From Aliihoeflea aestuarii (GTDB lineage Bacteria; Pseudomonadota; Alphaproteobacteria; Rhizobiales; Rhizobiaceae), in NCBI RefSeq assembly GCF_024105665.1, contig NZ_JAAAMK010000006.1, positions 1-64,000 on the forward strand: DNA of 64,000 bases, read 5' to 3'. The notes beneath the pieces were generated by a model, which had not been told where the DNA came from, made no database searches, and worked only from the letters and a program-made list of their open reading frames with translations. Shown one piece after another: positions 1-64,000 of the stretch. The translations under genes and the position numbers were made by a program. The number at the start of each line of letters is the position of its first letter. Within the stretch, counting starts at the first letter, position 1.

Positions 1-126
1 TGCACTATGATCTGGGATATATCGACCTGGAACAGAAGACCTTGCAGACCATCGACAACCCGTTCGGCACGAGGTTGTCACCCATGTCTTAGGTACATTC
101 TGTTACCCATGTCTCCGGGTCGTACA
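1..126 (+). mobile_element. Right end of an IS481-family insertion sequence (truncated by window edge)
   Basis: The first 92 bases encode the tail of a DDE transposase. They are followed by a short non-coding end whose reverse complement begins TGTACGACCCGGAGACATGG, with a second ACATGGGT motif inside it. That is the pattern of an IS481-type terminal inverted repeat starting with TGT, so the element probably ends near 126. The left end and any target duplication lie outside the window. It stops about 10 bp short of the tRNA-Pro 3' end. Confidence 0.6.
3..92 (+). CDS. IS481-family transposase, C-terminal 29 residues
   Basis: The open frame running in from the left edge ends in TAG at 90-92. 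It reads HYDLGYIDLEQ..., then a DNPFGTRLSPMS tail. This matches the typical C-terminus of rhizobial IS481/integrase-core transposases, which recombine the IS ends. The catalytic DDE domain is outside the window, so it cannot be judged whether the element is intact. Confidence 0.6.
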   Translation, partial: HYDLGYIDLEQKTLQTIDNPFGTRLSPMS

Positions 127-135
127 TGATTTAAA

Positions 136-212
<77 letters not shown>

Positions 213-226
213 AACCGGGGCAAGCT

Positions 227-1519
227 CTAATTGGTCGATGGGGGCAAGGCAAGCGCATAATTGCGCCTTGCGCGCAAAAGGTCCGGTGCCGCTCGGGAAG
301 CCTTGCGCTGATGCCGCGCCTCCAGGCCCATGCAGCCCCAGATGATGCCCATCAGAAGATAGAAATGGCGCCAGTGATCCATGTCGATCACCGTGCCCAG
401 CATGATGTGCCCGACGAAGACCAGCCATGCGCACAGGAGGTATGGCTGCCACGGACGTTCGCGAAACAGGATTCGAAAGCCGCCGGCGACCGTCCAGACG
501 ATGAGCGTCACATAGGCGGCAAAGCCGGTCCACCCATAATCCATCAGCGCTTTCAGCCAGATATTGTGCGTGTCCTCGCCGAAGATCGTTCCGAAAACCA
601 GTGGGCCGATGCCGAGCGGCCGTTCGGCGGCGAGCGCGAAGCCCATGCCGAAACGCGCGAAACGCCCCATTCTGGCTCCGTCATAGTCCTGAACGAGTTG
701 AGCGCGCACTTCGAAGAGCGCCGCCACCGAGGGGATTTGAAGGGCGATCGCGATGGCCAGAACGATCAACCCGATACCCAGAAGCGCCATCGCCAGAATG
801 CGCAGTCTCAAACGATTGCTGAAGGTTCTGACGAACAGGACGGTGCAAAGCCCGATCGCCGAAACCGCATAAAGACCCCACGCGCCGCGCGAGAAGGAAA
901 GGAAGATCGCGAAGCTGAGAAGAAGAACGCCCATGACCTGAAGTGGCATCCTGAGCGGACGGCCCGTGACAAGGCCATGAAGCAGCCAGACCGCCGGCGT
1001 GACGAGGAAAGGCCCGAACACATTGGGATCCTTGAAGGCGCCGGCCGCCCGGTCGTAGAGCGTGAAGCGCTCGGCTCCGGGGAAGGCGTGGAAATAGCCC
1101 ATTATGCCCAGCATACCGGTCAGGCAGGCCGCAACCGTCCACCCGATGAGGACGGGTCGCAACAGTTCGTGGCGTTTTTCGATGATGGCCGCGAAGAAGA
1201 CCGCCGTGAGGGCGAGAAACGCGGTGACCGCCAGATAAAGCGGCGTCCCGCCGAAATCGGCCATCTGCGTCATCGAGATCATCCCGCCGACGAGATAGAG
1301 AACCCAGAGCGAAAGCAGTGGCGCGATCGTGCGCGAGATCGTCAGGCCGAGCAGCGCCCACACGCCGATCAGCCCGACCATGTAAAGGTCGAAGGGGGCG
1401 GGCTCGCTCTGAACGAACCCTGCCAGCGCGACGCCGAAGCCGATCGCGACCGGTATGGCAAGCGACACGATCTTGGCGTCGATCGCCGAGCGCGGTAGGG
1501 TTTGCACGGGTGCGCTCAA
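227..1519 (-). CDS. O-antigen ligase / polysaccharide polymerase-like membrane protein
   Basis: This 430-residue protein has about ten hydrophobic segments and a large polar loop in the second half containing the GPLVFGTIFGEDTHN and WLKALMDYGWTG stretches. That layout is typical of the O-antigen ligase/Wzy_C family, which polymerises or transfers undecaprenyl-linked glycans at the periplasmic face. The start is TTG, and TTGA overlaps the stop of the upstream sugar transferase gene, which suggests translational coupling. It is the last gene of a minus-strand exopolysaccharide operon. Whether it acts as polymerase or ligase cannot be told from sequence. Confidence 0.8.
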   Translation of the reverse strand: MSAPVQTLPRSAIDAKIVSLAIPVAIGFGVALAGFVQSEPAPFDLYMVGLIGVWALLGLTISRTIAPLLSLWVLYLVGGMISMTQMADFGGTPLYLAVTAFLALTAVFFAAIIEKRHELLRPVLIGWTVAACLTGMLGIMGYFHAFPGAERFTLYDRAAGAFKDPNVFGPFLVTPAVWLLHGLVTGRPLRMPLQVMGVLLLSFAIFLSFSRGAWGLYAVSAIGLCTVLFVRTFSNRLRLRILAMALLGIGLIVLAIAIALQIPSVAALFEVRAQLVQDYDGARMGRFARFGMGFALAAERPLGIGPLVFGTIFGEDTHNIWLKALMDYGWTGFAAYVTLIVWTVAGGFRILFRERPWQPYLLCAWLVFVGHIMLGTVIDMDHWRHFYLLMGIIWGCMGLEARHQRKASRAAPDLLRARRNYALALPPSTN

Positions 1520-3054
1520 TACGCATTCTCCGTGTTGAGAAGCCGGATCGGCGTCAGGAGAAGGATCTTCAGGTCGAAACCGAGCGACCAGTTCTCGATA
1601 TAGTCGAGGTCGTATTCTGTCCGCCGGCGGATCTTGTCGTCATGGTCGATCTCGCCGCGAAGGCCGTTGATCTGCGCCCATCCGGTGACGCCCGGCTTGA
1701 CGCGGTGACGCGCGAAATAGCCGTCGACGACTTCCTCGAAGAGGCGGTCTTGCGAAAACCCCTTCAAAGCATGCGGACGCGGGCCGACCAGCGAGAGCGA
1801 TCCGCCGAGCGAATTGAAGAATTGCGGCAGCTCGTCGATCGAGGTCTTGCGGATGAAGCGGCCGACGCGCGTCACGCGCGGATCGCCTTTCGTGACGACC
1901 TTGCGGGCCTGCGGATCGCTCTGGTCGGCATACATCGACCGGAACTTCCAGACCTCGATCACCTCGTTGTTGAAGCCGTGCCGCTTCTGCTTGAAGAAGA
2001 CCGGGCCCTTGCTGTCGAGCTTGATGGCAATGGCGGTCGCAATCATCACCGGCGAAAACACGATCAGGCCGGCCAGGCTGAACGCGATGTCGAACAGGCG
2101 CTTGGCGACCGAATCCCAGTCGTTGATCGGCTTGTCGAAGATGTCGAGCATCGGCACGGAGCCGACATAGGAATAGGCGCGGGGGCGGAAGCGCAACTGG
2201 CTCGAATGGGCGGACAGGCGAATGTCGACCGGCAGCACCCAGAGGCGTTTGAGCAGGGAGAGCACGCGCGACTGGGCGCTGAGCGGCAATGACACAATCA
2301 GCATGTCGACGCGCGCCATTCGGGCGAATTCCACGAGTTCGGCGACCGAGCCGAGCTTGGGATAGCCTGCCACGACGGCCGGCGAACGCGCATCGTCGCG
2401 ATCGTCGAAGATGCCGCAGATGCGGATGTCGTTGTCCGGGTCCTGCTCGATCGTGCGGATCAGGGTCTCGGCCGGCTTGCCGCCGCCGACGATCAGCGCG
2501 CGCCGCTCCATCGTGCCGTCCCGCGCCCAGCGCCGGATGAGGGCGGACAGAACGAGGCGGGTCAGCAGCATCAACGCCAGCCCGGCCACCAGCCAGCCCG
2601 CGAACCAGACGCGCGAGAACTCCGCCGATATCTTCAGGAAGAACCCGGCCATGGCGAGCAGCGCGAAAGCCGCGGTCATGACAAGTGCCATGCGCGGCAG
2701 ATAGACGAATGGCCGGCGCAGGACGGCAAGTTGATAGAGGTTTGCGAATTCGAGGAGGAACACGCTCAGGGCGGCCCCGGCGAGGATCACCAGCGGGTAG
2801 GCGTAGGTCAGTCCGGTGGGCGCGCCCGTATAAAGGAGAAACACCGCCAGACCGCCAAGCGCGATAAGCACGAATTCGCTCAGGCGAAGCAGCCCGCTGA
2901 TCATGACGGGCGACATCGTGTTGCGGCGATAGTGCGATGCGATCTGCCGCGCGACGGGATTGAGTTCGCTTGCGGCGGCAGCGGGCGCTGCGCCGTCTTC
3001 GAAGGCATGGACGGCTTCGGCCGTAAACTGATGGCTCGGCTGGGTCTTGTTCAT
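1516..3054 (-). CDS. Exopolysaccharide polyprenyl glycosylphosphotransferase (WcaJ/PssA type)
   Basis: This 512-residue membrane enzyme should transfer the first hexose-1-phosphate to undecaprenyl phosphate, starting the exopolysaccharide repeat unit. The N-terminal part has about four to five transmembrane segments and a CoA-binding-like central domain (ALIVGGGKPAETLIR). The C-terminal third is the bacterial sugar-transferase domain, with GPVFFKQKRHG, EVWKFRSM, DELPQFFN and LSLVGPRPHA motifs. I chose the ATG at 3054; a GTG two codons upstream (3060) is also possible, and neither has a strong Shine-Dalgarno site. It overlaps the ligase-like gene by 4 bp. Confidence 0.88.
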   Translation of the reverse strand: MNKTQPSHQFTAEAVHAFEDGAAPAAAASELNPVARQIASHYRRNTMSPVMISGLLRLSEFVLIALGGLAVFLLYTGAPTGLTYAYPLVILAGAALSVFLLEFANLYQLAVLRRPFVYLPRMALVMTAAFALLAMAGFFLKISAEFSRVWFAGWLVAGLALMLLTRLVLSALIRRWARDGTMERRALIVGGGKPAETLIRTIEQDPDNDIRICGIFDDRDDARSPAVVAGYPKLGSVAELVEFARMARVDMLIVSLPLSAQSRVLSLLKRLWVLPVDIRLSAHSSQLRFRPRAYSYVGSVPMLDIFDKPINDWDSVAKRLFDIAFSLAGLIVFSPVMIATAIAIKLDSKGPVFFKQKRHGFNNEVIEVWKFRSMYADQSDPQARKVVTKGDPRVTRVGRFIRKTSIDELPQFFNSLGGSLSLVGPRPHALKGFSQDRLFEEVVDGYFARHRVKPGVTGWAQINGLRGEIDHDDKIRRRTEYDLDYIENWSLGFDLKILLLTPIRLLNTENAY

Positions 3055-3131
3055 CGACACGCTCGCAAACTTGCGAGGACGTTAATCGTCGCGCGCCTAA
3101 GAAAGCCTTGAAATGCGCGCCGGGGCCAGGA

Positions 3132-4235
3132 TCACACGCTTTTACGGTAAATGCTTTCGATACGTCCCGCCATGGCGGACGCGCCGAAACGGGCGCGCAG
3201 GGCTTCCGGCTGCGGCATGGCGGCCGGCAGCCACGCGGGTTCGTCCAGCGCGCGCATCATCTTTTCGGCGATGTCGTCGGCGTTCGGCTGCATCAATGCG
3301 CAACTGGCCTCGCCCAGTATTTCAGGAATGCCGCCGACAGCGGTCGCGATCATCGCGCGCTGCGCCGCCAGTGCCTCCAGCACGATGTAGGGCATCGCCT
3401 CGGCACGCGAGGGAACGACCATGATGCGAGCGAGGGCGAAAGCCTCGCGCGCGGGCATTGCGGGATGGAACACGACATCAAGGCCGAGTTCGCCGGCGCG
3501 TGCGCGGTAGCGTGGCAGGTCGTCGCCGTCGCCGACCATATGCGCGCTGACGCCGGGAAAACGCATCCGCGTGCGTGCCAGCGCCTCGATGAAGAGATCC
3601 GGCCCCTTCAGATCGCGCATCATGCCGATATAGAGAAAGTCGGCGGCATCGGGCAGCATCTCGACGGGTTCGAATTCCCTGTCGTGGACGCCGTTATAGA
3701 CGAGGCTGTTGGCGGCGCGCGGTTCGCCAATCTTTTCGATATAGGTCCGGCGTTCATGTTCGGACACGAACAGGACGTGATCGCAGAACCGTTCCAGTTG
3801 CCGCTCGACAAGAAAGTAACCGCGCCCGGCAGCCGACCTGCGGTCGTAGTGAAGCACGCCGCCATGCGGGGAATAAAGGCGCGCCAGCGACCGGTTGCGG
3901 CGTTTGAGAAGCGAGCCGAAGACGCGCGCGTAAAAGCCGCCTTTCGCGCCATGGCCGTGAAGGACGTCCGGACGCAGCCCCGCGATCGCCCGATACGTGT
4001 TCCTGGCGGCGGTCAGGTCACCGATGCCGATCTGGCGCTGCATGTCGATGCGTTGGACTCCAAGGGCCAGGTGAGGCTCGATCTTCTGGAACAGATGATC
4101 CTCGTGTGCGCCGCCCGTGCTCGCATCGCACACGATCGCGACCTGATGTCCCGCCGCGTGCTGCGCCATTGCGAGATCGCGGACATGGCGGAAAATACCG
4201 CCGACAGGAGATCGGAAGGCGTGGACGATACGCAT
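3132..4235 (-). CDS. GT4-family glycosyltransferase
   Basis: This is a 367-residue GT-B fold glycosyltransferase. The N-terminal acceptor domain begins MRIVHAFRSPVGGIFRHVRD and carries a DVLHGHGAKGG segment. The C-terminal donor domain has FLYIGMMRDLKGPDLFIEA and the family signature VPSRAEAMPYIVLEALA, which contains the E-x7-E nucleotide-sugar motif. It probably adds a sugar to the lipid-linked exopolysaccharide unit at the cytoplasmic face. It sits 23 bp downstream of the export lipoprotein gene in the same operon. Donor and acceptor are unknown. Confidence 0.85.
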   Translation of the reverse strand: MRIVHAFRSPVGGIFRHVRDLAMAQHAAGHQVAIVCDASTGGAHEDHLFQKIEPHLALGVQRIDMQRQIGIGDLTAARNTYRAIAGLRPDVLHGHGAKGGFYARVFGSLLKRRNRSLARLYSPHGGVLHYDRRSAAGRGYFLVERQLERFCDHVLFVSEHERRTYIEKIGEPRAANSLVYNGVHDREFEPVEMLPDAADFLYIGMMRDLKGPDLFIEALARTRMRFPGVSAHMVGDGDDLPRYRARAGELGLDVVFHPAMPAREAFALARIMVVPSRAEAMPYIVLEALAAQRAMIATAVGGIPEILGEASCALMQPNADDIAEKMMRALDEPAWLPAAMPQPEALRARFGASAMAGRIESIYRKSV

Positions 4236-4258
4236 TCGGCTCTTATGCGCGAAGAACT

Positions 4259-4816
4259 CTAAAAGAACCTTTCGCGGATATAGAGCGCGTCTCCGGGAAG
4301 GATCGGGTCGCTGGTGCGCACGCGGCCCGTCATGACCTCGCCGTTGATCTGGCGGGTGATGTCCACGTCGCGTTGCTGGGCGCGGGGCGTGAAACCGCCC
4401 GCCGAAGCGATGGCCTTTTGCACGGTCATGCCCGGCACATAGGAATACTGCCCGGCAGCGCCGACCTCGCCCATGATGAAGACCGGCCGGTAGCGGTCGA
4501 TCTCGGCAGTGACGTCGGGGCTGCGGATATAGCCCTCACGCAGCTTGGCGGCGATCTGTCCCTCGATCTGCTGGAGCGTGTGGCCGCGCGCGGCGACGGA
4601 CCCGATCAGCGGGAAGGCGATGTAGCCGGACTGGTCCACCGCATAGGTGTTGCTGAGCGATTCCTGCTCGAAAACGGAAATGCGCACGCGGTCGCCCGCG
4701 TCCAGCACATAAGGCTGGTTGATCGCCTCGTGGAAGGCATGGGGCGCGGGCTCATAGCTCGCGCAGGCCGCCAAAGGGGCGAGGGCGAGCAGACCGTAGA
4801 GAGCGTAGCTTTTCAT
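4259..4816 (-). CDS. Polysaccharide export lipoprotein (Wza/ExoF-like)
   Basis: This outer-membrane or periplasmic export protein of about 185 residues begins MKSYALYGLLALAPLAAC, a signal peptide with a lipobox at LAAC. A polysaccharide-export (Poly_export) domain follows (YVLDAGDRVRISVFEQESLS, GYIAFPLIGSVAARG), then a SLBB-like segment (VFIMGEVGAAGQYSYVPGMTV). The ATG at 4816 was chosen because it gives the signal peptide; an upstream GTG at 4846 would add ten unlikely residues. It is shorter than full Wza, like the rhizobial ExoF/PssN-type proteins. It is the first gene of the minus-strand exopolysaccharide operon. Confidence 0.85.
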   Translation of the reverse strand: MKSYALYGLLALAPLAACASYEPAPHAFHEAINQPYVLDAGDRVRISVFEQESLSNTYAVDQSGYIAFPLIGSVAARGHTLQQIEGQIAAKLREGYIRSPDVTAEIDRYRPVFIMGEVGAAGQYSYVPGMTVQKAIASAGGFTPRAQQRDVDITRQINGEVMTGRVRTSDPILPGDALYIRERFF

Positions 4817-4880
4817 GACCGTAAGGACGTCCCCTGAGCCGCGCACGCAGCCACGTTTCCTGACGGTTCGTTATCGGCTT

Positions 4881-4959
4881 GTTAAGGTTAACACCCGGTA
4901 AAGGAAAGCCTGAAGGATAACATGGCCGGTTCGACTTCATTAACTTCATGGTTACCATG
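4881..4959. promoter_or_regulatory. Divergent exopolysaccharide promoter region with two palindromes
   Basis: The 184 bp between the export lipoprotein gene (minus) and the ExoP-like gene (plus) must hold both promoters. It contains two short perfect palindromes, GTTAAGGTTAAC (4881-4892) and CATGGTTACCATG (4947-4959), plus AT-rich repeats. They could be operators for a shared regulator, but no known consensus is recognised. Confidence 0.35.
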
Positions 4960-5000
4960 TGTATTTACTTGTTGGGCAAATTGGCCGGAGCAGATTCGCC

Positions 5001-7049
5001 ATGAGCGCAACGCAGATGGGTGGCAGTGACGTCGATATCGATCTTCGACGCCTCGCGATAAGCGTGCGCGAGCGGTGGCGCATGATCCTGTCCGTCGCAT
5101 TGCTTGCCGGGCTCGCGGGCTTCCTTTTCGTCTATTTCTCGACCCCTCTCTATCGCGCCGAAACGCGCATTTTGATCGAGGCGCGCGAATCCGCCTATAC
5201 GCGCACCGCCGGGCAGGGCGACGGCGAACGGCCGATCTTCGACGACGAGGGCGTCACCAGCCAGGTCGAAGTGATCCGTTCCAGCGATATCCTGCGCCAG
5301 GTCGCAGACGATCTCGGCCTTTCCGAGCGCAGCGAGTTCCAGGCGAGCGGCCTCATGGTCCGGCTCGGTTTGCGCACGCCGGACGAGCTTATGCGCGACC
5401 AGCAGACCATCGACATCATGCGCGAGAAGCTCGACGTCTACCGGGTGGAAAACTCGCGCGTCATCGTCATCCGCTTTTCCTCGCTGGACAGGCAATTGGC
5501 GGCCGATGTGCCGAACGCGATCGCGGACGCCTATATCGAAGAGCAGCGCGCGGCAAAGCTCTTGTCGAATGAAGACGCGACTGGCTGGCTCGCGCCGGAG
5601 ATTGCCGATCTTCGCGACCGCGTGCGCGATGCGGAAGCGGCCGTCGCCGCGTTTCGCGCCGATACGGGTCTTCTGATCGGACAGAACAATTCGACGCTGA
5701 CCAGCCAGCAACTGTCGGAGCTTTCGTCGGAACTTTCGCGCGTGCGTGCAAGCCGCTCGCAGGCCGAGTCGCGCGCCGAAGGCGTTCGCCAGGCGCTTGA
5801 AACGGGAGGCTCTCTCGAAGCGGTTCCCGAAGTGCTCAATTCTTCGGTCGTTCAGCGCCTTCGCGAGCGGGAAGGGCAGTTGCAGGCGGAAATCGCCGAC
5901 CTGTCGACGACGTTGCTCGACAATCACCCGCGCCTGCGCGGCCTTCGCTCGCAGCTTGCCGATATTTCCAATCGTGTGCGTGAGGAGGCGCGGACCGTTC
6001 TCGTCAGCCTCGAAAACGAGGCGCTTGCCGCCCAGCGCGTCGAAGCACGCCTGCAAGGCGAACTCGATGCACTGAAGGCAACCTCCGCGACGGCCGGCTC
6101 CGAGGAAGTCGAACTGCGCGCGCTGGAGCGTGAAGCCACGGCCCAGCGCGAGTTGCTCGAATCCTATCTGACGCGGTTTCGCGAGGCGAGTGCGCGCGGC
6201 GACCGCAACTATCTTCCCGTCGATGCCCGCGTCTTCGCCCGTGCGACGCCTCCGGTCTCCTCCTACTATCCAAGGCTCGTGCCGATCGTCGGCGCGGCCT
6301 TCGCCGGATCGCTTCTCATCATGATCATCGGCACGCTTCTCGGTGAACTGTTCAGCGGCCGCGCGATGCGCCCCGCTCCGCAGGCGAGCCGCGCTGAGCC
6401 GGTGCCGCATCTGGCCATGCCCGCCGCCGCTTCCATGGACACGCCGGAAGGCGAAACGCCGCTCGATCTCTCGGTGCAGACAGCGGCCGCGCATCTGATC
6501 GCCACGGATGCCGCACGGGCGGTGTTTCTGTCGCCGGAAGGCGAGGAAGCGTCCACGGCATCAGTAATGGTGGCCCGGGAACTCGCCGACGCCGGCATAC
6601 GGGTGCTCTACCTCGACCTGACCGTGTCGGGCACGCCGTCGAGCTACATGCTGGAAAGCCGCATCTATACCGGCATCACCAATCTTCTGGCGGCCGAGGC
6701 ACAGTTCACCGAAACGATCCATGGCGATCTTTATTCGGATTGCCACGTCATTCCGGTGGGAACGGCGGAGGCTCGAAGGGCCATGCGGGCGGCCGACCGG
6801 TTGCCGATCATACTGACGTCGCTGACCACCGCTTACGACATCGTCGTCATCGAATGCGGGCCGACGCAGATCGACGGCCTGCGCCGCGTCATGGGACAGG
6901 CGACCGAGATATTGATCGGAGCGATCGACGGACAGGATCATCGCGTCGAGAAGATCGCGCGCAGCCTCTTCGAGGCCGGCTACGGCGAAGCGATGCGCGT
7001 CGTCCCGACCGCGCCGCTCGAACGCGATGCGAGCCGCACGGTCGCGTAG
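5001..7049 (+). CDS. Wzz/ExoP-like polysaccharide chain-length and transport protein
   Basis: This 682-residue inner-membrane protein controls chain length and export of exopolysaccharide in partnership with the Wza-like lipoprotein divergent to it. An N-terminal transmembrane helix (about residues 30-48) is followed by a Wzz domain and a long coiled-coil region. A second helix lies near residues 425-445, and the C-terminal cytoplasmic domain resembles a BY-kinase. That domain is degenerate: around residue 510 the Walker A site reads SPEGEEASTASV with no GK[ST], the Walker A' site is YLDLTVSG, and there is no C-terminal tyrosine cluster. The ATG at 5001 has GGAG upstream; an earlier ATG at 4959 falls within a palindrome. 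Confidence 0.85.
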   Translation: MSATQMGGSDVDIDLRRLAISVRERWRMILSVALLAGLAGFLFVYFSTPLYRAETRILIEARESAYTRTAGQGDGERPIFDDEGVTSQVEVIRSSDILRQVADDLGLSERSEFQASGLMVRLGLRTPDELMRDQQTIDIMREKLDVYRVENSRVIVIRFSSLDRQLAADVPNAIADAYIEEQRAAKLLSNEDATGWLAPEIADLRDRVRDAEAAVAAFRADTGLLIGQNNSTLTSQQLSELSSELSRVRASRSQAESRAEGVRQALETGGSLEAVPEVLNSSVVQRLREREGQLQAEIADLSTTLLDNHPRLRGLRSQLADISNRVREEARTVLVSLENEALAAQRVEARLQGELDALKATSATAGSEEVELRALEREATAQRELLESYLTRFREASARGDRNYLPVDARVFARATPPVSSYYPRLVPIVGAAFAGSLLIMIIGTLLGELFSGRAMRPAPQASRAEPVPHLAMPAAASMDTPEGETPLDLSVQTAAAHLIATDAARAVFLSPEGEEASTASVMVARELADAGIRVLYLDLTVSGTPSSYMLESRIYTGITNLLAAEAQFTETIHGDLYSDCHVIPVGTAEARRAMRAADRLPIILTSLTTAYDIVVIECGPTQIDGLRRVMGQATEILIGAIDGQDHRVEKIARSLFEAGYGEAMRVVPTAPLERDASRTVA

Positions 7050-7067
7050 GCACAGGAAAGAATCACA

Positions 7068-8174
7068 ATGTCAAAGTCTCATCTTTTCTCGCCGATCAAT
7101 GTCGGCGGACTGGAACTCGCGAACCGTATCGTGATCGCCCCGATGTGCCAGTATTCGGCCGAGGACGGCCGGATGACGGACTGGCACATGATGCACCTCG
7201 GCCAACTGTCGCATTCTGGGGCAGGGTTGCTCACCATCGAGGCCACCGCCGTTGAGCCGGCGGGCCGAATAACCGCCGGCGACGTCGGTCTTTGGGATGA
7301 CGCAACACAGGCTGCCATCGCGGCTGTTGTCGCTTCCATCCGTCGGTGGTCTTCGATGCCGCTCGCCATTCAGCTCGCTCACGCAGGGAGAAAAGCTTCC
7401 TGCGATCTGCCCTGGCAGGGAGGCGCACAACTTCCGCCGGATCATGGCCGCGGATGGCAGACCTTCGGCCCCTCCACGGTGCCGTTTTCTCCTAAGGACA
7501 ACCCGCCGGTCGCGCTCGACGAGGCTGGGCTGGAGCGGGTCAAGAATGCGTTCGAGCAGGCGGCGAGGCGGTCTGCGAGGCTTGGCTTCGACGCCATTCA
7601 AGTCCATGCCGCACATGGCTATTTGCTTCACAGCTTCCTTTCGCCGTTGTCCAATCAGCGTAACGACGAGTACGGCGGTAGCCTCGAAAACCGCATGCGG
7701 TTCCCGCTGGAAGTTTTCGAGGCGGTGCGCGCCGCGTTTCCAGCGGATCGTCCTGTCACGCTGCGTGTTTCGGCCACCGACTGGATCGAAGGTGGTTGGG
7801 ACGTCACTCAGACCATCGCGCTGGCTCAGGCGCTTGAGGAACGCGGCTGCGCCGCGATCAATGTCTCCAGCGGCGGATTGCATGTCGATCAGCAAATTCC
7901 GATCTCGCCGAGCTATCAGGTCCCGTTGGCGCGAAAGGTGAAAGAGGCGGTCACAATCCCGGTCGTTGCCGTCGGGTTGATCACCGAACCCGAGCAGGCT
8001 GAAGCAGTCGTTGCGACCGGCGATGCCGATATGATCGGGCTGGCCCGCACCATTCTTTACGATCCGCGCTGGCCTTGGCACGCCGCCGCCAAGCTCCAAG
8101 CCTCGGTGGAAGCGCCGCCACAATATTGGCGCAGCCAGCCATCCGGACTACGCGGGTTGTTCAAGCCCTCGTAA
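7068..8174 (+). CDS. NADH:flavin oxidoreductase, Old Yellow Enzyme family (YqjM-like)
   Basis: This is a 368-residue FMN-dependent TIM-barrel ene-reductase that reduces activated C=C bonds with NAD(P)H. It shows the YqjM-class N-terminus (LFSPINVGGLELANRIVIAP, MCQYSAEDGRMTDWH). The substrate-binding region has VHAAHGYLLHSFLSPLSNQR, and the phosphate-binding end has VVATGDADMIGLARTILYDP. It follows the ExoP-like gene by 18 bp on the same strand, so it may be co-transcribed, although its chemistry has no obvious link to polysaccharide. The physiological substrate is unknown. Confidence 0.9.
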   Translation: MSKSHLFSPINVGGLELANRIVIAPMCQYSAEDGRMTDWHMMHLGQLSHSGAGLLTIEATAVEPAGRITAGDVGLWDDATQAAIAAVVASIRRWSSMPLAIQLAHAGRKASCDLPWQGGAQLPPDHGRGWQTFGPSTVPFSPKDNPPVALDEAGLERVKNAFEQAARRSARLGFDAIQVHAAHGYLLHSFLSPLSNQRNDEYGGSLENRMRFPLEVFEAVRAAFPADRPVTLRVSATDWIEGGWDVTQTIALAQALEERGCAAINVSSGGLHVDQQIPISPSYQVPLARKVKEAVTIPVVAVGLITEPEQAEAVVATGDADMIGLARTILYDPRWPWHAAAKLQASVEAPPQYWRSQPSGLRGLFKPS

Positions 8175-8193
8175 GGTCCGTTCTCCGGAGCGG

Positions 8194-9333
8194 TTACCGA
8201 AAGCGGCGCAACGCCTTAACCGCGCCCAGAAGCTGCGGATTCGCCTTCACCTTTTGCTTTGCACCGGCAAGCAGGTTCGACCCTGCCACCGCCAGCCGCC
8301 CCATCGCGGAAAGCGGAGCGATGACGTCGAAATGGATGATTTCGGTGTCGCACCAGGAACGCTTGTAGGCTTCGTCACCGACGCTGAAATCGTAGAAGCG
8401 CAGCCCTTTCGCACAGGCCGCCTCGATATTGGCGTAAGCGACGAATTCGCCGGGACTGGTCGAGGTCAAATCGTCGTCCTCGATTGCGCCGAATTCGCAT
8501 ATGCTGCGATCGGCGAGGAGCGACGACCCCGTGATCGCGCGCGGTGTACCGCCGACGAAAAGCGCTTCAAGCGTGAACGGATGGGCCGGATCGTCAAGGC
8601 TCGCAGTGAAAAGGCTGCGCCAGAATTCCTTGACGCACGGCTCTGCAAAAACATCGGGAATGCCTGCCTTTTCGAAGCGTGCACGTTTCATGCGAATGAA
8701 TGCGCCGAGAATTTTATCGATTTCCGCCGGTGTTGCCGCCGTCCTCAAATCCTCGCCACCGGCTTCCTCGAACCGCCGCAACTGCATCCGGCGCTTCTTC
8801 GCCTTCTTCTTGCCGTTCGCTCGCTCCAGCAGGCCGGTAAATCCCCCCTCCAGACTGGCAGCCAGAGCAATATTGGGGCTCGACCGTGTCGTCAGAGCGG
8901 ACAAGAAATTGGTCTGTCCAGCAAGTTTGGAATGTTGCCTTTCAAGCGATAGCACCGTGACATGCGGCACCGCTGACTTTATGCCGCTCGCCAGTATTTC
9001 GGCCGAGATATGCAGATCAGGCGATATGCAGGGACAGAAATTTCCGTTCGCGTGATTGCCGCCGGCAAATTGCAGCACCGACAGACCACTGCGTCGCACT
9101 TCGACCAAAGGCAGGGCCGCGACCGGATGCCCCTTGTCGAGAAGCCAGACGATATGGCCGGGTTCATTCGACGCTTTCAGCCACGTCTCGTACCAGAGCG
9201 GTGTCTGTGCGGCGCCGGTGACGCGCGGCGATGCGAAGCTGCGATAGTCGGCGCACGCCTGTTCGTCGGCCCGCTGGACGACGATTTCAAGGTCGCGGAC
9301 ATCCGCCACAGCCTTCGTCGGCGCATCAACCAT
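8194..9333 (-). CDS. CelD/BcsL-like GNAT-fold acyltransferase
   Basis: This 379-residue protein has the FemAB/GNAT layout of the 'cellulose biosynthesis CelD' group. It has an N-terminal substrate half (PLWYETWLKA, ALPLVEV), a basic stretch GKKKAKKRRMQLRRFEEAGG, and a C-terminal acetyltransferase half ending in FYDFSVGDEAYKRSWCDTE. Such enzymes are thought to acylate polysaccharide or related acceptors. It faces the polysaccharide deacetylase gene across a 75-bp divergent gap, which supports a role in exopolysaccharide modification. The exact acceptor is not predictable. Confidence 0.7.
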   Translation of the reverse strand: MVDAPTKAVADVRDLEIVVQRADEQACADYRSFASPRVTGAAQTPLWYETWLKASNEPGHIVWLLDKGHPVAALPLVEVRRSGLSVLQFAGGNHANGNFCPCISPDLHISAEILASGIKSAVPHVTVLSLERQHSKLAGQTNFLSALTTRSSPNIALAASLEGGFTGLLERANGKKKAKKRRMQLRRFEEAGGEDLRTAATPAEIDKILGAFIRMKRARFEKAGIPDVFAEPCVKEFWRSLFTASLDDPAHPFTLEALFVGGTPRAITGSSLLADRSICEFGAIEDDDLTSTSPGEFVAYANIEAACAKGLRFYDFSVGDEAYKRSWCDTEIIHFDVIAPLSAMGRLAVAGSNLLAGAKQKVKANPQLLGAVKALRRFR

Positions 9334-9408
9334 GCTTCAACTCTTCGCTTCTAGGTTTCATTCACAGCCCTGCCGTTTCGCCGGACGCTAGACCACAAAG
9401 GTTTCCAA

Positions 9409-10440
9409 ATGACCGACGTCCGTGAACGGGTTCGCAAATTCGTGTTATCGGCCTCGCGGTGGACCGGCGTCGCGCGGTTCGCATCACCCTATCTCGCCGG
9501 CATCGGTGCCATCCTGATGCTGCACAGCGTAACCGTGCGGCCGCGCCGCGCGCTCGGCGTCAACGCACATCTGTCGATCACGCCGGACTTTCTCGACCGC
9601 GCGATCGCGGACATGAAGCGCGCTGGATATACGTTCGTTTCGCTGGACGAACTCGCCGAAGCGATGGCTGGCAAGCGTCGCAGCGTTGCAGCCATCACCC
9701 TCGACGACGCCTATCTCGACAATTACGTCGAGGCGCTGCCGGTCTTCGAAAGCCATGGCGTGCCCTTCACCATCTTCGTCGCGCCCGGTCTGATTGACGG
9801 CGCGGTGCAGCCATGGTGGGAGGTCGTGGAAGAACTGGCGCTTGCGCATGACCGCATCACGCTGCCGCAATCGGCCGGCGGCACGGACCTGGCGAGCCGG
9901 AGCCGAGCCGAAAAGCACGCAGCGGCACGTCAGCTCATGACATTGATGACGACCGACATTTCCGAAGCCGGCCGACAGGCGGTTCTCGACGAAATGGGCG
10001 GGCGCGCGGTTGCAACGAGCCCCTTCATGTCATGGGATCAGATCGAAGAGATCGACCGCCATCCCCTCTGCACCATTGGCGCACATACCATCCATCACTA
10101 CAATCTCGCCCGGCTCGACAATGATGTCGCGCTGGCCGAAATGCTCGGATCCGCCGATATTCTGGAAAAGCGGCTCGGTCACCGCCCGGTCCATTTCGCC
10201 TATCCCTACGGCTATGCCGCCGCAGTTGGCGCGCGCGAGGTGCGGCTGGCGGAACAGGCAGGCTTTCGAACGGCAGTCACGACGCGCCACGGGACGATCC
10301 ATCGCGAGCATCGCGATCATTTTCACGCGCTTCCGCGTATTTCGCTCAACGGGAATTATCAGGGAATCGGGCACCTGCGCACGATGCTGACCGGCTTTTC
10401 GGCCTTCGCCAATTCGGGCAGGCGGGTCGTGACCTTATAG
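9409..10440 (+). CDS. Polysaccharide deacetylase family protein
   Basis: This is a 343-residue NodB-homology (CE4) protein. Motif 1 is AAITLDDAYLDN, with LDD where TFDD is usual. The zinc-ligand motif 2 is GAHTIHHYNLARL, and a YPYG motif occurs near residue 265. Such enzymes hydrolyse N- or O-acetyl groups from extracellular or lipid-linked glycans. There is no clear signal peptide. It is divergent from the CelD-like gene, so an acyl-adding and an acyl-removing enzyme sit side by side at the end of the exopolysaccharide region. Confidence 0.85.
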   Translation: MTDVRERVRKFVLSASRWTGVARFASPYLAGIGAILMLHSVTVRPRRALGVNAHLSITPDFLDRAIADMKRAGYTFVSLDELAEAMAGKRRSVAAITLDDAYLDNYVEALPVFESHGVPFTIFVAPGLIDGAVQPWWEVVEELALAHDRITLPQSAGGTDLASRSRAEKHAAARQLMTLMTTDISEAGRQAVLDEMGGRAVATSPFMSWDQIEEIDRHPLCTIGAHTIHHYNLARLDNDVALAEMLGSADILEKRLGHRPVHFAYPYGYAAAVGAREVRLAEQAGFRTAVTTRHGTIHREHRDHFHALPRISLNGNYQGIGHLRTMLTGFSAFANSGRRVVTL

Positions 10441-10662
10441 GTCGCGGGTGAGCTCGCGCTTCGAAGGCTTCGTCATCCAACTGATGATGAACATGGCCGG
10501 GATGACCCAGAGGAATCCCGTGAAGAAGAAATAGGCCAGATGCACCCACGCGCTCGACTCGGCGAGCTGCGCCACGGCGAAGATCGTCGCGACGATCGCA
10601 TAGACGCTGACGAGCAGAACCAGAAGAAAGGTTCCGATGAGCTTTTTGACGCGGACGGGCAT
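10435..10662 (-). CDS. DUF2842 small inner-membrane protein
   Basis: This 75-residue protein has two transmembrane helices (about residues 8-30 and 42-62) and a basic C-terminus, MTKPSKRELTRDL. It fits the DUF2842 family of alphaproteobacteria, whose function is unknown. Its 3' end overlaps the convergent deacetylase gene by 6 bp. It sits upstream of, and divergent to, ctaA. Confidence 0.8.
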   Translation of the reverse strand: MPVRVKKLIGTFLLVLLVSVYAIVATIFAVAQLAESSAWVHLAYFFFTGFLWVIPAMFIISWMTKPSKRELTRDL

Positions 10663-10799
10663 GGGCGTTTCCTTTGCGCGCTAGATAAGCGAGACGGCCG
10701 GCCAAGGCAAACGCGACGGCGCGTCGCGGGCGCGAGCCTTGCAACGGCAGCAATGATGCGGCACTGCTTCGCCACGCAAATTTCCTTGAGGACATCGTC

Positions 10800-11891
10800 A
10801 TGGCCATGGCGGCACAAGCAGGCATCCGGCCGATCGGCCTGAGCGTCGAAGAACGCAATCGGCGCATGGTGCGCTACTGGCTCTATCTGGTTCTGCTCGT
10901 GCTGTTCGCGCTTTTCGTCGTCGGCGGCGCAACGCGGCTGACCGGCTCCGGTCTGTCGATCACCGAATGGAAGCCGATCCACGGCGTCATTCCACCCATC
11001 GGCGAAGCGCAGTGGCAGGAGGAACTGGAGAAGTACCGCCAGATTCCGCAATATCAGGAAATCAACCGGGGCATGAGCCTCGACGAGTTCAAGACGATCT
11101 TCTGGTGGGAATGGGGACACCGCATTCTGGCGCGGGGCGTCGGTTTTCTCGTCGCGCTACCGCTCGCCTTCTTCTGGTTGACGGGACGTCTTGAAAGCCA
11201 TCTGAAGCCGAAGCTGCTCGGGCTTCTGGCGCTTGGCGGCCTGCAAGGCTTTATCGGCTGGTGGATGGTCGCGTCGGGCTTGTCCGAGCGCGTTTCGGTC
11301 AGCCAGTACCGGCTTGCCGTTCATCTCGTTCTGGCCTGCGTGATCTTCACCGCGACGATGCTGATCGCACGCGGGCTCGCCCCACACTCGGCCCCGCCGA
11401 CCGCAACGCGTACACGAAGTCAGGCCGGTTGGCTGCTCGTTCTCGTGCTCTTTCAGATCTATCTCGGTGCGCTGGTCGCCGGGCTTCATGCGGGCCTGAC
11501 CTTCAACACATGGCCGCTGATGGACGGGCAGGTCTGGCCGAGCGGGCTTCTGGTGATGGACCCAGCCTGGGTCAACTTCTTCGAGAACCCGAAAACAGTT
11601 CAGTTCATGCACCGGCTGGGCGCCTACGTGCTTTTCGCGATGTCGATCTGGCATGTGATCGTCGCATGGCGCGAGGAGCCTCGGTCGCCCCATGCGCGCC
11701 GCGCCATGGTCCTGTTCGCGCTGGTGCTGGCGCAGGCGATCATCGGTATCATGACGCTGGTGATGGTCGTGCCGCTTGGACTGGCGCTGACGCACCATGC
11801 CTTCGCGATCGTCGTTCTCGGCTTCGCCGCCGCACACTGGCGGGCTGCGAAGGGGCCGTACCCCTTGCCCTCGCAGGCGATCAGGGTCTGA
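10800..11891 (+). CDS. ctaA: Heme A synthase, COX15/CtaA type
   Basis: This 363-residue polytopic membrane protein hydroxylates and oxidises the C8 methyl of heme O to give heme A for aa3-type cytochrome oxidase. It has eight predicted helices. Characteristic motifs are [21 protein letters not shown] near the N-terminus, [12 protein letters not shown] with a heme-ligand His, GWWMVASGL, and FMHRLGAY plus ALTHHAFAI with further heme-ligand His. A GAGGA Shine-Dalgarno site precedes the ATG at 10800. The 3' end overlaps the convergent kinase gene by 11 bp. It implies aerobic respiration with heme-A oxidases. Confidence 0.95.
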
Positions 11892-12690
11892 GGCGGGCAA
11901 CCTTCAGTGCGTGTGCGACGGCGAGGCTTCGTTCGGCCTCGTTTCCGTTGCTATCCTCCAGATGCCACGCGGCGGACAGGCAGGAATGGGCAAAGCCCCA
12001 GTCGAGCAGACATTCGCGGGCATGGCCGAGTTTTTCGGACAGGATCGTAGCCATGCGCGATGCGCGCTCAGGATCGGCGCGCATGGGGCTTTCTACGGGA
12101 TTGTGGAAGAGGTTGGCGGCGTCATAGGCAGGATCGCCCAGAAGTCCCTTGGCGTCGATCGCCAGCCATCCGCGCGGGCCGCGAAGGATGTTCTCGTGAT
12201 GCAGGTCTCCATGCAAGGGGACCGATTCCGTCGATTGGGCAAACAGGCGGCTCGCCGTTTCGGCTGCTTCCCCGAAGATGCCGCCGTCGCTCCTTGCGCG
12301 CGCAAACAGGCTCCTGAACTGCTCTTCGAGCGGCATCAGTCCCTCTGCTCCTGAACGGGGCGCAGTAGCTTGGAGGGCGGCGAGCGCTCCGGCCGCGATG
12401 CGCGTCGCTTCGTCGTCGCCGATGCGAACCATGTGGTCCCGCAAAGTCTCGTCACCCGCATCCTCAAGCATCTGCCATGCGCCGCCATGGCAGATCAGAC
12501 GGACGCAGCCATGTCCGTCGCGAAGTCGCAGAAAGGCGATCGCATGGGGCAGTTCCGGGAGGGCGAGGGCACTTGCGCGCTTGACGACGACATTCGTACC
12601 CGCGTGGCGCGCCCGCCACACCGTGCCGCCGATGCCGTCGGCGATTTCGACGGCCTCAATGATCGCCCAGGCGTCGGGAAATCCGATCAA
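11881..12690 (-). CDS. APH(6)/hydroxyurea-resistance-type kinase
   Basis: This 269-residue protein has the aminoglycoside/hydroxyurea kinase fold (APH_6_hur). It has a Lys-containing N-lobe (VVVKRA), the catalytic loop [13 protein letters not shown] with the Brenner motif HGDxxxxN, and the metal-binding [21 protein letters not shown]. Family members phosphorylate streptomycin or hydroxyurea, but chromosomal copies in rhizobia have no proven substrate. The start is TTG, and TTGA overlaps the argC stop, so translation is probably coupled to argC. Drug resistance should not be assumed. Confidence 0.8.
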
Positions 12691-13628
12691 ACCGCGCGCT
12701 TCGACAGCATCAAATCCATGTTCTGGACGGCGGCTCCCGAAGCGCCTTTGCCGAGATTGTCGAGCACGGCGACAAGGTTCGCCTGACCCTTGCCCTCGGT
12801 GCCGAAGACGAAGAGCTTCATGCGATCGGTGTCGTTGAGCTCGGTCGGATCGATGCGCGCCAGCTTCGCGCTGTCGCCCAGCGACACGATTTCGACGACG
12901 TCCTGCCCCGCATAGTGCTTTTCGAGCGCGGCATGAAGGTCTGAGAGTGATGGCGCATTGTTCAGATCACCCAGATGCAGCGGCACCTGCACGATCATGC
13001 CCTGCGCGAAGCGGCCGACGCTTGGCGAAAAGATCGGCAAGTGGTCGAGAAGCCCGTGCTCCTTCATCTCCGGCAGGTGCTTGTGGGTGAGGGTGAGACC
13101 GTAGAGAAAATGCGGCGAACCGATATGGTCCGGCGCATCCTCGTTCTCCATCTGGGCGACGAGTTGCTTGCCGCCGCCCGTATAACCGGACACGGCGTTG
13201 ACCGTGACCGGATAGCCCGATGGCAGGATGCCGGCTTTCACCAGCGGACGGATCAGGCCGATCGCACCAGTCGGGTAGCAGCCGGGATTGGCGACGAGCC
13301 GCGCCGATGCGATCTTTTCGGCCTGGCCTTCGTCCAGTTCGGCAAACCCATAGGCCCAGTCGGGATTGATCCGGTTCGCCGTCGACGTGTCGATCACCCG
13401 TGTGGAGTTGGTCCCGTCGAGCATCGCGACGGCCTGTTTCGCCGCATCGTCCGGCAGGCACAATATGGCGATGTCGGCCGCTTTCAGCATCTCCTCGCGC
13501 AGCGCGTCGTTGCGGCGTTCGGCTTCCGGAATGGAAAGCATGTCGAGGTCGCCGCGCGCGGCGAGCCGCTGCCGGATCTGAAGCCCGGTCGTGCCGTGTT
13601 CGCCGTCGATGAAAATCCTGGGTTTCAT
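12687..13628 (-). CDS. argC: N-acetyl-gamma-glutamyl-phosphate reductase (type 2)
   Basis: This 313-residue NADPH-dependent enzyme performs the third step of arginine biosynthesis. It has the short 'type 2' N-terminus [20 protein letters not shown], the catalytic Cys in [20 protein letters not shown], and [10 protein letters not shown] downstream. The ATG at 13628 was chosen because it gives this family start. It lies 72 bp downstream of speB on the same strand, a frequent rhizobial arrangement with the rpsI/rplM block. Confidence 0.94.
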
Positions 13629-13700
13629 GGAAATGCTCGTTTCGAATGAATTTTCAAAGGGATGCAGCCGCATCCGGACTCTGTTTGGTATCGCCTTGAA

Positions 13701-14654
13701 TCAGCGCTTCAGCCGTCGTCGTTCCATGACGAGCCCGATATAGTGCTGCGCTACGGTCGCGCCCGCGATCGCCGTGATATCGGCATGGTCGTAGGCGGGC
13801 GCAACCTCGACGATATCGGCGCCGACGATGTCGAGCGAGCCGAGCGCGCGTAGGACCGACAGCATGCGCGCCGATGACGGGCCGCCGGCGACTGGCGTAC
13901 CGGTGCCCGGCGCGAAAGCGGGATCGAGGCAGTCGATATCGAAGGTCAGATAGGTCTTGGCGTCGCCGACGCGCGCCCTGATGGCGGCGGCGATCTCGTC
14001 TGCCTTCATCTCCTCGACCTCATGGCCGTGGATGATCTGGATGCCGAAATCATCCGGCGCATGGGTGCGAATGCCGATCTGGACCGAGCGCTCAGGAACG
14101 ATCACGCCATCGCGAACCGCGCGCGCGACGAAAGAGCCGTGGTCGATGCGCCTGCCGTCATCGAACCAGGTATCCTGATGCGCGTCGAACTGGACGAGCG
14201 CCAGCGGACCATGCTTGGCCGCATGCGCTTTCAGGATCGGCCAGGTGACGAAATGGTCGCCGCCCATCGAAAGCAGGAAGGCGTCATCCGTGATCAGCCT
14301 TGCCGTCTCGCGCTCGATGGTCGCGGGCGTTTCCTGATGGTTGCCGTAGTCGAGCAGGCAGTCGCCATAATCGATGACCGCCAGATCCTCGAAGAGGTCG
14401 GCATGGAATGGATATTGCGGATCGTTGTCGAAGATCGCCGACGCGCGACGGATCGCCTGTGGCCCGAACCGCGCACCCGGACGGTTCGAAACGGCCGCAT
14501 CGAACGGAATGCCCCAGACGATAACGTCGGCCCCGGAAATATCCTTCGTATAACGACGGCGCATGAACGACAGCGCCCCCGCATGGGTCGGATCGCTCGC
14601 CGCACCCTTGAGGGCAGGAGCCGTGAAGGCGTTGTCGATGGTTTTTTCGGGCAT
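13701..14654 (-). CDS. speB: Agmatinase (arginase/agmatinase family)
   Basis: This is a 317-residue binuclear manganese ureohydrolase that converts agmatine to putrescine and urea. The metal-binding motifs are all present: SMGGDHFVTW, VQFDAHQDT, and the family signature TFDIDCLDPAFAPGTGTP. The ATG at 14654 gives the normal N-terminus MPEKTIDNAF. It lies between argC and the ParDE pair, all on the minus strand. Agmatinase is the most likely member of the family, although guanidinobutyrase-like activities cannot be excluded from sequence. Confidence 0.9.
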   Translation of the reverse strand: MPEKTIDNAFTAPALKGAASDPTHAGALSFMRRRYTKDISGADVIVWGIPFDAAVSNRPGARFGPQAIRRASAIFDNDPQYPFHADLFEDLAVIDYGDCLLDYGNHQETPATIERETARLITDDAFLLSMGGDHFVTWPILKAHAAKHGPLALVQFDAHQDTWFDDGRRIDHGSFVARAVRDGVIVPERSVQIGIRTHAPDDFGIQIIHGHEVEEMKADEIAAAIRARVGDAKTYLTFDIDCLDPAFAPGTGTPVAGGPSSARMLSVLRALGSLDIVGADIVEVAPAYDHADITAIAGATVAQHYIGLVMERRRLKR

Positions 14655-14667
14655 TGAACCTATTGCC

Positions 14668-14955
14668 TTATAGCAGCTTCTCGTAGTCTCGTGCGCCGTG
14701 AAGAATGTGAAGGACTTCGACGACCTCGTCACGACATCGATAGAAAATCAGGTAATTTCCGTGAACGCGCCGCCGGATTCCAGCATGTTCGTATCCTTCG
14801 ACGATTGGAAACGCCAAAGCATTTTCGCTGAGCGTTCGGCACCGTTCGTGAAGGGCATCGACTAGGCGCTCGGCTGCGGCTGGGCGATCAAGCGATATCT
14901 GGCCGAGAATATCGATGAGATCGGACCATGCCGCATCGGTTATGACGACTTTCAT
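14668..14955 (-). CDS. parE: ParE/RelE-superfamily toxin of a type II toxin-antitoxin pair
   Basis: This 95-residue protein has the RelE/ParE fold, beginning VVITDAAWSDLIDILGQISLD. Its C-terminal strands GIRRRVHGNYLIFYRC and VVEVLHILHGARDYEKLL are typical of ParE toxins, which target gyrase. It overlaps the upstream antitoxin gene by 4 bp (ATGA), the standard antitoxin-toxin order. It ends 13 bp before the speB start. Confidence 0.88.
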   Translation of the reverse strand: MKVVITDAAWSDLIDILGQISLDRPAAAERLVDALHERCRTLSENALAFPIVEGYEHAGIRRRVHGNYLIFYRCRDEVVEVLHILHGARDYEKLL

Positions 14956-15236
14956 CCCCGGCGCGCGCGCTCTTCCGCAAGTGTGCTGCGTAGCCGAGTG
15001 AATACTTCATCCACCGGCGTCACGCGACCGGATTCGGCGTCGCTCAGGCCCTTGGTGATCGCTGCGTCAATGCTTTGACGCCGTTCTTCTCGCTCGCGTT
15101 CTTGAAAATAGCGTTCGCGGATAAGCGTTCGAACATATTCGCTGTTCGAGGCGAAGGCGCCCTTGCGCGTCTGCTCGCGAACGAATTGTTCAAGATCGTC
15201 GGTAAGCGTAAGTGTCATCTGACCAGCCGATCTCAT
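14952..15236 (-). CDS. parD: ParD-like ribbon-helix-helix antitoxin
   Basis: This antitoxin of 94 residues has an N-terminal ribbon-helix-helix domain (MTLTLTDDLEQFVREQTRKG, NSEYVRTLIRERYFQ) and a disordered C-terminal tail that should wrap the toxin. The ATG at 15236 was chosen because GGAGG lies 6 nt upstream; an internal ATG at 15218 is possible. It overlaps parE by 4 bp. Direct repeats just upstream probably form its autoregulatory operator. Confidence 0.87.
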   Translation of the reverse strand: MRSAGQMTLTLTDDLEQFVREQTRKGAFASNSEYVRTLIRERYFQEREREERRQSIDAAITKGLSDAESGRVTPVDEVFTRLRSTLAEERARRG

Positions 15237-15252
15237 GGCAGCCTCCATTTCG

Positions 15253-15269
15253 TACAGTGCTTTACAGTG
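15253..15269 (-). promoter_or_regulatory. Candidate ParD operator (direct repeats)
   Basis: TACAGTG occurs twice (15253-15259 and 15263-15269) with an exact 10-bp period, 17 bp upstream of the parD start. Ribbon-helix-helix antitoxins usually bind tandem short repeats with one-turn spacing, so this is a plausible autorepression site. No binding data exist. Confidence 0.45.
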
Positions 15270-15295
15270 TATGCGAGACGAACAGAAAGCCAAAC

Positions 15296-15325
15296 GAAAA
15301 AAGCGGACCCGAAGGCCCGCTTTCC
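15296..15325 (-). terminator. Rho-independent terminator of rplM-rpsI
   Basis: On the minus strand a GC-rich hairpin (AAAGCGGGCC, TTCG loop, GGTCCGCTTT) is followed by a T tract, 21 bp after the rpsI stop. Confidence 0.85.
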
Positions 15326-15345
15326 AAATTCCGTATGCCTGAAGC

Positions 15346-15822
15346 TTAGCGCTTCGAGAACTGGAACGAACGACGTGCCTTGGCGCGACCGTACTTCTTG
15401 CGCTCGACGGTACGCGAGTCGCGGGTCAGGAAGCCACCCTTCTTGAGCACGCCGCGCAGCGTCGGCTCGTAGTAGGTCAGCGCCTTGGAGATGCCGTGAC
15501 GAACGGCACCGGCCTGGCCCGAAAGACCGCCGCCGGCGACGGTTGCGATGATGTCGTACTGGCCTGCGCGGTCAGCGGCGACGATCGGCTGCTGGAGCAC
15601 CATCTGAAGGACCGGACGCGCAAAATACGCCGCGAATTCCTTGTCGTTGACGATGATCTTGCCCGAGCCCGGCTTGACCCAGACGCGCGCGATGGCGTCC
15701 TTGCGCTTGCCGGTGGCATAGGCGCGGCCCTGCTTGTCGAGCTTCTGGACGTGGACGGGAGCGGCCTGCTCGGTCGAACCGGTCGCCTGGCCCAGATCCT
15801 GGAGGGAGTTGAGTTCAGCCAT
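15346..15822 (-). CDS. rpsI: 30S ribosomal protein S9
   Basis: This 158-residue S9 protein has an alphaproteobacterial N-terminal extension (about 30 residues) before the conserved core [18 protein letters not shown]. It ends in [18 protein letters not shown], whose basic C-terminal tail reaches the ribosomal P site. The start codon overlaps the rplM stop by one base (TAATG), so the two are translationally linked. A terminator follows 21 bp after the stop. Confidence 0.97.
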
Positions 15823-16289
15823 TACTTGACGACCCTTGTGTTCTTCTTGTTCAGGCCGGCGACGTCGAGCGTCTCGGGCGTCTGAGCGGTGTGGGGATGT
15901 TCGGAGCCGGCGTAAACGCGCAGGTTCTTCATCTGGCGACGGCCGAGCGGGCCACGGGGGATCATGCGCTCAACGGCCTTCTCGAGAACACGCTCCGGAA
16001 AGCGGCCTTCGAGAATCTGGCGCGCGGTGCGCTCCTTGATGCCGCCCGGGTGGCCGGTGTGCCAGTAGTACACCTTGTCGGTGAACTTCTTGCCCGTGAA
16101 GACGGCCTTGTCGGCATTGATGATGATGACGTTGTCGCCATCGTCGACATGCGGCGTGAAAGTCGGCTTGTGCTTGCCGCGCAGACGGTTGGCGACGAGA
16201 GAGGCGAGGCGGCCGACGACGAGGTTTTCAGCGTCGATCACGACCCACTTCTTCACCACGTCCGCAGGCTTCTGCGAAAAGGTTTTCAT
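15822..16289 (-). CDS. rplM: 50S ribosomal protein L13
   Basis: This 155-residue L13 protein starts [20 protein letters not shown]. It contains the family signature around [21 protein letters not shown] and [18 protein letters not shown]. The ATG at 16289 gives the expected family start. A strong sigma-70-like promoter lies about 110 nt upstream, leaving a leader with a small GTTGC-CGG-GCAAC hairpin that could host ribosomal-protein autoregulation. Confidence 0.97.
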
Positions 16290-16401
16290 GGTCGGTATGC
16301 TTCCGTTTGGAACCTTCGAAAGGAAGGCGTTTCTTGTTGCTTGTATTGCCGTTGCCCGGCAACAGGAACATTTCCCGGAAAAGGGAGCACGTTCGATGCG
16401 G

Positions 16402-16430
16402 CTTATAGGCGGACGCTTCCGCGCCGTCAA
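16402..16430 (-). promoter_or_regulatory. Sigma-70-type promoter of rplM-rpsI
   Basis: On the minus strand, TTGACG (16430-16425) and TATAAG (16407-16402) are separated by exactly 17 bp, close to consensus. The rplM start codon lies 113 bp downstream. Confidence 0.75.
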
Positions 16431-16487
16431 GCGACGCGTTTCCGCTCAATGACTTAACAATCAAGAAAAAACAACGACTTATAAATA

Positions 16488-16503
16488 AGGTATTATTTTA
16501 CCT
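16488..16503 (-). terminator. Weak hairpin terminator after the PaaI-type thioesterase gene
   Basis: On the minus strand AGGTA-AAATAA-TACCT begins two bases after the stop codon and is followed by the T-rich TTATTTATAAG. The stem is only 5 bp, so efficiency is uncertain. Confidence 0.4.
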
Positions 16504-16505
16504 CA

Positions 16506-16952
16506 TTATACCGACCGTTTCGGCGGGATCGAATAGGTGCCGGTCGCGTGCGCGACGACATGGCGGTCGGGTCCGCTGACCATTTCGATGTCGAAGACCA
16601 TCAGGTTGCGACCGAGCTTGAGGATGCGGCATTGGCCGTCGATCGGACCCGCCTCCGCCTTGCGCATGAAATTGATGTTCAGATTCGTGGTGACGGACAG
16701 CGCGTCCGGCCCCGCGTGCGAGAGGACGCAGACATAGCCGCCGATATCGGCAAGCGTGAAGAGGGAAGGGCCGGAGACCGTGTTGCCCGGCCGAAGATGG
16801 CGGTGATCGGCGTTGAGACGTACGACGCAGCCGCCGGAAAAGATTTCCGTCGCCTCGTAGGCGGCAAAATCGTCGTTGAGTTGCGGATAGACCTTTTTGA
16901 GCAAGGCATTGATCTCGGCGGCGTCCATGACCGGCACCATCGGTCTCGTCAT
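16506..16952 (-). CDS. PaaI-family hotdog thioesterase
   Basis: This 148-residue hotdog-fold protein probably hydrolyses acyl-CoA thioesters. The core has NTVSGPSLFTLADIGGYVCVLSHAG, with an acidic residue in the usual catalytic helix, and LNINFMRKAEAGPIDGQCRIL. A GGAGGG Shine-Dalgarno site supports the ATG at 16952. It is divergent from the enoyl-CoA hydratase gene across a short region holding a palindromic GTTTGCGTAAAC box, which suggests joint control of CoA-ester genes. Confidence 0.85.
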   Translation of the reverse strand: MTRPMVPVMDAAEINALLKKVYPQLNDDFAAYEATEIFSGGCVVRLNADHRHLRPGNTVSGPSLFTLADIGGYVCVLSHAGPDALSVTTNLNINFMRKAEAGPIDGQCRILKLGRNLMVFDIEMVSGPDRHVVAHATGTYSIPPKRSV

Positions 16953-16968
16953 TCATCCCTCCAATTCC

Positions 16969-16980
16969 GTTTGCGTAAAC
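16969..16980. promoter_or_regulatory. Palindromic operator candidate, GTTTGCGTAAAC
   Basis: This 12-bp near-perfect palindrome (extended CCGTTTGCGTAAACGTC) lies 16 bp upstream of the thioesterase start and about 80 bp upstream of the enoyl-CoA hydratase start. As I recall them, boxes of the ACGTTTACGTAAACGT type are associated with MerR-family regulators of branched-chain acyl-CoA metabolism (LiuR-like) in proteobacteria. The assignment is inference. Confidence 0.4.
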
Positions 16981-17062
16981 GTCAATCGACTGTCGCCGTT
17001 TTGACCCTGTTCATCAAGCCGTGCCGTGCTAGCTATGGGTTAGGAAAAGGAAGCTGCGAATA

Positions 17063-17878
17063 ATGAGCCATCTTCGACCCGTCCAGTCCGATATATCACC
17101 GGTTCATGCCGAAACGTCGGCGGGTATCTGCTTCCTGACGCTGGATTCGCCGCCCGCCAACGCCCTGTCGATGGAGATGATCGCCAGCTTGCGCGCGCAT
17201 CTGGCGCGTGCAGCCAATGACGATGCCGTGCGCGTCGTCGTGCTTGGCGCGACGGGCAAGGTCTTTTCGGCCGGGCATGATCTGAAGGAGATCGCCGCGC
17301 ACCGTGCCGATGCGGACAAGGGACGCGCATTCTTCACCGAACTGATGACCGAATGCGGCGCGCTCATGCAGGAGATCGTGCGCCACCCCAAGCCGGTGAT
17401 CGCCGCAGTCGCAGGCGTGGCGTCCGCCGCCGGCTGTCAGCTCGTCGCAAGCTGCGACCTTGCGATCGCAACCACCGAGGCGACCTTCGCCACGCCAGGG
17501 GTCAATATCGGTCTGTTCTGCTCGACGCCGATGGTCGCGCTGTCGCGCAATGTGTCGCGCAAGCAGGCGATGGAGATGCTGTTGACCGGCGAGATGATCG
17601 AGGCAACCACGGCGCGCGAGTTCGGCCTCGTCAACCGTGTGGTGCCGCCTGAATACCTGAATCAGATTGTTGGAAAATATGCACAAGCCATTGCGTCCAA
17701 ATCGGCTTTGACCTTGAAGATCGGCAAGGAGGCGTTCTACGCGCAGGCCGAAATGGAACTCTCCGGCGCCTATGAGTATGCAGGCCGGGTCATGGTCGAG
17801 AACATGCTGGCGCGCGACGCCGAAGAGGGCATCGGCGCCTTCATCGACAAGCGCAAGCCGCAATGGGAGGATGTTTGA
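17063..17878 (+). CDS. Enoyl-CoA hydratase/isomerase family protein
   Basis: This is a 271-residue crotonase-fold protein. The oxyanion-hole region GKVFSAGHDLKEIAAH and the second signature AVAGVASAAGCQLVASCDLAIAT are conserved, with LLTGEMIEATTAREFGLVNRVV downstream. It hydrates or isomerises an enoyl-CoA. The usual catalytic Glu positions are not obvious in VASAAGCQLVAS, so an atypical crotonase activity is possible. AAGGAAG precedes the ATG at 17063. It leads a four-gene plus-strand operon and shares one base (TGATG) with the next gene. Confidence 0.88.
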   Translation: MSHLRPVQSDISPVHAETSAGICFLTLDSPPANALSMEMIASLRAHLARAANDDAVRVVVLGATGKVFSAGHDLKEIAAHRADADKGRAFFTELMTECGALMQEIVRHPKPVIAAVAGVASAAGCQLVASCDLAIATTEATFATPGVNIGLFCSTPMVALSRNVSRKQAMEMLLTGEMIEATTAREFGLVNRVVPPEYLNQIVGKYAQAIASKSALTLKIGKEAFYAQAEMELSGAYEYAGRVMVENMLARDAEEGIGAFIDKRKPQWEDV

Positions 17879-18207
17879 TGAGCGTGATTGACTGGCCCGA
17901 AGAGGGCGTCGGCGGCTGCATCGCTTCTCGCCTCGTCGCGAGCGGAGAGGAGCCGATCCGCTTCTTTTATCGCGACGAGCCGGTCGATGAGGTCGATACC
18001 GGCTGGTGTTTCCTGTCGGGCATCGAGACCGATGAGGAGATGGAAGACCCCGACAGTCAGGTCATCCTCGATCTTCGTTCCGCCGTGGAGCTTGAGCCTG
18101 CGATCCTGCCGTTTCTGGACGCGCCGACAGGCAGCGCTTTCGAACGGGGCGAGGGCGGCGATTTCGAGCGGGTGACGGACTGGTCCCCGAACTCGCAGGA
18201 TGACTAG
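17878..18207 (+). CDS. DUF2185-type small acidic protein
   Basis: This 109-residue acidic protein contains GGCIASRLVASGEEPIRFFY, then DTGWCFLSGIETDEEMEDP, which fits the DUF2185/Imm33-like fold. Members occur as stand-alone proteins of unknown role and sometimes as immunity proteins; no toxin gene is adjacent here. Its ATG overlaps the stop of the enoyl-CoA hydratase gene (TGATG), indicating coupled translation. The start at 17878 is preferred over an in-frame ATG at 17863 inside the upstream gene. Confidence 0.75.
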   Translation: MSVIDWPEEGVGGCIASRLVASGEEPIRFFYRDEPVDEVDTGWCFLSGIETDEEMEDPDSQVILDLRSAVELEPAILPFLDAPTGSAFERGEGGDFERVTDWSPNSQDD

Positions 18208-18210
18208 GCA

Positions 18211-18672
18211 ATGGAACAGCGCCTTTCCATCGTGACGCTCGGTGTCGATGATCTCGACCGCGCAGCTTCGTTCTACGAGCAACTCGGCCTCGAACGGCAC
18301 AAGAAATTTGCCGAAGGCGTCGCCTTTTTCCAGATGGGCGGTGTGATCCTGTCGCTGTTCCCGCGTGACGAGTTGGAGAAGGATGCCGGACTGCAGGCCG
18401 CGCGCTATGAGCGCGTCGGGAAGGGGTATGTCGGCCATGTCGATGCCGCGCCTTCCGTCGTTCTTGCCTACAATACGCGCACGGCGGAGGAGGTTGCGGA
18501 GATTCTGGCGCTGGCCGAAAAGGCGGGCGGGCGCATCGTCAAACCGGCGCAGCGCGCCTTTTGGGGCGGCACGTCCGGCTATTTCAAGGACACCGAAGGC
18601 AATTTCTGGGAGGTCGCCCACAATCCAGACTTTCCCATCGATGCCGAAGGGCGGATCTCGTTACCCGAATGA
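18211..18672 (+). CDS. VOC-superfamily (glyoxalase-like) protein
   Basis: This 153-residue protein has two beta-alpha-beta-beta-beta modules of the vicinal-oxygen-chelate fold, beginning MEQRLSIVTLGVDDLDRAASFYEQLGLERH and ending GYFKDTEGNFWEVAHNP with a metal-ligand Glu. Members include glyoxalases and dioxygenases; substrate not predictable. It starts 3 bp after the DUF2185 gene and overlaps the CoA-binding gene by 4 bp (ATGA). Confidence 0.85.
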   Translation: MEQRLSIVTLGVDDLDRAASFYEQLGLERHKKFAEGVAFFQMGGVILSLFPRDELEKDAGLQAARYERVGKGYVGHVDAAPSVVLAYNTRTAEEVAEILALAEKAGGRIVKPAQRAFWGGTSGYFKDTEGNFWEVAHNPDFPIDAEGRISLPE

Positions 18673-19190
18673 ACCACGACAGCTACGACAATTCCTACAT
18701 CTCCGGCATTCTCACCTCGGTGAAGGCGATCGCCATCGTCGGTGCATCCGCCAATGGAGTACGTCCCTCCTTCTTCGTTGCCAAATATCTGATCGACAAG
18801 GGCTATACCGTGCATCCCGTCAATCCGGGCCATGCCGGCAGGGAAATCCTCGGCCGCACGACCTATGCGCGGCTTTCCGATGTCCCCGAGCCGGTCGACA
18901 TGGTCGATATCTTTCGCGCATCGAGTGCCGTGCCGGGCGTCGCGGATGAAATTCTTGCGCTCGATCCGCTGCCGAAAGTCGTGTGGATGCAGCTTGGCGT
19001 GCGCGACGACGCGTCGGCGGTGCGGCTCGAAGAGGCGGGAATTCAGGTGGTCATGAACCGCTGCCCCAAGATCGAATATGCGCGGCTTGCAGGCGAGATC
19101 GGCTGGAACGGCGTCAACAGCGGCGTCATTTCGTCGAAGAAGCCGGTCATGCGCGCCGGATTTCAAAGCTTTGGCATCCGGCAGCGATAG
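18669..19190 (+). CDS. CoA-binding domain protein (YccU-like)
   Basis: This 173-residue Rossmann protein is related to the CoA-binding domain of succinyl-CoA synthetase (AIVGASANGVRPSFFVAKYLIDKG, VHPVNPGHAGREILG, VVMNRCPKIEYARL). The family binds CoA, and its function is otherwise unclear. The ATG at 18669 overlaps the upstream stop (ATGA). It ends the operon of enoyl-CoA hydratase, DUF2185 and VOC genes, and the following gene is metY, with 138 bp between them. Confidence 0.85.
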   Translation: MNHDSYDNSYISGILTSVKAIAIVGASANGVRPSFFVAKYLIDKGYTVHPVNPGHAGREILGRTTYARLSDVPEPVDMVDIFRASSAVPGVADEILALDPLPKVVWMQLGVRDDASAVRLEEAGIQVVMNRCPKIEYARLAGEIGWNGVNSGVISSKKPVMRAGFQSFGIRQR

Positions 19191-19328
19191 AAAAAGAATT
19201 TTCTCCGCACGGCGCCGGAACGACGCGGCGGCGCCTGCCGGAGAGTGTTTCCGGGAATAATCGTCTTTGCTTTTGCCCTGGCGCTTTGCGATGAATGACG
19301 CCTCGATTTTGGTTCAGGAGGACTTGTC

Positions 19329-20612
19329 ATGGCGCAGCGCGCACCCGGTTTCAACACTCTCGCGGTCCATGCGGGCGCGCAGCCCGACCCGGCGACCGGC
19401 GCGCGCGCCACGCCGATCTACCAGACGACCTCCTTCGTCTTCGACGATGCCGATCACGCCGCCTCACTGTTCGGGCTGAAGGCGTTCGGCAACATCTACA
19501 CCCGCATCATGAACCCGACGCAGGCGGTGCTTGAAGAGCGCGTCGCCGCGCTCGAAGGCGGCACGGCCGCGCTCGCGACGGCCTCGGGCCATGCCGCGCA
19601 GCTTCTGATCTTCCACACGATCCTCAAGCCCGGCGACAATTTCGTCGCCGCGCGCAAGCTTTATGGCGGGTCGATCAACCAGTTCGGCCATGCCTTCAAG
19701 AACTTCGGCTGGGAAGTGCGCTGGGGCGATACGGCTGATCTGTCGGCCTTCGAAAGCCAGATCGACAACAAGACACGCGCGATCTTCATCGAGAGCCTCG
19801 CCAATCCCGGCGGCACCTTCGTCGACATCGCGGCCATCGCCGAAATCGCGCACAGGCACGGCCTGCCGCTGATCGTCGACAACACGATGGCCTCGCCTTA
19901 CCTCCTGCGCCCGATCGAGCATGGCGCGGACCTCGTCGTCCACTCGCTGACCAAGTTTATCGGCGGCCACGGCAATTCGATGGGCGGCGTCATCGTCGAT
20001 GGCGGCACGTTCGACTGGTCGGCATCCGGCAACTATCCGATGCTGTCGGAGCCGCGCCCCGAATATGGTGGCATCGTCCTGCACGAGACCTTCGGCAACT
20101 TCGCCTTCGCCATTGCCTGCCGCGTGCTTGGCCTGCGCGATTTCGGCCCGTCGATCTCTCCCTTCAACGCTTTCCTCATCCTGACCGGCCTCGAAACCCT
20201 GCCGCTGCGCATGCAGCGCCATTCGGACAATGCGCTGAAGGTGGCCGAATGGCTGTCGAAGCACGACAAGGTGGAGTGGGTATCTTATCCCGGCTTGGCC
20301 GACGATCCGAACAATGCCCTGCACAAGAAATATTCGCCGAAGGGCGCGGGCGCCGTCTTCACCTTCGGTTTGAAGGGCGGATACGAGGCGGGCGTGAAGG
20401 TCGTGGAAGGCGTCGAGCTTTTTTCGCATCTCGCCAACATCGGCGACACGAAATCGCTTATCATCCATCCGGCCTCGACCACGCACCGCCAGCTCGATCC
20501 CGAGCAGCAGACGGCGGCGGGCGCGGGGCCGGACGTCATTCGCCTGTCGGTCGGCATCGAGGACGTCGAGGATATCATCGCCGATCTGGAGCAGGCGCTG
20601 GCGAAGGCCTGA
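19329..20612 (+). CDS. metY: O-acetylhomoserine sulfhydrylase / aminocarboxypropyltransferase
   Basis: This 427-residue PLP enzyme of the Cys/Met metabolism family forms homocysteine from O-acetylhomoserine and sulfide. Motifs include [22 protein letters not shown], the aromatic SANPGG-like loop [10 protein letters not shown], and the PLP lysine K209 in [13 protein letters not shown]. The length fits MetY rather than the shorter MetZ. A strong AGGAGG site lies 8 bp upstream of the ATG. I looked for a SAM-II or SAM/SAH riboswitch in the 138-bp leader and saw no clear match. A cupin gene follows 15 bp downstream. Confidence 0.9.
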
Positions 20613-20627
20613 GAACGGGAGAGCGTC

Positions 20628-20978
20628 ATGTATGTCAGCCGCATCGTCGGACTGGTCATTTCCGGGCTTGAGGCAGAGACCGGCCAGCCCGCCGAAGGCC
20701 GGGTGCTCGAAGGAAATCCGCAGTTCCGCACCTGGAATATCGAAGAGGCCGGCAACGGCCTTTTCGCCGGCATATGGGAATCGACGCCCGGCAAGTGGCG
20801 CATCGAATATGACGAATGGGAGTTCTGCCGCATCCTGTCGGGCGTCTCGGTCATCACGGAAGAGGGCGGCGCGGCCCGCACGGTGAAAGCGGGCGACAGC
20901 TTCATCCTGCGCCCCGGCTTCAAGGGCACATGGGAAGTCGTGGAAACGACCCGCAAGGAATATGTGATCCGGGTCTAG
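20628..20978 (+). CDS. Small cupin-domain protein (cupin_3/DUF861 type)
   Basis: This is a 116-residue single-cupin protein. WESTPGKWRIEYDEWEFCRILSG and GDSFILRPGFKGTWEVVE are typical of the cupin_3 family (EutQ/ureidoglycine-aminohydrolase-like). The metal-ligand set is partly present (Glu, Glu, but few His), so the catalytic role is doubtful. It follows metY by 15 bp and is probably co-transcribed. Its last 4 bases overlap the convergent membrane-protein gene. Confidence 0.8.
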   Translation: MYVSRIVGLVISGLEAETGQPAEGRVLEGNPQFRTWNIEEAGNGLFAGIWESTPGKWRIEYDEWEFCRILSGVSVITEEGGAARTVKAGDSFILRPGFKGTWEVVETTRKEYVIRV

Positions 20979-21571
20979 CTCGCCGGATCGAACATAGGCT
21001 CTGCTGTGACGGACGTTGCGGCCGCGACTGAAAGCGGGCCCGATCTGTCCATGTCCCGGGCAATCAGAAAACGGCGCATGCCGAAGACAACCATGATCGG
21101 AACTGCGATCTGCAACAAAGGCGGACCGGAATAGGTAAACGCCCAGAGCCCACCCAACGACGCTGCCGCGAGCAACGCCAGCGACGAGCGAATTTCCGAT
21201 GTCCGATCCGCTGATGATCTCAGCAGGCTTTTGCCAGATGCGAGAAACACGGCACCAACCGCAAGAATGCTCACGAAAACGGATGGGTGGGCGTACTCCA
21301 ACGCAGATTGAGCAAATTCCCGATAGCCGAGCGCGAACAAACCCACGATAGCGGGGGTAATGACGAGAAGATGGAAATTGATGCCCAGCAGGATCGGGTC
21401 CGGCGCGATCCGGCGAATGACGAATGAAAAAAGCACGGCTGCTACGAAAGCGGAGCTGATCCAGCCTGCCAGTTCGATGCCAATGCCTGATTGCCAAAGC
21501 GCCAGAAAAACGAATGACGGCGACGTCTCGACGACGTCCTTGATCATGTCTTTCTGTCTCTTCGAACTCAA
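20975..21571 (-). CDS. Hypothetical six-helix membrane protein
   Basis: This is a protein of about 198 residues with about six hydrophobic segments and a short N-terminal cytoplasmic stretch. I do not recognise a specific family; the size and topology recall septation-protein-A/VUT-like small membrane proteins, but without firm motifs. The TTG at 21571 is preceded by GAGGAGAGGC at good spacing; an ATG at 21547 is the alternative. The gene lies alone between a convergent cupin gene and the repeat at 21663-21798. Confidence 0.6.
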   Translation of the reverse strand: MSSKRQKDMIKDVVETSPSFVFLALWQSGIGIELAGWISSAFVAAVLFSFVIRRIAPDPILLGINFHLLVITPAIVGLFALGYREFAQSALEYAHPSVFVSILAVGAVFLASGKSLLRSSADRTSEIRSSLALLAAASLGGLWAFTYSGPPLLQIAVPIMVVFGMRRFLIARDMDRSGPLSVAAATSVTAEPMFDPAS

Positions 21572-21662
21572 GATCGCCTCTCCTCGTCACTGAAGAGTAT
21601 CGTGTCCATTTAGAGAAGCATGCGCAAGTGGATTGCGTTGTGGAGCTTGAGACTATGTTGAC

Positions 21663-21798
21663 GGCGAGGCATGGATTCCTGTGACGAGCACAGGAATGAC
21701 GATTGCAAATTTGCTCCCAGCAAATCTCCGGTGCTGGAGATCAGCATCAATCTTGATGCCGTCATTCCTGTGCTCGTCACAGGAATCCATGCCTCGCC
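21663..21798. repeat. 136-nt composite palindromic repeat with nested hairpins
   Basis: Perfect 39-bp inverted arms (21663-21701 and 21760-21798) flank a 58-bp core. Each arm itself contains a 9-bp hairpin (ATTCCTGTG, ACGAG, CACAGGAAT). The core holds three more hairpins at 21709-21725, 21724-21741 and 21744-21759. The arm sequence is the kind of extragenic repeat often seen in rhizobial genomes. There is no coding capacity. It separates the membrane protein from the P450 gene. Confidence 0.85.
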
Positions 21799-21817
21799 AT
21801 CTCTATCTGCGCACATT

Positions 21818-23062
21818 TCACCACTCCACTAATAGCCGCTCCAATCCGTGGAAATGATAGGTGTCGCGATAAGCGGGCTCCTCGGCCAGCTTCAGGCCGG
21901 GCAATCTTTCGAACAGCACCTTCAGCGATGCCTGCATCTCCAGCCGTGCCAGCGGGGCACCGATGCAGAAGTGGATGCCGGCGCCGAAGGAGACGTTTTT
22001 CTGGTCGGGCCGGCCGGGACGGAATTCCAGCGGATCGGCAAAGGCGGCGGGGTCCGTGTTCGCCGCGCCGAGCATCAGCCATATACGCTCGCCGGCCTTT
22101 ACCGTAACGCCCGGCGCGATCTCGCGGTCCTCAACGGCGAAGCGGTTGAACATGTGCAGCGGCGCGTCGAAGCGCAGGCATTCCTCGACGGTTGCGACGG
22201 TCGCCGCCTCGTCGGTGAAAAACCGGCGCGCATCGCCGCCCTGTTTCAGGATGGTCCGGATTGCATTGCCCGTCTGGTGGACGGTCGCCTCGTGGCCGGC
22301 GTTCAAAAGCAGGATCGCCGAGGCGACCAGCTCGTCCTCGTCCAGCTTTTGTCCTTCATCGCGCGCGCTCGTCAGCAGGCTGAGCAGATCGTCGCGCGGA
22401 TCGGAAGCGCGCTTGCGTGCATGGTCGCGGATATAATCGGAGAAATCGCGCGCGGCCTGATTGGCGCTTTCTTCCATCTGACGCGTCAGCCCGTGCATAT
22501 ACATGACCACCATGCGGTGCGACCAGTCGAGCAGCATCGGCCCGTCCTCAGGCGGCACGCCGAGCATTTCGGCGATGATGGTGATCGGGATCGGCGTTGC
22601 GAAAGCCGGGATGAGGTCGGCGCGCCCGTCTGCCTCGAAGGCATCGATGCGCTCATGTGCCAGTTGCTCCGCGCGCGGGCGCAGCCGCTCGACCTGCCGT
22701 GAGACGAAGGCGCGGTTGACCAGCGTGCGCAGTCGCGTGTGGATTGGCGGTTCGAGTTCGAGCATCGAACGCGCCTCGACGGCGTCGAAATCCGTCAGAT
22801 GCGCGCGCTCGCCCTGCGCCAAAACATAGGGCCTGTAGCCGCCCGGCTTCTCGCGGCCGAAATTGCGATCCCGCAGAAGGCCGTTGACGCCCTCATAGGA
22901 CGCGACGCACCACGCGCCGAAGTCCTCCCAGTAGAAGACCGGCGATTGCTCCTGGAGCCATCGATAAGCGGGGTACGGGTTCTGGAAGAAGGCCGGCTCG
23001 TGTGGATCGAGGCGCAGGCGAAGCGTGGCGGCGTGGAAATCGAGATAGGAGGGCTGTGTCAT
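21818..23062 (-). CDS. Cytochrome P450
   Basis: This 414-residue soluble bacterial P450 has the I-helix oxygen-activation motif NAGHEAT (254-260), the ExxR motif E294-R297, and the heme-binding loop FGAGIHFCIGAPLA with the thiolate ligand C366. It should hydroxylate a small organic substrate using an external ferredoxin/reductase; no redox partner gene is adjacent. It is divergent from a sarcosine-oxidase-like gene with a 75-bp gap, so the two may share regulation. Its 3' end faces the composite repeat. The substrate is unknown. Confidence 0.92.
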   Translation of the reverse strand: MTQPSYLDFHAATLRLRLDPHEPAFFQNPYPAYRWLQEQSPVFYWEDFGAWCVASYEGVNGLLRDRNFGREKPGGYRPYVLAQGERAHLTDFDAVEARSMLELEPPIHTRLRTLVNRAFVSRQVERLRPRAEQLAHERIDAFEADGRADLIPAFATPIPITIIAEMLGVPPEDGPMLLDWSHRMVVMYMHGLTRQMEESANQAARDFSDYIRDHARKRASDPRDDLLSLLTSARDEGQKLDEDELVASAILLLNAGHEATVHQTGNAIRTILKQGGDARRFFTDEAATVATVEECLRFDAPLHMFNRFAVEDREIAPGVTVKAGERIWLMLGAANTDPAAFADPLEFRPGRPDQKNVSFGAGIHFCIGAPLARLEMQASLKVLFERLPGLKLAEEPAYRDTYHFHGLERLLVEW

Positions 23063-23137
23063 CAGCGCTCCATGCCCGACTTGTCACATGGTTTCCAGAC
23101 CCTATGGTAGCGGCGGGCGGATGCGAGGGATAATTCG

Positions 23138-24253
23138 ATGAAGATCATCATAGTCGGCGCGGGCATCGCCGGACTGTCGACGGCATGGGCGCTGACAAAG
23201 CGCGGTCACGACGTAACGATCCTCGAACAGGGATCGATCCCCAATCCGCTGGCGGCGTCCGGTGATCATCACCGCATCATTCGCCGCGCCTATGGGGCGC
23301 ATCTGGGCTATGCCGCGCGGATCGACGAGGCTTTCCGCGCCTGGGACGAGGTCTGGCATGATCTGGGCCAGAGCCATTACGATAATCGCGGCTTTCTGTG
23401 CCTCTCCTATAAAAGGGGTGACGCTGCGGATGTGCATCGCGCTGGCCTTGAGGCCGGTGGCCATCCCTTCGAGATCGTCGCGGCCGATGATGCCGCCTTG
23501 CGCTGGCCGTTCATCACCGCCGAGGGCCTGCGTTATGCGGTTCATTCGCATGAAGGCGGCGCGCTGCACTGCCGGCGCATCGCGATGGGGCTTGCCGAGT
23601 GGTTGCGTGCCAACGGCGCCGACGTGCGCGAGCACTGCAAGGTCGCGGGCATCGACGTCGACGGCGCGACGGTCACTTTCGAAAACGGCAAGGTGCTTGC
23701 CGGCGACTGCGTCGTCGCGGCGGCCGGCGCCTGGGTGCTGGAGCTTTTCCCGGACCTCGCGGTCGATTTGCAGCCTTACCGCACGGCGGTCGCCTATCTC
23801 GATCCGCCGGACGATCTTCGTGAAGCCTGGAAGACCGCGCCGATGCTCCTCGACCTTGGTGAGGCCGACGAGGGCTACATGATCCCGCCTTCCGGCGATG
23901 GCGGGCTGAAATTCGGAACCGGGCTGCATAAGCGTCCGGCCGACGATGCCGACGCGAACCGCGGCATGCGGGACGGCGAGGGTGACGAAATCCGCCGCCG
24001 TATGGCGCCGACCATCGCGCGCGTCGACGACTATCGCGTCACCGAGGCGGTGAGCTGCGTCTACACCTTCACGAGCGACAAGATCTTCTATGCGGCTTCG
24101 ATCGGCCACGCGCTGGTCGTGTCGGCCTGTTCAGGGCATGGCTACAAGTTCGGCGCGGCGATCGGGCGGCGCGTGGCCGACGCGGTCGAGAGAGGTGACA
24201 CGGCGACGTTGCGTCAATGGCTGCGGGCCGACGATACCGGCGGGGATGCCTGA
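23138..24253 (+). CDS. Monomeric sarcosine oxidase-like FAD enzyme (DAO family)
   Basis: This 371-residue flavoprotein begins with a Rossmann ADP-binding fold, [42 protein letters not shown] matches the substrate-side motif of monomeric sarcosine/N-methyltryptophan oxidases. The C-terminal [14 protein letters not shown] contains the Cys that in monomeric sarcosine oxidase covalently binds FAD, and [11 protein letters not shown] follows. It likely oxidises an N-methyl amine or amino acid, releasing H2O2. GAGGG precedes the ATG. A relation to the methylated-amine genes about 7 kb downstream is possible but unproven. Confidence 0.82.
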
Positions 24254-24271
24254 AGAGACGTGCCGGGCGCT

Positions 24272-24301
24272 CTTGCGCGAGCCGAACCCGCCATCCTATT
24301 T
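24272..24301 (+). promoter_or_regulatory. Heat-shock (RpoH-like) promoter candidate of clpP
   Basis: CTTGCG (24272-24277) and CCTATTT (24295-24301) are separated by 17 bp. This resembles alphaproteobacterial sigma-32 promoters (CTTG, about 17 bp, C-T-A-T-rich -10). The clpP start is 65 bp downstream. Assignment is by eye only. Confidence 0.5.
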
Positions 24302-24365
24302 AAGGCACAACGAAGGCCATCCAGATTCGGCCCGTCCGGGCCAGCTACTCCTTGAAGGAAGAGAC

Positions 24366-25010
24366 ATGAGAGATCCCGTCGAAACCTATATGAACCTCGT
24401 GCCGATGGTGGTCGAGCAGACCAATCGCGGGGAACGCGCCTACGACATCTTCTCGCGCCTTCTGAAGGAGCGGATCATCTTCATCACCGGCCCGGTCGAA
24501 GACGGTATGGCGACGCTGGTCTGCGCGCAGCTTCTGTTCCTCGAGGCCGAGAACCCGAAGAAGGAAATCTCGCTCTACATCAACTCGCCCGGCGGCGTGG
24601 TCACATCCGGCATGGCGATCTACGATACGATGCAGTTCATCAAGCCCGCCGTCTCGACGCTGTGCATCGGGCAGGCGGCATCGATGGGCTCGCTTCTTTT
24701 GTGCGCCGGCCACAAGGACATGCGCTTTGCAACGCCGAACGCGCGCATCATGGTACACCAGCCGTCCGGCGGCTTTTCCGGCCAGGCGTCCGATATCGAG
24801 CGCCACGCGCAGGACATCATCAAGCTGAAGCGCCGCCTGAACGAGGTCTATGTCAAGCACACGGGCCAGGATTACGAGACGATCGAAAAGACGCTCGACC
24901 GCGACCATTTCATGACCGCCGACGAGGCGAAGGCATGGGGCCTGATCGACAAGGTCATCTCCGAGCGCGAGGCCGTCGAAGCTGAGGTCAAGGACGCGGC
25001 GAACAAATGA
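24366..25010 (+). CDS. clpP: ATP-dependent Clp protease proteolytic subunit
   Basis: This 214-residue serine protease subunit forms the tetradecameric chamber used with ClpX and ClpA. The catalytic triad is visible: S106 in [16 protein letters not shown]131 in MVHQPSGG and D180 in [27 protein letters not shown] is the family signature. The ATG at 24366 is preceded by AAGGAAGAG. It forms the first part of the clpP-clpX-lon-hupB series, with a heat-shock-like promoter upstream. Confidence 0.97.
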
Positions 25011-25194
25011 CGCGGTTTTGACCGGCGAGCGCGACAATTCGGTCACAATCGCCTGTTCCATCGCAAGGAGCGGTTTTCTAGATTAAGCCTATATTCAACG
25101 ATAGCAGGCTTAGATTTTTGCTGGGGATTCGTGAGGAGAACACCAATTCGCATTTGGCATAGGCGGGCGAATTGGGTTCACTGACGCGACATTC

Positions 25195-25223
25195 TTGGCA
25201 GGGCGGGTCGCCCGTCCTAGAAT
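25195..25223 (+). promoter_or_regulatory. Sigma-70-type promoter of clpX
   Basis: TTGGCA (25195-25200) and TAGAAT (25218-25223) are separated by 17 bp, with one mismatch to consensus in each box. The clpX start is 59 bp downstream, so clpX can be expressed independently of clpP. Confidence 0.6.
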
Positions 25224-25281
25224 TCAGATTCGGCGCCGTGTTGGGGCGGGGCCGAGTACCGGTGCCGAAAGGACGTACCAA

Positions 25282-26556
25282 ATGAGCAAGATCAGCAACA
25301 GCGGTGGCGATTCGAAGAATACGCTCTACTGCTCGTTTTGCGGCAAAAGCCAGCACGAGGTGCGCAAGCTGATCGCAGGCCCGACGGTCTTCATCTGCGA
25401 CGAATGCGTCGAATTGTGCATGGACATTATCCGCGAGGAAAACAAATCCTCGATGGTGAAGTCGCGCGAGGGCGTGCCCACGCCTCAGGAAATTCTGAAG
25501 GTTCTGGACGATTACGTGATCGGGCAGCCGCACGCCAAGCGCGTCCTGTCGGTCGCCGTCCACAATCACTACAAGCGCCTCGCGCACGCCTCGAAGTCGA
25601 ACGACGTCGAACTGGCGAAGTCGAACATCCTCCTGATCGGCCCGACCGGCTGCGGCAAGACGTTGCTCGCCCAGACGCTCGCGCGCATCATCGACGTGCC
25701 CTTCACCATGGCGGACGCGACGACGCTGACGGAAGCCGGCTATGTCGGCGAGGATGTGGAAAACATCATCCTCAAGCTTCTCCAGTCGGCCGACTACAAT
25801 GTCGAGCGCGCCCAGCGCGGCATCGTCTATATCGACGAGATCGACAAGATTTCGCGCAAGTCGGACAATCCCTCGATCACCCGCGACGTGTCGGGCGAGG
25901 GCGTCCAGCAGGCGTTGTTGAAGATCATGGAAGGCACCGTCGCCTCCGTGCCGCCGCAGGGCGGGCGCAAGCATCCCCAGCAGGAATTCCTGCAGGTGGA
26001 CACGGCCAACATCCTCTTCATCTGCGGCGGCGCGTTTGCCGGTCTCGACCGCATCATTTCCGATCGCGGCCGCAAGACCTCGATCGGCTTTGCGGCAAAC
26101 GTCGCCTCGCCGGAAGACCGCCGCACGGGCGATCTCTTCCGTCAGGTCGAGCCCGAGGATCTCCTGAAGTTCGGCCTCATTCCCGAGTTCGTCGGTCGTC
26201 TGCCGGTGCTGGCGACGCTCGAGGATCTTGACGAGCCGGCTTTGATCCAGATTTTGACCGAGCCGAAGAATGCGCTGGTCAAGCAATATCAGCGCCTGTT
26301 CGAGATGGAGAATGTCGAACTGACGTTCCATGAAAGCGCCCTGTCGGCGATCGCCAAGAAGGCGATCGAGCGCAAGACCGGCGCGCGCGGGCTGCGCTCG
26401 ATCATGGAATCGATCCTTCTCGACACGATGTTCGAGCTTCCCGCGCTCGAAGGCGTCCAGGAAGTCGTCATTTCGGACGACGTGGTCCAGGGCTCCGCCC
26501 GGCCGCTCTACATCTATGCCGAGCGCGAAGCCGAGAAAGGCTCCGCCAGCGCATGA
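25282..26556 (+). CDS. clpX: ATP-dependent Clp protease ATP-binding subunit ClpX
   Basis: This is a 424-residue AAA+ unfoldase. The N-terminal zinc-binding domain has C17, C20, C39 and C42. The Walker A motif GPTGCGKT is near residue 120, Walker B is [10 protein letters not shown], the pore-loop region follows GYVGEDVEN, and sensor and substrate loops include [10 protein letters not shown]. It feeds substrates to ClpP and in alphaproteobacteria is central to cell-cycle proteolysis. The ATG at 25282 was chosen over an upstream in-frame start at 25195 because it gives the standard MSK... zinc-finger N-terminus. Confidence 0.98.
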
Positions 26557-26799
26557 TGCGCATTCGGCGCGGTCGTCAAGGCCGCGCCGGCCATGCCTTT
26601 CAGGCATTGCTACCTTGCGTCACCCCATGTCTTGATCTGACGCGCGATCGACGCCACCTAACCAATATTGAGGCGCAATCCTTCCGTGCCGCAAAATGAT
26701 GTGCGATCTTTCAATCGCAATGGGCGGAAGGCATTGGGGCCGCTACACTGAGATTCGCGACCGGCCGAAAAAGGCGGTTGCGGACAGAAAGGTTGGACT

Positions 26800-29208
26800 A
26801 TGACCAAAGTATCGGGCAACCCCGACCAGACGATTTACGCAGTCCTCCCACTGCGTGACATCGTCGTTTTTCCGCACATGATCGTTCCGCTTTTCGTCGG
26901 ACGTGAAAAGTCGATCAAGGCGCTGGAAGAGGTGATGGGTTCGGACAAGCAGATCCTGCTTGCGACCCAGAAGAACGCGGCCGATGACGAACCGCAGTCC
27001 GACGGCATCTACGATGTCGGCACGGTGGCTAGCGTCCTGCAATTGCTGAAGCTTCCCGACGGCACCGTGAAGGTGCTGGTCGAAGGCTCGGCGCGCGCGC
27101 GGATCACGTCCTTCACGGAGCGGTCGGACTATCACGAGGCGACGGCGGAAATTCTCGCCGAACCGCAGGACGAGGAAGTCGAGATCGAGGCGCTGTCGCG
27201 CTCCGTCGTCTCCGACTTCGAAAATTACGTGAAGCTCAACAAGAAGATTTCTCCGGAAGTCGTCGGTGCCGCAGGGCAGATCGAGGACTATTCCAAGCTT
27301 GCCGACACGATTGCCTCGCATCTGGCCATCAAGATCCCCGAAAAGCAGGAAATGCTTGCCACGCTCTCCGTGCGCGAACGGCTCGAAAAGGCCATGGGCT
27401 TCATGGAAGCCGAGATTTCCGTGCTCCAGGTGGAAAAGCGCATCCGCTCGCGCGTCAAGCGCCAGATGGAGAAGACGCAGCGCGAATACTACCTCAACGA
27501 GCAGATGAAGGCGATCCAGAAGGAACTCGGCGAGGGCGAGGACGGCCGCGACGAAGCGGCCGAACTGGAAGAGCGCATCAAGAAGACGAAGCTGACCAAG
27601 GAAGCGCGCGAGAAGGCGGATGCGGAGCTGAAGAAGCTGCGCACCATGTCGCCGATGTCCGCCGAAGCCACGGTCGTGCGCAACTATCTCGACTGGCTGC
27701 TTTCGATCCCGTGGGGCAAGCCCTCCAAGGTCAAGAGCGACCTCGAGTTCGCGCAGAACGTGCTCGACACCGATCATTTCGGCCTCGACAAGGTCAAGGA
27801 GCGCATCGTCGAGTATCTGGCCGTGCAGAGCCGTCAGAAGAAGCTGAAGGGGCCGATCCTGTGCCTCGTCGGACCTCCCGGCGTCGGCAAGACCTCGCTC
27901 GGCAAGTCGATCGCCAAGGCGACCGGACGCGAGTTCATCCGTATGGCGCTCGGCGGCGTGCGCGATGAGGCCGAGATTCGCGGTCACCGCCGCACCTATA
28001 TCGGCTCGATGCCCGGCAAGGTCATCCAGTCGATGAAGAAGGCCAAGAAGTCCAACCCGCTCTTCCTGCTCGACGAGATCGACAAGATGGGCCAGGACTT
28101 CCGCGGCGATCCGTCGTCGGCGCTTCTGGAAGTGCTCGATCCCGAGCAGAACTCGTCCTTCATGGATCACTACCTCGAGGTCGAGTACGACCTGTCGAGC
28201 GTGATGTTCGTGACGACGGCCAATACGCTGAACATCCCGCCGGCCCTGATGGACCGGATGGAGATCATCCGTATCGCCGGCTACACGGAAGACGAGAAGG
28301 TCGAGATCGCCAAGCGGCATCTTCTGCCGAAGGCCATCCGCGATCACGCGTTGAAGGCGGACGAGTTCTCCGTCGACGATGATGCGATCCGTGCGATTAT
28401 TCAGGTCTACACGCGTGAGGCCGGCGTGCGCAGCCTCGAGCGCGAGCTGATGAAGCTCGGGCGCAAGGCGGTCACCGAAATCCTGCGCAAGAAGGTCGAC
28501 GCCGTGCATGTCACGCGCGAGAATCTGTCCGACTATCTCGGCGTCGAGCGCTATCGCTTCGGCCAGGTGGAGGGCGAGGATCAGATCGGCGTCGTGACGG
28601 GCTTGGCCTGGACGGAAGTCGGCGGCGAATTGCTGACCATCGAAGGCGTCATGATGCCCGGCAAGGGCAAGATGACGGTGACGGGCAATCTGAAGGACGT
28701 CATGAAGGAATCGATCTCGGCGGCGGCATCCTATGTCCGATCGAGAGCGATCGACTTCGGGATCGAGCCGCCGCTCTTCGATCGGCGCGACATCCACGTT
28801 CACGTACCCGAAGGCGCGACGCCCAAGGACGGTCCGTCGGCCGGTATCGCTATGGTCACGGCGATCGTGTCGGTTCTGACGGGCATTCCGGTCCGCAAGG
28901 ACATCGCCATGACTGGCGAGGTCACGCTGCGGGGCAGGGTGCTGCCTATCGGCGGTCTGAAGGAGAAGCTGCTGGCGGCCCTTCGTGGCGGCATCAAGAA
29001 GGTGCTGATCCCCGAGGAGAACGCCAAGGACCTGGCCGACATCCCCGAGAACGTGAAGAACGCGCTCGAGATCGTGCCGGTCAGCCGCGTCGGCGAGGTT
29101 CTGGAGCACGCCTTGATGCGTCTTCCCGAAGCGATCGAATGGGTGGAGCCGGCCTCAGCGCCCGCCGCGTCCGTCGACGATTCGGCCTCGGCAAGCCTCG
29201 CGCACTGA
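26800..29208 (+). CDS. lon: ATP-dependent protease Lon
   Basis: This 802-residue homo-oligomeric AAA+ protease degrades damaged and regulatory proteins. The N-terminal LON domain begins [24 protein letters not shown] coiled-coil segment near 200-270 follows, then the AAA domain with [13 protein letters not shown] and [10 protein letters not shown]. The C-terminal serine-lysine protease domain has [15 protein letters not shown] (catalytic Ser) and [15 protein letters not shown] (catalytic Lys). A terminator follows the stop. A weak RpoH-like sequence (CTTGAT near 26631, CACCTAAC near 26655) lies upstream. Confidence 0.98.
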
Positions 29209-29239
29209 TCCGATTGCAAAAAACCGTCTGATAAACGGA

Positions 29240-29266
29240 AAAGCCGGGCATTCAGCCCGGCTTTTT
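29240..29266 (+). terminator. Rho-independent terminator of lon
   Basis: A hairpin AAAGCCGGGC, ATTCA, GCCCGGCTTT is followed by TTT, 31 bp after the lon stop. It separates lon from hupB, which therefore has its own promoter. Confidence 0.85.
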
Positions 29267-29407
29267 CATTGAAAAAGCCCGGAAAAGCTGGGATTTTGCG
29301 CGCCCAAGGCCAGCTTTTGCTTGGTTGTGGACGGTGCATATGCCTACACTCCGCCCGCTGCCGGCAGAACCCAGTTTTCCGGCCTTTCAAACGAAAGGAA
29401 TTTTCTG

Positions 29408-29680
29408 ATGAACAAGAACGAGCTTATCGCCGCGGTTGCCGAGGAAGCCAGCCTCTCGAAGGCTGATGCGCAGTCCGCAGTCGACGCGGTGTTTTCGACC
29501 ATCTCGGGCGAACTCAAAAAGGGCGGCGACGTGCGCCTCGTCGGCTTCGGCAATTTCTCGGTCTCGCGCCGCGAAGCCTCGACCGGCCGCAACCCGCAGA
29601 CGGGCGCCGAAGTGCAGATTCCGGCCCGCAACGTGCCGAAATTCTCGGCCGGCAAGGGCCTCAAGGACAACGTGAACTAA
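29408..29680 (+). CDS. hupB: DNA-binding protein HU
   Basis: This is a 90-residue histone-like protein. Its sequence MNKNELIAAVAEEASLSKAD, GGDVRLVGFGNFSVSRREAS and TGRNPQTGAEVQIPARN matches HU, including the DNA-inserting RNPQTG arm. It compacts and bends DNA as a dimer. A position directly downstream of lon is conserved in many proteobacteria. The ATG at 29408 gives the exact family start. A bidirectional terminator follows. Confidence 0.97.
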   Translation: MNKNELIAAVAEEASLSKADAQSAVDAVFSTISGELKKGGDVRLVGFGNFSVSRREASTGRNPQTGAEVQIPARNVPKFSAGKGLKDNVN

Positions 29681-29706
29681 TTTCCAGTTCTTCGGTCCAA
29701 GCATAA

Positions 29707-29736
29707 AAAAAACCCCGGCGATCGCCGGGGTTTTTT
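29707..29736. terminator. Bidirectional terminator between hupB and the Flp pilin gene
   Basis: A near-perfect palindrome pairs AAAAAACCCCGGCG with CGCCGGGGTTTTTT around an AT centre. It gives T tracts on both strands and so can end both convergent transcripts. Confidence 0.9.
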
Positions 29737-29749
29737 GCAGTACAAGAAA

Positions 29750-29935
29750 TTATGGGGTGACAGTGTTCGCGCCGGAAAGCGCGGTGTCGATATTTGTGAA
29801 AGTCGTGACGAGTTCATCACCCAAAAGACCGGCAGCGCCAATGATCGTCACGCCGATCAGCGCGGCGATCAGGCCGTATTCGATGGCGGTCGCGCCGGAT
29901 TCATCATTCTTGAAGCGCTTCAGAAGGTTCGTCAT
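29750..29935 (-). CDS. Flp-type IVb pilin
   Basis: This 61-residue prepilin has a short basic leader (MTNLLKRFKNDESG) ending in Gly, followed by ATAIEYGLIAALIGVTIIGA, the Flp/Fap signature with the Glu-Tyr pair after the processing site. A prepilin peptidase would cleave after the Gly, and the mature peptide would assemble into tad/flp adhesive pili. AAGGAG lies upstream of the ATG at 29935. No tad, cpa or prepilin peptidase gene is in the window, so this is an isolated pilin gene, a frequent situation in rhizobia. Confidence 0.9.
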   Translation of the reverse strand: MTNLLKRFKNDESGATAIEYGLIAALIGVTIIGAAGLLGDELVTTFTNIDTALSGANTVTP

Positions 29936-30296
29936 GTGATCTGGGCTCCTTGCCCCCGTTTGATGGGGCTTGGCCGCCCCTTGTTGTGACAGGGACGAAA
30001 TTACGCGGGTCGTGTTGCAATCTGCTTAATCGGGATCGTTAATGACTGCTTACATTCCGAATGGTTAAGTGCAGGATAATCCGTAAAATCCCGTTCTCTA
30101 TAATTTTACTCAATATAGACTTTTGTTATATCGATTATATAGTTCACGTCATCTAGCCGGACGGAATGCTACGCGTCCCCGAAGGCAGCGCAGGCGTAAG
30201 GGTGGGATCGTGAAGGGAATGGAGCCACCCGAGCGCATTTAGCGCTTCGATGCCAAGAATGCGCGACCTTTGAAAGGTGCACGGGATCGGGAAGAC
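29936..30296. other. 361-bp intergenic stretch between the pilin gene and tRNA-Val
   Basis: The pilin-proximal part carries its ribosome-binding site and a short GC-rich leader. The middle (about 30050-30160) is unusually AT-rich for this genome and probably contains the pilin promoter, though no clear -35/-10 pair could be chosen. The remainder (30170-30296) lies downstream of tRNA-Val; I see no gene in it. Confidence 0.6.
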
Positions 30297-30372
<76 letters not shown>

Positions 30373-30577
30373 GACGGGGCGAACCATTAGGGCGTTTGGC
30401 AGCAGTGCGCAAGCCCCGGCATGGCATCGGCATCGAGGTTTTTGCCGGCTTCCGCAGCGTCGCGCGGCTTGCCGGTCGAAACTGCGCTTTCGCCGGTCCT
30501 GCGCGCTTGACACCTCATGTCGAACCGCTTAATCCACCCATCAACGCGGGTCGCCGAAGAGGTGGCCAGCGCAAAGC

Positions 30578-30654
30578 GCGGGTGTAGCTCAGTCGGTTAG
30601 AGTGCCGGCCTGTCACGCCGGAGGTCGCGGGTTCGAGCCCCGTCACTCGCGCCA
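30578..30654 (+). tRNA. tRNA-Asp (anticodon GTC)
   Basis: The sequence begins GCGGGTGTAGCTCAGTCGG. The acceptor GCGGGTG pairs with CACTCGC, with one G-T pair. The anticodon stem is CCGGC/GCCGG with loop CTGTCAC (GTC at 34-36), the T arm is GCGGGTTCGAGCCCCGT, and CCA is encoded. A TTTTT tract follows immediately. Confidence 0.97.
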
Positions 30655-30672
30655 TTTTTCTCCAGAACATCA

Positions 30673-30825
30673 TTATTGCTGCTGACCGGTTTCGATGTTT
30701 GCATCGACGGCATCGTGTTCGGCCGTGTTGTCGAGCAACTGCGTCAGCAAAAGAAGCGCGATCGCGATCCCGGCGAACAGCTTGAGGAATCCGGCGGCTA
30801 TCCGCTTGCCCGGATTGTCGATCAT
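30673..30825 (-). CDS. Possible 50-residue single-pass membrane protein
   Basis: A 50-residue frame starts MIDNPGKRIAAGFLKLFAG, has one hydrophobic helix (GIAIALLLLTQLL) and ends in an acidic tail. GAGGA lies about 10 nt before the ATG. No family is recognised. A terminator for the upstream gene ends only about 30 bp before this start, so room for a separate promoter is small and the gene may depend on read-through. The composition (short basic N-terminus, clean helix) favours a real peptide. Confidence 0.4.
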   Translation of the reverse strand: MIDNPGKRIAAGFLKLFAGIAIALLLLTQLLDNTAEHDAVDANIETGQQQ

Positions 30826-30854
30826 CGGCCGGCGTTCCTCACTCTCGTCTCCCA

Positions 30855-30884
30855 AAACAAAAAGGCCGGGCTTTTGGCCCGACC
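30855..30884 (-). terminator. Rho-independent terminator downstream of bmt
   Basis: On the minus strand GGTCGGGCC, AAAA, GCCCGGCC forms a hairpin with one mismatch, followed by TTTTTGTTTT. It lies about 100 bp after the bmt stop. Confidence 0.75.
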
Positions 30885-30987
30885 CTCAAGGTCTCAACGG
30901 TGGTGCCAGTACATCCGTGGTCACCGGCCGGAGACAATCTGCTGTTGGTACTCAAATAGGAGCGCGAAGGGGCCTCGACAAGGGGTG

Positions 30988-31998
30988 TCAGTCGCGCGTG
31001 CGCCGACGCTCCCTGCGTCCGGTTTCGCTGCCGCTTTGCGAGGCGAGCTTGTTTCGCAGCGGCCCGATGCGGGCCTCGATGGCCTCGACGGTCGGCCGCT
31101 CGGTTTTCCGGTGCGCATCGAGCGCCTGGCGCATCGCGGCCAGATGAGCGAAGGACGTGCCGCAGCAGCCGCCGACGATCCGCGCACCGGCATCGACCGC
31201 GAGGCGCGCATAGTCGGCCATCAGCTCCGGCGTGCCGGAATAGTAAATCTCCGTCCCGCGGAATTCGGGAATGCCGCAATTGCCCTTGACGATGACCGTC
31301 GCGTCGGGTCGCGCCGCGCTCATGTCGAGAAGCGAGGCGAGGATGTCGGAGGCTCCGACGCCGCAATTTGCGCCGACCGCGAGCGGCTTTTGCGCCAGTT
31401 CGTCCCCGACCTCGTGAATGGCGTCCGGCGCAAGGCCCATCATCGTGCGGCCCGCCGTATCGAACGAGCCCGTATAGGTATAGGGCAGGCCGACCTTGAT
31501 GGCGGCCTCGGCCGCCGCGCGGATTTCGCCCGGAGCCGACATGGTTTCGATCCAGGCGACGTCCGCGCCGCCTTCCTTCAGCCCCTCGATCTGCTCGGCA
31601 AAGGCATCGACGGCCTCGTCATAGGTCAGCGAGCCCAACGGCTCCAGAAGCTCGCCCGTCGGCCCCACGGAACCCGCGACGATTACGCGCCTGCCGGCAT
31701 GGTCGGCGACGGCGCGGGCAAGCTCGGCCGCCTTGCGGTTCAGTTCGTGGACGCGCCCTTCGGCGTGATGCAGCTTGAGGCGATGGCGCGTGCCGCCGAA
31801 GGAATTGGTGAGGATGATGTCCGCGCCCGCATCGACGAAGCCCTGATGAAGCGCCGTGATCTTTTCCGGCGCGGTCTCGTTCCACAATTCGGGCGCGTCG
31901 CCGGCTTCCAGCCCCATGGCGAAAAGGTTCGTGCCCGTCGCGCCGTCCGCGAGCAGCACGCCCTTTTGCGCGAGAAGTTCATCGATCGGATTGGCCAT
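30988..31998 (-). CDS. bmt: Betaine-homocysteine S-methyltransferase
   Basis: This 336-residue zinc-dependent methyltransferase takes a methyl from glycine betaine to make methionine from homocysteine. It is a TIM-barrel of the homocysteine S-methyltransferase family. The N-terminus is GVLLADGATGTNLFAMGLEAGDAPELWN, and the zinc ligands are C212 in GANCGVG and C278-C279 in VGGCCGTS. LWN and the overall length resemble rhizobial Bmt. Nearby DMGDH and MttB-family genes support a betaine-demethylation role: the dimethylglycine product would be oxidised by the dehydrogenase at 34817-37393. A 22-bp palindrome lies in its upstream gap. Confidence 0.85.
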   Translation of the reverse strand: MANPIDELLAQKGVLLADGATGTNLFAMGLEAGDAPELWNETAPEKITALHQGFVDAGADIILTNSFGGTRHRLKLHHAEGRVHELNRKAAELARAVADHAGRRVIVAGSVGPTGELLEPLGSLTYDEAVDAFAEQIEGLKEGGADVAWIETMSAPGEIRAAAEAAIKVGLPYTYTGSFDTAGRTMMGLAPDAIHEVGDELAQKPLAVGANCGVGASDILASLLDMSAARPDATVIVKGNCGIPEFRGTEIYYSGTPELMADYARLAVDAGARIVGGCCGTSFAHLAAMRQALDAHRKTERPTVEAIEARIGPLRNKLASQSGSETGRRERRRTRD

Positions 31999-32037
31999 GG
32001 GAGGCGCTCGCTTTTCTTGATGCGGGTTGTCGCGAAA

Positions 32038-32059
32038 GATATAAAGAATTCCTTATATC
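32038..32059. promoter_or_regulatory. 22-bp imperfect palindrome upstream of bmt, probable operator
   Basis: The half-site GATATAAAGAA faces TTCCTTATATC around a central GAATTC, with one mismatched pair. It is AT-rich against a GC-rich background. It lies 40-61 bp upstream of the bmt start and 3 bp downstream of the XRE regulator stop. The neighbouring XRE protein is the obvious candidate to bind it. Confidence 0.5.
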
Positions 32060-32061
32060 CG

Positions 32062-32907
32062 TCAATCAGCCATCGCCCGGCTCAGGTTCCGGCAGTAGCT
32101 TGCCGTTTCATGCGCATTGATTTCGGCCGCGCGGATGAGATTGTCGAAGTGGCGTGTCAGTTTTTGGATCGGCGAGACGGCATTCAGCACCAGATACATA
32201 TCGCCGACGAAGATCGCGGCGCGAATTTGCCCGAAGATCGTATAGGGGATCGAATAGCGCTGGCGCCCGTCGTAGAGATAGAGCCGGAAGCTGGGATAAA
32301 GATCCTCGATGAGCCGTGCCATGTGATCGAGCTGCGCGCGGCGGTCATCGTCGGACAGGCCGCTCCACACACCATTTCCCTTGGCGAAGATTTCCAGCAT
32401 GTGGCGCGGCATGCACACCTCCATGTCCGTCTCGGGCCGCCGGTTGTAGTCGATCCGGTAGTCCTTTTCGTCGATCTGGTTTTCGCGGCTCTTGCGCGTG
32501 ATGCCGGCCTCGTAGGCGATGACGGCGTCGGTGCGCAGCAGGTCGGGAATGCCGGCCGGCACGTAGCGCACTTTCGTTCCCACCGCCTCGGCGTGCCAGG
32601 CCGCCAGAAGCGTATGGTCGAAGCCGCCCGTTCCTTCCTCGATTTCGAGGCTCTCGCGAATTTCGGATGCAAGGCCCTCGTCCTGGCTCAGCCCCATCAG
32701 CCAGTCAAGTGAAACGCCGTAGGTTTCAGCCATGTTGAGCAGCGTTTCGGCGCGGGGCAGGCGGGTCGACTGGCCGGAGAGAAGTTGCGACAGGGCGGAT
32801 CGATCGATGCCGACGCTTGCCGCGAAGGTCGATTGATTGCGCGCGTGCCGCGCAAGCAGCAGCCGAAGCCGGTCCCGGAAGATGGTCGAAAGGTCGCGCT
32901 TGTCCAT
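32062..32907 (-). CDS. XRE-family transcriptional regulator
   Basis: This is a 281-residue regulator. The N-terminal helix-turn-helix (about 15-70) reads LRLLLARHARNQSTFAASVG, then SALSQLLSGQSTRLPRAETL. The roughly 200-residue C-terminal part has no motif I recognise but could sense a small molecule. It is divergent from the desaturase-like gene and co-directional with bmt, so it is well placed to control the methylated-amine genes. Some roseobacter and rhizobial betaine loci carry a similar regulator. Confidence 0.85.
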   Translation of the reverse strand: MDKRDLSTIFRDRLRLLLARHARNQSTFAASVGIDRSALSQLLSGQSTRLPRAETLLNMAETYGVSLDWLMGLSQDEGLASEIRESLEIEEGTGGFDHTLLAAWHAEAVGTKVRYVPAGIPDLLRTDAVIAYEAGITRKSRENQIDEKDYRIDYNRRPETDMEVCMPRHMLEIFAKGNGVWSGLSDDDRRAQLDHMARLIEDLYPSFRLYLYDGRQRYSIPYTIFGQIRAAIFVGDMYLVLNAVSPIQKLTRHFDNLIRAAEINAHETASYCRNLSRAMAD

Positions 32908-33066
32908 GGCTCATAGTGGCATGATTGGTGACAAAACAAAACAATAGAGGTCAACGCGTTTCACTATCAACGATTTGTGCGCATTGTATCATTTGTTACT
33001 GCTCTTTTTGGTGTCAGCATATGTCAGCAGGATCGGGGGATTCGGCGGATATATGGGGCAGAAACC

Positions 33067-34086
33067 ATGAGCAGAAATGAGAACCCGGCAGTACCGGGAA
33101 CGGTGCGCTCGCTACGAGTCGAGTGGCGAACGGTGGCGTTGATCGTCGGGTGCTACGGCCTGTGGATGGCTGCGGGCACCATCGGCTGGAGCCTGTCGCC
33201 ATGGCTCGCCATGCTCGTTCTGACCCTCGCCGTCGCACTCCACTCCTCGCTTATGCATGAGGCAGCCCACGGCCATCCCACCCGCAACGGCCTCGTCAAC
33301 GAGGCTCTGGTCGGCTTGCCCATCGGGGTGGTCTATCCGTATCGCCGTTTCAGGAAACTGCATCTGTCACATCACGCGGACGAGCGCCTGACGGACCCGT
33401 TCGACGATCCCGAAAGCTGGTACCAGGCTTTATGGAGATATCAGGCGCTGCCGGCCGGGCTGCGGTCCCTGCTCGTCTTCAACAATACGATGATCGGCCG
33501 GTTTCTGATAGGCCCGGCGATTTCGAACGTGGCGTTCCTCCTGTCTGACTGGAAGCTGTTGCGGGCCGGCGATCCGGCGGTGCAGCGAGCCTGGCGCCAT
33601 CATCTCGTCGGGCTGGCGATCCTTCTGCCCATTCTCGTCTTCGCGTTCCGGATGCCGCTCTGGCTCCATCTGGTGCCGGTCTATCTCGGACAGTCGATCA
33701 TCGCGATCCGGACCTTTGCCGAGCATCAATGGTCGGAACGCCCGGACGGGCGGACGATCATCGTTGAGCGTTCGCCGCTGGCCCTGTTGTTCCTGAACAA
33801 CAATCTGCATCTGGTTCATCACAAGCAGCCCAACGTGCCGTGGTACGAGTTGCCACGCCTGTTCCGTGCGCGGCGCGAGGAGTGGATGCGCATGAACGCA
33901 GGCTACGTGTTCCCGAGCTATTTTGCGCTGTTCCGCGCTTTTGCGCTCACGCAGAAGGAAGCGGTCGTGCATCCGGTTCTGCGCCGCACACCGGAGCCGG
34001 GCAGGGCGTTTCGCCCGCGTGTGCGCCAGCGATCCGTTCACGGTTTGGGGAGCGCGCCGGTTCCGGCCGAACCTTCCCGGAAATAG
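33067..34086 (+). CDS. Membrane fatty acid desaturase-like (di-iron) protein
   Basis: This 339-residue integral membrane protein has the three histidine boxes of the FA_desaturase family: HEAAHGH near residue 66, HLSHHAD near 102, and HLVHH near 248, with LNNNLHLVHHKQPNVPWYELP around the last. Four hydrophobic segments surround them. Family members desaturate or hydroxylate acyl chains, carotenoids or small compounds with O2. Its position between the XRE regulator and betaine/dimethylglycine genes suggests a non-lipid substrate, which is inference. The ATG at 33067 is chosen over an upstream in-frame ATG at 32977. Confidence 0.82.
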   Translation: MSRNENPAVPGTVRSLRVEWRTVALIVGCYGLWMAAGTIGWSLSPWLAMLVLTLAVALHSSLMHEAAHGHPTRNGLVNEALVGLPIGVVYPYRRFRKLHLSHHADERLTDPFDDPESWYQALWRYQALPAGLRSLLVFNNTMIGRFLIGPAISNVAFLLSDWKLLRAGDPAVQRAWRHHLVGLAILLPILVFAFRMPLWLHLVPVYLGQSIIAIRTFAEHQWSERPDGRTIIVERSPLALLFLNNNLHLVHHKQPNVPWYELPRLFRARREEWMRMNAGYVFPSYFALFRAFALTQKEAVVHPVLRRTPEPGRAFRPRVRQRSVHGLGSAPVPAEPSRK

Positions 34087-34123
34087 GGTTGATCGCCTCG
34101 CGAGATTGCGCGCATAAGTAGCC

Positions 34124-34816
34124 ATGATCGCAGCTCTTCCCATGTATGACTGGCCCGAAGTTCACGACGAGACCGATGCCCTCTGGTCCGCCATCGGCGG
34201 TGCCTTGCGCAAAGCGGGTATCGATGCGCCGCAAGCGCTGACGCGCGAGACCGGAAACCTCCATGCCTTCTGGCGGCGTCCCGACATCCTGTTCGCCCAG
34301 ACCTGCTGGGGGCCGATGCGCGACGGGCTGGAAGACCATGTGCACCTGGTCGGCCAGCCCGATTATTCCGGGGTGGAGGGCGGCGAGGGCGAGGCGTATC
34401 GCAGCGTCATCCTTATGCGCGAAGGCGAGGCTGCGCCACTGAGCGTCACGGTCGCGGAGCGCCGCGATCTGCTGACGGGACGGCGATTTGCCTACAACCA
34501 GCCCGATTCCATGTCCGGCTATCTCGCGCTTGAAGCCGATCTCGGCTCGTTGAAGGCATTCAGCAAGAAAATCCCGACCGGTGGGCACCGCGCCTCCATC
34601 CGCGCCGTCATGGACGAGCGGGCCGATTTTTGCGCCATCGACTGTAAGAGCTGGGATTTGGCCAAGCGGCATGAGCCGGGTGCGGCCGACCTCGTGCCTA
34701 TCGCCTGGACGCAGCCGCGAAAGGGCCTGCCCTACATCGCGGGCAAAAGGGTTGGTATTGATAAAGCCGCCGAAATGCGCGCGGCTCTTCTCGATGCCGG
34801 ACTGATCGTCGCCTGA
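34124..34816 (+). CDS. PhnD-like periplasmic-binding-fold protein without signal peptide
   Basis: This 230-residue protein resembles substrate-binding proteins of phosphate/phosphonate ABC transporters (PF12974 type). The motifs are DILFAQTCWGPM, FAYNQPDSMSGYLAL, TGGHRASIRAVMDERADFCAID and RKGLPYIAG. No signal peptide or lipobox is visible and no permease or ATPase gene is adjacent, so it is probably cytoplasmic with a sensing or unknown role. It follows the desaturase-like gene by 37 bp. Its TGA abuts the stop of the convergent dehydrogenase gene (TGATCA). Confidence 0.75.
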   Translation: MIAALPMYDWPEVHDETDALWSAIGGALRKAGIDAPQALTRETGNLHAFWRRPDILFAQTCWGPMRDGLEDHVHLVGQPDYSGVEGGEGEAYRSVILMREGEAAPLSVTVAERRDLLTGRRFAYNQPDSMSGYLALEADLGSLKAFSKKIPTGGHRASIRAVMDERADFCAIDCKSWDLAKRHEPGAADLVPIAWTQPRKGLPYIAGKRVGIDKAAEMRAALLDAGLIVA

Positions 34817-37393
34817 TCAACCGCGCATGCGCGCGCCGGTCGGATCGAATGGCGGTTCGACGGCGATTTTGGCCGCGCGACGCTGGCCGAGAATCTCGAT
34901 TTCGAACAGCCCCTCGCTGGCATCTTCCGCCAATGGTGTCGGCACATAGCCCTGTGCCATCGACTTGCCGACGTGGTGCGCATACCCGCCCGACGTGACC
35001 CAGCCGACGACCGACCACTCGCCGTCCCTGATGCCGCGCACCGCCGATGCGTCGGTTGCAGCATCGGAGCCGCGGACGTCCTCGCCTTCGCCGTCGAAGC
35101 GCGGCGCGCCATAGCCGTGCGGCGGTTCGACCGTGCCATATTCGGTTCCGTTGACCTTTGCCCAGACCGGCTCGTCGCCCATAACATCGGCATCGAGCGC
35201 ATCGACCACGAAGGAGACGCGGCGCAGTTTCGGCCCGTTGGCCTGTTCGCGCGCCGCCGCCTCGCGGCCGATGAAATCGTTCTTTTCCAGCTTGATGAAA
35301 CGGTCCATCGCGCCTTCGAAGGGCCCGTAGATCGGCCGCAGCTCGCGGAACCATGTCGGGAAGTTCTTCTCAAGCCGCATGGACAAGAGCGCCCGCATGC
35401 CGAAATCGACGATGCCGAATTCCTCGCCCTCGCGCTTGATCGCCTCGTAGACACGGCGCTGATAAGCCGGTTCAAGCCAGATTTCATAGCCCAGGTCGCC
35501 CGTATAGGAGATGCGATTGGCCATGCAGGGCGCGCCGGCCACCGCCATCTCGCGATAGTCCATGAACTTAAACGCGGCGTTCGACACGTCCGTATCGACG
35601 AGCTTTTGCAACAAATCGCGCGAGCGCGGCCCGGCGATGGAGAGTCCCACCAGCGTCTGGTCGAAGCGGATGATGCGGACCGAGCGGTCCGTCGGCAGGT
35701 GCTTTTCGAACCAGCGCATATGGTACTTCTGCGCCGCCGAAGACCCCCACACCATGAAGCGGTCCTCGTCCGCCTTGGCGATGGTGAAGTCGCCGATCAG
35801 CTTGCCGAATTCGTTCAGCATCGGCGTCAGGACGATGCGGCCCGTCTTCGGCATCCGGTTGGTCATCAGGCGGTTCAGGAAATCCTCCGCGCTCGTTCCC
35901 TGAATTTCATATTTGGCGAAATTCGCGATCTCGGTGACACCGACGCGCTCGCGCGTGGCGCGGACTTCATTGCCGACATGCTCGAAATCGTTGGAGCGGT
36001 GGAAGGAGACGACATCCTTCGGCTCGGTCCCCTCCGGTGCGAACCAGAGCGGTGTTTCAAGACCCCATGAATCGCCCATGACGGCGTTGTTGTCGCGCTT
36101 CATCACATCGTAAAGCGGCGTCGTCTGGACAGGGCGTGCGGCCGGAAGCTCTTCATTCGGGAAGCGGATGGAAAAGCGCCGCGAATAATTCTCACGCACC
36201 TTGGCGTTGGTGTAGCGCAGGCTCGCCCATTCGCCGAAGCGGGCGACATCCATGCCCCAGACGTCGAACCCCGGATCGCCGTTGACCATCCAGTTCGACA
36301 GCGCCAGCCCGACGCCGCCGCCTTGGCTGAACCCGGCCATGACCGCGCAGGCACACCAGAAATTCGTCAGACCCTGCACCGGGCCGACGAGCGGATTGCC
36401 ATCCGGCGCGAAGGTGAACGGGCCATTGATGATCTGCTTGATACCGGCCTTTTCGATGCCGGGAAAATGCTTGAAGCCGACTTCCAGCGAGGGCGCGATG
36501 CGGTCGATATCGGGCTGGAGAAGTTCATGGCCGAAATCCCACGGCGTATTGACCGGCGACCACGGGCGGCAGTCCTTTTCATAGGTGCCGAGCAGCACGC
36601 CGTTGCGCTCCTGACGCGTGTAGATTTCACCTTTGAAATCCATCACGCCGACCATCTCGCGGCCGGTGCGCGCGTTGAATTCCTCCACCTCGGGCATCGG
36701 CTCGGTCAACAGATACATGTGTTCCATGGCGAGAAGCGGCAGTTCGACGCCGACCATCCGGCCCACCTCGCGCGCCCACAGGCCACCGCAATTGACGACG
36801 TGCTCGGCCTTCACGGTGCCGTTCTTCGTCACGACGTTCCAGGTGCCGTCCACCTCCTGCGTCAACTCCTTCACCGGGTTGCGCAGCACGATCTCCGCGC
36901 CGAGCTTTTTCGCCGCCTTGGCATAGGCATGCGTCGTCCCGGACGGGTCGAGATGGCCTTCCACGGGGTCCCACATCGCACCGACGAAATTCGTCTCGTC
37001 CATCAGCGGGAACATCGCCTTCGCTTCCGAGGGCGTGATGAGTTCTGTATCCATGCCCAGATACCGCCCCTTTGCGTGGGCGAGACGTAGAAAGTCCATG
37101 CGTTCCGGGCTGTCGGCCAGCATCACGCCGCCGGTAAGATGCAGCGAGCAGGACTGGCCGGAAATCTCCTCCAGTTCCTTGTAAAGCTGGACGGTATATG
37201 CCTGCAGCTTTGCGACGTTCGGGTCGCCATTGAGCGTGTGGAACCCACCCGCGGCATGCCAGGACGAACCGGAAGTGAGTTCCGAGCGCTCGATCAGCAT
37301 CACGTCGGTCCAGCCGGCCTTCGCCAGATGGTAGAGCACTGAACACCCGACGACCCCGCCGCCGATCACAACTGCCTTTGCATGGGATTTCAT
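34817..37393 (-). CDS. Dimethylglycine/sarcosine dehydrogenase-type flavoprotein with GcvT domains
   Basis: This 858-residue two-part enzyme has an N-terminal DAO domain (AKAVVIGGGVVGCSVLYHLAK) with H46 in SGSSWHAAGG, the position of covalent FAD linkage in mammalian DMGDH. An FAO-type middle segment follows, then C-terminal GcvT and GcvT-C folate-binding domains (YEIQGTSAEDFLNRLMTN, GDLGYEIWLEPAYQRRVYEA). It oxidatively demethylates dimethylglycine or sarcosine and passes the C1 unit to tetrahydrofolate. The ATG at 37393 gives the normal start. It lies 50 bp downstream of the MttB-family gene. Which methylamine it prefers is not decidable from sequence. Confidence 0.87.
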   Translation of the reverse strand: MKSHAKAVVIGGGVVGCSVLYHLAKAGWTDVMLIERSELTSGSSWHAAGGFHTLNGDPNVAKLQAYTVQLYKELEEISGQSCSLHLTGGVMLADSPERMDFLRLAHAKGRYLGMDTELITPSEAKAMFPLMDETNFVGAMWDPVEGHLDPSGTTHAYAKAAKKLGAEIVLRNPVKELTQEVDGTWNVVTKNGTVKAEHVVNCGGLWAREVGRMVGVELPLLAMEHMYLLTEPMPEVEEFNARTGREMVGVMDFKGEIYTRQERNGVLLGTYEKDCRPWSPVNTPWDFGHELLQPDIDRIAPSLEVGFKHFPGIEKAGIKQIINGPFTFAPDGNPLVGPVQGLTNFWCACAVMAGFSQGGGVGLALSNWMVNGDPGFDVWGMDVARFGEWASLRYTNAKVRENYSRRFSIRFPNEELPAARPVQTTPLYDVMKRDNNAVMGDSWGLETPLWFAPEGTEPKDVVSFHRSNDFEHVGNEVRATRERVGVTEIANFAKYEIQGTSAEDFLNRLMTNRMPKTGRIVLTPMLNEFGKLIGDFTIAKADEDRFMVWGSSAAQKYHMRWFEKHLPTDRSVRIIRFDQTLVGLSIAGPRSRDLLQKLVDTDVSNAAFKFMDYREMAVAGAPCMANRISYTGDLGYEIWLEPAYQRRVYEAIKREGEEFGIVDFGMRALLSMRLEKNFPTWFRELRPIYGPFEGAMDRFIKLEKNDFIGREAAAREQANGPKLRRVSFVVDALDADVMGDEPVWAKVNGTEYGTVEPPHGYGAPRFDGEGEDVRGSDAATDASAVRGIRDGEWSVVGWVTSGGYAHHVGKSMAQGYVPTPLAEDASEGLFEIEILGQRRAAKIAVEPPFDPTGARMRG

Positions 37394-37443
37394 GGATTTA
37401 CGCTCGCGGTCGGAATCGAAAAATGAAGGTTTTGAACCATAGC

Positions 37444-39018
37444 TCAAAAATCCGTCGGTGCGCCGCCTTCGGCAATGCGCCTGGCGACGAAGGCGTCGAT
37501 CGCCTCTTCGATAGCGGGGTCGATGGCTGGTTTTTCGTAGGATGCGAGGCGTTCTTTCCAGACGCGGTTGGCCTTGTCGACGGCGGTGGGCGCGCCGGCG
37601 AGGCTCCACGTTTCGAAATTGCGCCAGTCCGACAGAACCGGCGAATAGAACGCGTCCTTGTAGCGGTCCTGCGTGTGCTGGGTGCCGAAGAAGTGCCCGC
37701 CTGGGCCGACGTCGCGGATCGCGTCCACCGCCAACGCATCGTCCGAAAGGTCGAGCGGCGTCAGGAACTCGGCTACCATTTGCAGAAGATCGATGTCGAG
37801 GATCATCTTCTCGTAGGAGCAGCACAGTCCGCCTTCGAGCCAGCCGGCCGAGTGCAGCATGAAGTTGGCGCCCGCCTGCACCGCGCCCCACAGCGAAAAG
37901 ACGCTTTCATAGGCGGCCTGCGCATCGACGGAGTTCGCCGCGCAAACATTCGACGTGCGGTAAGGAATGCCGTAGCGCCGCGCGAGTTGTCCGCCGACGA
38001 GCTGCGCCTTCATGTATTCGGGCGTGCCGAAGGCCGGCGCGCCGGATTTCATATCCACATTGGAGGTGAAGCCGCCATAGGCGACCGGCGCGCCCTTGCG
38101 CACCATCTGCGTGAACGCGATGCCCGACAGCGCCTCGGCATTCTGCTGGACCAGCGCGCCGGCGATGGTCACGGGTGCCATCGCCCCGGATAGCGTGAAC
38201 GGCGTCACGATCACCAACTGACCGCGGCTCGACATCTGGATGATGCCCTCCATCATCGGAATGTCGAGTTTCAGCGGCGAATTGGTGTTGATGATCGTAT
38301 AGACGGACGGCTCGGAGAGAAGCTGTTCCTCCGAAATGCCCCGCGCCAGTCGTGCGATCTCGATGCCGTCGAGATTGCGTTCGAGACCCAGCGAATAGAT
38401 GTGGAACGGCTTGTCGGTAAGCGTCGCCAGGTCGCGAATACATTCCAGATGCCGGATCGACGGATGGATATCGACCGGCTCGACCGGATAGCCGCCGGTC
38501 GCCTGGATGATGTTGTGGACCTGCGCGAGCTTCAGGAAATTGCGGAAATCGGTCTGATTGCCGGCGCGCCGTCCATTGTCGAGGTCGGAGCAGTTGGGTG
38601 CCGATGCCACCTGGGCGAAAATGAGGTTATTTCCGCCGAAATGCACGTCATGCGCCGGGTTGCGCGCATGAAGCGTAAACTGCGACGGGCAATGCGAAAC
38701 CAGTTCGAGGATCATGTCGGCATCGAAACGCACGCGGTCCGAACCTTCACGCACATCCGCGCCGGCCGCCTTCATGATCCGCCGCGCCTCGTCATGGAGA
38801 ACGTCGACGCCGATCTCCTTCAAGACGCGCAGCGAGGTGAGGTGGATCGATTCCAGCTCATCGTCCGAGATGAGTTTCGTCGGCGTCAGCGGGTTCTTCA
38901 AATTGCGGTAGGGCGGCTGTTCGAAGCCGACCGCTCCGCCGGCACGTTTACCGGCCCGCCCCCCACGGCGGGGGTGGTGGATCGGCAGGGCTTCCGGCGG
39001 CAGGAGCGGGTCTGTCAT
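37444..39018 (-). CDS. MttB-family (non-pyrrolysine) quaternary amine methyltransferase
   Basis: This 524-residue TIM-barrel protein of the trimethylamine methyltransferase family has no in-frame amber codon. It therefore belongs to the non-Pyl branch, which includes glycine-betaine, proline-betaine and carnitine:corrinoid methyltransferases of anaerobes. Characteristic stretches are QVASAPNCSDLDNGRRAGNQ, IINTNSPLKLDIPMMEG and GAVQAGANFMLHSAGWLEGG. It should demethylate a quaternary amine, passing the methyl to a corrinoid protein, but none is encoded nearby. It is co-directional with the dimethylglycine-dehydrogenase-like gene. The ATG at 39018 precedes the MTDPLLPPE N-terminus. Confidence 0.85.
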   Translation of the reverse strand: MTDPLLPPEALPIHHPRRGGRAGKRAGGAVGFEQPPYRNLKNPLTPTKLISDDELESIHLTSLRVLKEIGVDVLHDEARRIMKAAGADVREGSDRVRFDADMILELVSHCPSQFTLHARNPAHDVHFGGNNLIFAQVASAPNCSDLDNGRRAGNQTDFRNFLKLAQVHNIIQATGGYPVEPVDIHPSIRHLECIRDLATLTDKPFHIYSLGLERNLDGIEIARLARGISEEQLLSEPSVYTIINTNSPLKLDIPMMEGIIQMSSRGQLVIVTPFTLSGAMAPVTIAGALVQQNAEALSGIAFTQMVRKGAPVAYGGFTSNVDMKSGAPAFGTPEYMKAQLVGGQLARRYGIPYRTSNVCAANSVDAQAAYESVFSLWGAVQAGANFMLHSAGWLEGGLCCSYEKMILDIDLLQMVAEFLTPLDLSDDALAVDAIRDVGPGGHFFGTQHTQDRYKDAFYSPVLSDWRNFETWSLAGAPTAVDKANRVWKERLASYEKPAIDPAIEEAIDAFVARRIAEGGAPTDF

Positions 39019-39239
39019 CTGGAACTCTTGAAACGAAATCGTGCCGCATAGTGGCCCGCCGCCCGACGACCCGTTAGGGATGCTGCGACATTTTCGAAGA
39101 CGGAACCGACACGGCCGCGAGGCCCCTGCAGCATTGGCGACGCAGTGGCGAAATCGCGGTGTGGACCAGCGTTCGGGATGTTTTCGTCCAGCCTGATTTT
39201 GCACTGGCATTTGCCTTTGCGCCGGGATTTCGTCGCGCC

Positions 39240-40409
39240 ATGGATCGGATCGAGACACCATTTGCGCTGCCGCCTGTGCCCTGGCTCGCCATCGGCGCGG
39301 TCACGGCAACGGTGTCCGTATTCGCCATCGCGCAAGGGTTGTCCTATCCGCTGCTCGCCTTCATCCTCGAACGACAGGGCGTATCGCCGACGATGATCGG
39401 CCTGTCGGCCGCCATGTCGCCGCTCGGCATGATGGTCGCGTCGTCCTTCGTGCCGCGTCTCGTCAACTGGCTTGGCGGCGTGCGTACGGTGCTGATCTGC
39501 TCCATCTTCTGCGCCGCGATGTTCGCACTGATCGGCGCGACGCAGAATGTGTGGCTTTGGTTTCCGCTGCGCTTCCTGCTCGGCTTTTCCGTCATCCCTC
39601 TCTACGTTCTGTCAGAGGTCTGGATGATCGCCCTTGCGCCTGCCTATGCGCGTGGTCGGTTCATGGGTGTCTACACATCCATCATCTCGCTCGGCTTCGC
39701 GCTGGGACCGGCAACGCTGGCGCTTGTCGGCACGCAGGGGTGGGCTCCTTTTCTCGTCGGCATCGCGGCCTTTCTTGTCTGCGGGCTATTCGTTTTCGCG
39801 GTTGCCGCGCGTCTTCCGGCGTTTCATGAGGATGAGCAGCAAGGCACCGTGCGCCGGTTCCTGCCCGTCGCGCCGACGCTGCTTCTCGCGGTCGTCGTGG
39901 CGGCCGGATTCGAAACGGCGATGATGTCGCTCCTGCCATCCTACGGTCGTGCCTTCGCTATCGGCGAAGCGCAGATGGCGACGTTGCTCACCGTCTTCAT
40001 CGTCGGCAATTTTGCGCTTCAGGTGCCGCTCGGACTGCTTGCCGATCGCTGGAACGCGCGTGGCGTCATGCTTTTGTGCGCGGTCATGGGTATTGTCGGC
40101 TGCGTGCTTTTGCCGATCGTGCTCGGCACGCCGGCGCAATGGCCGGTCGCCTTCTTCTGGGGCGCGTTTGCCTATGGCATCTATACGATGGCCATCGTCG
40201 AACTTGGGCAGCGGTTCACCGGATCGATGCTCGTCGCCGGCAACGCCGCCTTTGCGCTCATGTGGGGTATCGGTGGTATTTCCGGCCCGCCCAGCGCCGG
40301 CGTCGCCATGCAGGCGATCGGTGCGAACGGTCTGCCGCTCATTCTGGCGAGCCTGTGTCTGGTTCTGGTCGTCGTCGCTCTCTTCCGAGCGCGCCAGCGC
40401 TCGGCTTGA
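39240..40409 (+). CDS. MFS transporter
   Basis: This 389-residue protein has about twelve transmembrane helices. MFS loop motifs are present, such as GLLADRWNARGVM between helices 8 and 9 and FILERQGVSPTMIGLSAA near the first helices. It resembles the YcaD/UMF-like drug or metabolite exporters. The ATG at 39240 is selected because it starts just before the first helix; an earlier ATG at 39159 would add 27 weakly supported residues. It is divergent from the MttB-family gene, so it may move a methylated amine or intermediate, but this is not shown by sequence. Confidence 0.85.
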   Translation: MDRIETPFALPPVPWLAIGAVTATVSVFAIAQGLSYPLLAFILERQGVSPTMIGLSAAMSPLGMMVASSFVPRLVNWLGGVRTVLICSIFCAAMFALIGATQNVWLWFPLRFLLGFSVIPLYVLSEVWMIALAPAYARGRFMGVYTSIISLGFALGPATLALVGTQGWAPFLVGIAAFLVCGLFVFAVAARLPAFHEDEQQGTVRRFLPVAPTLLLAVVVAAGFETAMMSLLPSYGRAFAIGEAQMATLLTVFIVGNFALQVPLGLLADRWNARGVMLLCAVMGIVGCVLLPIVLGTPAQWPVAFFWGAFAYGIYTMAIVELGQRFTGSMLVAGNAAFALMWGIGGISGPPSAGVAMQAIGANGLPLILASLCLVLVVVALFRARQRSA

Positions 40410-40596
40410 ACACGATAGCAGGCACGGCTACAAACATGCCATGCGCCTTTCGCAGATCAGAAGAAACGCACATGCCTCGACCCCGTCGCCCCGCACGCGG
40501 CACGCGGAGCTTTTGCGGCTGTGCGCCCGTATCGGCTATTCGCCGCCATCTGCCGTCTGAACCTGTCACATTGGTTTAGGACGGAGACGAAATCGC

Positions 40597-41973
40597 ATGA
40601 CTTATCAGAACTATTCGCTCGCGCAGCTTCAGGAAATCGACGCCGCGCACCACCTTCACCCCTTCACCGACCACAAGGATCTTCGCCACGCCGGCTCGCG
40701 CATGATCACACGCGCAGAGGGTCCCTTCGTCTATGACAGCGAGGGCAACGAAATCCTCGACGGCATGGCGGGGCTTTGGTGCGTCAATGTCGGCTATGGC
40801 CGCAATGAACTGGCCGAAGCCGCCTATGCGCAGATGAAGGAACTGCCCTACTACAATTCCTTCTTCCGCTGCACGACGCCGACGCCGGTGCTTCTCGCGA
40901 AAAAGATCGCGGAGATCGCGCCGAAGAACATGAATCAGGTGTTCTACGGCTCGTCCGGTTCGGAAGCGAACGACACGGCTTTGCGTCTCGTTCGGCATTA
41001 CTGGGTGCTGGAAGGCAAGCCGCAGAAGAACCGTATCATCTCGCGCAACTGGGCGTATCACGGCTCCACCATCACCGGCACGTCGCTTGGCGGAATGGCG
41101 GCGATGCACAGCCAGTTGAACGGCGCGGTTCCCAATATCACCCATGTAATGCCGCCCTATGCGTTCGAACTCAAGCAGCCGGGCGAGAGCGACCACGATT
41201 TCGGCCTGCGTGCGGCAAAGGCCGTCGAGGACGCGATCCTCGAAGCGGGGGCCGAAAACGTCGCGGCCTTCATCGGCGAGCCGATCATGGGGGCAGGGGG
41301 CGTCAAGATCGCACCGGACAGCTACTGGCCGGAAATCCAGCGAATCTGCAAGAAGTACGACGTGCTCCTGATGCTCGATGAAGTCATCACCGGCTATGGC
41401 CGCACGGGCGAGTGGTTCGCCGCGCAATCGCTTGGTATCGAGGCCGATACGATCACGACGGCAAAGGCCCTGACGTCAGGCTATCAGCCGCTTTCCGCAT
41501 TGCTCGTGGGCGACCGGATCGCGGCGACGCTGGTCGAAAAGGGCGGCGAGTTCTACCACGGCTACACCTATTCGGGTCACCCGGTGGCGTGCGCCGTTGC
41601 GCTCGCCAATCTCGAGATCATCCAGAAGGAAGGTCTCATCGATCGCGTTCGCGACGAGACCGGACCCTATCTGGCAAAAGCGCTTCAGGAAAAGCTCGGC
41701 GGTCACGGCATCGTCGGCGAGGTTCGCTCTTTCGGCCTGATGGCGGCGATCGAGATCGTCAAGGATAAGGAATCGAAGGCGCGCTTCCCCGATGTCGGAT
41801 CGGCAGCCGCGTCGGTGCGCGATCATGCCATCGCCAACGGCATGATGATGCGCGCGGTCGGGGACACGATGATCCTGTCGCCGCCGCTGATCTGGACGAA
41901 GGAAACGATCGACATGGCCTGCGAGCGCATCGGCAAGGCGCTCGATCTGGCCGAAAAGGATTTGCGCAAATAG
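40597..41973 (+). CDS. Class III omega-aminotransferase (PLP)
   Basis: This is a 458-residue aminotransferase of the beta-alanine/putrescine/taurine:pyruvate type. Motifs include GLWCVNVGYGRNELAEAAY, the PLP phosphate loop YGSSGSEANDTAL, LLMLDEVITGYGRTGEWFA (PLP-contacting Asp) and TTAKALTSGYQPLSALLVGD with the Schiff-base Lys. It transfers an omega-amino group to pyruvate. GGAG precedes the ATG at 40597. An AhpD-like gene follows 60 bp downstream. The amine donor cannot be fixed. Confidence 0.9.
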   Translation: MTYQNYSLAQLQEIDAAHHLHPFTDHKDLRHAGSRMITRAEGPFVYDSEGNEILDGMAGLWCVNVGYGRNELAEAAYAQMKELPYYNSFFRCTTPTPVLLAKKIAEIAPKNMNQVFYGSSGSEANDTALRLVRHYWVLEGKPQKNRIISRNWAYHGSTITGTSLGGMAAMHSQLNGAVPNITHVMPPYAFELKQPGESDHDFGLRAAKAVEDAILEAGAENVAAFIGEPIMGAGGVKIAPDSYWPEIQRICKKYDVLLMLDEVITGYGRTGEWFAAQSLGIEADTITTAKALTSGYQPLSALLVGDRIAATLVEKGGEFYHGYTYSGHPVACAVALANLEIIQKEGLIDRVRDETGPYLAKALQEKLGGHGIVGEVRSFGLMAAIEIVKDKESKARFPDVGSAAASVRDHAIANGMMMRAVGDTMILSPPLIWTKETIDMACERIGKALDLAEKDLRK

Positions 41974-42033
41974 GCTTTACCGCGCCCCTCCCGACGAACC
42001 GTCTGGAGGGGCGCTTTGCATCGGAGGTTTGAA

Positions 42034-42447
42034 ATGACGAATGCACCGCTTGTCCCGCTGATCGAATACGAATCCGCCTCCGACGAGGTTCGCGCCGTCT
42101 ATGACGACATCATGCAGACGCGCGGCACCGACTGGATCAACAATTTCTGGAAGGTGCTGGCGCATGACCCGATGGCGCTCAAGCGCACATGGGAAGACGC
42201 CAAGCAGGTGATGGCGCCCGGTGCGCTCGACCCGCTGACCAAGGAACTCGTCTACGTCGCCGTATCCGTGACGAATGGCTGCGAATATTGCACTTATTCG
42301 CATACGGCTGCCGCGCGCGCCAAGGGCATGAGCGATGCGCAATTCATGGAACTGCTCGCGGTCGTCGGCATGGCAAACGAGACCAACAGGCTCGTCAACG
42401 GCCTGCGCCCGCCGGTCGATCCGCAATTCATTCCGGAACATCGGTGA
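42034..42447 (+). CDS. Carboxymuconolactone decarboxylase/AhpD-like protein
   Basis: This 137-residue all-helical protein has VSVTNGCEYCTYSHTAAARAKGM, which contains the CxxC and following His of the AhpD-like peroxidase-reductase group. It may be a thiol-disulfide or antioxidant protein rather than a true decarboxylase. The ATG at 42034 has CGGAGG 7 nt upstream. It is probably co-transcribed with the upstream aminotransferase. Confidence 0.87.
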   Translation: MTNAPLVPLIEYESASDEVRAVYDDIMQTRGTDWINNFWKVLAHDPMALKRTWEDAKQVMAPGALDPLTKELVYVAVSVTNGCEYCTYSHTAAARAKGMSDAQFMELLAVVGMANETNRLVNGLRPPVDPQFIPEHR

Positions 42448-42493
42448 CTGCGACGCGTTTTGTGCAGCGCAATATCGCGCCGGAATCCGAACC

Positions 42494-42859
42494 ATGCCAG
42501 TCAAACCGACCGTTCGATCGATGCGCGCCGCCGCCGCGTTGACCGGCAATCTGATGCTTGCGCCAGCCGTCATCGCCATGCGCATGCCTCTGCTCGAAGC
42601 CGAGGTGAACAGTTCCAATCCCTACCGCGTCGAAACCACCCGCGCGGTCACGGAAAAGATGTCGGCCCTGGTCGAAGGCACGCTGGCGGCGCAGATTGCG
42701 CTGACCAAGGCGGCAATTCAGTTCTGGCCCGAAGTCTGGTCGGGAAAGACGCCGTCGCTCCTGAGTGGCGTGGCCGCAGAGGCAATGTGGCGCGCCGCGC
42801 TCGGCCCGTCCGGCCTTGCCGTGAAGAGCAATCACAGGCGCTTGAGCCGGAAAATCTGA
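42494..42859 (+). CDS. Hypothetical phasin-like helical protein
   Basis: This 121-residue protein is predicted mostly helical: MRAAAALTGNLMLAPAVIAM, then AVTEKMSALVEGTLAAQIALTK and a basic C-terminus. The pattern of amphipathic helices recalls phasins that coat polyhydroxyalkanoate granules, but there is no strong signature. It starts 46 bp after the AhpD-like gene. Start at 42494 is the only suitable ATG downstream of that stop. Confidence 0.55.
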   Translation: MPVKPTVRSMRAAAALTGNLMLAPAVIAMRMPLLEAEVNSSNPYRVETTRAVTEKMSALVEGTLAAQIALTKAAIQFWPEVWSGKTPSLLSGVAAEAMWRAALGPSGLAVKSNHRRLSRKI

Positions 42860-42872
42860 AGGAAACGCAAAA

Positions 42873-42900
42873 ACCGCGCTCTCCATTGGAGGAACGCGGT
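42873..42900 (-). terminator. Hairpin with T tract on the minus strand, downstream of mmsB
   Basis: ACCGCG (42873-42878) pairs with CGCGGT (42895-42900), with an inner CTCC-ATT-GGAG hairpin. On the minus strand it is followed by TTTTT. It could end the mmsB transcript about 190 bp after its stop. Confidence 0.45.
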
Positions 42901-43085
42901 CTTGCCAAGAAGGACGCATGGCGCTTCGCGAACGATACACTGCGAAGATTACTGCTCCGGTACGCGAGACCTGATCCGGAGCGGGAGGCGGCTGCGACAA
43001 CCGCCTTGCCATCCGTTTTAGCCGGTCATCCTTACCAGCGGGTTATCAGTCACTTAAGCAAAGATGAATTTGACGAAAATTTGAG

Positions 43086-43970
43086 TTAACCGGTTTTGCC
43101 GCGCAGGAAATTGACGATGCCGGAAAAGTCGGTGCCGCCTTCGCCCATCGCGTTGAAAAGGGCGTAAAGTTGCGTGGCTTCCGCTCCGAGTGGCGTCACT
43201 GCGCCAGCGCTTTGCGCCGCTTCCTGTGCAAGGCGCAAATCTTTCAGCATCAGCGCGGCGGCGAAGCCCGGTTTATAGTCGCGATTGGCGGGAGATGTGG
43301 GAACTGGTCCGGGCACCGGGCAATAGGTCGTCAGCGACCAGCACTGGCCGGACGACGTCGACGCCACGTCGAACAGCGCCTGATGCGACAGACCGAGCTT
43401 TTCGGCGAGCACGAAGGCTTCGCCGACACCGATCATCGAAATGCCGAGGATCATGTTGTTGCAGATCTTGGCGGCTTGTCCTGCCCCCGCATCGCCGCAA
43501 TGGACGATCTTGCCGGCCATGGGCTGAAGAATCGGTTCGGCCTTGGCGAAAGCGTCCGCCGCGCCGCCGGCCATGAAGGTCAGTGTGCCGGCTTCCGCAC
43601 CCCCAACGCCGCCGGAAACCGGCGCATCGACCGAAAGCATTCCGGCATCGGTCGCAATCTTGTGCGCCTTTCGTGCGGACTCGACGTCGATGGTGGAAGA
43701 ATCGATGAAGAGCGTGCCTTTGGCTGCGGCCGCCGCGATATCCTCGTAGACGCTCACCACATGCTTGCCCGCCGGCAGCATGGTTACCACCACCTCCGCG
43801 CCTGCAATCGCCTCCCGCGCGCTTGCCGCAACCGAAGCGCCATTGGCTTTTGCCGTATCGAGATTGGCGGCGACGAGGTCGAAACCCGTTACCTGATGGC
43901 CAGCCTTGACCAGATTGGCGGCCATGGGATTTCCCATATTGCCGAGGCCGATGAATGCGATGGTGGTCAT
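43086..43970 (-). CDS. mmsB: 3-hydroxyisobutyrate dehydrogenase
   Basis: This 294-residue NAD-dependent dehydrogenase oxidises 3-hydroxyisobutyrate to methylmalonate semialdehyde in valine catabolism. It has the N-terminal Rossmann motif TIAFIGLGNMGNPMAANLVKAGH, the substrate motif DAPVSGGVGGAEAGTLTFM, and the catalytic Lys in AGQAAKICNNMILG. GGGAGG precedes the ATG at 43970. It lies 82 bp downstream of the acyl-CoA dehydrogenase gene, across a hairpin repeat. Confidence 0.92.
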   Translation of the reverse strand: MTTIAFIGLGNMGNPMAANLVKAGHQVTGFDLVAANLDTAKANGASVAASAREAIAGAEVVVTMLPAGKHVVSVYEDIAAAAAKGTLFIDSSTIDVESARKAHKIATDAGMLSVDAPVSGGVGGAEAGTLTFMAGGAADAFAKAEPILQPMAGKIVHCGDAGAGQAAKICNNMILGISMIGVGEAFVLAEKLGLSHQALFDVASTSSGQCWSLTTYCPVPGPVPTSPANRDYKPGFAAALMLKDLRLAQEAAQSAGAVTPLGAEATQLYALFNAMGEGGTDFSGIVNFLRGKTG

Positions 43971-43985
43971 GGTTCCTCCCGATGG

Positions 43986-44064
43986 AAGGGAAGCAGGGAG
44001 TAGGGAAACAGGGAAAGCGCTTGCTCGTTGAACCTTCCCTTTTCCCTTCTCCCTATTTCCCTAT
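43986..44064. repeat. Purine/pyrimidine-rich inverted repeat overlapping the acyl-CoA dehydrogenase stop
   Basis: Two imperfect arms of about 32 bp (43986-44017 and 44033-44064), built from AGGGAA/TTCCCT units, face each other across a 15-bp loop. The right arm includes the stop codon and last codons of the acyl-CoA dehydrogenase gene. It may act as a transcript 3'-end stabiliser or attenuator between the two genes. Confidence 0.7.
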
Positions 44065-45228
44065 CAGATGCCGCGCGATGATCACCCGCATGATCTCGTT
44101 CGTGCCTTCCAGAATCTGATGGACGCGCAGATCGCGAACGAGCTTCTCGATTCCGTAATCGTGCAGATAGCCGTAGCCGCCGTGCACTTGCAGGGCCTCG
44201 TTGGCGACGTCGAAGCAGGTGTCGGTGACGAAGCGCTTGGCCATGGCCGACCATTTGCCGGCATCATGCGCCTTGCGGTCGAGTTTCGACGCCGCCGCGT
44301 AAAGCAGCATGCGCGACGCGTTGATATCCGTTTCCATGTCGGCGAGCTTGAACTGCAATGCCTGGAACTGATCGATGGTCTTGCCGAACGCCTTGCGTTC
44401 GTGGGCATAGGCAAGCGCCTTGTCGAACGCCGATTGCGCCCCGCCCAGCGAGCAGGCGGCGATGTTGAGCCGGCCGCCGTCGAGCCCCGCCATCGCGATC
44501 TTGAAGCCGTCGCCTTCGCCTGAAAGCAGGTTCTCGGCCGGCACCTTGCAGTCCTCGAAGATCACCTGACGGGTCGGCTGCATGTGCCAGCCCATCTTGT
44601 TTTCGGCGGTTCCAAAGGAAAGACCGGGCGCGTCCTTTGGGATGACGAGCGTCGAGACACCCTTCGGCCCGTCCTCGCCGGTGCGCACCATGGCGACGTA
44701 AACGTCGGATTCACCGGCACCGGAGATGAACTGCTTGGCGCCGTTCAGGACATAGTCGCTGCCGTTGCCGCCCGAGCGCGTCGCCTTCGTCTTGAGCGCG
44801 GCGGCGTCGGACCCCGCTCCGGGCTCCGTCAGGGCATAGCTTCCCATCCATTCGAAAGATGTCATCTTCGGCAGGAAACGCTGGCGCTGGTCTTCGTTGC
44901 CGAACTTGTCGATCATCCACGCAGCCATGTTGTGAATGGAGATCATCGAGGAAAAACCGGGGCAGGCGGCCGCGAGTGCTTCGAAAATGAGAACCGCATC
45001 CAGTCGGCCTAATCCCGAACCGCCGACATCCTCGTTGATGTAGATGCCACCGAAGCCGAGTTCGCCCGTCGACCGGATCACGTCGTTCGGGAAATATCGC
45101 TCCTTGTCCCAGTCGAGGGCGTGCGGCGCGACATTCTCGGCCGCGAAGGCGGCCGTCATATCCTGAATGGCGCGCTGGTCCTCATTGAGTTCGAATTGCG
45201 TGGCCGTGGCGTCGAGCGCGGCGTCCAT
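44053..45228 (-). CDS. Acyl-CoA dehydrogenase, isobutyryl-CoA type
   Basis: This 391-residue FAD enzyme catalyses alpha,beta-dehydrogenation of a branched acyl-CoA. Signatures are SYALTEPGAGSDAAALKTKA, FISGAGESDVYVAMVRTG, LQVHGGYGYLHDYGIEKLVRD and HQILEGTNEIMRVIIARHL with the catalytic-Glu region. Adjacency to mmsB and the isobutyryl-like EGTNEIMR suggest valine catabolism. The ATG at 45228 is preceded by AGGGAGG. The last three residues, IGK, come from the repeat described at 43986-44064. Confidence 0.9.
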   Translation of the reverse strand: MDAALDATATQFELNEDQRAIQDMTAAFAAENVAPHALDWDKERYFPNDVIRSTGELGFGGIYINEDVGGSGLGRLDAVLIFEALAAACPGFSSMISIHNMAAWMIDKFGNEDQRQRFLPKMTSFEWMGSYALTEPGAGSDAAALKTKATRSGGNGSDYVLNGAKQFISGAGESDVYVAMVRTGEDGPKGVSTLVIPKDAPGLSFGTAENKMGWHMQPTRQVIFEDCKVPAENLLSGEGDGFKIAMAGLDGGRLNIAACSLGGAQSAFDKALAYAHERKAFGKTIDQFQALQFKLADMETDINASRMLLYAAASKLDRKAHDAGKWSAMAKRFVTDTCFDVANEALQVHGGYGYLHDYGIEKLVRDLRVHQILEGTNEIMRVIIARHLIGK

Positions 45229-45341
45229 GCTGGCCTCCCTGTCGCACTGGTATTCCTCAGGGCAGCAATCTATCCCATTGGCCCGTGCGTGCAACGGAAA
45301 GCCTGTGCGCGAAACGCCAAGTCGATGTGCGCCAGATCGCG

Positions 45342-45755
45342 TCAGGCGTCGCTCAGCTTCGGCCAGTAGGTGCCGAAGCACCACACATTGCCTTCCGGAT
45401 CGCGGCAGATGAACTGGCGGCTGCCATAGTCCTGCTCGGTCGGTCCTTCCACGATTTCAGCGCCCGCGCCCTTGGCGCGCTCGAAAAGGGCGTCGACATC
45501 CTCGACGGCGATGTAGAGCGATTTGCCGCCCTGTGCCTCGGGCTTTCCGACCGTCTTTGCGTAAGCATCGTCCCGGTTCTCGCCGCACATGATCATCGCG
45601 GAGCCGAAGGCGAGTTCGGCATGGGCGATCTTCTCGCCGTCCATATATTTCGCGTGAATGGTGAAGCCGAACGCCTTGACCAGCCAGTCGATCATGCGAC
45701 TTGCATCCTTGAACCGGAAGGTCGCGAATATGCGGGGTGCCTCCACTGCGCTCAT
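45342..45755 (-). CDS. VOC-family protein (glyoxalase/bleomycin-resistance-like)
   Basis: This is a 137-residue vicinal-oxygen-chelate protein. The two modules are APRIFATFRFKDASRMIDWL with GFTIHAKYMDGEKIAHAELAFGSAMIM, and SLYIAVEDVDALFERAKGAGAEIVE with FICRDPEGNVWCFGTYWP. It may bind or transform a small compound. It lies upstream of the acyl-CoA dehydrogenase gene on the same strand with a 113-bp gap. Substrate unknown. Confidence 0.87.
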   Translation of the reverse strand: MSAVEAPRIFATFRFKDASRMIDWLVKAFGFTIHAKYMDGEKIAHAELAFGSAMIMCGENRDDAYAKTVGKPEAQGGKSLYIAVEDVDALFERAKGAGAEIVEGPTEQDYGSRQFICRDPEGNVWCFGTYWPKLSDA

Positions 45756-45849
45756 GAAAAGTCCTCCCTTTCCGAAAGCTTGACCTCGGCCTCAAGACTG
45801 CCATTTCCATGCGTTTGAAGCCAGCGTAAGATCATTCGACGGGGAGTTG

Positions 45850-46209
45850 ATGCGCTTAACAGCCGAACAGGATCTGACGATGCCGGTCGAGATGCTTCTC
45901 GTCCTCATGATCGTGCTCCATGAGGGAGGACGCGGCGAGCAGTTCGCGCTGCTTGCCGAGCGGGCCTATGACAGGTTCGGGCTCGACCCTGCCGAGCGCG
46001 AGATGCTGGCGCGTGAACTGGACGCCTATCGTCCCGCGAAAGGTTCGGCCGGCATCATCGGCGCATTGCGGGCGCTCGGTGAGGCGGAGCGAAAATCGAT
46101 AGTGAGCGAGATTCTCGATTTCACTGCGTCGGACCCGCTCTTGAGCCCCCATCAGCGCCGGTTGCGCATCCGCGTTCTCGATATTCTGGCACTTGACGAG
46201 ACGGACTGA
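45850..46209 (+). CDS. Hypothetical 119-residue helical protein
   Basis: This protein has five to six helices, beginning MRLTAEQDLTMPVEMLLVLM. I do not recognise a family with confidence; length and helical layout resemble TerB-like or regulator-like proteins. The ATG at 45850 is preceded by GGGGAG. Its TGA abuts the stop of the convergent ABC ATPase gene (TGATCA at 46207-46212). Confidence 0.6.
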   Translation: MRLTAEQDLTMPVEMLLVLMIVLHEGGRGEQFALLAERAYDRFGLDPAEREMLARELDAYRPAKGSAGIIGALRALGEAERKSIVSEILDFTASDPLLSPHQRRLRIRVLDILALDETD

Positions 46210-47832
46210 TCAGACGCGCGCAAACCGGCGTCGCTCGAGCGCGCGTTCCAGATCGGGCGAGGCGGCGACGAGCATTTTTCCTGCTTCCGATTGCGGGTTG
46301 TCGAGCACCGAAGCTGTGTTCCCGCGTTCGACGATTTCGCCCTCGTGCATCACCATCACCTGATCGGTGATCGCGCGCGCCACCATCAGATCGTGCGTGA
46401 TGAAGAGATAGGCGACGCCGAGACGGCTGTTCAGATCGGCGAAGAGGTCGAGTATCTGCGCGCGGATCGAGACGTCCAGTGCCGAAACCGGCTCGTCGGC
46501 GACGATCAGCTTGGGCCGCGTGATCAGCGCGCGCGCGATCGAAAGACGCTGGCGCTGGCCGCCGGAAAACTCATGCGGGTACTTGTCCATGTCGCCCGCC
46601 GACAGTCCAACCTCCGCCAGTGCCTGCGCGACGCGCTCGCGCCGTTCCGACCGCGACGGCTGGGTTTCCAGAAGATGCAGTGGCTCGGCGACGAGCCGTT
46701 CGACCTTGTGGCGCGGATTGAACGAGCCGTAGGGGTCCTGAAACACGACCTGCATGTTGCGCCGGGCCGGGCGCAGATCGTTCTCCGATTTCGTCGTCAG
46801 TTCGTCGCCGAAAAGACGGATCGACCCGGATGTCGGTCGGTCAAGCGCGAGGATCATGCGGGCAAGTGTGGACTTGCCGCAGCCTGAACGACCGACGAGC
46901 GCCATGGACTGGCCCTCGTGCAGCGCGAACGAAACACCGCTGACGGCGCGGAACGGCTCGGGTTTCGAAAACAGCGAACGCCGACGGCCGGCATAATCGC
47001 GCGTCACGTCCCGAACCTCCAGCAATGGCCGCTCCGAACGTCCATCCGCCAACGGGGTGCGCTCCGGCACATGGGTCGAGGCTTCGGCCAACTGGCGCGT
47101 ATAGGGATGCGCCTTTTCGGTCAGGATACGGCCCGTTTCGCCTGAATCCATCACTTCGCCATGACGCATGATGGTGACCCGCTCCGCCATGTCCGCGACG
47201 ACGGCAAGGTCATGGCTGATGAGAAGGAGACCCATTTTCCGTTCGTCGACGAGGTCGCGCAAAAGGTCGAGAATCTGTGCCTGCAAGACCACATCGAGCG
47301 CGGTCGTCGGCTCATCGGCGACAAGCAGCTTGGGTTCCAGCGCGCAGGCGATCGCGATGACGACGCGTTGGCGCTGGCCGCCGGATAATTCGTGCGGATA
47401 GCGCGACAGCGGGAATTTCGATTCCGGCAGGCCGACCCGGTCCAGCATCGCGCGTGCGCGGTCATCGGCGTCTTTCCGGTTGACGCCCGCATGCCAGCGA
47501 ATGCCCTCGGCGACCTGTTCGCCGATCGTTTTGACCGGGTTCAGCGCCGTCATCGGCTCCTGAAACACCATACCGATCTCGTTGCCGCGCAGCCGGTTCA
47601 TCGCCGCTTCCGGCGCGCCGAGAATGTCGACGCCGTCGAAGGTCACGCGGCCGGAGGCGTGCGCAAGGTCAGGCAGGAGACGCATCAGCGTCAGCGCGGT
47701 CATCGACTTGCCCGAACCGGATTCGCCGACCAGCCCCAGAACCTCGCCTTGCTCGATGGTCAGGTCGACGCCTTTCAATATCTCGAATTTGCCGATCGAG
47801 AGGTCGAGCTTTTCGATTTCGAGGAGGCTCAT
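46210..47832 (-). CDS. Fused dual-ATPase of a peptide-type ABC transporter (YejF/GsiA-like)
   Basis: This 540-residue protein carries two ABC domains. The first has GLVGESGSGKS and an ELSGGQRQRV signature; the second has LVGRSGCGKS and HEFSGGQRQRL. Each ends with an oligopeptide-transporter C-terminal extension. It powers the permeases encoded immediately upstream, whose gene overlaps it by 4 bp. The full set (M20 hydrolase, binding protein, two permeases, fused ATPase) suggests uptake of a peptide or other amide-bonded solute. Confidence 0.92.
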   Translation of the reverse strand: MSLLEIEKLDLSIGKFEILKGVDLTIEQGEVLGLVGESGSGKSMTALTLMRLLPDLAHASGRVTFDGVDILGAPEAAMNRLRGNEIGMVFQEPMTALNPVKTIGEQVAEGIRWHAGVNRKDADDRARAMLDRVGLPESKFPLSRYPHELSGGQRQRVVIAIACALEPKLLVADEPTTALDVVLQAQILDLLRDLVDERKMGLLLISHDLAVVADMAERVTIMRHGEVMDSGETGRILTEKAHPYTRQLAEASTHVPERTPLADGRSERPLLEVRDVTRDYAGRRRSLFSKPEPFRAVSGVSFALHEGQSMALVGRSGCGKSTLARMILALDRPTSGSIRLFGDELTTKSENDLRPARRNMQVVFQDPYGSFNPRHKVERLVAEPLHLLETQPSRSERRERVAQALAEVGLSAGDMDKYPHEFSGGQRQRLSIARALITRPKLIVADEPVSALDVSIRAQILDLFADLNSRLGVAYLFITHDLMVARAITDQVMVMHEGEIVERGNTASVLDNPQSEAGKMLVAASPDLERALERRRFARV

Positions 47833-48701
47833 CGTGCGCGCCTCAGCCGCGGGTCGAGCACGTCGCGCAGGCCGTCGCCGAGAAGGTTGAGGCCAAGCAC
47901 GGTGACGACGATGGCAAGGCCGGGAAAGATCGCCAGATGCGGCGCACCCATCATGCGCGTCTGCGCGTCGAAAAGCATGCGTCCCCAACTCGTCATCGGC
48001 GGCTGCGCGCCCAGCCCGAGATAGGACAGACCGGCTTCCGCCAGAATGCCGAGCGCGAACTGGATCGTCGCCTGGACCAGCAGGATCGACGCGATATTGG
48101 GCAGGATGTGCTCGATCGTGATCAGCGTCGCCGACTTTCCCGAGGCCCGCGCGGCCAGGATGTATTCGCGCGGCCACAGCGCCATCGCGCCGGCCCGCGC
48201 CACGCGCGCGAAGACCGGCACGTTGAAGATGCCGATCGCGATGATGGCGTTGACCGCGCCGGGGCCGAAGATCGCGGTGATCATGATGGCCGACAACAGT
48301 GCGGGAAAGGCGAAGACGAGATCGTTGAAGCGCATCAGCACCTCGTCGATCCAGCCGCCGCGCGCCGCCGCCCAGCAGCCGAGCGGCACGCCCACGCCGA
48401 TGCCGATGCCGACGGCGACGAATGCGACGGCGATCGAATTGCGCGCGCCGACCATGATCATCGACAAGATGTCGCGGCCGAAATGGTCGGTGCCGAACAG
48501 GTGCTGCACCGATGGAGTGAGTTGCTTGTCCGCGATTGAAATGAGGGTGATATCGTAGGGCGTCCACATGAAGGAGACGAGCGCCATCGCCGCGATGAGG
48601 ACGGTGGTCGCGAAACCGGTGACGAACGAGACGTTGGAAAAGGCGGCACGCACGAAATGCGCGGCGCCTTCCACCGGAGGGGAGGTGGGCTCCGTGCTCA
48701 T
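47829..48701 (-). CDS. ABC transporter permease, DppC/YejE type
   Basis: This is a 290-residue inner-membrane permease with six helices. The N-terminal region VRAAFSNVSFVTGFATTVLI and the EAA-like loop EYILAARASGKSATLITIEHILPN precede GLSYLGLGAQPPMTSWGRML, characteristic of DppC. It overlaps the second permease gene upstream by 4 bp and the ATPase gene downstream by 4 bp, so the three are translationally coupled. Confidence 0.93.
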   Translation of the reverse strand: MSTEPTSPPVEGAAHFVRAAFSNVSFVTGFATTVLIAAMALVSFMWTPYDITLISIADKQLTPSVQHLFGTDHFGRDILSMIMVGARNSIAVAFVAVGIGIGVGVPLGCWAAARGGWIDEVLMRFNDLVFAFPALLSAIMITAIFGPGAVNAIIAIGIFNVPVFARVARAGAMALWPREYILAARASGKSATLITIEHILPNIASILLVQATIQFALGILAEAGLSYLGLGAQPPMTSWGRMLFDAQTRMMGAPHLAIFPGLAIVVTVLGLNLLGDGLRDVLDPRLRRAR

Positions 48702-49645
48702 GAGCGCGCTCGCAGGCGCGGGTCGACCAGCGCATAGGCGACATCGACGAGGATGTTGACGAGAATGACGCTGGCGACGAGAAGCATGATGACGCCCTCG
48801 ACGACGATCAGGTCGCGCTGCGTGATCGCCTGGAAGACGAGGCGGCCGAGGCCGGGAATGTAGAACACGTTCTCGATGATGATCGTGCCGGCGAGCAGGA
48901 AGGCGAATTGCAGGCCGAGGATCGTCAGAACGGGGATCATCGCGTTGCGCAGCGCGTGCCGCCACAGCACCTTTCGACGTGGCATGCCCTTGGCGCGGGC
49001 GGTGCGGATATAATCCTCGCCGAGCACTTCCAGCATGGCCGAGCGCGTGACGCGGGCTAGGATCGCCGCTTGCGGCAGGGCAAGCGCGATCGAGGGCAGG
49101 ATCAGCGCCTTGAGACCCGGCCATACGCCGCCCGACCAACCGGGAAAACCACCCGCGGGCACCAGTCGCAGCCAGACGGCGAAGACGTAGATCAAAAGCA
49201 ACGCGAACCAGAAATTCGGGATCGCCACGCCGATCTGCGCGGTGCCCATCGACACGGTATCACCGAGCTTGCCGCGCCGCGCGGCAGCGAAGATGCCGAC
49301 CGGAATCGCGATCGCCGTCGAAAGCGTCAGCGCGATCAGCGCCAGCGGCACCGAGACGACGGCGCGCTCCGCAATCAGATCGATCACGGGCGCGCGGTAA
49401 GTGAAGGACCGGCCGAAATCTCCCGTCAGCATGCCGCCGGCCCATGAGATATAGCGCTCCACGACCGGAGCATTCAGTCCCATCTGCTCGCGCAGCGCGT
49501 CGAGCGCCTCGGGCGTCGCGTTCATGCCGAGCATCAGCCGGGCCGGATCGCCCGGCAGTATTTCCATGACCGAAAAGACGATCATGGACGCCACCAGCAA
49601 GGTGACGAGCCCGATCGCGATGCGCTTGAGAAGGAAGAGGGTCAT
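48698..49645 (-). CDS. ABC transporter permease, DppB/YejB type
   Basis: This is a 315-residue permease with six helices. It begins MTLFLLKRIAIGLVTLLVASM, contains EILPGDPARLMLG near the first loop and the EAA-like DYIRTARAKGMPRRKVLWRHALRN. It is separated from the binding-protein gene by a 228-bp gap holding a palindromic repeat. The ATG overlaps nothing upstream. Confidence 0.93.
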   Translation of the reverse strand: MTLFLLKRIAIGLVTLLVASMIVFSVMEILPGDPARLMLGMNATPEALDALREQMGLNAPVVERYISWAGGMLTGDFGRSFTYRAPVIDLIAERAVVSVPLALIALTLSTAIAIPVGIFAAARRGKLGDTVSMGTAQIGVAIPNFWFALLLIYVFAVWLRLVPAGGFPGWSGGVWPGLKALILPSIALALPQAAILARVTRSAMLEVLGEDYIRTARAKGMPRRKVLWRHALRNAMIPVLTILGLQFAFLLAGTIIIENVFYIPGLGRLVFQAITQRDLIVVEGVIMLLVASVILVNILVDVAYALVDPRLRARS

Positions 49646-49691
49646 CGGGGTGCCGCAACTTCCCCGCAGCGGAAAGACCGAGTTTGCTCGC

Positions 49692-49840
49692 GCCCCCCTC
49701 TGGCCTGCCGGCCGCCCTGGCCCGAGCCATGTGTCTCAGCCCGTGCTTCGGCCCCCCCGCAAGGAGGGAGATCACGCGCGGCGATGGCGAGACTAATCTC
49801 CCCCCTTGCGGGGGAGATGGCCGGCAGGCCAGAGGGGGGC
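49692..49840. repeat. Rhizobial-type palindromic repeat inside the ABC transporter operon
   Basis: Perfect 22-bp arms (49692-49713 and 49819-49840, built on CCTCTGGCCTGCCGGCC) flank a core with a second hairpin ATCTCCCCC/GGGGGAGAT at 49796-49818. The same family, with TGTCC instead of TGGCC, occurs at 56672-56783. It lies between the binding-protein and permease genes. Confidence 0.85.
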
Positions 49841-49873
49841 AACGTAAGGCTCAAGCTGCGTGGGCTTTCCCGA

Positions 49874-51352
49874 CTACTCCGTCCAGTGAACCTTGGTCAG
49901 ATCGTTCGCCTGAACCGGCATGTTTTCCCAAAGCCCTTCGAGCTTGGCGTCCCACACCCCAACCTTCGGCAACTGGAAAAGGAAGACGACGGGCGCGTCC
50001 TCGGCGAGGATTTCCTGCGCCTGCCCGTAAAGTTCGTTGCGCTGCGCCTCGTCCGCCGTCACATCCAGTTCAGCGATGACCTCATTGAACGCCGGGTTCT
50101 GGTAGTCGAAATAATAATCCGGGCGCGAATAGATATCGATGTCGTTCGGCTCGGTGTGCGAGATGATCGTGAGATCATAGTCCTTGTCGGTGAAGACGGT
50201 CGAAAGCCAGTCCGCCCATTCGACCGGCTGGATTTCGAGATTGATGCCGACCTGGCGAAGCTGTGCCGCGATGATCTCGCCGCCCTGACGAGCGTAAGGC
50301 GGCGGCGGTAGTTTGATCGTGGCGCTGAACCCATCGGCAAGCCCAGCCTCGGCGAGCAGTTCCTTCGCCCGCTCGGGATCGTAGGGATAGGTGCCGGTCA
50401 GGTCGACATAGGCAGCGTTCGCGGGCGAGAAATGCGAGCCGATCGGCGTGCCGAGGCCGTTCGACGCGCCGGCGATCACCTCGTCGCGGTTGACGGCGTA
50501 GGAAATGGCGCGGCGCACCTCGACATTGTCGAACGGCTCGCGGCCATTGTTCATCGACAGGAGCGTCTCGCCCTCAGTCGAGCCGATGACGACTTCGAAG
50601 CGCGGATCGCCCTGAACCTGCTCATAGGCGTCCGGCGGGAACATCGGGAATGCCTGAATGTCGCCCGACAGCATCGCGGGAACGGCGGCTGCCGCATCGG
50701 GAATGATGCGGAACTCGGCGCGCTCCAGCGCCACTTCGTCGCCCCAATAGTCCGGGTTCTTGACCAGCACGATCGACGACCCGCGCGCCCAGCTTTCGAA
50801 GCGGAACGGGCCGGTCCCGACGGGGTTCTCCGTATTGGTGCCGGCGGATGCCTCGGAGACAATCACCGCGTCGCCCCAGCCCATATTGTAGAGGAACCCA
50901 CCCTGCGGGCGCGACAGTGTCACCGTGACTGTGGCCGGATCGGTCGCCTCGACGCTTTCGATGGCGGCGAATAATCCCTTTTGCGCATTAGTCGAATCCT
51001 CGGCCCGCGCGCGGTCGAGCGAGAAAACGACGTCGGCCGACGTGAACGGCGCGCCGTCGTGGAAGGTCACGCCTTCGTGCAGCTTGAATGTATAGGTCAG
51101 ACCGTCATCGGAGATTTCCCAGCTTTCGCTGAGTGCCGGCAGGACCTCGCCGCTCGGCCCGATGCGCGTCAGCCCCTCGAAGACGTTGGCGTAGACGATC
51201 TCGTCGATTGCGGCGGCCGCGCCGGCGGTCGGGTCGAGATGCGGCGGCTCGAGAACGACGCCGAGGACGAGGTCGGTGCGCGGCTGGGCGAGCGCCGTAC
51301 CGGATGCGAGCGCGATGGCCGCGGCTGCGAGCACTGGAACGATGAACTTCAT
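49874..51352 (-). CDS. Peptide-type ABC transporter substrate-binding protein (SBP_bac_5)
   Basis: This 492-residue periplasmic protein has a Sec signal peptide (MKFIVPVLAAAAIALASGTALA). The DppA/OppA-type fold is shown by DGLTYTFKLHEGVTFHDGAPF, VEVRRAISYAVNRDEVI and YPYDPERAKELLAEAGL. It captures the transported solute in the periplasm. It follows the M20 hydrolase gene and precedes the permease genes, from which it is separated by a palindromic repeat. Confidence 0.94.
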   Translation of the reverse strand: MKFIVPVLAAAAIALASGTALAQPRTDLVLGVVLEPPHLDPTAGAAAAIDEIVYANVFEGLTRIGPSGEVLPALSESWEISDDGLTYTFKLHEGVTFHDGAPFTSADVVFSLDRARAEDSTNAQKGLFAAIESVEATDPATVTVTLSRPQGGFLYNMGWGDAVIVSEASAGTNTENPVGTGPFRFESWARGSSIVLVKNPDYWGDEVALERAEFRIIPDAAAAVPAMLSGDIQAFPMFPPDAYEQVQGDPRFEVVIGSTEGETLLSMNNGREPFDNVEVRRAISYAVNRDEVIAGASNGLGTPIGSHFSPANAAYVDLTGTYPYDPERAKELLAEAGLADGFSATIKLPPPPYARQGGEIIAAQLRQVGINLEIQPVEWADWLSTVFTDKDYDLTIISHTEPNDIDIYSRPDYYFDYQNPAFNEVIAELDVTADEAQRNELYGQAQEILAEDAPVVFLFQLPKVGVWDAKLEGLWENMPVQANDLTKVHWTE

Positions 51353-51446
51353 GTTTCTCTCCCGATACACGGCCCGACACGGAACCGGCTGCGATAAAAC
51401 CTTGAATCCGAAGCCGAGTAAATCGGCTTTCGCGGTGCGGCATCGC

Positions 51447-52733
51447 CTATCGCACTGCCGCACCGCGCAGCATCACGTCGAGCCCGACCGCCATCACCTT
51501 TGCCGATTCCACCATGTCGTCGATGCCGACCCATTCGTCGGGCTGGTGGGCAAGGTCGAGGATGCCGGGACCGTAGGCGATGCAGTCATGCAGATGGCCG
51601 ATGCGCGCAATATGCTTCTGGTCGTAGGTGCCCGGCGAGATGACGTAGTCCGGCTCCTTGCCGAAGATTTCGCGAATGCCGGTCGCCACTGCCTCGACGA
51701 CAGGCGTGTCGCGCTCCGTCATCAGCGGCAGGACTTCCATCAGGTCGCGGATCGCATAGTCGAACTTCGGCCGGTCGCGCTTCAGCCGTTCGAGGATGGA
51801 CGTCACCTCGCTCTTGACCTCCGAAATGTCTTCCTCGAGCAGGAAACGGCGGTCGATGACCGTTCGGCAGGTGTCGGCGACATTGGGCGAGGGCAGGCCG
51901 GGGAAAAAGTCCTCGGTCTGCCCGCCATGGATCGAGTTGATGTTCATGGTCGACCGCCGCGCGCCTTCCGGCACGACCGGCATGCGCGTCTGCTTCTGGT
52001 CGAGCGCGGGAAAGAGCTCTTCCTCGAAGGCGTGCAGGACCGCGCCCATGTGGCGGATCGCCGAATCGCCGAGGAACGGCATCGAGCCGTGCGCGATGCG
52101 CCCTTTGGTCTCGATCTCGGCCCACCAAACGCCGCGATGGCCAAGGCAGATGCGGTCCTTGTTCAGCGGTTCGGGAATGATGACGTGATCGACACGCGGC
52201 TTGGAGAAATAGCCCTTGCCGGCCAGATAGGCGACGCCGCCATAGCCGCCCGATTCTTCGTCCACGGTCCCCGAAATCTCGATCGCGCCTGAAAAATCGG
52301 GATAGGTGGCCAGAAACGCTTCCGCCGCGATGATCGAGGCGGCAAGGCCGCCTTTCATGTCGCATGCGCCCCGCCCGTAGACGCGCCCGTCCCGCACGAT
52401 GCCGGCAAACGGGTCGACGCTCCAGCCATGTCCGGCCTCGACGACGTCGATATGTGAATTGAAGTGAACAGTCGCGCCCGGCCCGCGCCCGTCATATCGC
52501 GCGATGACGTTGGTGCGGGGATAATGATCCGAATCGCCCGGCGTGCCTTCGCCGCGCACGAATTCGGCCTCGAAGCCGCTCCGCTTAAGCCGCCGGGCGA
52601 TGTATTCGGCGCACGGCCGGTAGGCTTCGCCGGGCGGGTTGACGGTCGGATAGCGGATGAGGTCCTGCGTCAGTGCGACGAGGTCGGTGGTGCGGTCCTG
52701 AACCGCTCTCATAAGATGGTCGTTCATTGACAT
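51447..52733 (-). CDS. M20-family metallohydrolase (ArgE/DapE-like)
   Basis: This 428-residue zinc amidohydrolase has the M20 metal motifs: VHFNSHIDVV with HxD, VYGRGACDMKGG, and the catalytic Glu pair VDEESGG; further ligands follow in PEPLNKDR and near the C-terminus. It cleaves acyl-amino acid or dipeptide-like bonds. The ATG at 52733 has GAGG about 8 nt upstream; an alternative ATG at 52727 is two codons on. It heads the peptide-type ABC transporter operon, suggesting it hydrolyses the imported solute. It is divergent from the molybdoenzyme genes. Confidence 0.9.
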   Translation of the reverse strand: MSMNDHLMRAVQDRTTDLVALTQDLIRYPTVNPPGEAYRPCAEYIARRLKRSGFEAEFVRGEGTPGDSDHYPRTNVIARYDGRGPGATVHFNSHIDVVEAGHGWSVDPFAGIVRDGRVYGRGACDMKGGLAASIIAAEAFLATYPDFSGAIEISGTVDEESGGYGGVAYLAGKGYFSKPRVDHVIIPEPLNKDRICLGHRGVWWAEIETKGRIAHGSMPFLGDSAIRHMGAVLHAFEEELFPALDQKQTRMPVVPEGARRSTMNINSIHGGQTEDFFPGLPSPNVADTCRTVIDRRFLLEEDISEVKSEVTSILERLKRDRPKFDYAIRDLMEVLPLMTERDTPVVEAVATGIREIFGKEPDYVISPGTYDQKHIARIGHLHDCIAYGPGILDLAHQPDEWVGIDDMVESAKVMAVGLDVMLRGAAVR

Positions 52734-52901
52734 AAAGTGAGCCTCGTCCTGCGGCGTTTGGCAAGTGGGCATCGGCGGTTCCCACTGTTGGACCAGCAAT
52801 TTTTAACGGGATGGCCGCACGTCAAGGCATGAACGTTCGTGCAGAACCGTTTTCTTGGCATAGCGTCTTCTGTAAGAGTTCACGGGTAGAGAAGGATGCT
52901 C

Positions 52902-55754
52902 ATGACAACCCACCATCATCTCGACCTGTCCCGTCCGGTCTCCGACGAGGTGCGCAAGACGACCTGCTACATGTGCGCCTGCCGATGCGGCATCGATGTA
53001 CATCTGAAGGACGGCAAGGTCCGCTACATCGAGGGCAACCGCGACCACCCGGTGAACAAGGGTGTCCTGTGCGCGAAGGGGTCGGCCGGCATCATGCAGC
53101 ATTATGCGCCGGCGCGCCTGAAAGCGCCGCTGTTGCGCACCGGTCCGCGCGGCTCGGGCGAATTCAAGGAAATCTCGTGGGACGAGGCTTTGGCTCTCGC
53201 CGTCGAGTGGCTGGGACCGGTGCGCGCGCGCGATCCGAAAAAGCTCGCCTTCTTCACCGGCCGCGACCAGTCGCAGGCGCTGACGAGCTTCTGGGCTCAA
53301 CAGTTCGGAACGCCGAACTATGCCGCCCATGGCGGTTTTTGCTCCGTCAACATGGCGGCGGCCGGCATCACGACGATCGGTGGCGCGTTCTGGGAATTCG
53401 GCCAGCCGGACTGGGACAAGACGAAGCTGTTCGTATTGTTCGGCGTCGCCGAGGATCACGATTCTAATCCGATCAAGATCGGCATTTCGAAGGTGAAGGC
53501 GCGGGGCGCCCGCTTCGTCTCGGTCAATCCCGTGCGCACCGGCTATTCGGCCGTCGCCGACAATTGGATCGGCATCCGGCCCGGCACGGACGGTCTGTTG
53601 ATCCTCTCGCTCGTCCACGAACTCCTCAAGGCCCGGCGCATCGATGTGGACTATCTGATGCGCTATTCGAACGCGCCATGGCTGGTCGTCGACGCGCCCG
53701 GCAGCGCCGATCACGGCCTCTTCGCGCGCGACGGGGAAGGGCGGCCGCTTGTCTTCGAAAGCGTGACGGAACATGCGGTCCCGGCCGGCACGAAAGGCGC
53801 GCGCCCGGCGCTCCATGGACGCTATACGCTTCCCGACGGCCGCGCCGCGCGTCCCTCATTCGAGCTTCTGGCCGGCGAATATCTCGACCCGAAATACGCC
53901 CCCGAAGCCGTCGCGCGTGAAACCGGCATCGATGCGGAAACGATCCGCGGCCTTGCCGCCGAGATCGGCCGCGTCGCCTTCGACGAGGCGATCGAGATCG
54001 ACCAGCCCTGGACCGACGTCAACGGCGTCAGGCACGCAAGCTTCGTTGGGCGGCCCGTGTCGTTCCATGCCATGCGTGGAATCTCGGCCCATTCCAACGG
54101 GTTCCAGACCGCGCGCGCGCTGCACATGCTTCAGGTGCTGATCGGCGCGGTGGATTGCCCCGGCGGGTTCCGCTTCGAGCCGCCTTATCCCAAGCCCGTC
54201 GAGGCGCATCCGCGCCCGCACGGAAAGGCCGAGCATTTCGGCTCCAACCAGCCGCTCTCCGGTCCGCATCTCGGCTTCCCGCTCGGACCCGAGGACCTGC
54301 TGATCGACGAAGACGGCAAGCCGACCCGCATCGACAAGGCGTTCTCCTGGGATGCACCGCTTTCAGCGCACGGCCTGATGCACATGGTCATCGCCAACGC
54401 GCATGCGGGCGATCCCTATCCGGTCGACGTGCTCTTTCTCTACATGGCCAACATGGCCTGGAACTCGTCCATGAACACGGCCGGCACCATGAAGATGCTG
54501 GAGGAAAAGGACGAGGAGACCGGCGAATACCGCATCCCGAAGATCATCTATTCGGATGCCTATTCGTCCGAGATGGTCGCGTATGCGGACCTCGTTCTGC
54601 CCGACACGACTTATCTCGAACGCCACGACTGCATCTCGCTGCTCGACCGTCCGATTTCGGAGCCGGACTCGGTCAATGACGCGATCCGCTGGCCGGTGGT
54701 CGAGCCGGACCGCCCTGGACATCAAGGGGTGCGCGCGTTCCAGAGCGTGCTGATCGATCTCGGCGCGCGGCTGAAACTGCCCGGTTTCGTGGATAATCAC
54801 GGCAAAGCGATTTACGCGGACTATGCCGACTATATCGTCCGTCACGAGCGCCGGCCGGGCATCGGCCCGCTGGCGGGCTTTCGAGGAAGCGACGGTGACA
54901 GGGCCGGTCGCGGCGCGATCAACCCGGATCAGATCGAGCGCTACATCGCCAACGGCTCGTTCTTTTCGGCCCATATTCCGGCAGACGCGCTCTATTTCAA
55001 ACACGCAAACCAAGCCTATCAGGACTTCGCCGTGAAAATGGGCTTCTTCGACAAGCCCCAACCGGTGACGTTCCAACTCTATTCGGAAATCCTGCAGAAG
55101 TTTCGCCTGTCGGCTGAGGGCGTGCGCGAGCCGGTCGCGCCGCTCGAGCATCGCGAGCGCATCCTTGCCGCCTTCACGCCCTTGCCGGCATGGTATGCGC
55201 CTTTGGAAGAAGCGGCGGTGGCGGCTGGCGATTTTCCCTATCACGCGATCACGCAGCGCCCCATGGCAATGTATCATTCGTGGGGTTCGATGAATGCGTG
55301 GCTGCGCCAGATCCACACGGCGAACCTGCTTTATGTGCCCGGCGCGATCTGCGACGAGCACGATCTGAAAGACGGCGACTGGGTCTGGCTGATCTCGCAT
55401 CACAGCCGCATCAAGGTGCCGGTCGCGCGGTCGAACGTCGTCAATCGCGACACGATGTGGACGTGGAACGCCATCGGCAAGCGTGGCGGAGCATGGGCGC
55501 TGGACAAGGATGTACCGGAGGCGCGCAAGGGGTTCCTGCTCAACCATCTGATCCACGAATTGCTGCCGCCGAAGGGCGACGGCATGCGCTGGTCGAACTC
55601 CGATCCGATCACCGGACAGGCCGCCTGGTACGATCTGCGCGTGCGGATCGAAAAGGCCGAGCCGGGCGAAATCAGCGAACCGCATATGGCGGCCCAGAGC
55701 CGCAGGACCGAGCCGCCGAAAGAATTGCGCTACGGGCAGGAGTGGAGCGCATGA
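52902..55754 (+). CDS. soeA: Molybdopterin oxidoreductase, probable sulfite dehydrogenase catalytic subunit SoeA
   Basis: This 950-residue protein of the DMSO-reductase family has an N-terminal [4Fe-4S] motif (TTCYMCACRCGIDVHL with a later Cys in GVLCAKGSAG), a bis-MGD binding body, and a C-terminal dinucleotide-binding domain. There is no twin-arginine signal, so it should face the cytoplasm, as SoeA does and as DmsA does not. It is followed by ferredoxin-like and NrfD/DmsC-like subunits. Oxidation of cytoplasmic sulfite to sulfate is the most likely activity; other DMSO-reductase-family reactions remain possible. I preferred the ATG at 52902; an ATG at 52896 is close by. Confidence 0.78.
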   Translation: MTTHHHLDLSRPVSDEVRKTTCYMCACRCGIDVHLKDGKVRYIEGNRDHPVNKGVLCAKGSAGIMQHYAPARLKAPLLRTGPRGSGEFKEISWDEALALAVEWLGPVRARDPKKLAFFTGRDQSQALTSFWAQQFGTPNYAAHGGFCSVNMAAAGITTIGGAFWEFGQPDWDKTKLFVLFGVAEDHDSNPIKIGISKVKARGARFVSVNPVRTGYSAVADNWIGIRPGTDGLLILSLVHELLKARRIDVDYLMRYSNAPWLVVDAPGSADHGLFARDGEGRPLVFESVTEHAVPAGTKGARPALHGRYTLPDGRAARPSFELLAGEYLDPKYAPEAVARETGIDAETIRGLAAEIGRVAFDEAIEIDQPWTDVNGVRHASFVGRPVSFHAMRGISAHSNGFQTARALHMLQVLIGAVDCPGGFRFEPPYPKPVEAHPRPHGKAEHFGSNQPLSGPHLGFPLGPEDLLIDEDGKPTRIDKAFSWDAPLSAHGLMHMVIANAHAGDPYPVDVLFLYMANMAWNSSMNTAGTMKMLEEKDEETGEYRIPKIIYSDAYSSEMVAYADLVLPDTTYLERHDCISLLDRPISEPDSVNDAIRWPVVEPDRPGHQGVRAFQSVLIDLGARLKLPGFVDNHGKAIYADYADYIVRHERRPGIGPLAGFRGSDGDRAGRGAINPDQIERYIANGSFFSAHIPADALYFKHANQAYQDFAVKMGFFDKPQPVTFQLYSEILQKFRLSAEGVREPVAPLEHRERILAAFTPLPAWYAPLEEAAVAAGDFPYHAITQRPMAMYHSWGSMNAWLRQIHTANLLYVPGAICDEHDLKDGDWVWLISHHSRIKVPVARSNVVNRDTMWTWNAIGKRGGAWALDKDVPEARKGFLLNHLIHELLPPKGDGMRWSNSDPITGQAAWYDLRVRIEKAEPGEISEPHMAAQSRRTEPPKELRYGQEWSA

Positions 55755-55798
55755 TAGAATTTTTGCGCCAATCACCCGTACGCCGTCCGCTTCGCCTC

Positions 55799-55870
55799 CA
55801 CCTCTCCCCCCGCCTGGGGGAGAGGTGGCCCGAAGGGTCGGAGTGGGGGTTGTTCGCTGCCGTAAGCGAA
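55799..55870. repeat. Palindromic repeat between soeA and soeB
   Basis: A 12-bp stem, CACCTCTCCCCC with GGGGGAGAGGTG (55799-55827), is followed by GGCCCGAAGGGTCGGAGTGG, a layout familiar from rhizobial intergenic repeats. A second small hairpin (TTCGCT and AGCGAA, 55853-55870) follows. The family differs from that at 49692 and 56672. Confidence 0.8.
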
Positions 55871-55881
55871 GAGGCGTTCGC

Positions 55882-56643
55882 ATGACCTCGCTTCCCTCTC
55901 TCCCAACCCCCAAAAAGCTCGGACTCGTCATCGATCTCGACATCTGCGTCGGCTGCCATGCCTGCGTCGTTTCGTGCAAGGAATGGAACACGGGCGGCTA
56001 TGGCGCGGCCCTGTCCGACCAGGACCCTTACGGCGCCGATGTGTCCGGCACCTTCCTCAACCGGATTCACTCCTTCGAAGTCCTTCCGGAAGGCGCTGAA
56101 AAGATTGGCGAAGCGGGCGATGCGCGCATCGTGCATTTCCCGAAGTCCTGCCTGCATTGCGAAGACGCACCGTGCGTCACGGTCTGCCCGACCGGCGCGT
56201 CCTACAAGCGGGCCGACGATGGCATCGTGCTGGTCGATGAGGATATGTGCATCGGCTGCGGCCTGTGTGCATGGGCCTGTCCATACGGCGCGCGTGAGAT
56301 GGACGTCGCCGCCGGCGTCATGAAGAAATGCACGCTCTGCATCGACCGCATCTACAACGAGACGATGGAGGAAGTGGACCGCGTTCCCTCCTGCGTGCGC
56401 ACCTGCCCGACAAATGCGCGCCATTATGGCGATCTGGCCGATCCCACCTCCGGTGTTTCGAAGATGGTCGCCGCGCGCGGCGGGATCGACCTTATGCCGG
56501 AGCAGGGGACGAAACCGGTCAACAAATATCTGCCGCCGCGCCCGCGAAAGCCGTTGGCCGAAAGCGCGATGCCGCTCGCGGAAAACTCGCCCGCCGCCAG
56601 CGGTTTCTTCGCGTGGCTCGACGGTATGCTGGAGCGAATCTGA
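55882..56643 (+). CDS. soeB: Ferredoxin-like [4Fe-4S] subunit, probable SoeB
   Basis: This 253-residue electron-transfer subunit carries four [4Fe-4S] Cys clusters, visible as DICVGCHACVVSCKEWN, SCLHCEDAPCVTVCPTGAS, DMCIGCGLCAWACPYGARE, and KCTLCIDRIY together with CVRTCPTNARHYG. It passes electrons between the molybdenum subunit and the membrane subunit. The ATG at 55882 has GAGG upstream; the gap to soeA is filled by a palindromic repeat. Confidence 0.87.
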   Translation: MTSLPSLPTPKKLGLVIDLDICVGCHACVVSCKEWNTGGYGAALSDQDPYGADVSGTFLNRIHSFEVLPEGAEKIGEAGDARIVHFPKSCLHCEDAPCVTVCPTGASYKRADDGIVLVDEDMCIGCGLCAWACPYGAREMDVAAGVMKKCTLCIDRIYNETMEEVDRVPSCVRTCPTNARHYGDLADPTSGVSKMVAARGGIDLMPEQGTKPVNKYLPPRPRKPLAESAMPLAENSPAASGFFAWLDGMLERI

Positions 56644-56671
56644 TGGCCGGAAACAGCAGTTCTCTAAGTTA

Positions 56672-56783
56672 CCCCTCTCTGTCCTGCCGGACATCTCCCC
56701 CGCATGGGGGGAGATCACGCTCGTCATCGATGCAGGCTAATCTCGCCACTTGCGGGGGAGATGTCCGGCTGGACAGAGGGGGG
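56672..56783. repeat. Palindromic repeat between soeB and soeC
   Basis: Imperfect arms, CCCCTCTCTGTCCTGCCGG at the left and CCGGCTGGACAGAGGGG at the right, flank internal hairpins (ATCTCCCCC paired with GGGGGGAGAT, and the similar GGGGGAGAT further right). It belongs to the same family as the repeat at 49692-49840. Confidence 0.85.
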
Positions 56784-56824
56784 CGCGTAAGGGCCGCAGC
56801 ATTAACAGTTTTTCGGACGATCTG

Positions 56825-57751
56825 ATGCACCCCGCGCTTTCCATCATCGTTTTCACTACGCTTTCCGGTTTCGGGTATGGGCTTGCGGCGGTTCTCGGCT
56901 TCGGTCTTCTCGACCCGCAGTTCGTCGCCACCAAGATCGCGCACATCCTTGCGCTGTTCCTGATCGCTGGCGGGCTTGCGTCCTCGACGCTCCATCTGGG
57001 CAATCCGCAACGCGCGTGGCGGGCCTTATCGCAATGGCGAACGAGTTGGCTGTCGCGCGAGGGCGTGCTGGCGATCGCGACTTTCATCCCGCTCTGCATC
57101 GCAGCCTACGGCGCAATCTTCCACGATCGCTACTTGCCGCTGCCGGGGATCATCGGCGCGATCATGTCCGGTATCACCGTCTACTGCACGTCGATGATCT
57201 ACGCCTCGATGAAGTCCGTTCAGGCATGGCACACGCGGCTGACCCCAGCCACCTATCTGTTGTTTTCGGGAGCGGGCGGTGCTTTGCTGGGTGTCGTCTT
57301 CGCAGTCATCAGCGGTTCGGGCGTGCTGTTCCTGATGTTTCTGTCCGTAATTTTCCTTGCGGCCGCATGGGCCGTGAAGTCGCGCTGGCGGCGACGGATG
57401 GAAAGGATGCAGCCGCTGTCCACGCCTGAAAGCGCGACGGGTCTCGGTTTCATCGGCGAGGTGCGCCTGTTCGAGCGGCCGCACACAAACGACAATTATC
57501 TGACCCGGGAAATGGGGTTCCAGATCGCGCGCAAGCACGCGGCCAAGCTCGTCCAGATGAGCTACATGCTCGGCGGCGTCGTTCCCGTCGTCTTGCTGAT
57601 GCTGACATTGGTTGCGGGTGCCGCCGCTTATGCAGTAGCCATCACGTTCGTCACGCTTGCCGTGATCGCGCATTTCGCAGGCGTGTTCGTGGAACGCTGG
57701 CTGTTTTTCGCCGAGGCGCGCCATGCCGTCATGAATTACTACGGACGGTGA
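56825..57751 (+). CDS. soeC: Membrane anchor subunit (DmsC/NrfD family), probable SoeC
   Basis: This 308-residue protein has about eight transmembrane helices and the DmsC family layout (PALSIIVFTTLSGFGYGLAA, LASSTLHLGNPQRAWRALSQ). It should anchor the catalytic and ferredoxin-like subunits to the inner membrane and exchange electrons with quinone. The ATG at 56825 follows the repeat at 56672-56783. The stop is only 10 bp from that of the convergent lpxXL gene. Confidence 0.87.
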   Translation: MHPALSIIVFTTLSGFGYGLAAVLGFGLLDPQFVATKIAHILALFLIAGGLASSTLHLGNPQRAWRALSQWRTSWLSREGVLAIATFIPLCIAAYGAIFHDRYLPLPGIIGAIMSGITVYCTSMIYASMKSVQAWHTRLTPATYLLFSGAGGALLGVVFAVISGSGVLFLMFLSVIFLAAAWAVKSRWRRRMERMQPLSTPESATGLGFIGEVRLFERPHTNDNYLTREMGFQIARKHAAKLVQMSYMLGGVVPVVLLMLTLVAGAAAYAVAITFVTLAVIAHFAGVFVERWLFFAEARHAVMNYYGR

Positions 57752-57761
57752 GACGTAAAAC

Positions 57762-58703
57762 TCAGTCGGCCCAGCGCTTGTGGAACCACATCCACTGGCC
57801 GGGATGCTCGCGCACCCAGCCTTCGACGATGTCGTTCATCATCTGGCAGCTTGCATGGATATCGATTGCGCCGGCTTCGTTGCGCGGCAGTTCGATCTTG
57901 TCCTGAAGTTCCAACCGGAAACGATTGCCCGGCAAACGAATCGAGCGGGCCGGATAGACGTCGCACTCGAATTGCCGCGCAAGCTTCGGGACCAGCGGGT
58001 TGGTGCGGCATTCGCGCCCGAAGAAGGTCGTTTTCTGGCCCTTGTGGAATTTCTGATCGACCAGAACGCCGACATTGCCGCCTCTGTCGAGCACGCGGGC
58101 GAGCGCGAAGGCGGCCCCTGCGCGCGAGGCGAGCAGGTCGCCCATCGTGTCGCGGCGCGTGTTGAGGATGTATTCGGCCATATACGGGTTGTTCGGCGCG
58201 CGGAACAATGCGGTCACCGGCAGGTCGTAGGCCGCCGCCGCGATCGGCAGAAGTTCGAAATTTCCCGAATGCGCGGTGAAGATGATGTGCGGGCGTTTCT
58301 CCTCGCGGATGCGCAGGAAAATCTCCTCGCCGATCACCTCGGTCCGGCCCGGCGGCATGCCCGGCTCGTGATCGAATATCTGGTCGAGAAAGACGTATTC
58401 GGCGGCCAGCCGCGCCATGTTGCCCCACATGTCGGAGGCGATTTCGGCGATTTCGGTTTCGCTCTTTTCAGGATAGGCGCGCCTCAGATTGTCGATGGCG
58501 ACCTTGTGGCGGCTGACCTTGGGGCCGATCCGGCGCGCCGTGCGGTCAGCAAAATCGAGCGCCTTGTCGGCGGGCAGCTTGCGCAGCCCCCAAAGAATAC
58601 CCATCGCCAGCCGCGCGGTCGTCCAGTGCTCGGCGGTCTTCAGCGCGCCGGCGAACCGATAGGCCAGCGGCCGCAGGAAGCCCGGCAGCCGGTCGCCCTT
58701 CAT
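57762..58703 (-). CDS. lpxXL: Lipid A very-long-chain acyltransferase (LpxXL)
   Basis: This is a 313-residue HtrB/LpxL-family acyltransferase. The catalytic HX4E motif is HSGNFE (H145, E150), with downstream RAPNNPYMAEYI, NVGVLVDQKFHKGQKTTFFGRE and a C-terminal WMWFHKRW. In rhizobia LpxXL transfers the 27-hydroxyoctacosanoate (or related) chain from AcpXL to lipid A. Position at the end of the acpXL block supports that assignment over a general LpxL. It overlaps the dehydrogenase gene by 4 bp. Confidence 0.9.
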   Translation of the reverse strand: MKGDRLPGFLRPLAYRFAGALKTAEHWTTARLAMGILWGLRKLPADKALDFADRTARRIGPKVSRHKVAIDNLRRAYPEKSETEIAEIASDMWGNMARLAAEYVFLDQIFDHEPGMPPGRTEVIGEEIFLRIREEKRPHIIFTAHSGNFELLPIAAAAYDLPVTALFRAPNNPYMAEYILNTRRDTMGDLLASRAGAAFALARVLDRGGNVGVLVDQKFHKGQKTTFFGRECRTNPLVPKLARQFECDVYPARSIRLPGNRFRLELQDKIELPRNEAGAIDIHASCQMMNDIVEGWVREHPGQWMWFHKRWAD

Positions 58704-59728
58704 GACACGCGCAGGATGATCTTGCCGAAGACATCGCGGCCTTCCATGCGCTGCAAGGCGGTGTCGATGCCGTCGAAATCGACTTCCGTGTCGATAACCG
58801 GCGAAACGTGGCCGGCGGCCATTTTCTGCATGGCATCCGCCATGTTCTCCATCCGGCAGCCGAAGGAGCCGAGGATTTTCAGTTGCTGCTGGAAAAGCTG
58901 CATCAGGTTCATCGAGGTCGACACGCCGGAGGTCGAGCCGCAGGTGACGAGCCGCCCGCCGCGCTTCATGCACAGCATGGAGCGCGCCCATGTGTCCGCG
59001 CCGACATGCTCGAAGACGACATCAACGCCCTTTTTCTTCGTCAGCTTGCGCACCACGCCTTCGAAGCGGTCGTCGCGATAATTGATGACGTGATCGGCAC
59101 CCAGCGCCTTCGCCTTCTCGATCTTGGCGTCGGAACCGACGGTGGTGATGATCGTGCAGCCCATGCGCCTGGCAAGCTGGATCGCGGCCGAGCCGATTCC
59201 CGAACCGCCCGCATGGATGAGGATCGTCTCGCCCGGCTGGAGTTTCGCATTGTCGAACAGCATGTGCTCGACCGTACCGAAGGTGACGGGCGCGACCGCC
59301 GCGCCGATCTCGTCGACGCCGGGCGGGGCCGGGACCAAAAGGCGCGCCGGCAGGTTCATCTTTTCCTGCGCGAAGCCGTCGAGATGGAAGCCGTGGACGC
59401 CCGAGACGTGTTCGCACAGATTGTCGCGCTTTTCCCGGCAGGCCTTGCAAAGGCCGCAGGTCCGCGCGCCGTAGATCGAGACGAGCTGTCCTTCACGAAG
59501 GTTGGAGACGCCCGGTCCGACCCGGATGACCTCGCCCGAGGCTTCCGCACCGACGGTAATCGGCATCTTGCGCTTGGCGAAGGCCATGCCGCGCCAGCCC
59601 CACACGTCGATATGGTTGAGCGCGACGGCGCGGATGCGCAGCGTGACCTCACCCTGGCCGGGCGCACCGGGCTCGGCAATGTCGACGGTTTCGAGGCGGC
59701 GATCCTCGATCAGTTGCAATGCGCGCAT
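58700..59728 (-). CDS. Zinc-type alcohol dehydrogenase of the acpXL block
   Basis: This is a 342-residue medium-chain dehydrogenase/reductase. The structural-zinc Cys cluster is visible in YGARTCGLCKACREKRDNLC, the nucleotide-binding site is in IHAGGSGIGSAAIQLARR, and KILGSFGCRMEN follows. It is normally found in the rhizobial acpXL-lpxXL operon and is thought to act in synthesis or modification of the very-long acyl chain, perhaps as an enoyl or alcohol reductase. The ATG at 59728 has GAGGA just upstream. It overlaps lpxXL by 4 bp. Confidence 0.88.
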   Translation of the reverse strand: MRALQLIEDRRLETVDIAEPGAPGQGEVTLRIRAVALNHIDVWGWRGMAFAKRKMPITVGAEASGEVIRVGPGVSNLREGQLVSIYGARTCGLCKACREKRDNLCEHVSGVHGFHLDGFAQEKMNLPARLLVPAPPGVDEIGAAVAPVTFGTVEHMLFDNAKLQPGETILIHAGGSGIGSAAIQLARRMGCTIITTVGSDAKIEKAKALGADHVINYRDDRFEGVVRKLTKKKGVDVVFEHVGADTWARSMLCMKRGGRLVTCGSTSGVSTSMNLMQLFQQQLKILGSFGCRMENMADAMQKMAAGHVSPVIDTEVDFDGIDTALQRMEGRDVFGKIILRVS

Positions 59729-59817
59729 GAAATTCCTCACTTAGCCAAACGAAGCAGGACAGTGCCAGAGGGGGCAAAATCGGGCGCAAACTGAGCCCGC
59801 GTCTTGGAAAAGGCCAC

Positions 59818-61086
59818 CTAGAACGGTTCGCGCGCCATGACAAGGCACGTATTCTGGCCGCCGAACCCAAAGGAATTCGACAGGACCGTCTTCACATCGG
59901 CGTCCCGCTTGACGTTGGGCACGACGTCGAGATCGATCGCCGGGTCGGGATTGTCGTAATTGATCGTCGGCGGCAGCACGCCTTCGCGCATCGTCATGAG
60001 CGAGAAGACCGCTTCGACGGCGCCGGCGGCCGAGAGCGTGTGGCCGATCATTGATTTGTTGGACGAGACGGGCATGCGCTTCAAATGGTCGCCGAAGACG
60101 GTCGAGAGCGACAAATGCTCCATCTTGTCGTTTTCGGGCGTCGAGGTGCCGTGCGCGTTGACGTAGGAGATGCCGTCCTGGCCGAGGCCGGCATCGTCGA
60201 GCGCCGCGCGGATCGCGCCGATGGCAGGCGAGCCGTCCGGCTTGGAGCGCGTGCGGTGAAAATCGTCAGCCTTTTCCCCGCAGCCGCGCAGGACGCCCAG
60301 CACCGTCGCGCCGCGCGCTTTCGCGCTTTCCAGCGATTCCAGAACGAGCGCCGCGCCACCTTCGGCCAGCACGAAGCCGTCCCGATCTTTGGAGAATGGC
60401 TTCGAAGCTTTCGTGGGGTCGTCATTTGCCGTGGACAGCGCGGACAGAAGCGAAAACCGGATCAGTGCCTCGGCCGTTGCCGAACCGTCCGCGCCAATGG
60501 CCAGCGCACGCTCGCATTCGCCGCGCCGGATCGCCTCGACGCCGAGCTGGATCGCGGTCGCGCCCGAGGCGCAGGCCGTGGACAGCGTGATCGGCATGCC
60601 GCGCGTGCCGTATTTGTCGGCCAGCCGGTCGGCGATGGTGGCGAATTGCGCGTCCTCGAAGACCCTCGCGGTCAACCGTTCCCGCGCGACCTTCAGGAGG
60701 CGCTGGTAGCCCTGTTCCTCGTCGTCCGATGCGTAGAGCGACAGGCGATCCTGCCAGCCGAGCTCGACGGGCGGGGAGGCGAGGAATAGCGGTCCGTCGA
60801 ATGCGCTTCGCGAGATGCCGGATGCGCCGATCGCCTCGTCGGCTGCCAGATCCGCCAGTTCCAGCGTCAGCGCGGACGCGCCCTTGCTGCTCGAATCGAG
60901 ATAGTCGACCGTCCCGCAAATGGTGGTGGCGAGGTGGTCGATCGGAAAGCGCGCGATGGGGTGGATGCCCGAGCGACCTGAGGTGAGCGCCGTCCAATTG
61001 TCCGTAACGCCCTGGCCGAGCGACGTGACGACGCCGATGCCGGTGACGGCGACGATAGGACGTCCCAGATGATCCGTGGTCTTCAC
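59818..61086 (-). CDS. fabF1XL: Beta-ketoacyl-ACP synthase of the acpXL block (catalytic)
   Basis: This 422-residue KAS II-type condensing enzyme keeps the full catalytic set: C172 in TLSTACASGATAI, H312 in VNAHGTSTPEND, K344 and H349 in SSNKSMIGHTLSAAGA. It should elongate acyl chains on AcpXL towards C28. A GTG start at 61086 is preceded by GAGGAGA. The overlapping arrangement with the second ketosynthase-like gene (the stop of that gene is in the same Shine-Dalgarno area) links the pair. The symbol follows the usual rhizobial order and is tentative as to number. Confidence 0.88.
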   Translation of the reverse strand: MKTTDHLGRPIVAVTGIGVVTSLGQGVTDNWTALTSGRSGIHPIARFPIDHLATTICGTVDYLDSSSKGASALTLELADLAADEAIGASGISRSAFDGPLFLASPPVELGWQDRLSLYASDDEEQGYQRLLKVARERLTARVFEDAQFATIADRLADKYGTRGMPITLSTACASGATAIQLGVEAIRRGECERALAIGADGSATAEALIRFSLLSALSTANDDPTKASKPFSKDRDGFVLAEGGAALVLESLESAKARGATVLGVLRGCGEKADDFHRTRSKPDGSPAIGAIRAALDDAGLGQDGISYVNAHGTSTPENDKMEHLSLSTVFGDHLKRMPVSSNKSMIGHTLSAAGAVEAVFSLMTMREGVLPPTINYDNPDPAIDLDVVPNVKRDADVKTVLSNSFGFGGQNTCLVMAREPF

Positions 61087-61097
61087 GTCGATCTCCT

Positions 61098-62285
61098 CTA
61101 CGCCTTCGAAAGGGACGCCGCGCCCTCGAAACGATTGTAGCCGATCGCGGTGGCGACGACGCGTTCGGGAGATCTGGAGGCCGGTGTCTCGTTTTCAGGA
61201 TCGAAGGGCGGATAGGCCGCGTCGTTCGTCAAAGCCAGCGCGGCGAGCGCGACCGCGAACGGAAACTGCGCTTCCTTCATGTGGCCGGTCAGCGTCGAGA
61301 AGGCGCGGACCGCGTGGCTGCCCTGTTCGCGCAACGCCAGTCGTTCGGCGCCGGTCGCGGCATGCGCGCCGGATGCGCCCGAAATGACGAGTTCCGTTCC
61401 GTCCACATCGGGCAATGAGCGCAACAAGCCGGAAACGGCCGCGGCAAAATCGGTGTCCTGCCGGCGCGCCCGCCCGGACGCGACCGCGTCGATCCGGGCA
61501 TAGGCCGTGCGACCGCGCTTTTCGGCATGATCGCGGGATTCCAGCACGAGAAACGCGCCGCCCGATCCGGTGATGACGCCGCCGCCGTCGTTCGCGCCGC
61601 GTTGCCAGACGGACTTCCAGCGCTTGCGGTGAAGATAGCCGCCCAGTTCGTAGCCGAGCAGCATGTCCGGGTGTTCGGTCTGGAAAGCGCCGCCGACGAG
61701 AAGGTGCGAGGACTGGCCCGAGCGGATGCGCGCGGCGGCCGTCTCGATCGCGGCTACGCCCGCGCCCTCCTCGCCCATGAAAGTACGCGAGGAGCCCGTC
61801 ACCTTGTGGACGATGGAAATGTTGCCGGCGAGCAGATTGGAGAGCTGCGCGAGGAAAAGCGTCGGGCGCAGTTCCGTCGTCAGCTTCTCATTGACCAAGA
61901 GGTCGCGGTCGTTGCGCGTCAGCGACGCATCGAGAATGGCTTCGTCGACGCTCGTATCGCGTTCGCCCCCGCCCGCCGCCACGATCATGTCCATCGAGGC
62001 GCAAAGCGCTTCGTCGTCCTTGATTCCGGCATCGGCAAGCGCCAGCCCGGCCGTATAGGTGCCGAGCCGCTGCCAGGTTTCCATCTGGCGCTGGTCGCCG
62101 CGCTTGGGAATCTGTTGGCTCCAGTCAAGCTGGGGCAGGGGGTGCACGGTGTAGGGCGCGAAGCGCTCGCCGTCGAAGACGGCTTTGGCGTTGCCTGACG
62201 ACAGCACCGACCAGTGCGTGTCCGTTCCTTCGCCGAGGCAGGAAACCAGACCGATTCCAGTGATGACGACGTCGTTCGCTGTCAT
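61098..62285 (-). CDS. fabF2XL: Ketosynthase-like protein of the acpXL block with degenerate active site
   Basis: This is a 395-residue protein with a clear thiolase/ketosynthase fold (VVITGIGLVSCLGEGTDTHW, GGAFLVLESRDHAEKRGRTA). However, the nucleophile region reads SSRTFMGEEGAGVAAI, so the Cys position holds Glu (about E173). The first catalytic His is missing (ISGASGAHAATG), and the position equivalent to the catalytic Lys is Ser in FSTLTGHM, which keeps only H335. It probably serves as a non-catalytic, chain-length-setting partner of the adjacent canonical ketosynthase. It lies 15 bp downstream of acpXL, where fabZXL is usual. ATG at 62285. Confidence 0.82.
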   Translation of the reverse strand: MTANDVVITGIGLVSCLGEGTDTHWSVLSSGNAKAVFDGERFAPYTVHPLPQLDWSQQIPKRGDQRQMETWQRLGTYTAGLALADAGIKDDEALCASMDMIVAAGGGERDTSVDEAILDASLTRNDRDLLVNEKLTTELRPTLFLAQLSNLLAGNISIVHKVTGSSRTFMGEEGAGVAAIETAAARIRSGQSSHLLVGGAFQTEHPDMLLGYELGGYLHRKRWKSVWQRGANDGGGVITGSGGAFLVLESRDHAEKRGRTAYARIDAVASGRARRQDTDFAAAVSGLLRSLPDVDGTELVISGASGAHAATGAERLALREQGSHAVRAFSTLTGHMKEAQFPFAVALAALALTNDAAYPPFDPENETPASRSPERVVATAIGYNRFEGAASLSKA

Positions 62286-62300
62286 GCGCCCGCCGTCCCG

Positions 62301-62582
62301 TCAGGCCGCCTTGGCGGCGACGAGCTGGTCGATCTTGGCGCAGAGGTTTTCCATGACGAAGTATTCCTCGGTCGAGGCCTTTCCTTCGTTGACTTCCTGC
62401 GTCCACTTTTCGAGCGGGATCTTGATCCCGAATTCCTTGTCGATCGCGAACACGATGTCGAGGAAGTCGAGCGAATCGATGCCCAGATCGTCGATCGTGT
62501 GGCTCTTCGGCGTGATGGTCTCGCGCTCGATCTCGCTCGTTTCGGCGATGATATCGGCAACCTTGTCGAATGTGGCTGTCAC
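62301..62582 (-). CDS. acpXL: Acyl carrier protein AcpXL
   Basis: This 93-residue acyl carrier protein is longer than typical AcpP and carries the 4'-phosphopantetheine Ser (S37) in [20 protein letters not shown]. It fits AcpXL, the dedicated carrier for very-long-chain hydroxy fatty acids of rhizobial lipid A. It starts with GTG at 62582, preceded by GAGGGA. It begins the five-gene minus-strand operon acpXL, two ketosynthases, dehydrogenase, lpxXL. Confidence 0.93.
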
Positions 62583-62684
62583 TTGATGTCCCTCGATCGA
62601 GGTTGAAGAAAGAGAAGGTTCGCGCGCTCTCTAATCGGTTTTTGACGGCAGGAAAAGGGCGCTGCCGAAATTGCCGGAGAACTG

Positions 62685-63242
62685 TCAGTTGAAGACGATG
62701 CGTCCGACCGTTTGCAGGGCGCCGTCATGGGCGGTGACGATGATCGCTTCGCCTTCGCGGGGCCGCGTGCCCAAAACCGCATCGACATAGCTGTCATGCG
62801 TGACCATCACGAGAATGCCCGAACCCGTATAGGCTTCGATTTCCTCGATCAGTCTTTGCCGGCGCGCATCGGCCTCCTCGCCGTCGGCGTCGAACGGATC
62901 GAGCCAGTCCACCGTTTCGACCAAGGATGCGCCGAAGGCGAGTTCGGCGGTATCCCTGGTCCGGCAGTACCTGCTGGAGAAGATCTCCTCGACCGGTGCG
63001 GCGCGCGCGGCGAAAAGCGCTCCGATTCGCCGCGCCTGCTGGCGGCCGCGCTCGGAAAGATTGCGCTGCGTGCGGCATGATTCGATGTCAAACGCGGCAG
63101 GTTCTGTGGCACCGGGAGCGTTCGCATGGTTCAAAAGCACGACCTGACCTCCGTTGCGCAGCAACGCCCATCCCGCCTCCGTCGCCGCCGCCGGAAGTGC
63201 GAGGGCAAAGGAAAGGATGGTGATGATCAAGGTGCGGTACAT
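62685..63242 (-). CDS. Periplasmic histidine-phosphatase-fold protein with altered RHG motif
   Basis: This is a 185-residue protein with a Sec signal peptide (MYRTLIITILSFALALPAAA). The phosphoglycerate-mutase-like fold is recognisable by LSERGRQQARRIGALF, IFSSRYCRTRDTAELAF and MVTHDSYVDAVLG with H149. The catalytic N-terminal motif, RHG in the family, reads NHA (N38-H39) here. The nucleophilic His is kept but the neighbouring Arg is replaced, so activity is uncertain. It stands alone, 102 bp upstream of acpXL on the same strand. Confidence 0.78.
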   Translation of the reverse strand: MYRTLIITILSFALALPAAATEAGWALLRNGGQVVLLNHANAPGATEPAAFDIESCRTQRNLSERGRQQARRIGALFAARAAPVEEIFSSRYCRTRDTAELAFGASLVETVDWLDPFDADGEEADARRQRLIEEIEAYTGSGILVMVTHDSYVDAVLGTRPREGEAIIVTAHDGALQTVGRIVFN

Positions 63243-63369
63243 GTAGGCTCCGGAACTGGTTTGGCCTTTTCTATATAGGTCGACCCTATCCGATCGAAAC
63301 CTCGCGGTCGCCGTCCGATTGTCGCGACCGGCGGTTGCGATGCAGCGAAGCGCGCGCTACTGCGGTTCC

Positions 63370-64000
63370 ATGTCGCCTTTGACCGAAACCACCGCCTTTG
63401 TGTTCGGGCTCGTCGCGCTCGGCTACGTGTCGGGCTGGACGGGGTTGTTGAAAAGCTCCATCGGCGATGCGCTGACCGCGTTCGCGGTATCCGTTGCGGT
63501 TCCGATTTTGCTGTTCCGCACGATCATCGAGGCCGATTTTTCGGGAGCCGCGCCGCTGACGCTCTGGGCCTGCTATTTCTTCGCCGTCGCGGTGGCGTGG
63601 GTGACGGCGCAGGTGCTGACGAGCAAGGCGTTCGGCCGCGATGCGCGCGCCAGCGTCGTGGGCGGCGTCTCGGGGTCGTTCTCCAATCTGGTGCTTCTCG
63701 GCCTGCCTCTGATTCAGGGGATTTTCGGCCGCGAGGGGCTAGAGGTCCTGTCCCTGATCGTCGCGGTCCATCTTCCGATCATGATGGCGGCGTCGATCGC
63801 GCTGTTCGAATGGGCCAATCGCGGCTCGGCGGAGGCGAGCCCCGGCGTGGCGGTCATCATCCGCGATTTCCTTTATAAGCTGGTCGCCAATCCGCTGATC
63901 GTCGGCATCCTCGCAGCGCTCGTGTGGCGGCTTGTCGGCCTCGAAATGCCCGCGCTGGGGCAGCGTTTCGTCGATACATTCGCCAATCTTGCGGGCCCCG
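63370..64000 (+). CDS. AEC-family transporter (N-terminal 210 residues; truncated by window edge)
   Basis: The frame open to the window end encodes a membrane protein with about six hydrophobic segments so far. It begins MSPLTETTAFVFGLVALGYVSG and contains VSVAVPILLFRTIIE and GSFSNLVLLGLPLIQGIFG. This matches the auxin-efflux-carrier (AEC) family, which includes malonate and other organic-acid exporters. It is divergent from the phosphatase-like gene. The C-terminal half is outside the window. Confidence 0.85.
   Translation, partial: MSPLTETTAFVFGLVALGYVSGWTGLLKSSIGDALTAFAVSVAVPILLFRTIIEADFSGAAPLTLWACYFFAVAVAWVTAQVLTSKAFGRDARASVVGGVSGSFSNLVLLGLPLIQGIFGREGLEVLSLIVAVHLPIMMAASIALFEWANRGSAEASPGVAVIIRDFLYKLVANPLIVGILAALVWRLVGLEMPALGQRFVDTFANLAGP

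What the first reader, a model, noticed from the sequence alone, without database searches (positions are those of the whole stretch)
59818..62285. Ketosynthase pair in the acpXL block with one degenerate partner resembles a ketosynthase/chain-length-factor couple
The protein at 59818-61086 keeps Cys172, His312, Lys344 and His349. Its neighbour (61098-62285) has Glu near position 173 in place of the Cys, lacks the first His and has Ser in place of the Lys. Type II polyketide systems use such a pair, with the second subunit setting chain length. A KS-CLF-like heterodimer would explain how the C28 chain length of rhizobial lipid A is measured.
Basis: partly seen in the sequence, partly recalled or inferred. 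Interest (0 to 1): 0.7.

Follow-up and report, generated by a model that had tools for sequence, protein, structure and literature searches.

The report
Ketosynthase with a dead partner subunit
Next to a working fatty-acid chain-lengthening enzyme that helps build the very long lipid A chain of rhizobia and their relatives sits a look-alike that has lost key catalytic residues but is strictly conserved where such enzymes are thought to pair up, which suggests that the two form one machine in which the silent partner shapes the tunnel holding the growing chain.

Summary
The window carries acpXL-fabF2XL-fabF1XL-adhXL-lpxXL. FabF1XL keeps Cys172/His312/Lys344/His349 (119 of 119 sequences). FabF2XL has Glu/Asp for the Cys (122 of 122), never the first His or the Lys, and keeps the second His in 117 of 122. 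It is not decaying: dN/dS is 0.10-0.25 in five pairs, like FabF1XL.

Genomes with FabF2XL also have FabF1XL: 38 of 38 in the order sample; 14 of 15 in the class sample, where the exception's FabF2XL runs off a contig end. Conservation is swapped: catalytic loops are fixed in FabF1XL and free in FabF2XL, while the helix-strand segment before the nucleophile (dimer interface in relatives; partly recalled) is FabF2XL's most conserved window and variable in FabF1XL. A published mutant shows that FabF2XL is needed for the very long chain.

Best reading: an obligate KS/CLF-like heterodimer. Heterodimer and length ruler are not shown: no complex could be modelled, covariation showed nothing, and tree and fold do not file FabF2XL with known CLFs. 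A new variant of a known kind; NCBIfam names FabF2XL as a synthase.

The parts
62301..62582 (-). acpXL, dedicated acyl carrier protein (93 aa)
   Evidence: NCBIfam NF005079, 183.8 bits, cut-off 83
61098..62285 (-). fabF2XL, catalytically degenerate ketosynthase-fold subunit (395 aa)
   Evidence: NCBIfam NF005084, 609.8 bits, cut-off 320; KS fold over the whole model, pLDDT 93.3
61782..61868 (-). codons 140-168 of fabF2XL: helix-strand segment, presumed dimer interface and wall of the partner's acyl channel
   Evidence: lowest entropy of all 367 windows of its length, 0.25 bits; homologous F1 segment 1.65 bits (segment picked); interface role by homology, partly recalled
61767..61769 (-). fabF2XL Glu173 codon, in place of the nucleophilic Cys
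   Evidence: E in 119, D in 3 of 122
61371..61373 (-). fabF2XL Ser305 codon, in place of the first catalytic His
   Evidence: never His in 122
61296..61298 (-). fabF2XL Ser330 codon, in place of the catalytic Lys
   Evidence: never Lys in 122
61281..61283 (-). fabF2XL His335 codon, second catalytic His retained
   Evidence: H in 117 of 122
59818..61086 (-). fabF1XL, intact ketosynthase (422 aa, GTG start); 11 bp after fabF2XL
   Evidence: NCBIfam NF005076, 739.4 bits, cut-off 629; C172/H312/K344/H349 in 119 of 119
60571..60573 (-). fabF1XL Cys172 codon (nucleophile)
58700..59740 (-). adhXL, zinc-binding MDR-family dehydrogenase/reductase
   Evidence: Pfam ADH_zinc_N 1.8e-35; match in 79 of the 80 nearest loci (the other is a short contig)
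57762..58706 (-). lpxXL, lipid A very-long-chain acyltransferase (start approximate)
   Evidence: NCBIfam NF005120, 460.2 bits, cut-off 273; match in 77 of the 80 nearest loci (the other three are short or cut)

Best explanation
FabF1XL and FabF2XL act as an obligate heterodimeric ketosynthase that elongates AcpXL-bound acyl chains to the C26-C30 (omega-1)-hydroxy acid of lipid A. FabF1XL does all the chemistry (acyl transfer to Cys172, malonyl decarboxylation and condensation with His312/His349/Lys344). FabF2XL cannot be acylated and does not condense. Bound in the place of the second KS protomer, it presents its nearly invariant alpha5/beta5 segment (residues 140-168) to FabF1XL, completing and lengthening the acyl channel at the interface, so that a chain too long for a FabF homodimer can be held. 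Shown here: loss of the catalytic set, its conservation, purifying selection, co-occurrence, adjacency and the conservation swap. From the literature: FabF2XL is needed for the very long chain. Inferred: the heterodimer, the shared channel and any role in setting chain length.
For: Catalytic columns. Conservation swap: interface segment 0.27 bits in F2 against 1.65 in F1; NAHGTST, K/H and FGFGG loops 1.40-1.55 bits in F2 against 0.26-0.40 in F1. F2 is under purifying selection, dN/dS 0.10-0.25 in 5 pairs against 0.07-0.21 for F1. F2 and F1 occur in the same 38 of 150 genomes of the order, AcpXL in 37 of those 38; the two lie side by side on one contig in 37 of the 38, and on different contigs in the fragmented G128. 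In the class sample F2 is in 15 and F1 in 14 of 289, side by side in 14 of 14; the odd one has F2 cut by a contig end. F2 lies 11 bp before F1 in the window. Extra pairs in the three genomes looked at (G011, G096, G046) keep the same asymmetry: C/H/K/H in each of 4 F1 copies; Glu and no aligned first His in each of 4 F2 copies, one of which (G096) is short and has Gln at the second His. FabF Ile108, which gates the acyl pocket (PMC7138838, passage), aligns with Gly106 in F2, nearly invariant. In KasA the acyl channel is built by helices alpha2, alpha5, alpha9 and the partner's alpha5' (PMC9519891, passage); that F2 140-168 corresponds to alpha5 and the strand after it is my inference. In A. 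fabrum a fabF2XL mutant has no very-long-chain acid in lipid A and plasmid-borne fabF2XL partly restores it (PMC11901934, section 2.2). In Bradyrhizobium ORS278 neither fabF1XL nor fabF2XL could be disrupted (PMC5613085, passages; that paper lists fabF1XL first, so which of its two is the degenerate one was not checked). In PUFA synthases a KS-CLF didomain elongates very long C20 substrates and its CLF lacks active residues (PMC9702510, passages).
Confidence: 0.7

Rival explanations
1. FabF2XL is a non-catalytic subunit of the same enzyme, but its job is to dock AcpXL or to stabilise FabF1XL; chain length is set elsewhere, by FabF1XL's own pocket, by LpxXL selectivity or by competition for intermediates.
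For: An ACP-CLF contact is mentioned for the ishigamide proteins Iga10 and Iga12 (PMC8358021, passage). A. fabrum complemented for adhlA2XL made 26:0(25OH) in place of the minor 30:0(29OH) (PMC11901934), so length also depends on other cluster members or on expression.
Against: The most constrained part of FabF2XL is the segment that in KS dimers faces the partner and its acyl channel (partly recalled), not an evident ACP-docking face.
Confidence: 0.17
2. FabF2XL is an enzyme of another kind, for instance a malonyl-AcpXL decarboxylase that supplies the primer, as KSQ domains do with Gln in place of Cys.
For: The nucleophile column is acidic in 122 of 122 and the second His is kept in 117 of 122.
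Against: The first His and the Lys are never present and the NAHGTST, K/H and FGFGG loops are unconstrained; KSQ domains keep both His residues (recalled).
Confidence: 0.06
3. Two separate homodimers: FabF1XL condenses, FabF2XL does something unrelated in the same pathway, and the pairing in the genome reflects pathway membership only.
For: AcpXL shares the phylogenetic profile too, so co-occurrence alone does not show contact; the covariation test showed no clear enrichment.
Against: The conservation swap at the segment homologous to the KS dimer interface and the presence of extra copies of F1 and F2 as pairs.
Confidence: 0.07

Closest known systems
Type II PKS ketosynthase/chain length factor (actinorhodin KS/CLF, PDB 1TQY)
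   Same: Adjacent KS-fold pair with one member lacking catalytic residues; two annotated Streptomyces CLFs have SEQAGG where the window's FabF2XL has GEEGAG at the nucleophile. The FabF2XL profile matches 1tqy_B at 1.7e-14.
   Different: The same profile matches FabF better (E. coli FabF 9.1e-24). Product is a reduced lipid A acyl chain, not a polyketone; Glu, not Gln, at the Cys; Gly at the FabF Ile108 position, where the two Streptomyces CLFs have Phe; FabF2XL forms its own clade.
PUFA synthase KS-CLF didomain
   Same: Degenerate partner in elongation of very long reduced chains; disrupting the CLF in Schizochytrium lowered C22 PUFA (PMC9702510, passages).
   Different: Domains of a megasynthase; here two free-standing proteins with a dedicated ACP. 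No sequence comparison was made.
Aryl polyene ApeO-ApeC
   Same: Free-standing KS with a partner called a CLF, in Gram-negative bacteria (PMC8358021, passages; E. coli CFT073 genes).
   Different: ApeC is about half size, with one thiolase-fold domain (240 aa in CFT073); FabF2XL is 395 aa and keeps the fold over its whole length.
FabF/KasA homodimeric elongating ketosynthases
   Different: These are homodimers with two active sites (partly recalled); FabF2XL lacks Cys, first His and Lys.

Membership tests
FabF1XL family (NCBIfam NF005076) | score above curated cut-off 629 | tested here: met
   739.4 bits
FabF2XL family (NCBIfam NF005084, named beta-ketoacyl-ACP synthase) | score above curated cut-off 320 | tested here: met
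   609.8 bits
Functional beta-ketoacyl-ACP synthase (FabF/KAS II) | Cys-His-His plus Lys, as applied to FabF2XL | tested here: not met
   E173, S305 and S330 in the window; Cys, first His and Lys absent in 122 of 122; second His present in 117 of 122
Type II PKS CLF | KS fold without the nucleophilic Cys, encoded next to an intact KS | tested here: met
Type II PKS CLF | Gln at the nucleophile position (recalled for actinomycete CLFs; seen in two Streptomyces CLFs) | tested here: not met
   Glu or Asp in 122 of 122; SEQAGG in the two annotated CLFs, but not in the third, highly-reducing-type partner
Type II PKS CLF | common ancestry with CLFs to the exclusion of KS | tested here: inconclusive
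   F2 and 3 CLF rows lie on one side of a branch with support 88/88, unstarred, long branches meet; F1+F2 as one clade not rejected, p-AU 0.118
Type II PKS CLF | obligate heterodimer with the KS | not testable with these tools
   the structure predictor takes one chain; indirect conservation evidence only
Type II PKS CLF | residues that set product chain length | not testable with these tools
   needs mutants or in vitro assay

The most novel reading that the evidence does not exclude
Bacterial lipid A synthesis uses its own KS/CLF-like couple, possibly evolved apart from that of polyketide synthases, in which the dead subunit is the ruler: the emptied pocket of FabF2XL (Gly106 in place of the Ile gate, Glu173 in place of the acylated Cys) takes the far half of the C26-C30 chain across the dimer interface, and Glu173 or a neighbour may hold the (omega-1) hydroxyl at the end of the chain. 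That hydroxyl could itself come from a 3-hydroxybutyryl primer, since the very-long-chain acids named in the passages read (26:0(25OH), 28:0(27OH), 30:0(29OH)) are even and omega-1 and none of the five cluster genes in the window looks like a hydroxylase (inference; no test made).
Probability: 0.25. Interest if true: 0.8.

Novelty: new variant of a known kind. Interest (0 to 1): 0.6.

Why it matters
The very long acyl chain on lipid A is found in many rhizobia and relatives and matters for symbiosis and stress tolerance (PMC5613085, passages). How its length is set is not explained in the passages seen here. If FabF2XL is a CLF-like subunit, the question becomes directly testable by subunit swaps and channel mutants, a KS/CLF logic known from secondary metabolism and PUFA synthases extends to an envelope lipid, and a curated family (NF005084) named as a synthase should be renamed as a non-catalytic subunit. 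Prior mention: in the listings no title or abstract start described FabF2XL as degenerate or CLF-like; the lists were capped (15 of 92 and 12 of 21 papers shown). One search listed four papers with at least two of the terms acpXL, fabF1XL, fabF2XL. I saw passages of all four and one full section of PMC11901934: three give FabF2XL a function, as 3-oxoacyl-ACP synthase II, elongation protein or beta-ketoacyl-ACP synthase; PMC5539429 gives none in the passages seen. PMC10315480 also holds the term fabF2 and was not opened. Key subscription papers, for instance the S. meliloti gene-cluster study of 2011 (recalled), are not held, so prior mention cannot be excluded.

Full report
What is there. On the minus strand the window carries acpXL (62301-62582), fabF2XL (61098-62285), fabF1XL (59818-61086), adhXL (58700-59740) and lpxXL (57762-58706). 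AcpXL, FabF2XL, FabF1XL and LpxXL score well over the cut-offs of the NCBIfam equivalogs NF005079, NF005084, NF005076 and NF005120. The gene names are those used in PMC11901934. FabF2XL ends 11 bp before FabF1XL.

The residues. FabF1XL has Cys172, His312, Lys344 and His349; FabF2XL has Glu173, Ser305, Ser330 and His335 in those columns. In an alignment of 119 FabF1XL and 122 FabF2XL sequences with the genome's own FabF and FabB, FabF1XL is C/H/K/H in 119 of 119. FabF2XL is E 119 and D 3 at the nucleophile, S 99, T 17, C 4, N 2 at the first His, never K at the Lys, and H in 117 at the second His; the gating-loop Phe is F in 3 of 122. Most of the rows are close relatives of the window. The 12 complete class-level rows, 39-48% identical to the window, are among the 122.

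It is not a decaying gene. Nei-Gojobori dN/dS against five relatives is 0.104, 0.133, 0.105, 0.246 and 0.196 for FabF2XL and 0.069, 0.109, 0.100, 0.194 and 0.209 for FabF1XL.

The two go together. In 150 genomes of the order, 38 hold FabF2XL over the cut-off and the same 38 hold FabF1XL; 37 of them hold AcpXL, the exception (G128) being an 88%-complete genome in which FabF1XL and FabF2XL also lie on different contigs; in the other 37 the two lie side by side. In 289 genomes of the class, 15 hold FabF2XL and 14 hold FabF1XL, side by side in all 14; the one without is G374, whose FabF2XL match is partial and lies at a contig end (FabF1XL matches were taken at E below 1e-130, 8 of 14 over the curated cut-off). 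In a sample of 299 genomes of the phylum 28 held FabF2XL and all 28 are in the window's class; the output does not show how many genomes outside the class were in that sample, and FabF1XL was not searched there. Four genomes of one genus (code g14) and one other (G046) have a second match for both proteins. In the copies looked at (G011 both pairs, G096 second pair, G046 one F1 and one F2 on separate contigs) each of 4 F1 copies keeps C/H/K/H and each of 4 F2 copies has Glu and no aligned first His, with the segment LLAGNISIVHK kept; the G096 F2 copy is short (329 aa) and has Gln at the second His.

Where the constraint lies. With sequence weighting, the segment 140-168 of FabF2XL (RPTLFLAQLSNLLAGNISIVHKVTGSSRT) has the lowest entropy of all 367 windows of its length (0.25 bits; protein mean 1.49), while the homologous FabF1XL segment is variable (1.65 bits; 326th of 394 windows from the most conserved; protein mean 1.22). 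The catalytic loops show the reverse: NAHGTST loop 0.40 in F1 against 1.55 in F2, K/H loop 0.29 against 1.52, FGFGG loop 0.26 against 1.40, Cys loop 0.32 against 0.89; the gate loop is 1.24 in F1 and 0.79 in F2. Caveats: the segment was picked, and gaps count as letters, which raises the F1 value. In KS dimers this helix and strand form the two-fold interface (recalled), and in KasA the acyl channel is made by helices alpha2, alpha5, alpha9 and the partner's alpha5' (PMC9519891, passage seen). FabF Ile108, a gating residue of the acyl pocket (PMC7138838, passage seen), aligns with Gly106 in FabF2XL (nearly invariant). By the secondary-structure register of the two models it corresponds to Pro106 in FabF1XL, which is invariant in A4.

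Ancestry. In a 40-row tree FabF1XL and FabF2XL are each one clade (100/100). FabF2XL and three CLF rows lie together on one side of a branch with support 88/88, but the branches are long and the program warns of attraction; FabF1XL+FabF2XL as one clade is not rejected (p-AU 0.118). Whether FabF2XL shares its origin with polyketide CLFs is therefore open. A local likeness is noted: two aromatic-type CLFs read SEQAGG where the window's FabF2XL reads GEEGAG.

What genetics adds. In Agrobacterium fabrum a fabF2XL mutant lacks very-long-chain acids in lipid A altogether and plasmid-borne fabF2XL partly restores them (PMC11901934, section 2.2 read). I take the A. fabrum gene to be the degenerate one from its place before fabF1XL and its length (1197 bp, passages); its sequence was not seen. 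In the related Shinella locus the gene before fabF1XL begins like FabF2XL (by eye). The mutant is an insertion in an operon with fabF1XL downstream, so some polarity is possible. In Bradyrhizobium ORS278 neither fabF1XL nor fabF2XL could be disrupted, while lpxXL could (PMC5613085, passages). A catalytically empty protein that the pathway cannot do without is what a CLF-like subunit would be.

What is not shown. The heterodimer, the shared channel and the ruler are inferences. The covariation test showed no clear enrichment: 0, 1, 2 and 8 interface-interface pairs in the top 25, 50, 100 and 200 against 0.6, 1.2, 2.3 and 4.7 expected. The mutant shows need, not length control. A homodimer such as KasA can also elongate very long chains (recalled). 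I put the heterodimer with a non-catalytic FabF2XL at 0.7, and the further claim that it sets chain length at about even odds.

Novelty. The genes and their need for the very long chain are known. That FabF2XL lacks its catalytic set throughout the sequences examined and carries its constraint at the presumed interface was not stated in any passage seen here; the searches were made, two of them with capped lists, and the key subscription papers are not held. KS/CLF couples are known from type II PKS (PMC12664062, passages), aryl polyenes (PMC8358021, passages) and PUFA synthases (PMC9702510, passages). This is therefore a new variant of a known kind, and the NCBIfam name of NF005084 is probably wrong.

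Noticed in passing
window 62285-62301: No fabZXL between acpXL and fabF2XL in the window (15 bp) or in the 80 nearest loci (spacing 15-119 bp, the printed gap recomputed by hand for six loci whose match does not start at 6001); the genome's only match to a FabZXL is at 34% identity, at the place of one of its two FabA/FabZ-family genes. The absence in Mesorhizobium loti is already noted in PMC7663294; a relative in the same family (G023, L087) has the gene.
   Followed up: yes
L144 (G011:C77:8500-22500), L145 (G096:C40:1500-6500): Genus g14 carries two fabF2XL-fabF1XL pairs; the one acpXL match of G011, G059 and G096 lies beside the more diverged pair, whose F1 falls below the family cut-off, and the fabZXL-like gene in the fetched stretches of G011 and G096 lies there too.
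   Followed up: partly
window 60763-60771 (fabF1XL Pro106-Glu108) and 61962-61970 (fabF2XL Gly106-Glu108): Both partners carry a nearly invariant Glu108 in the loop that holds the acyl-pocket gate, near an invariant Pro in one and a near-invariant Gly in the other.
   Followed up: no
window 55825-57751: On the other strand, next to lpxXL, lie genes that look like the iron-sulfur and membrane-anchor subunits of a DMSO-reductase-like enzyme (by eye, from the ORF translations).
   Followed up: no
window 62685-63242: A histidine-phosphatase-family protein that begins with a hydrophobic stretch lies just upstream of acpXL on the same strand (Pfam His_Phos_1, 3e-08).
   Followed up: no
G494 (genome search): A 1.5-Mb genome of the same family, listed as 100% complete, keeps fabF2XL, so the gene survives in a small genome.
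   Followed up: no
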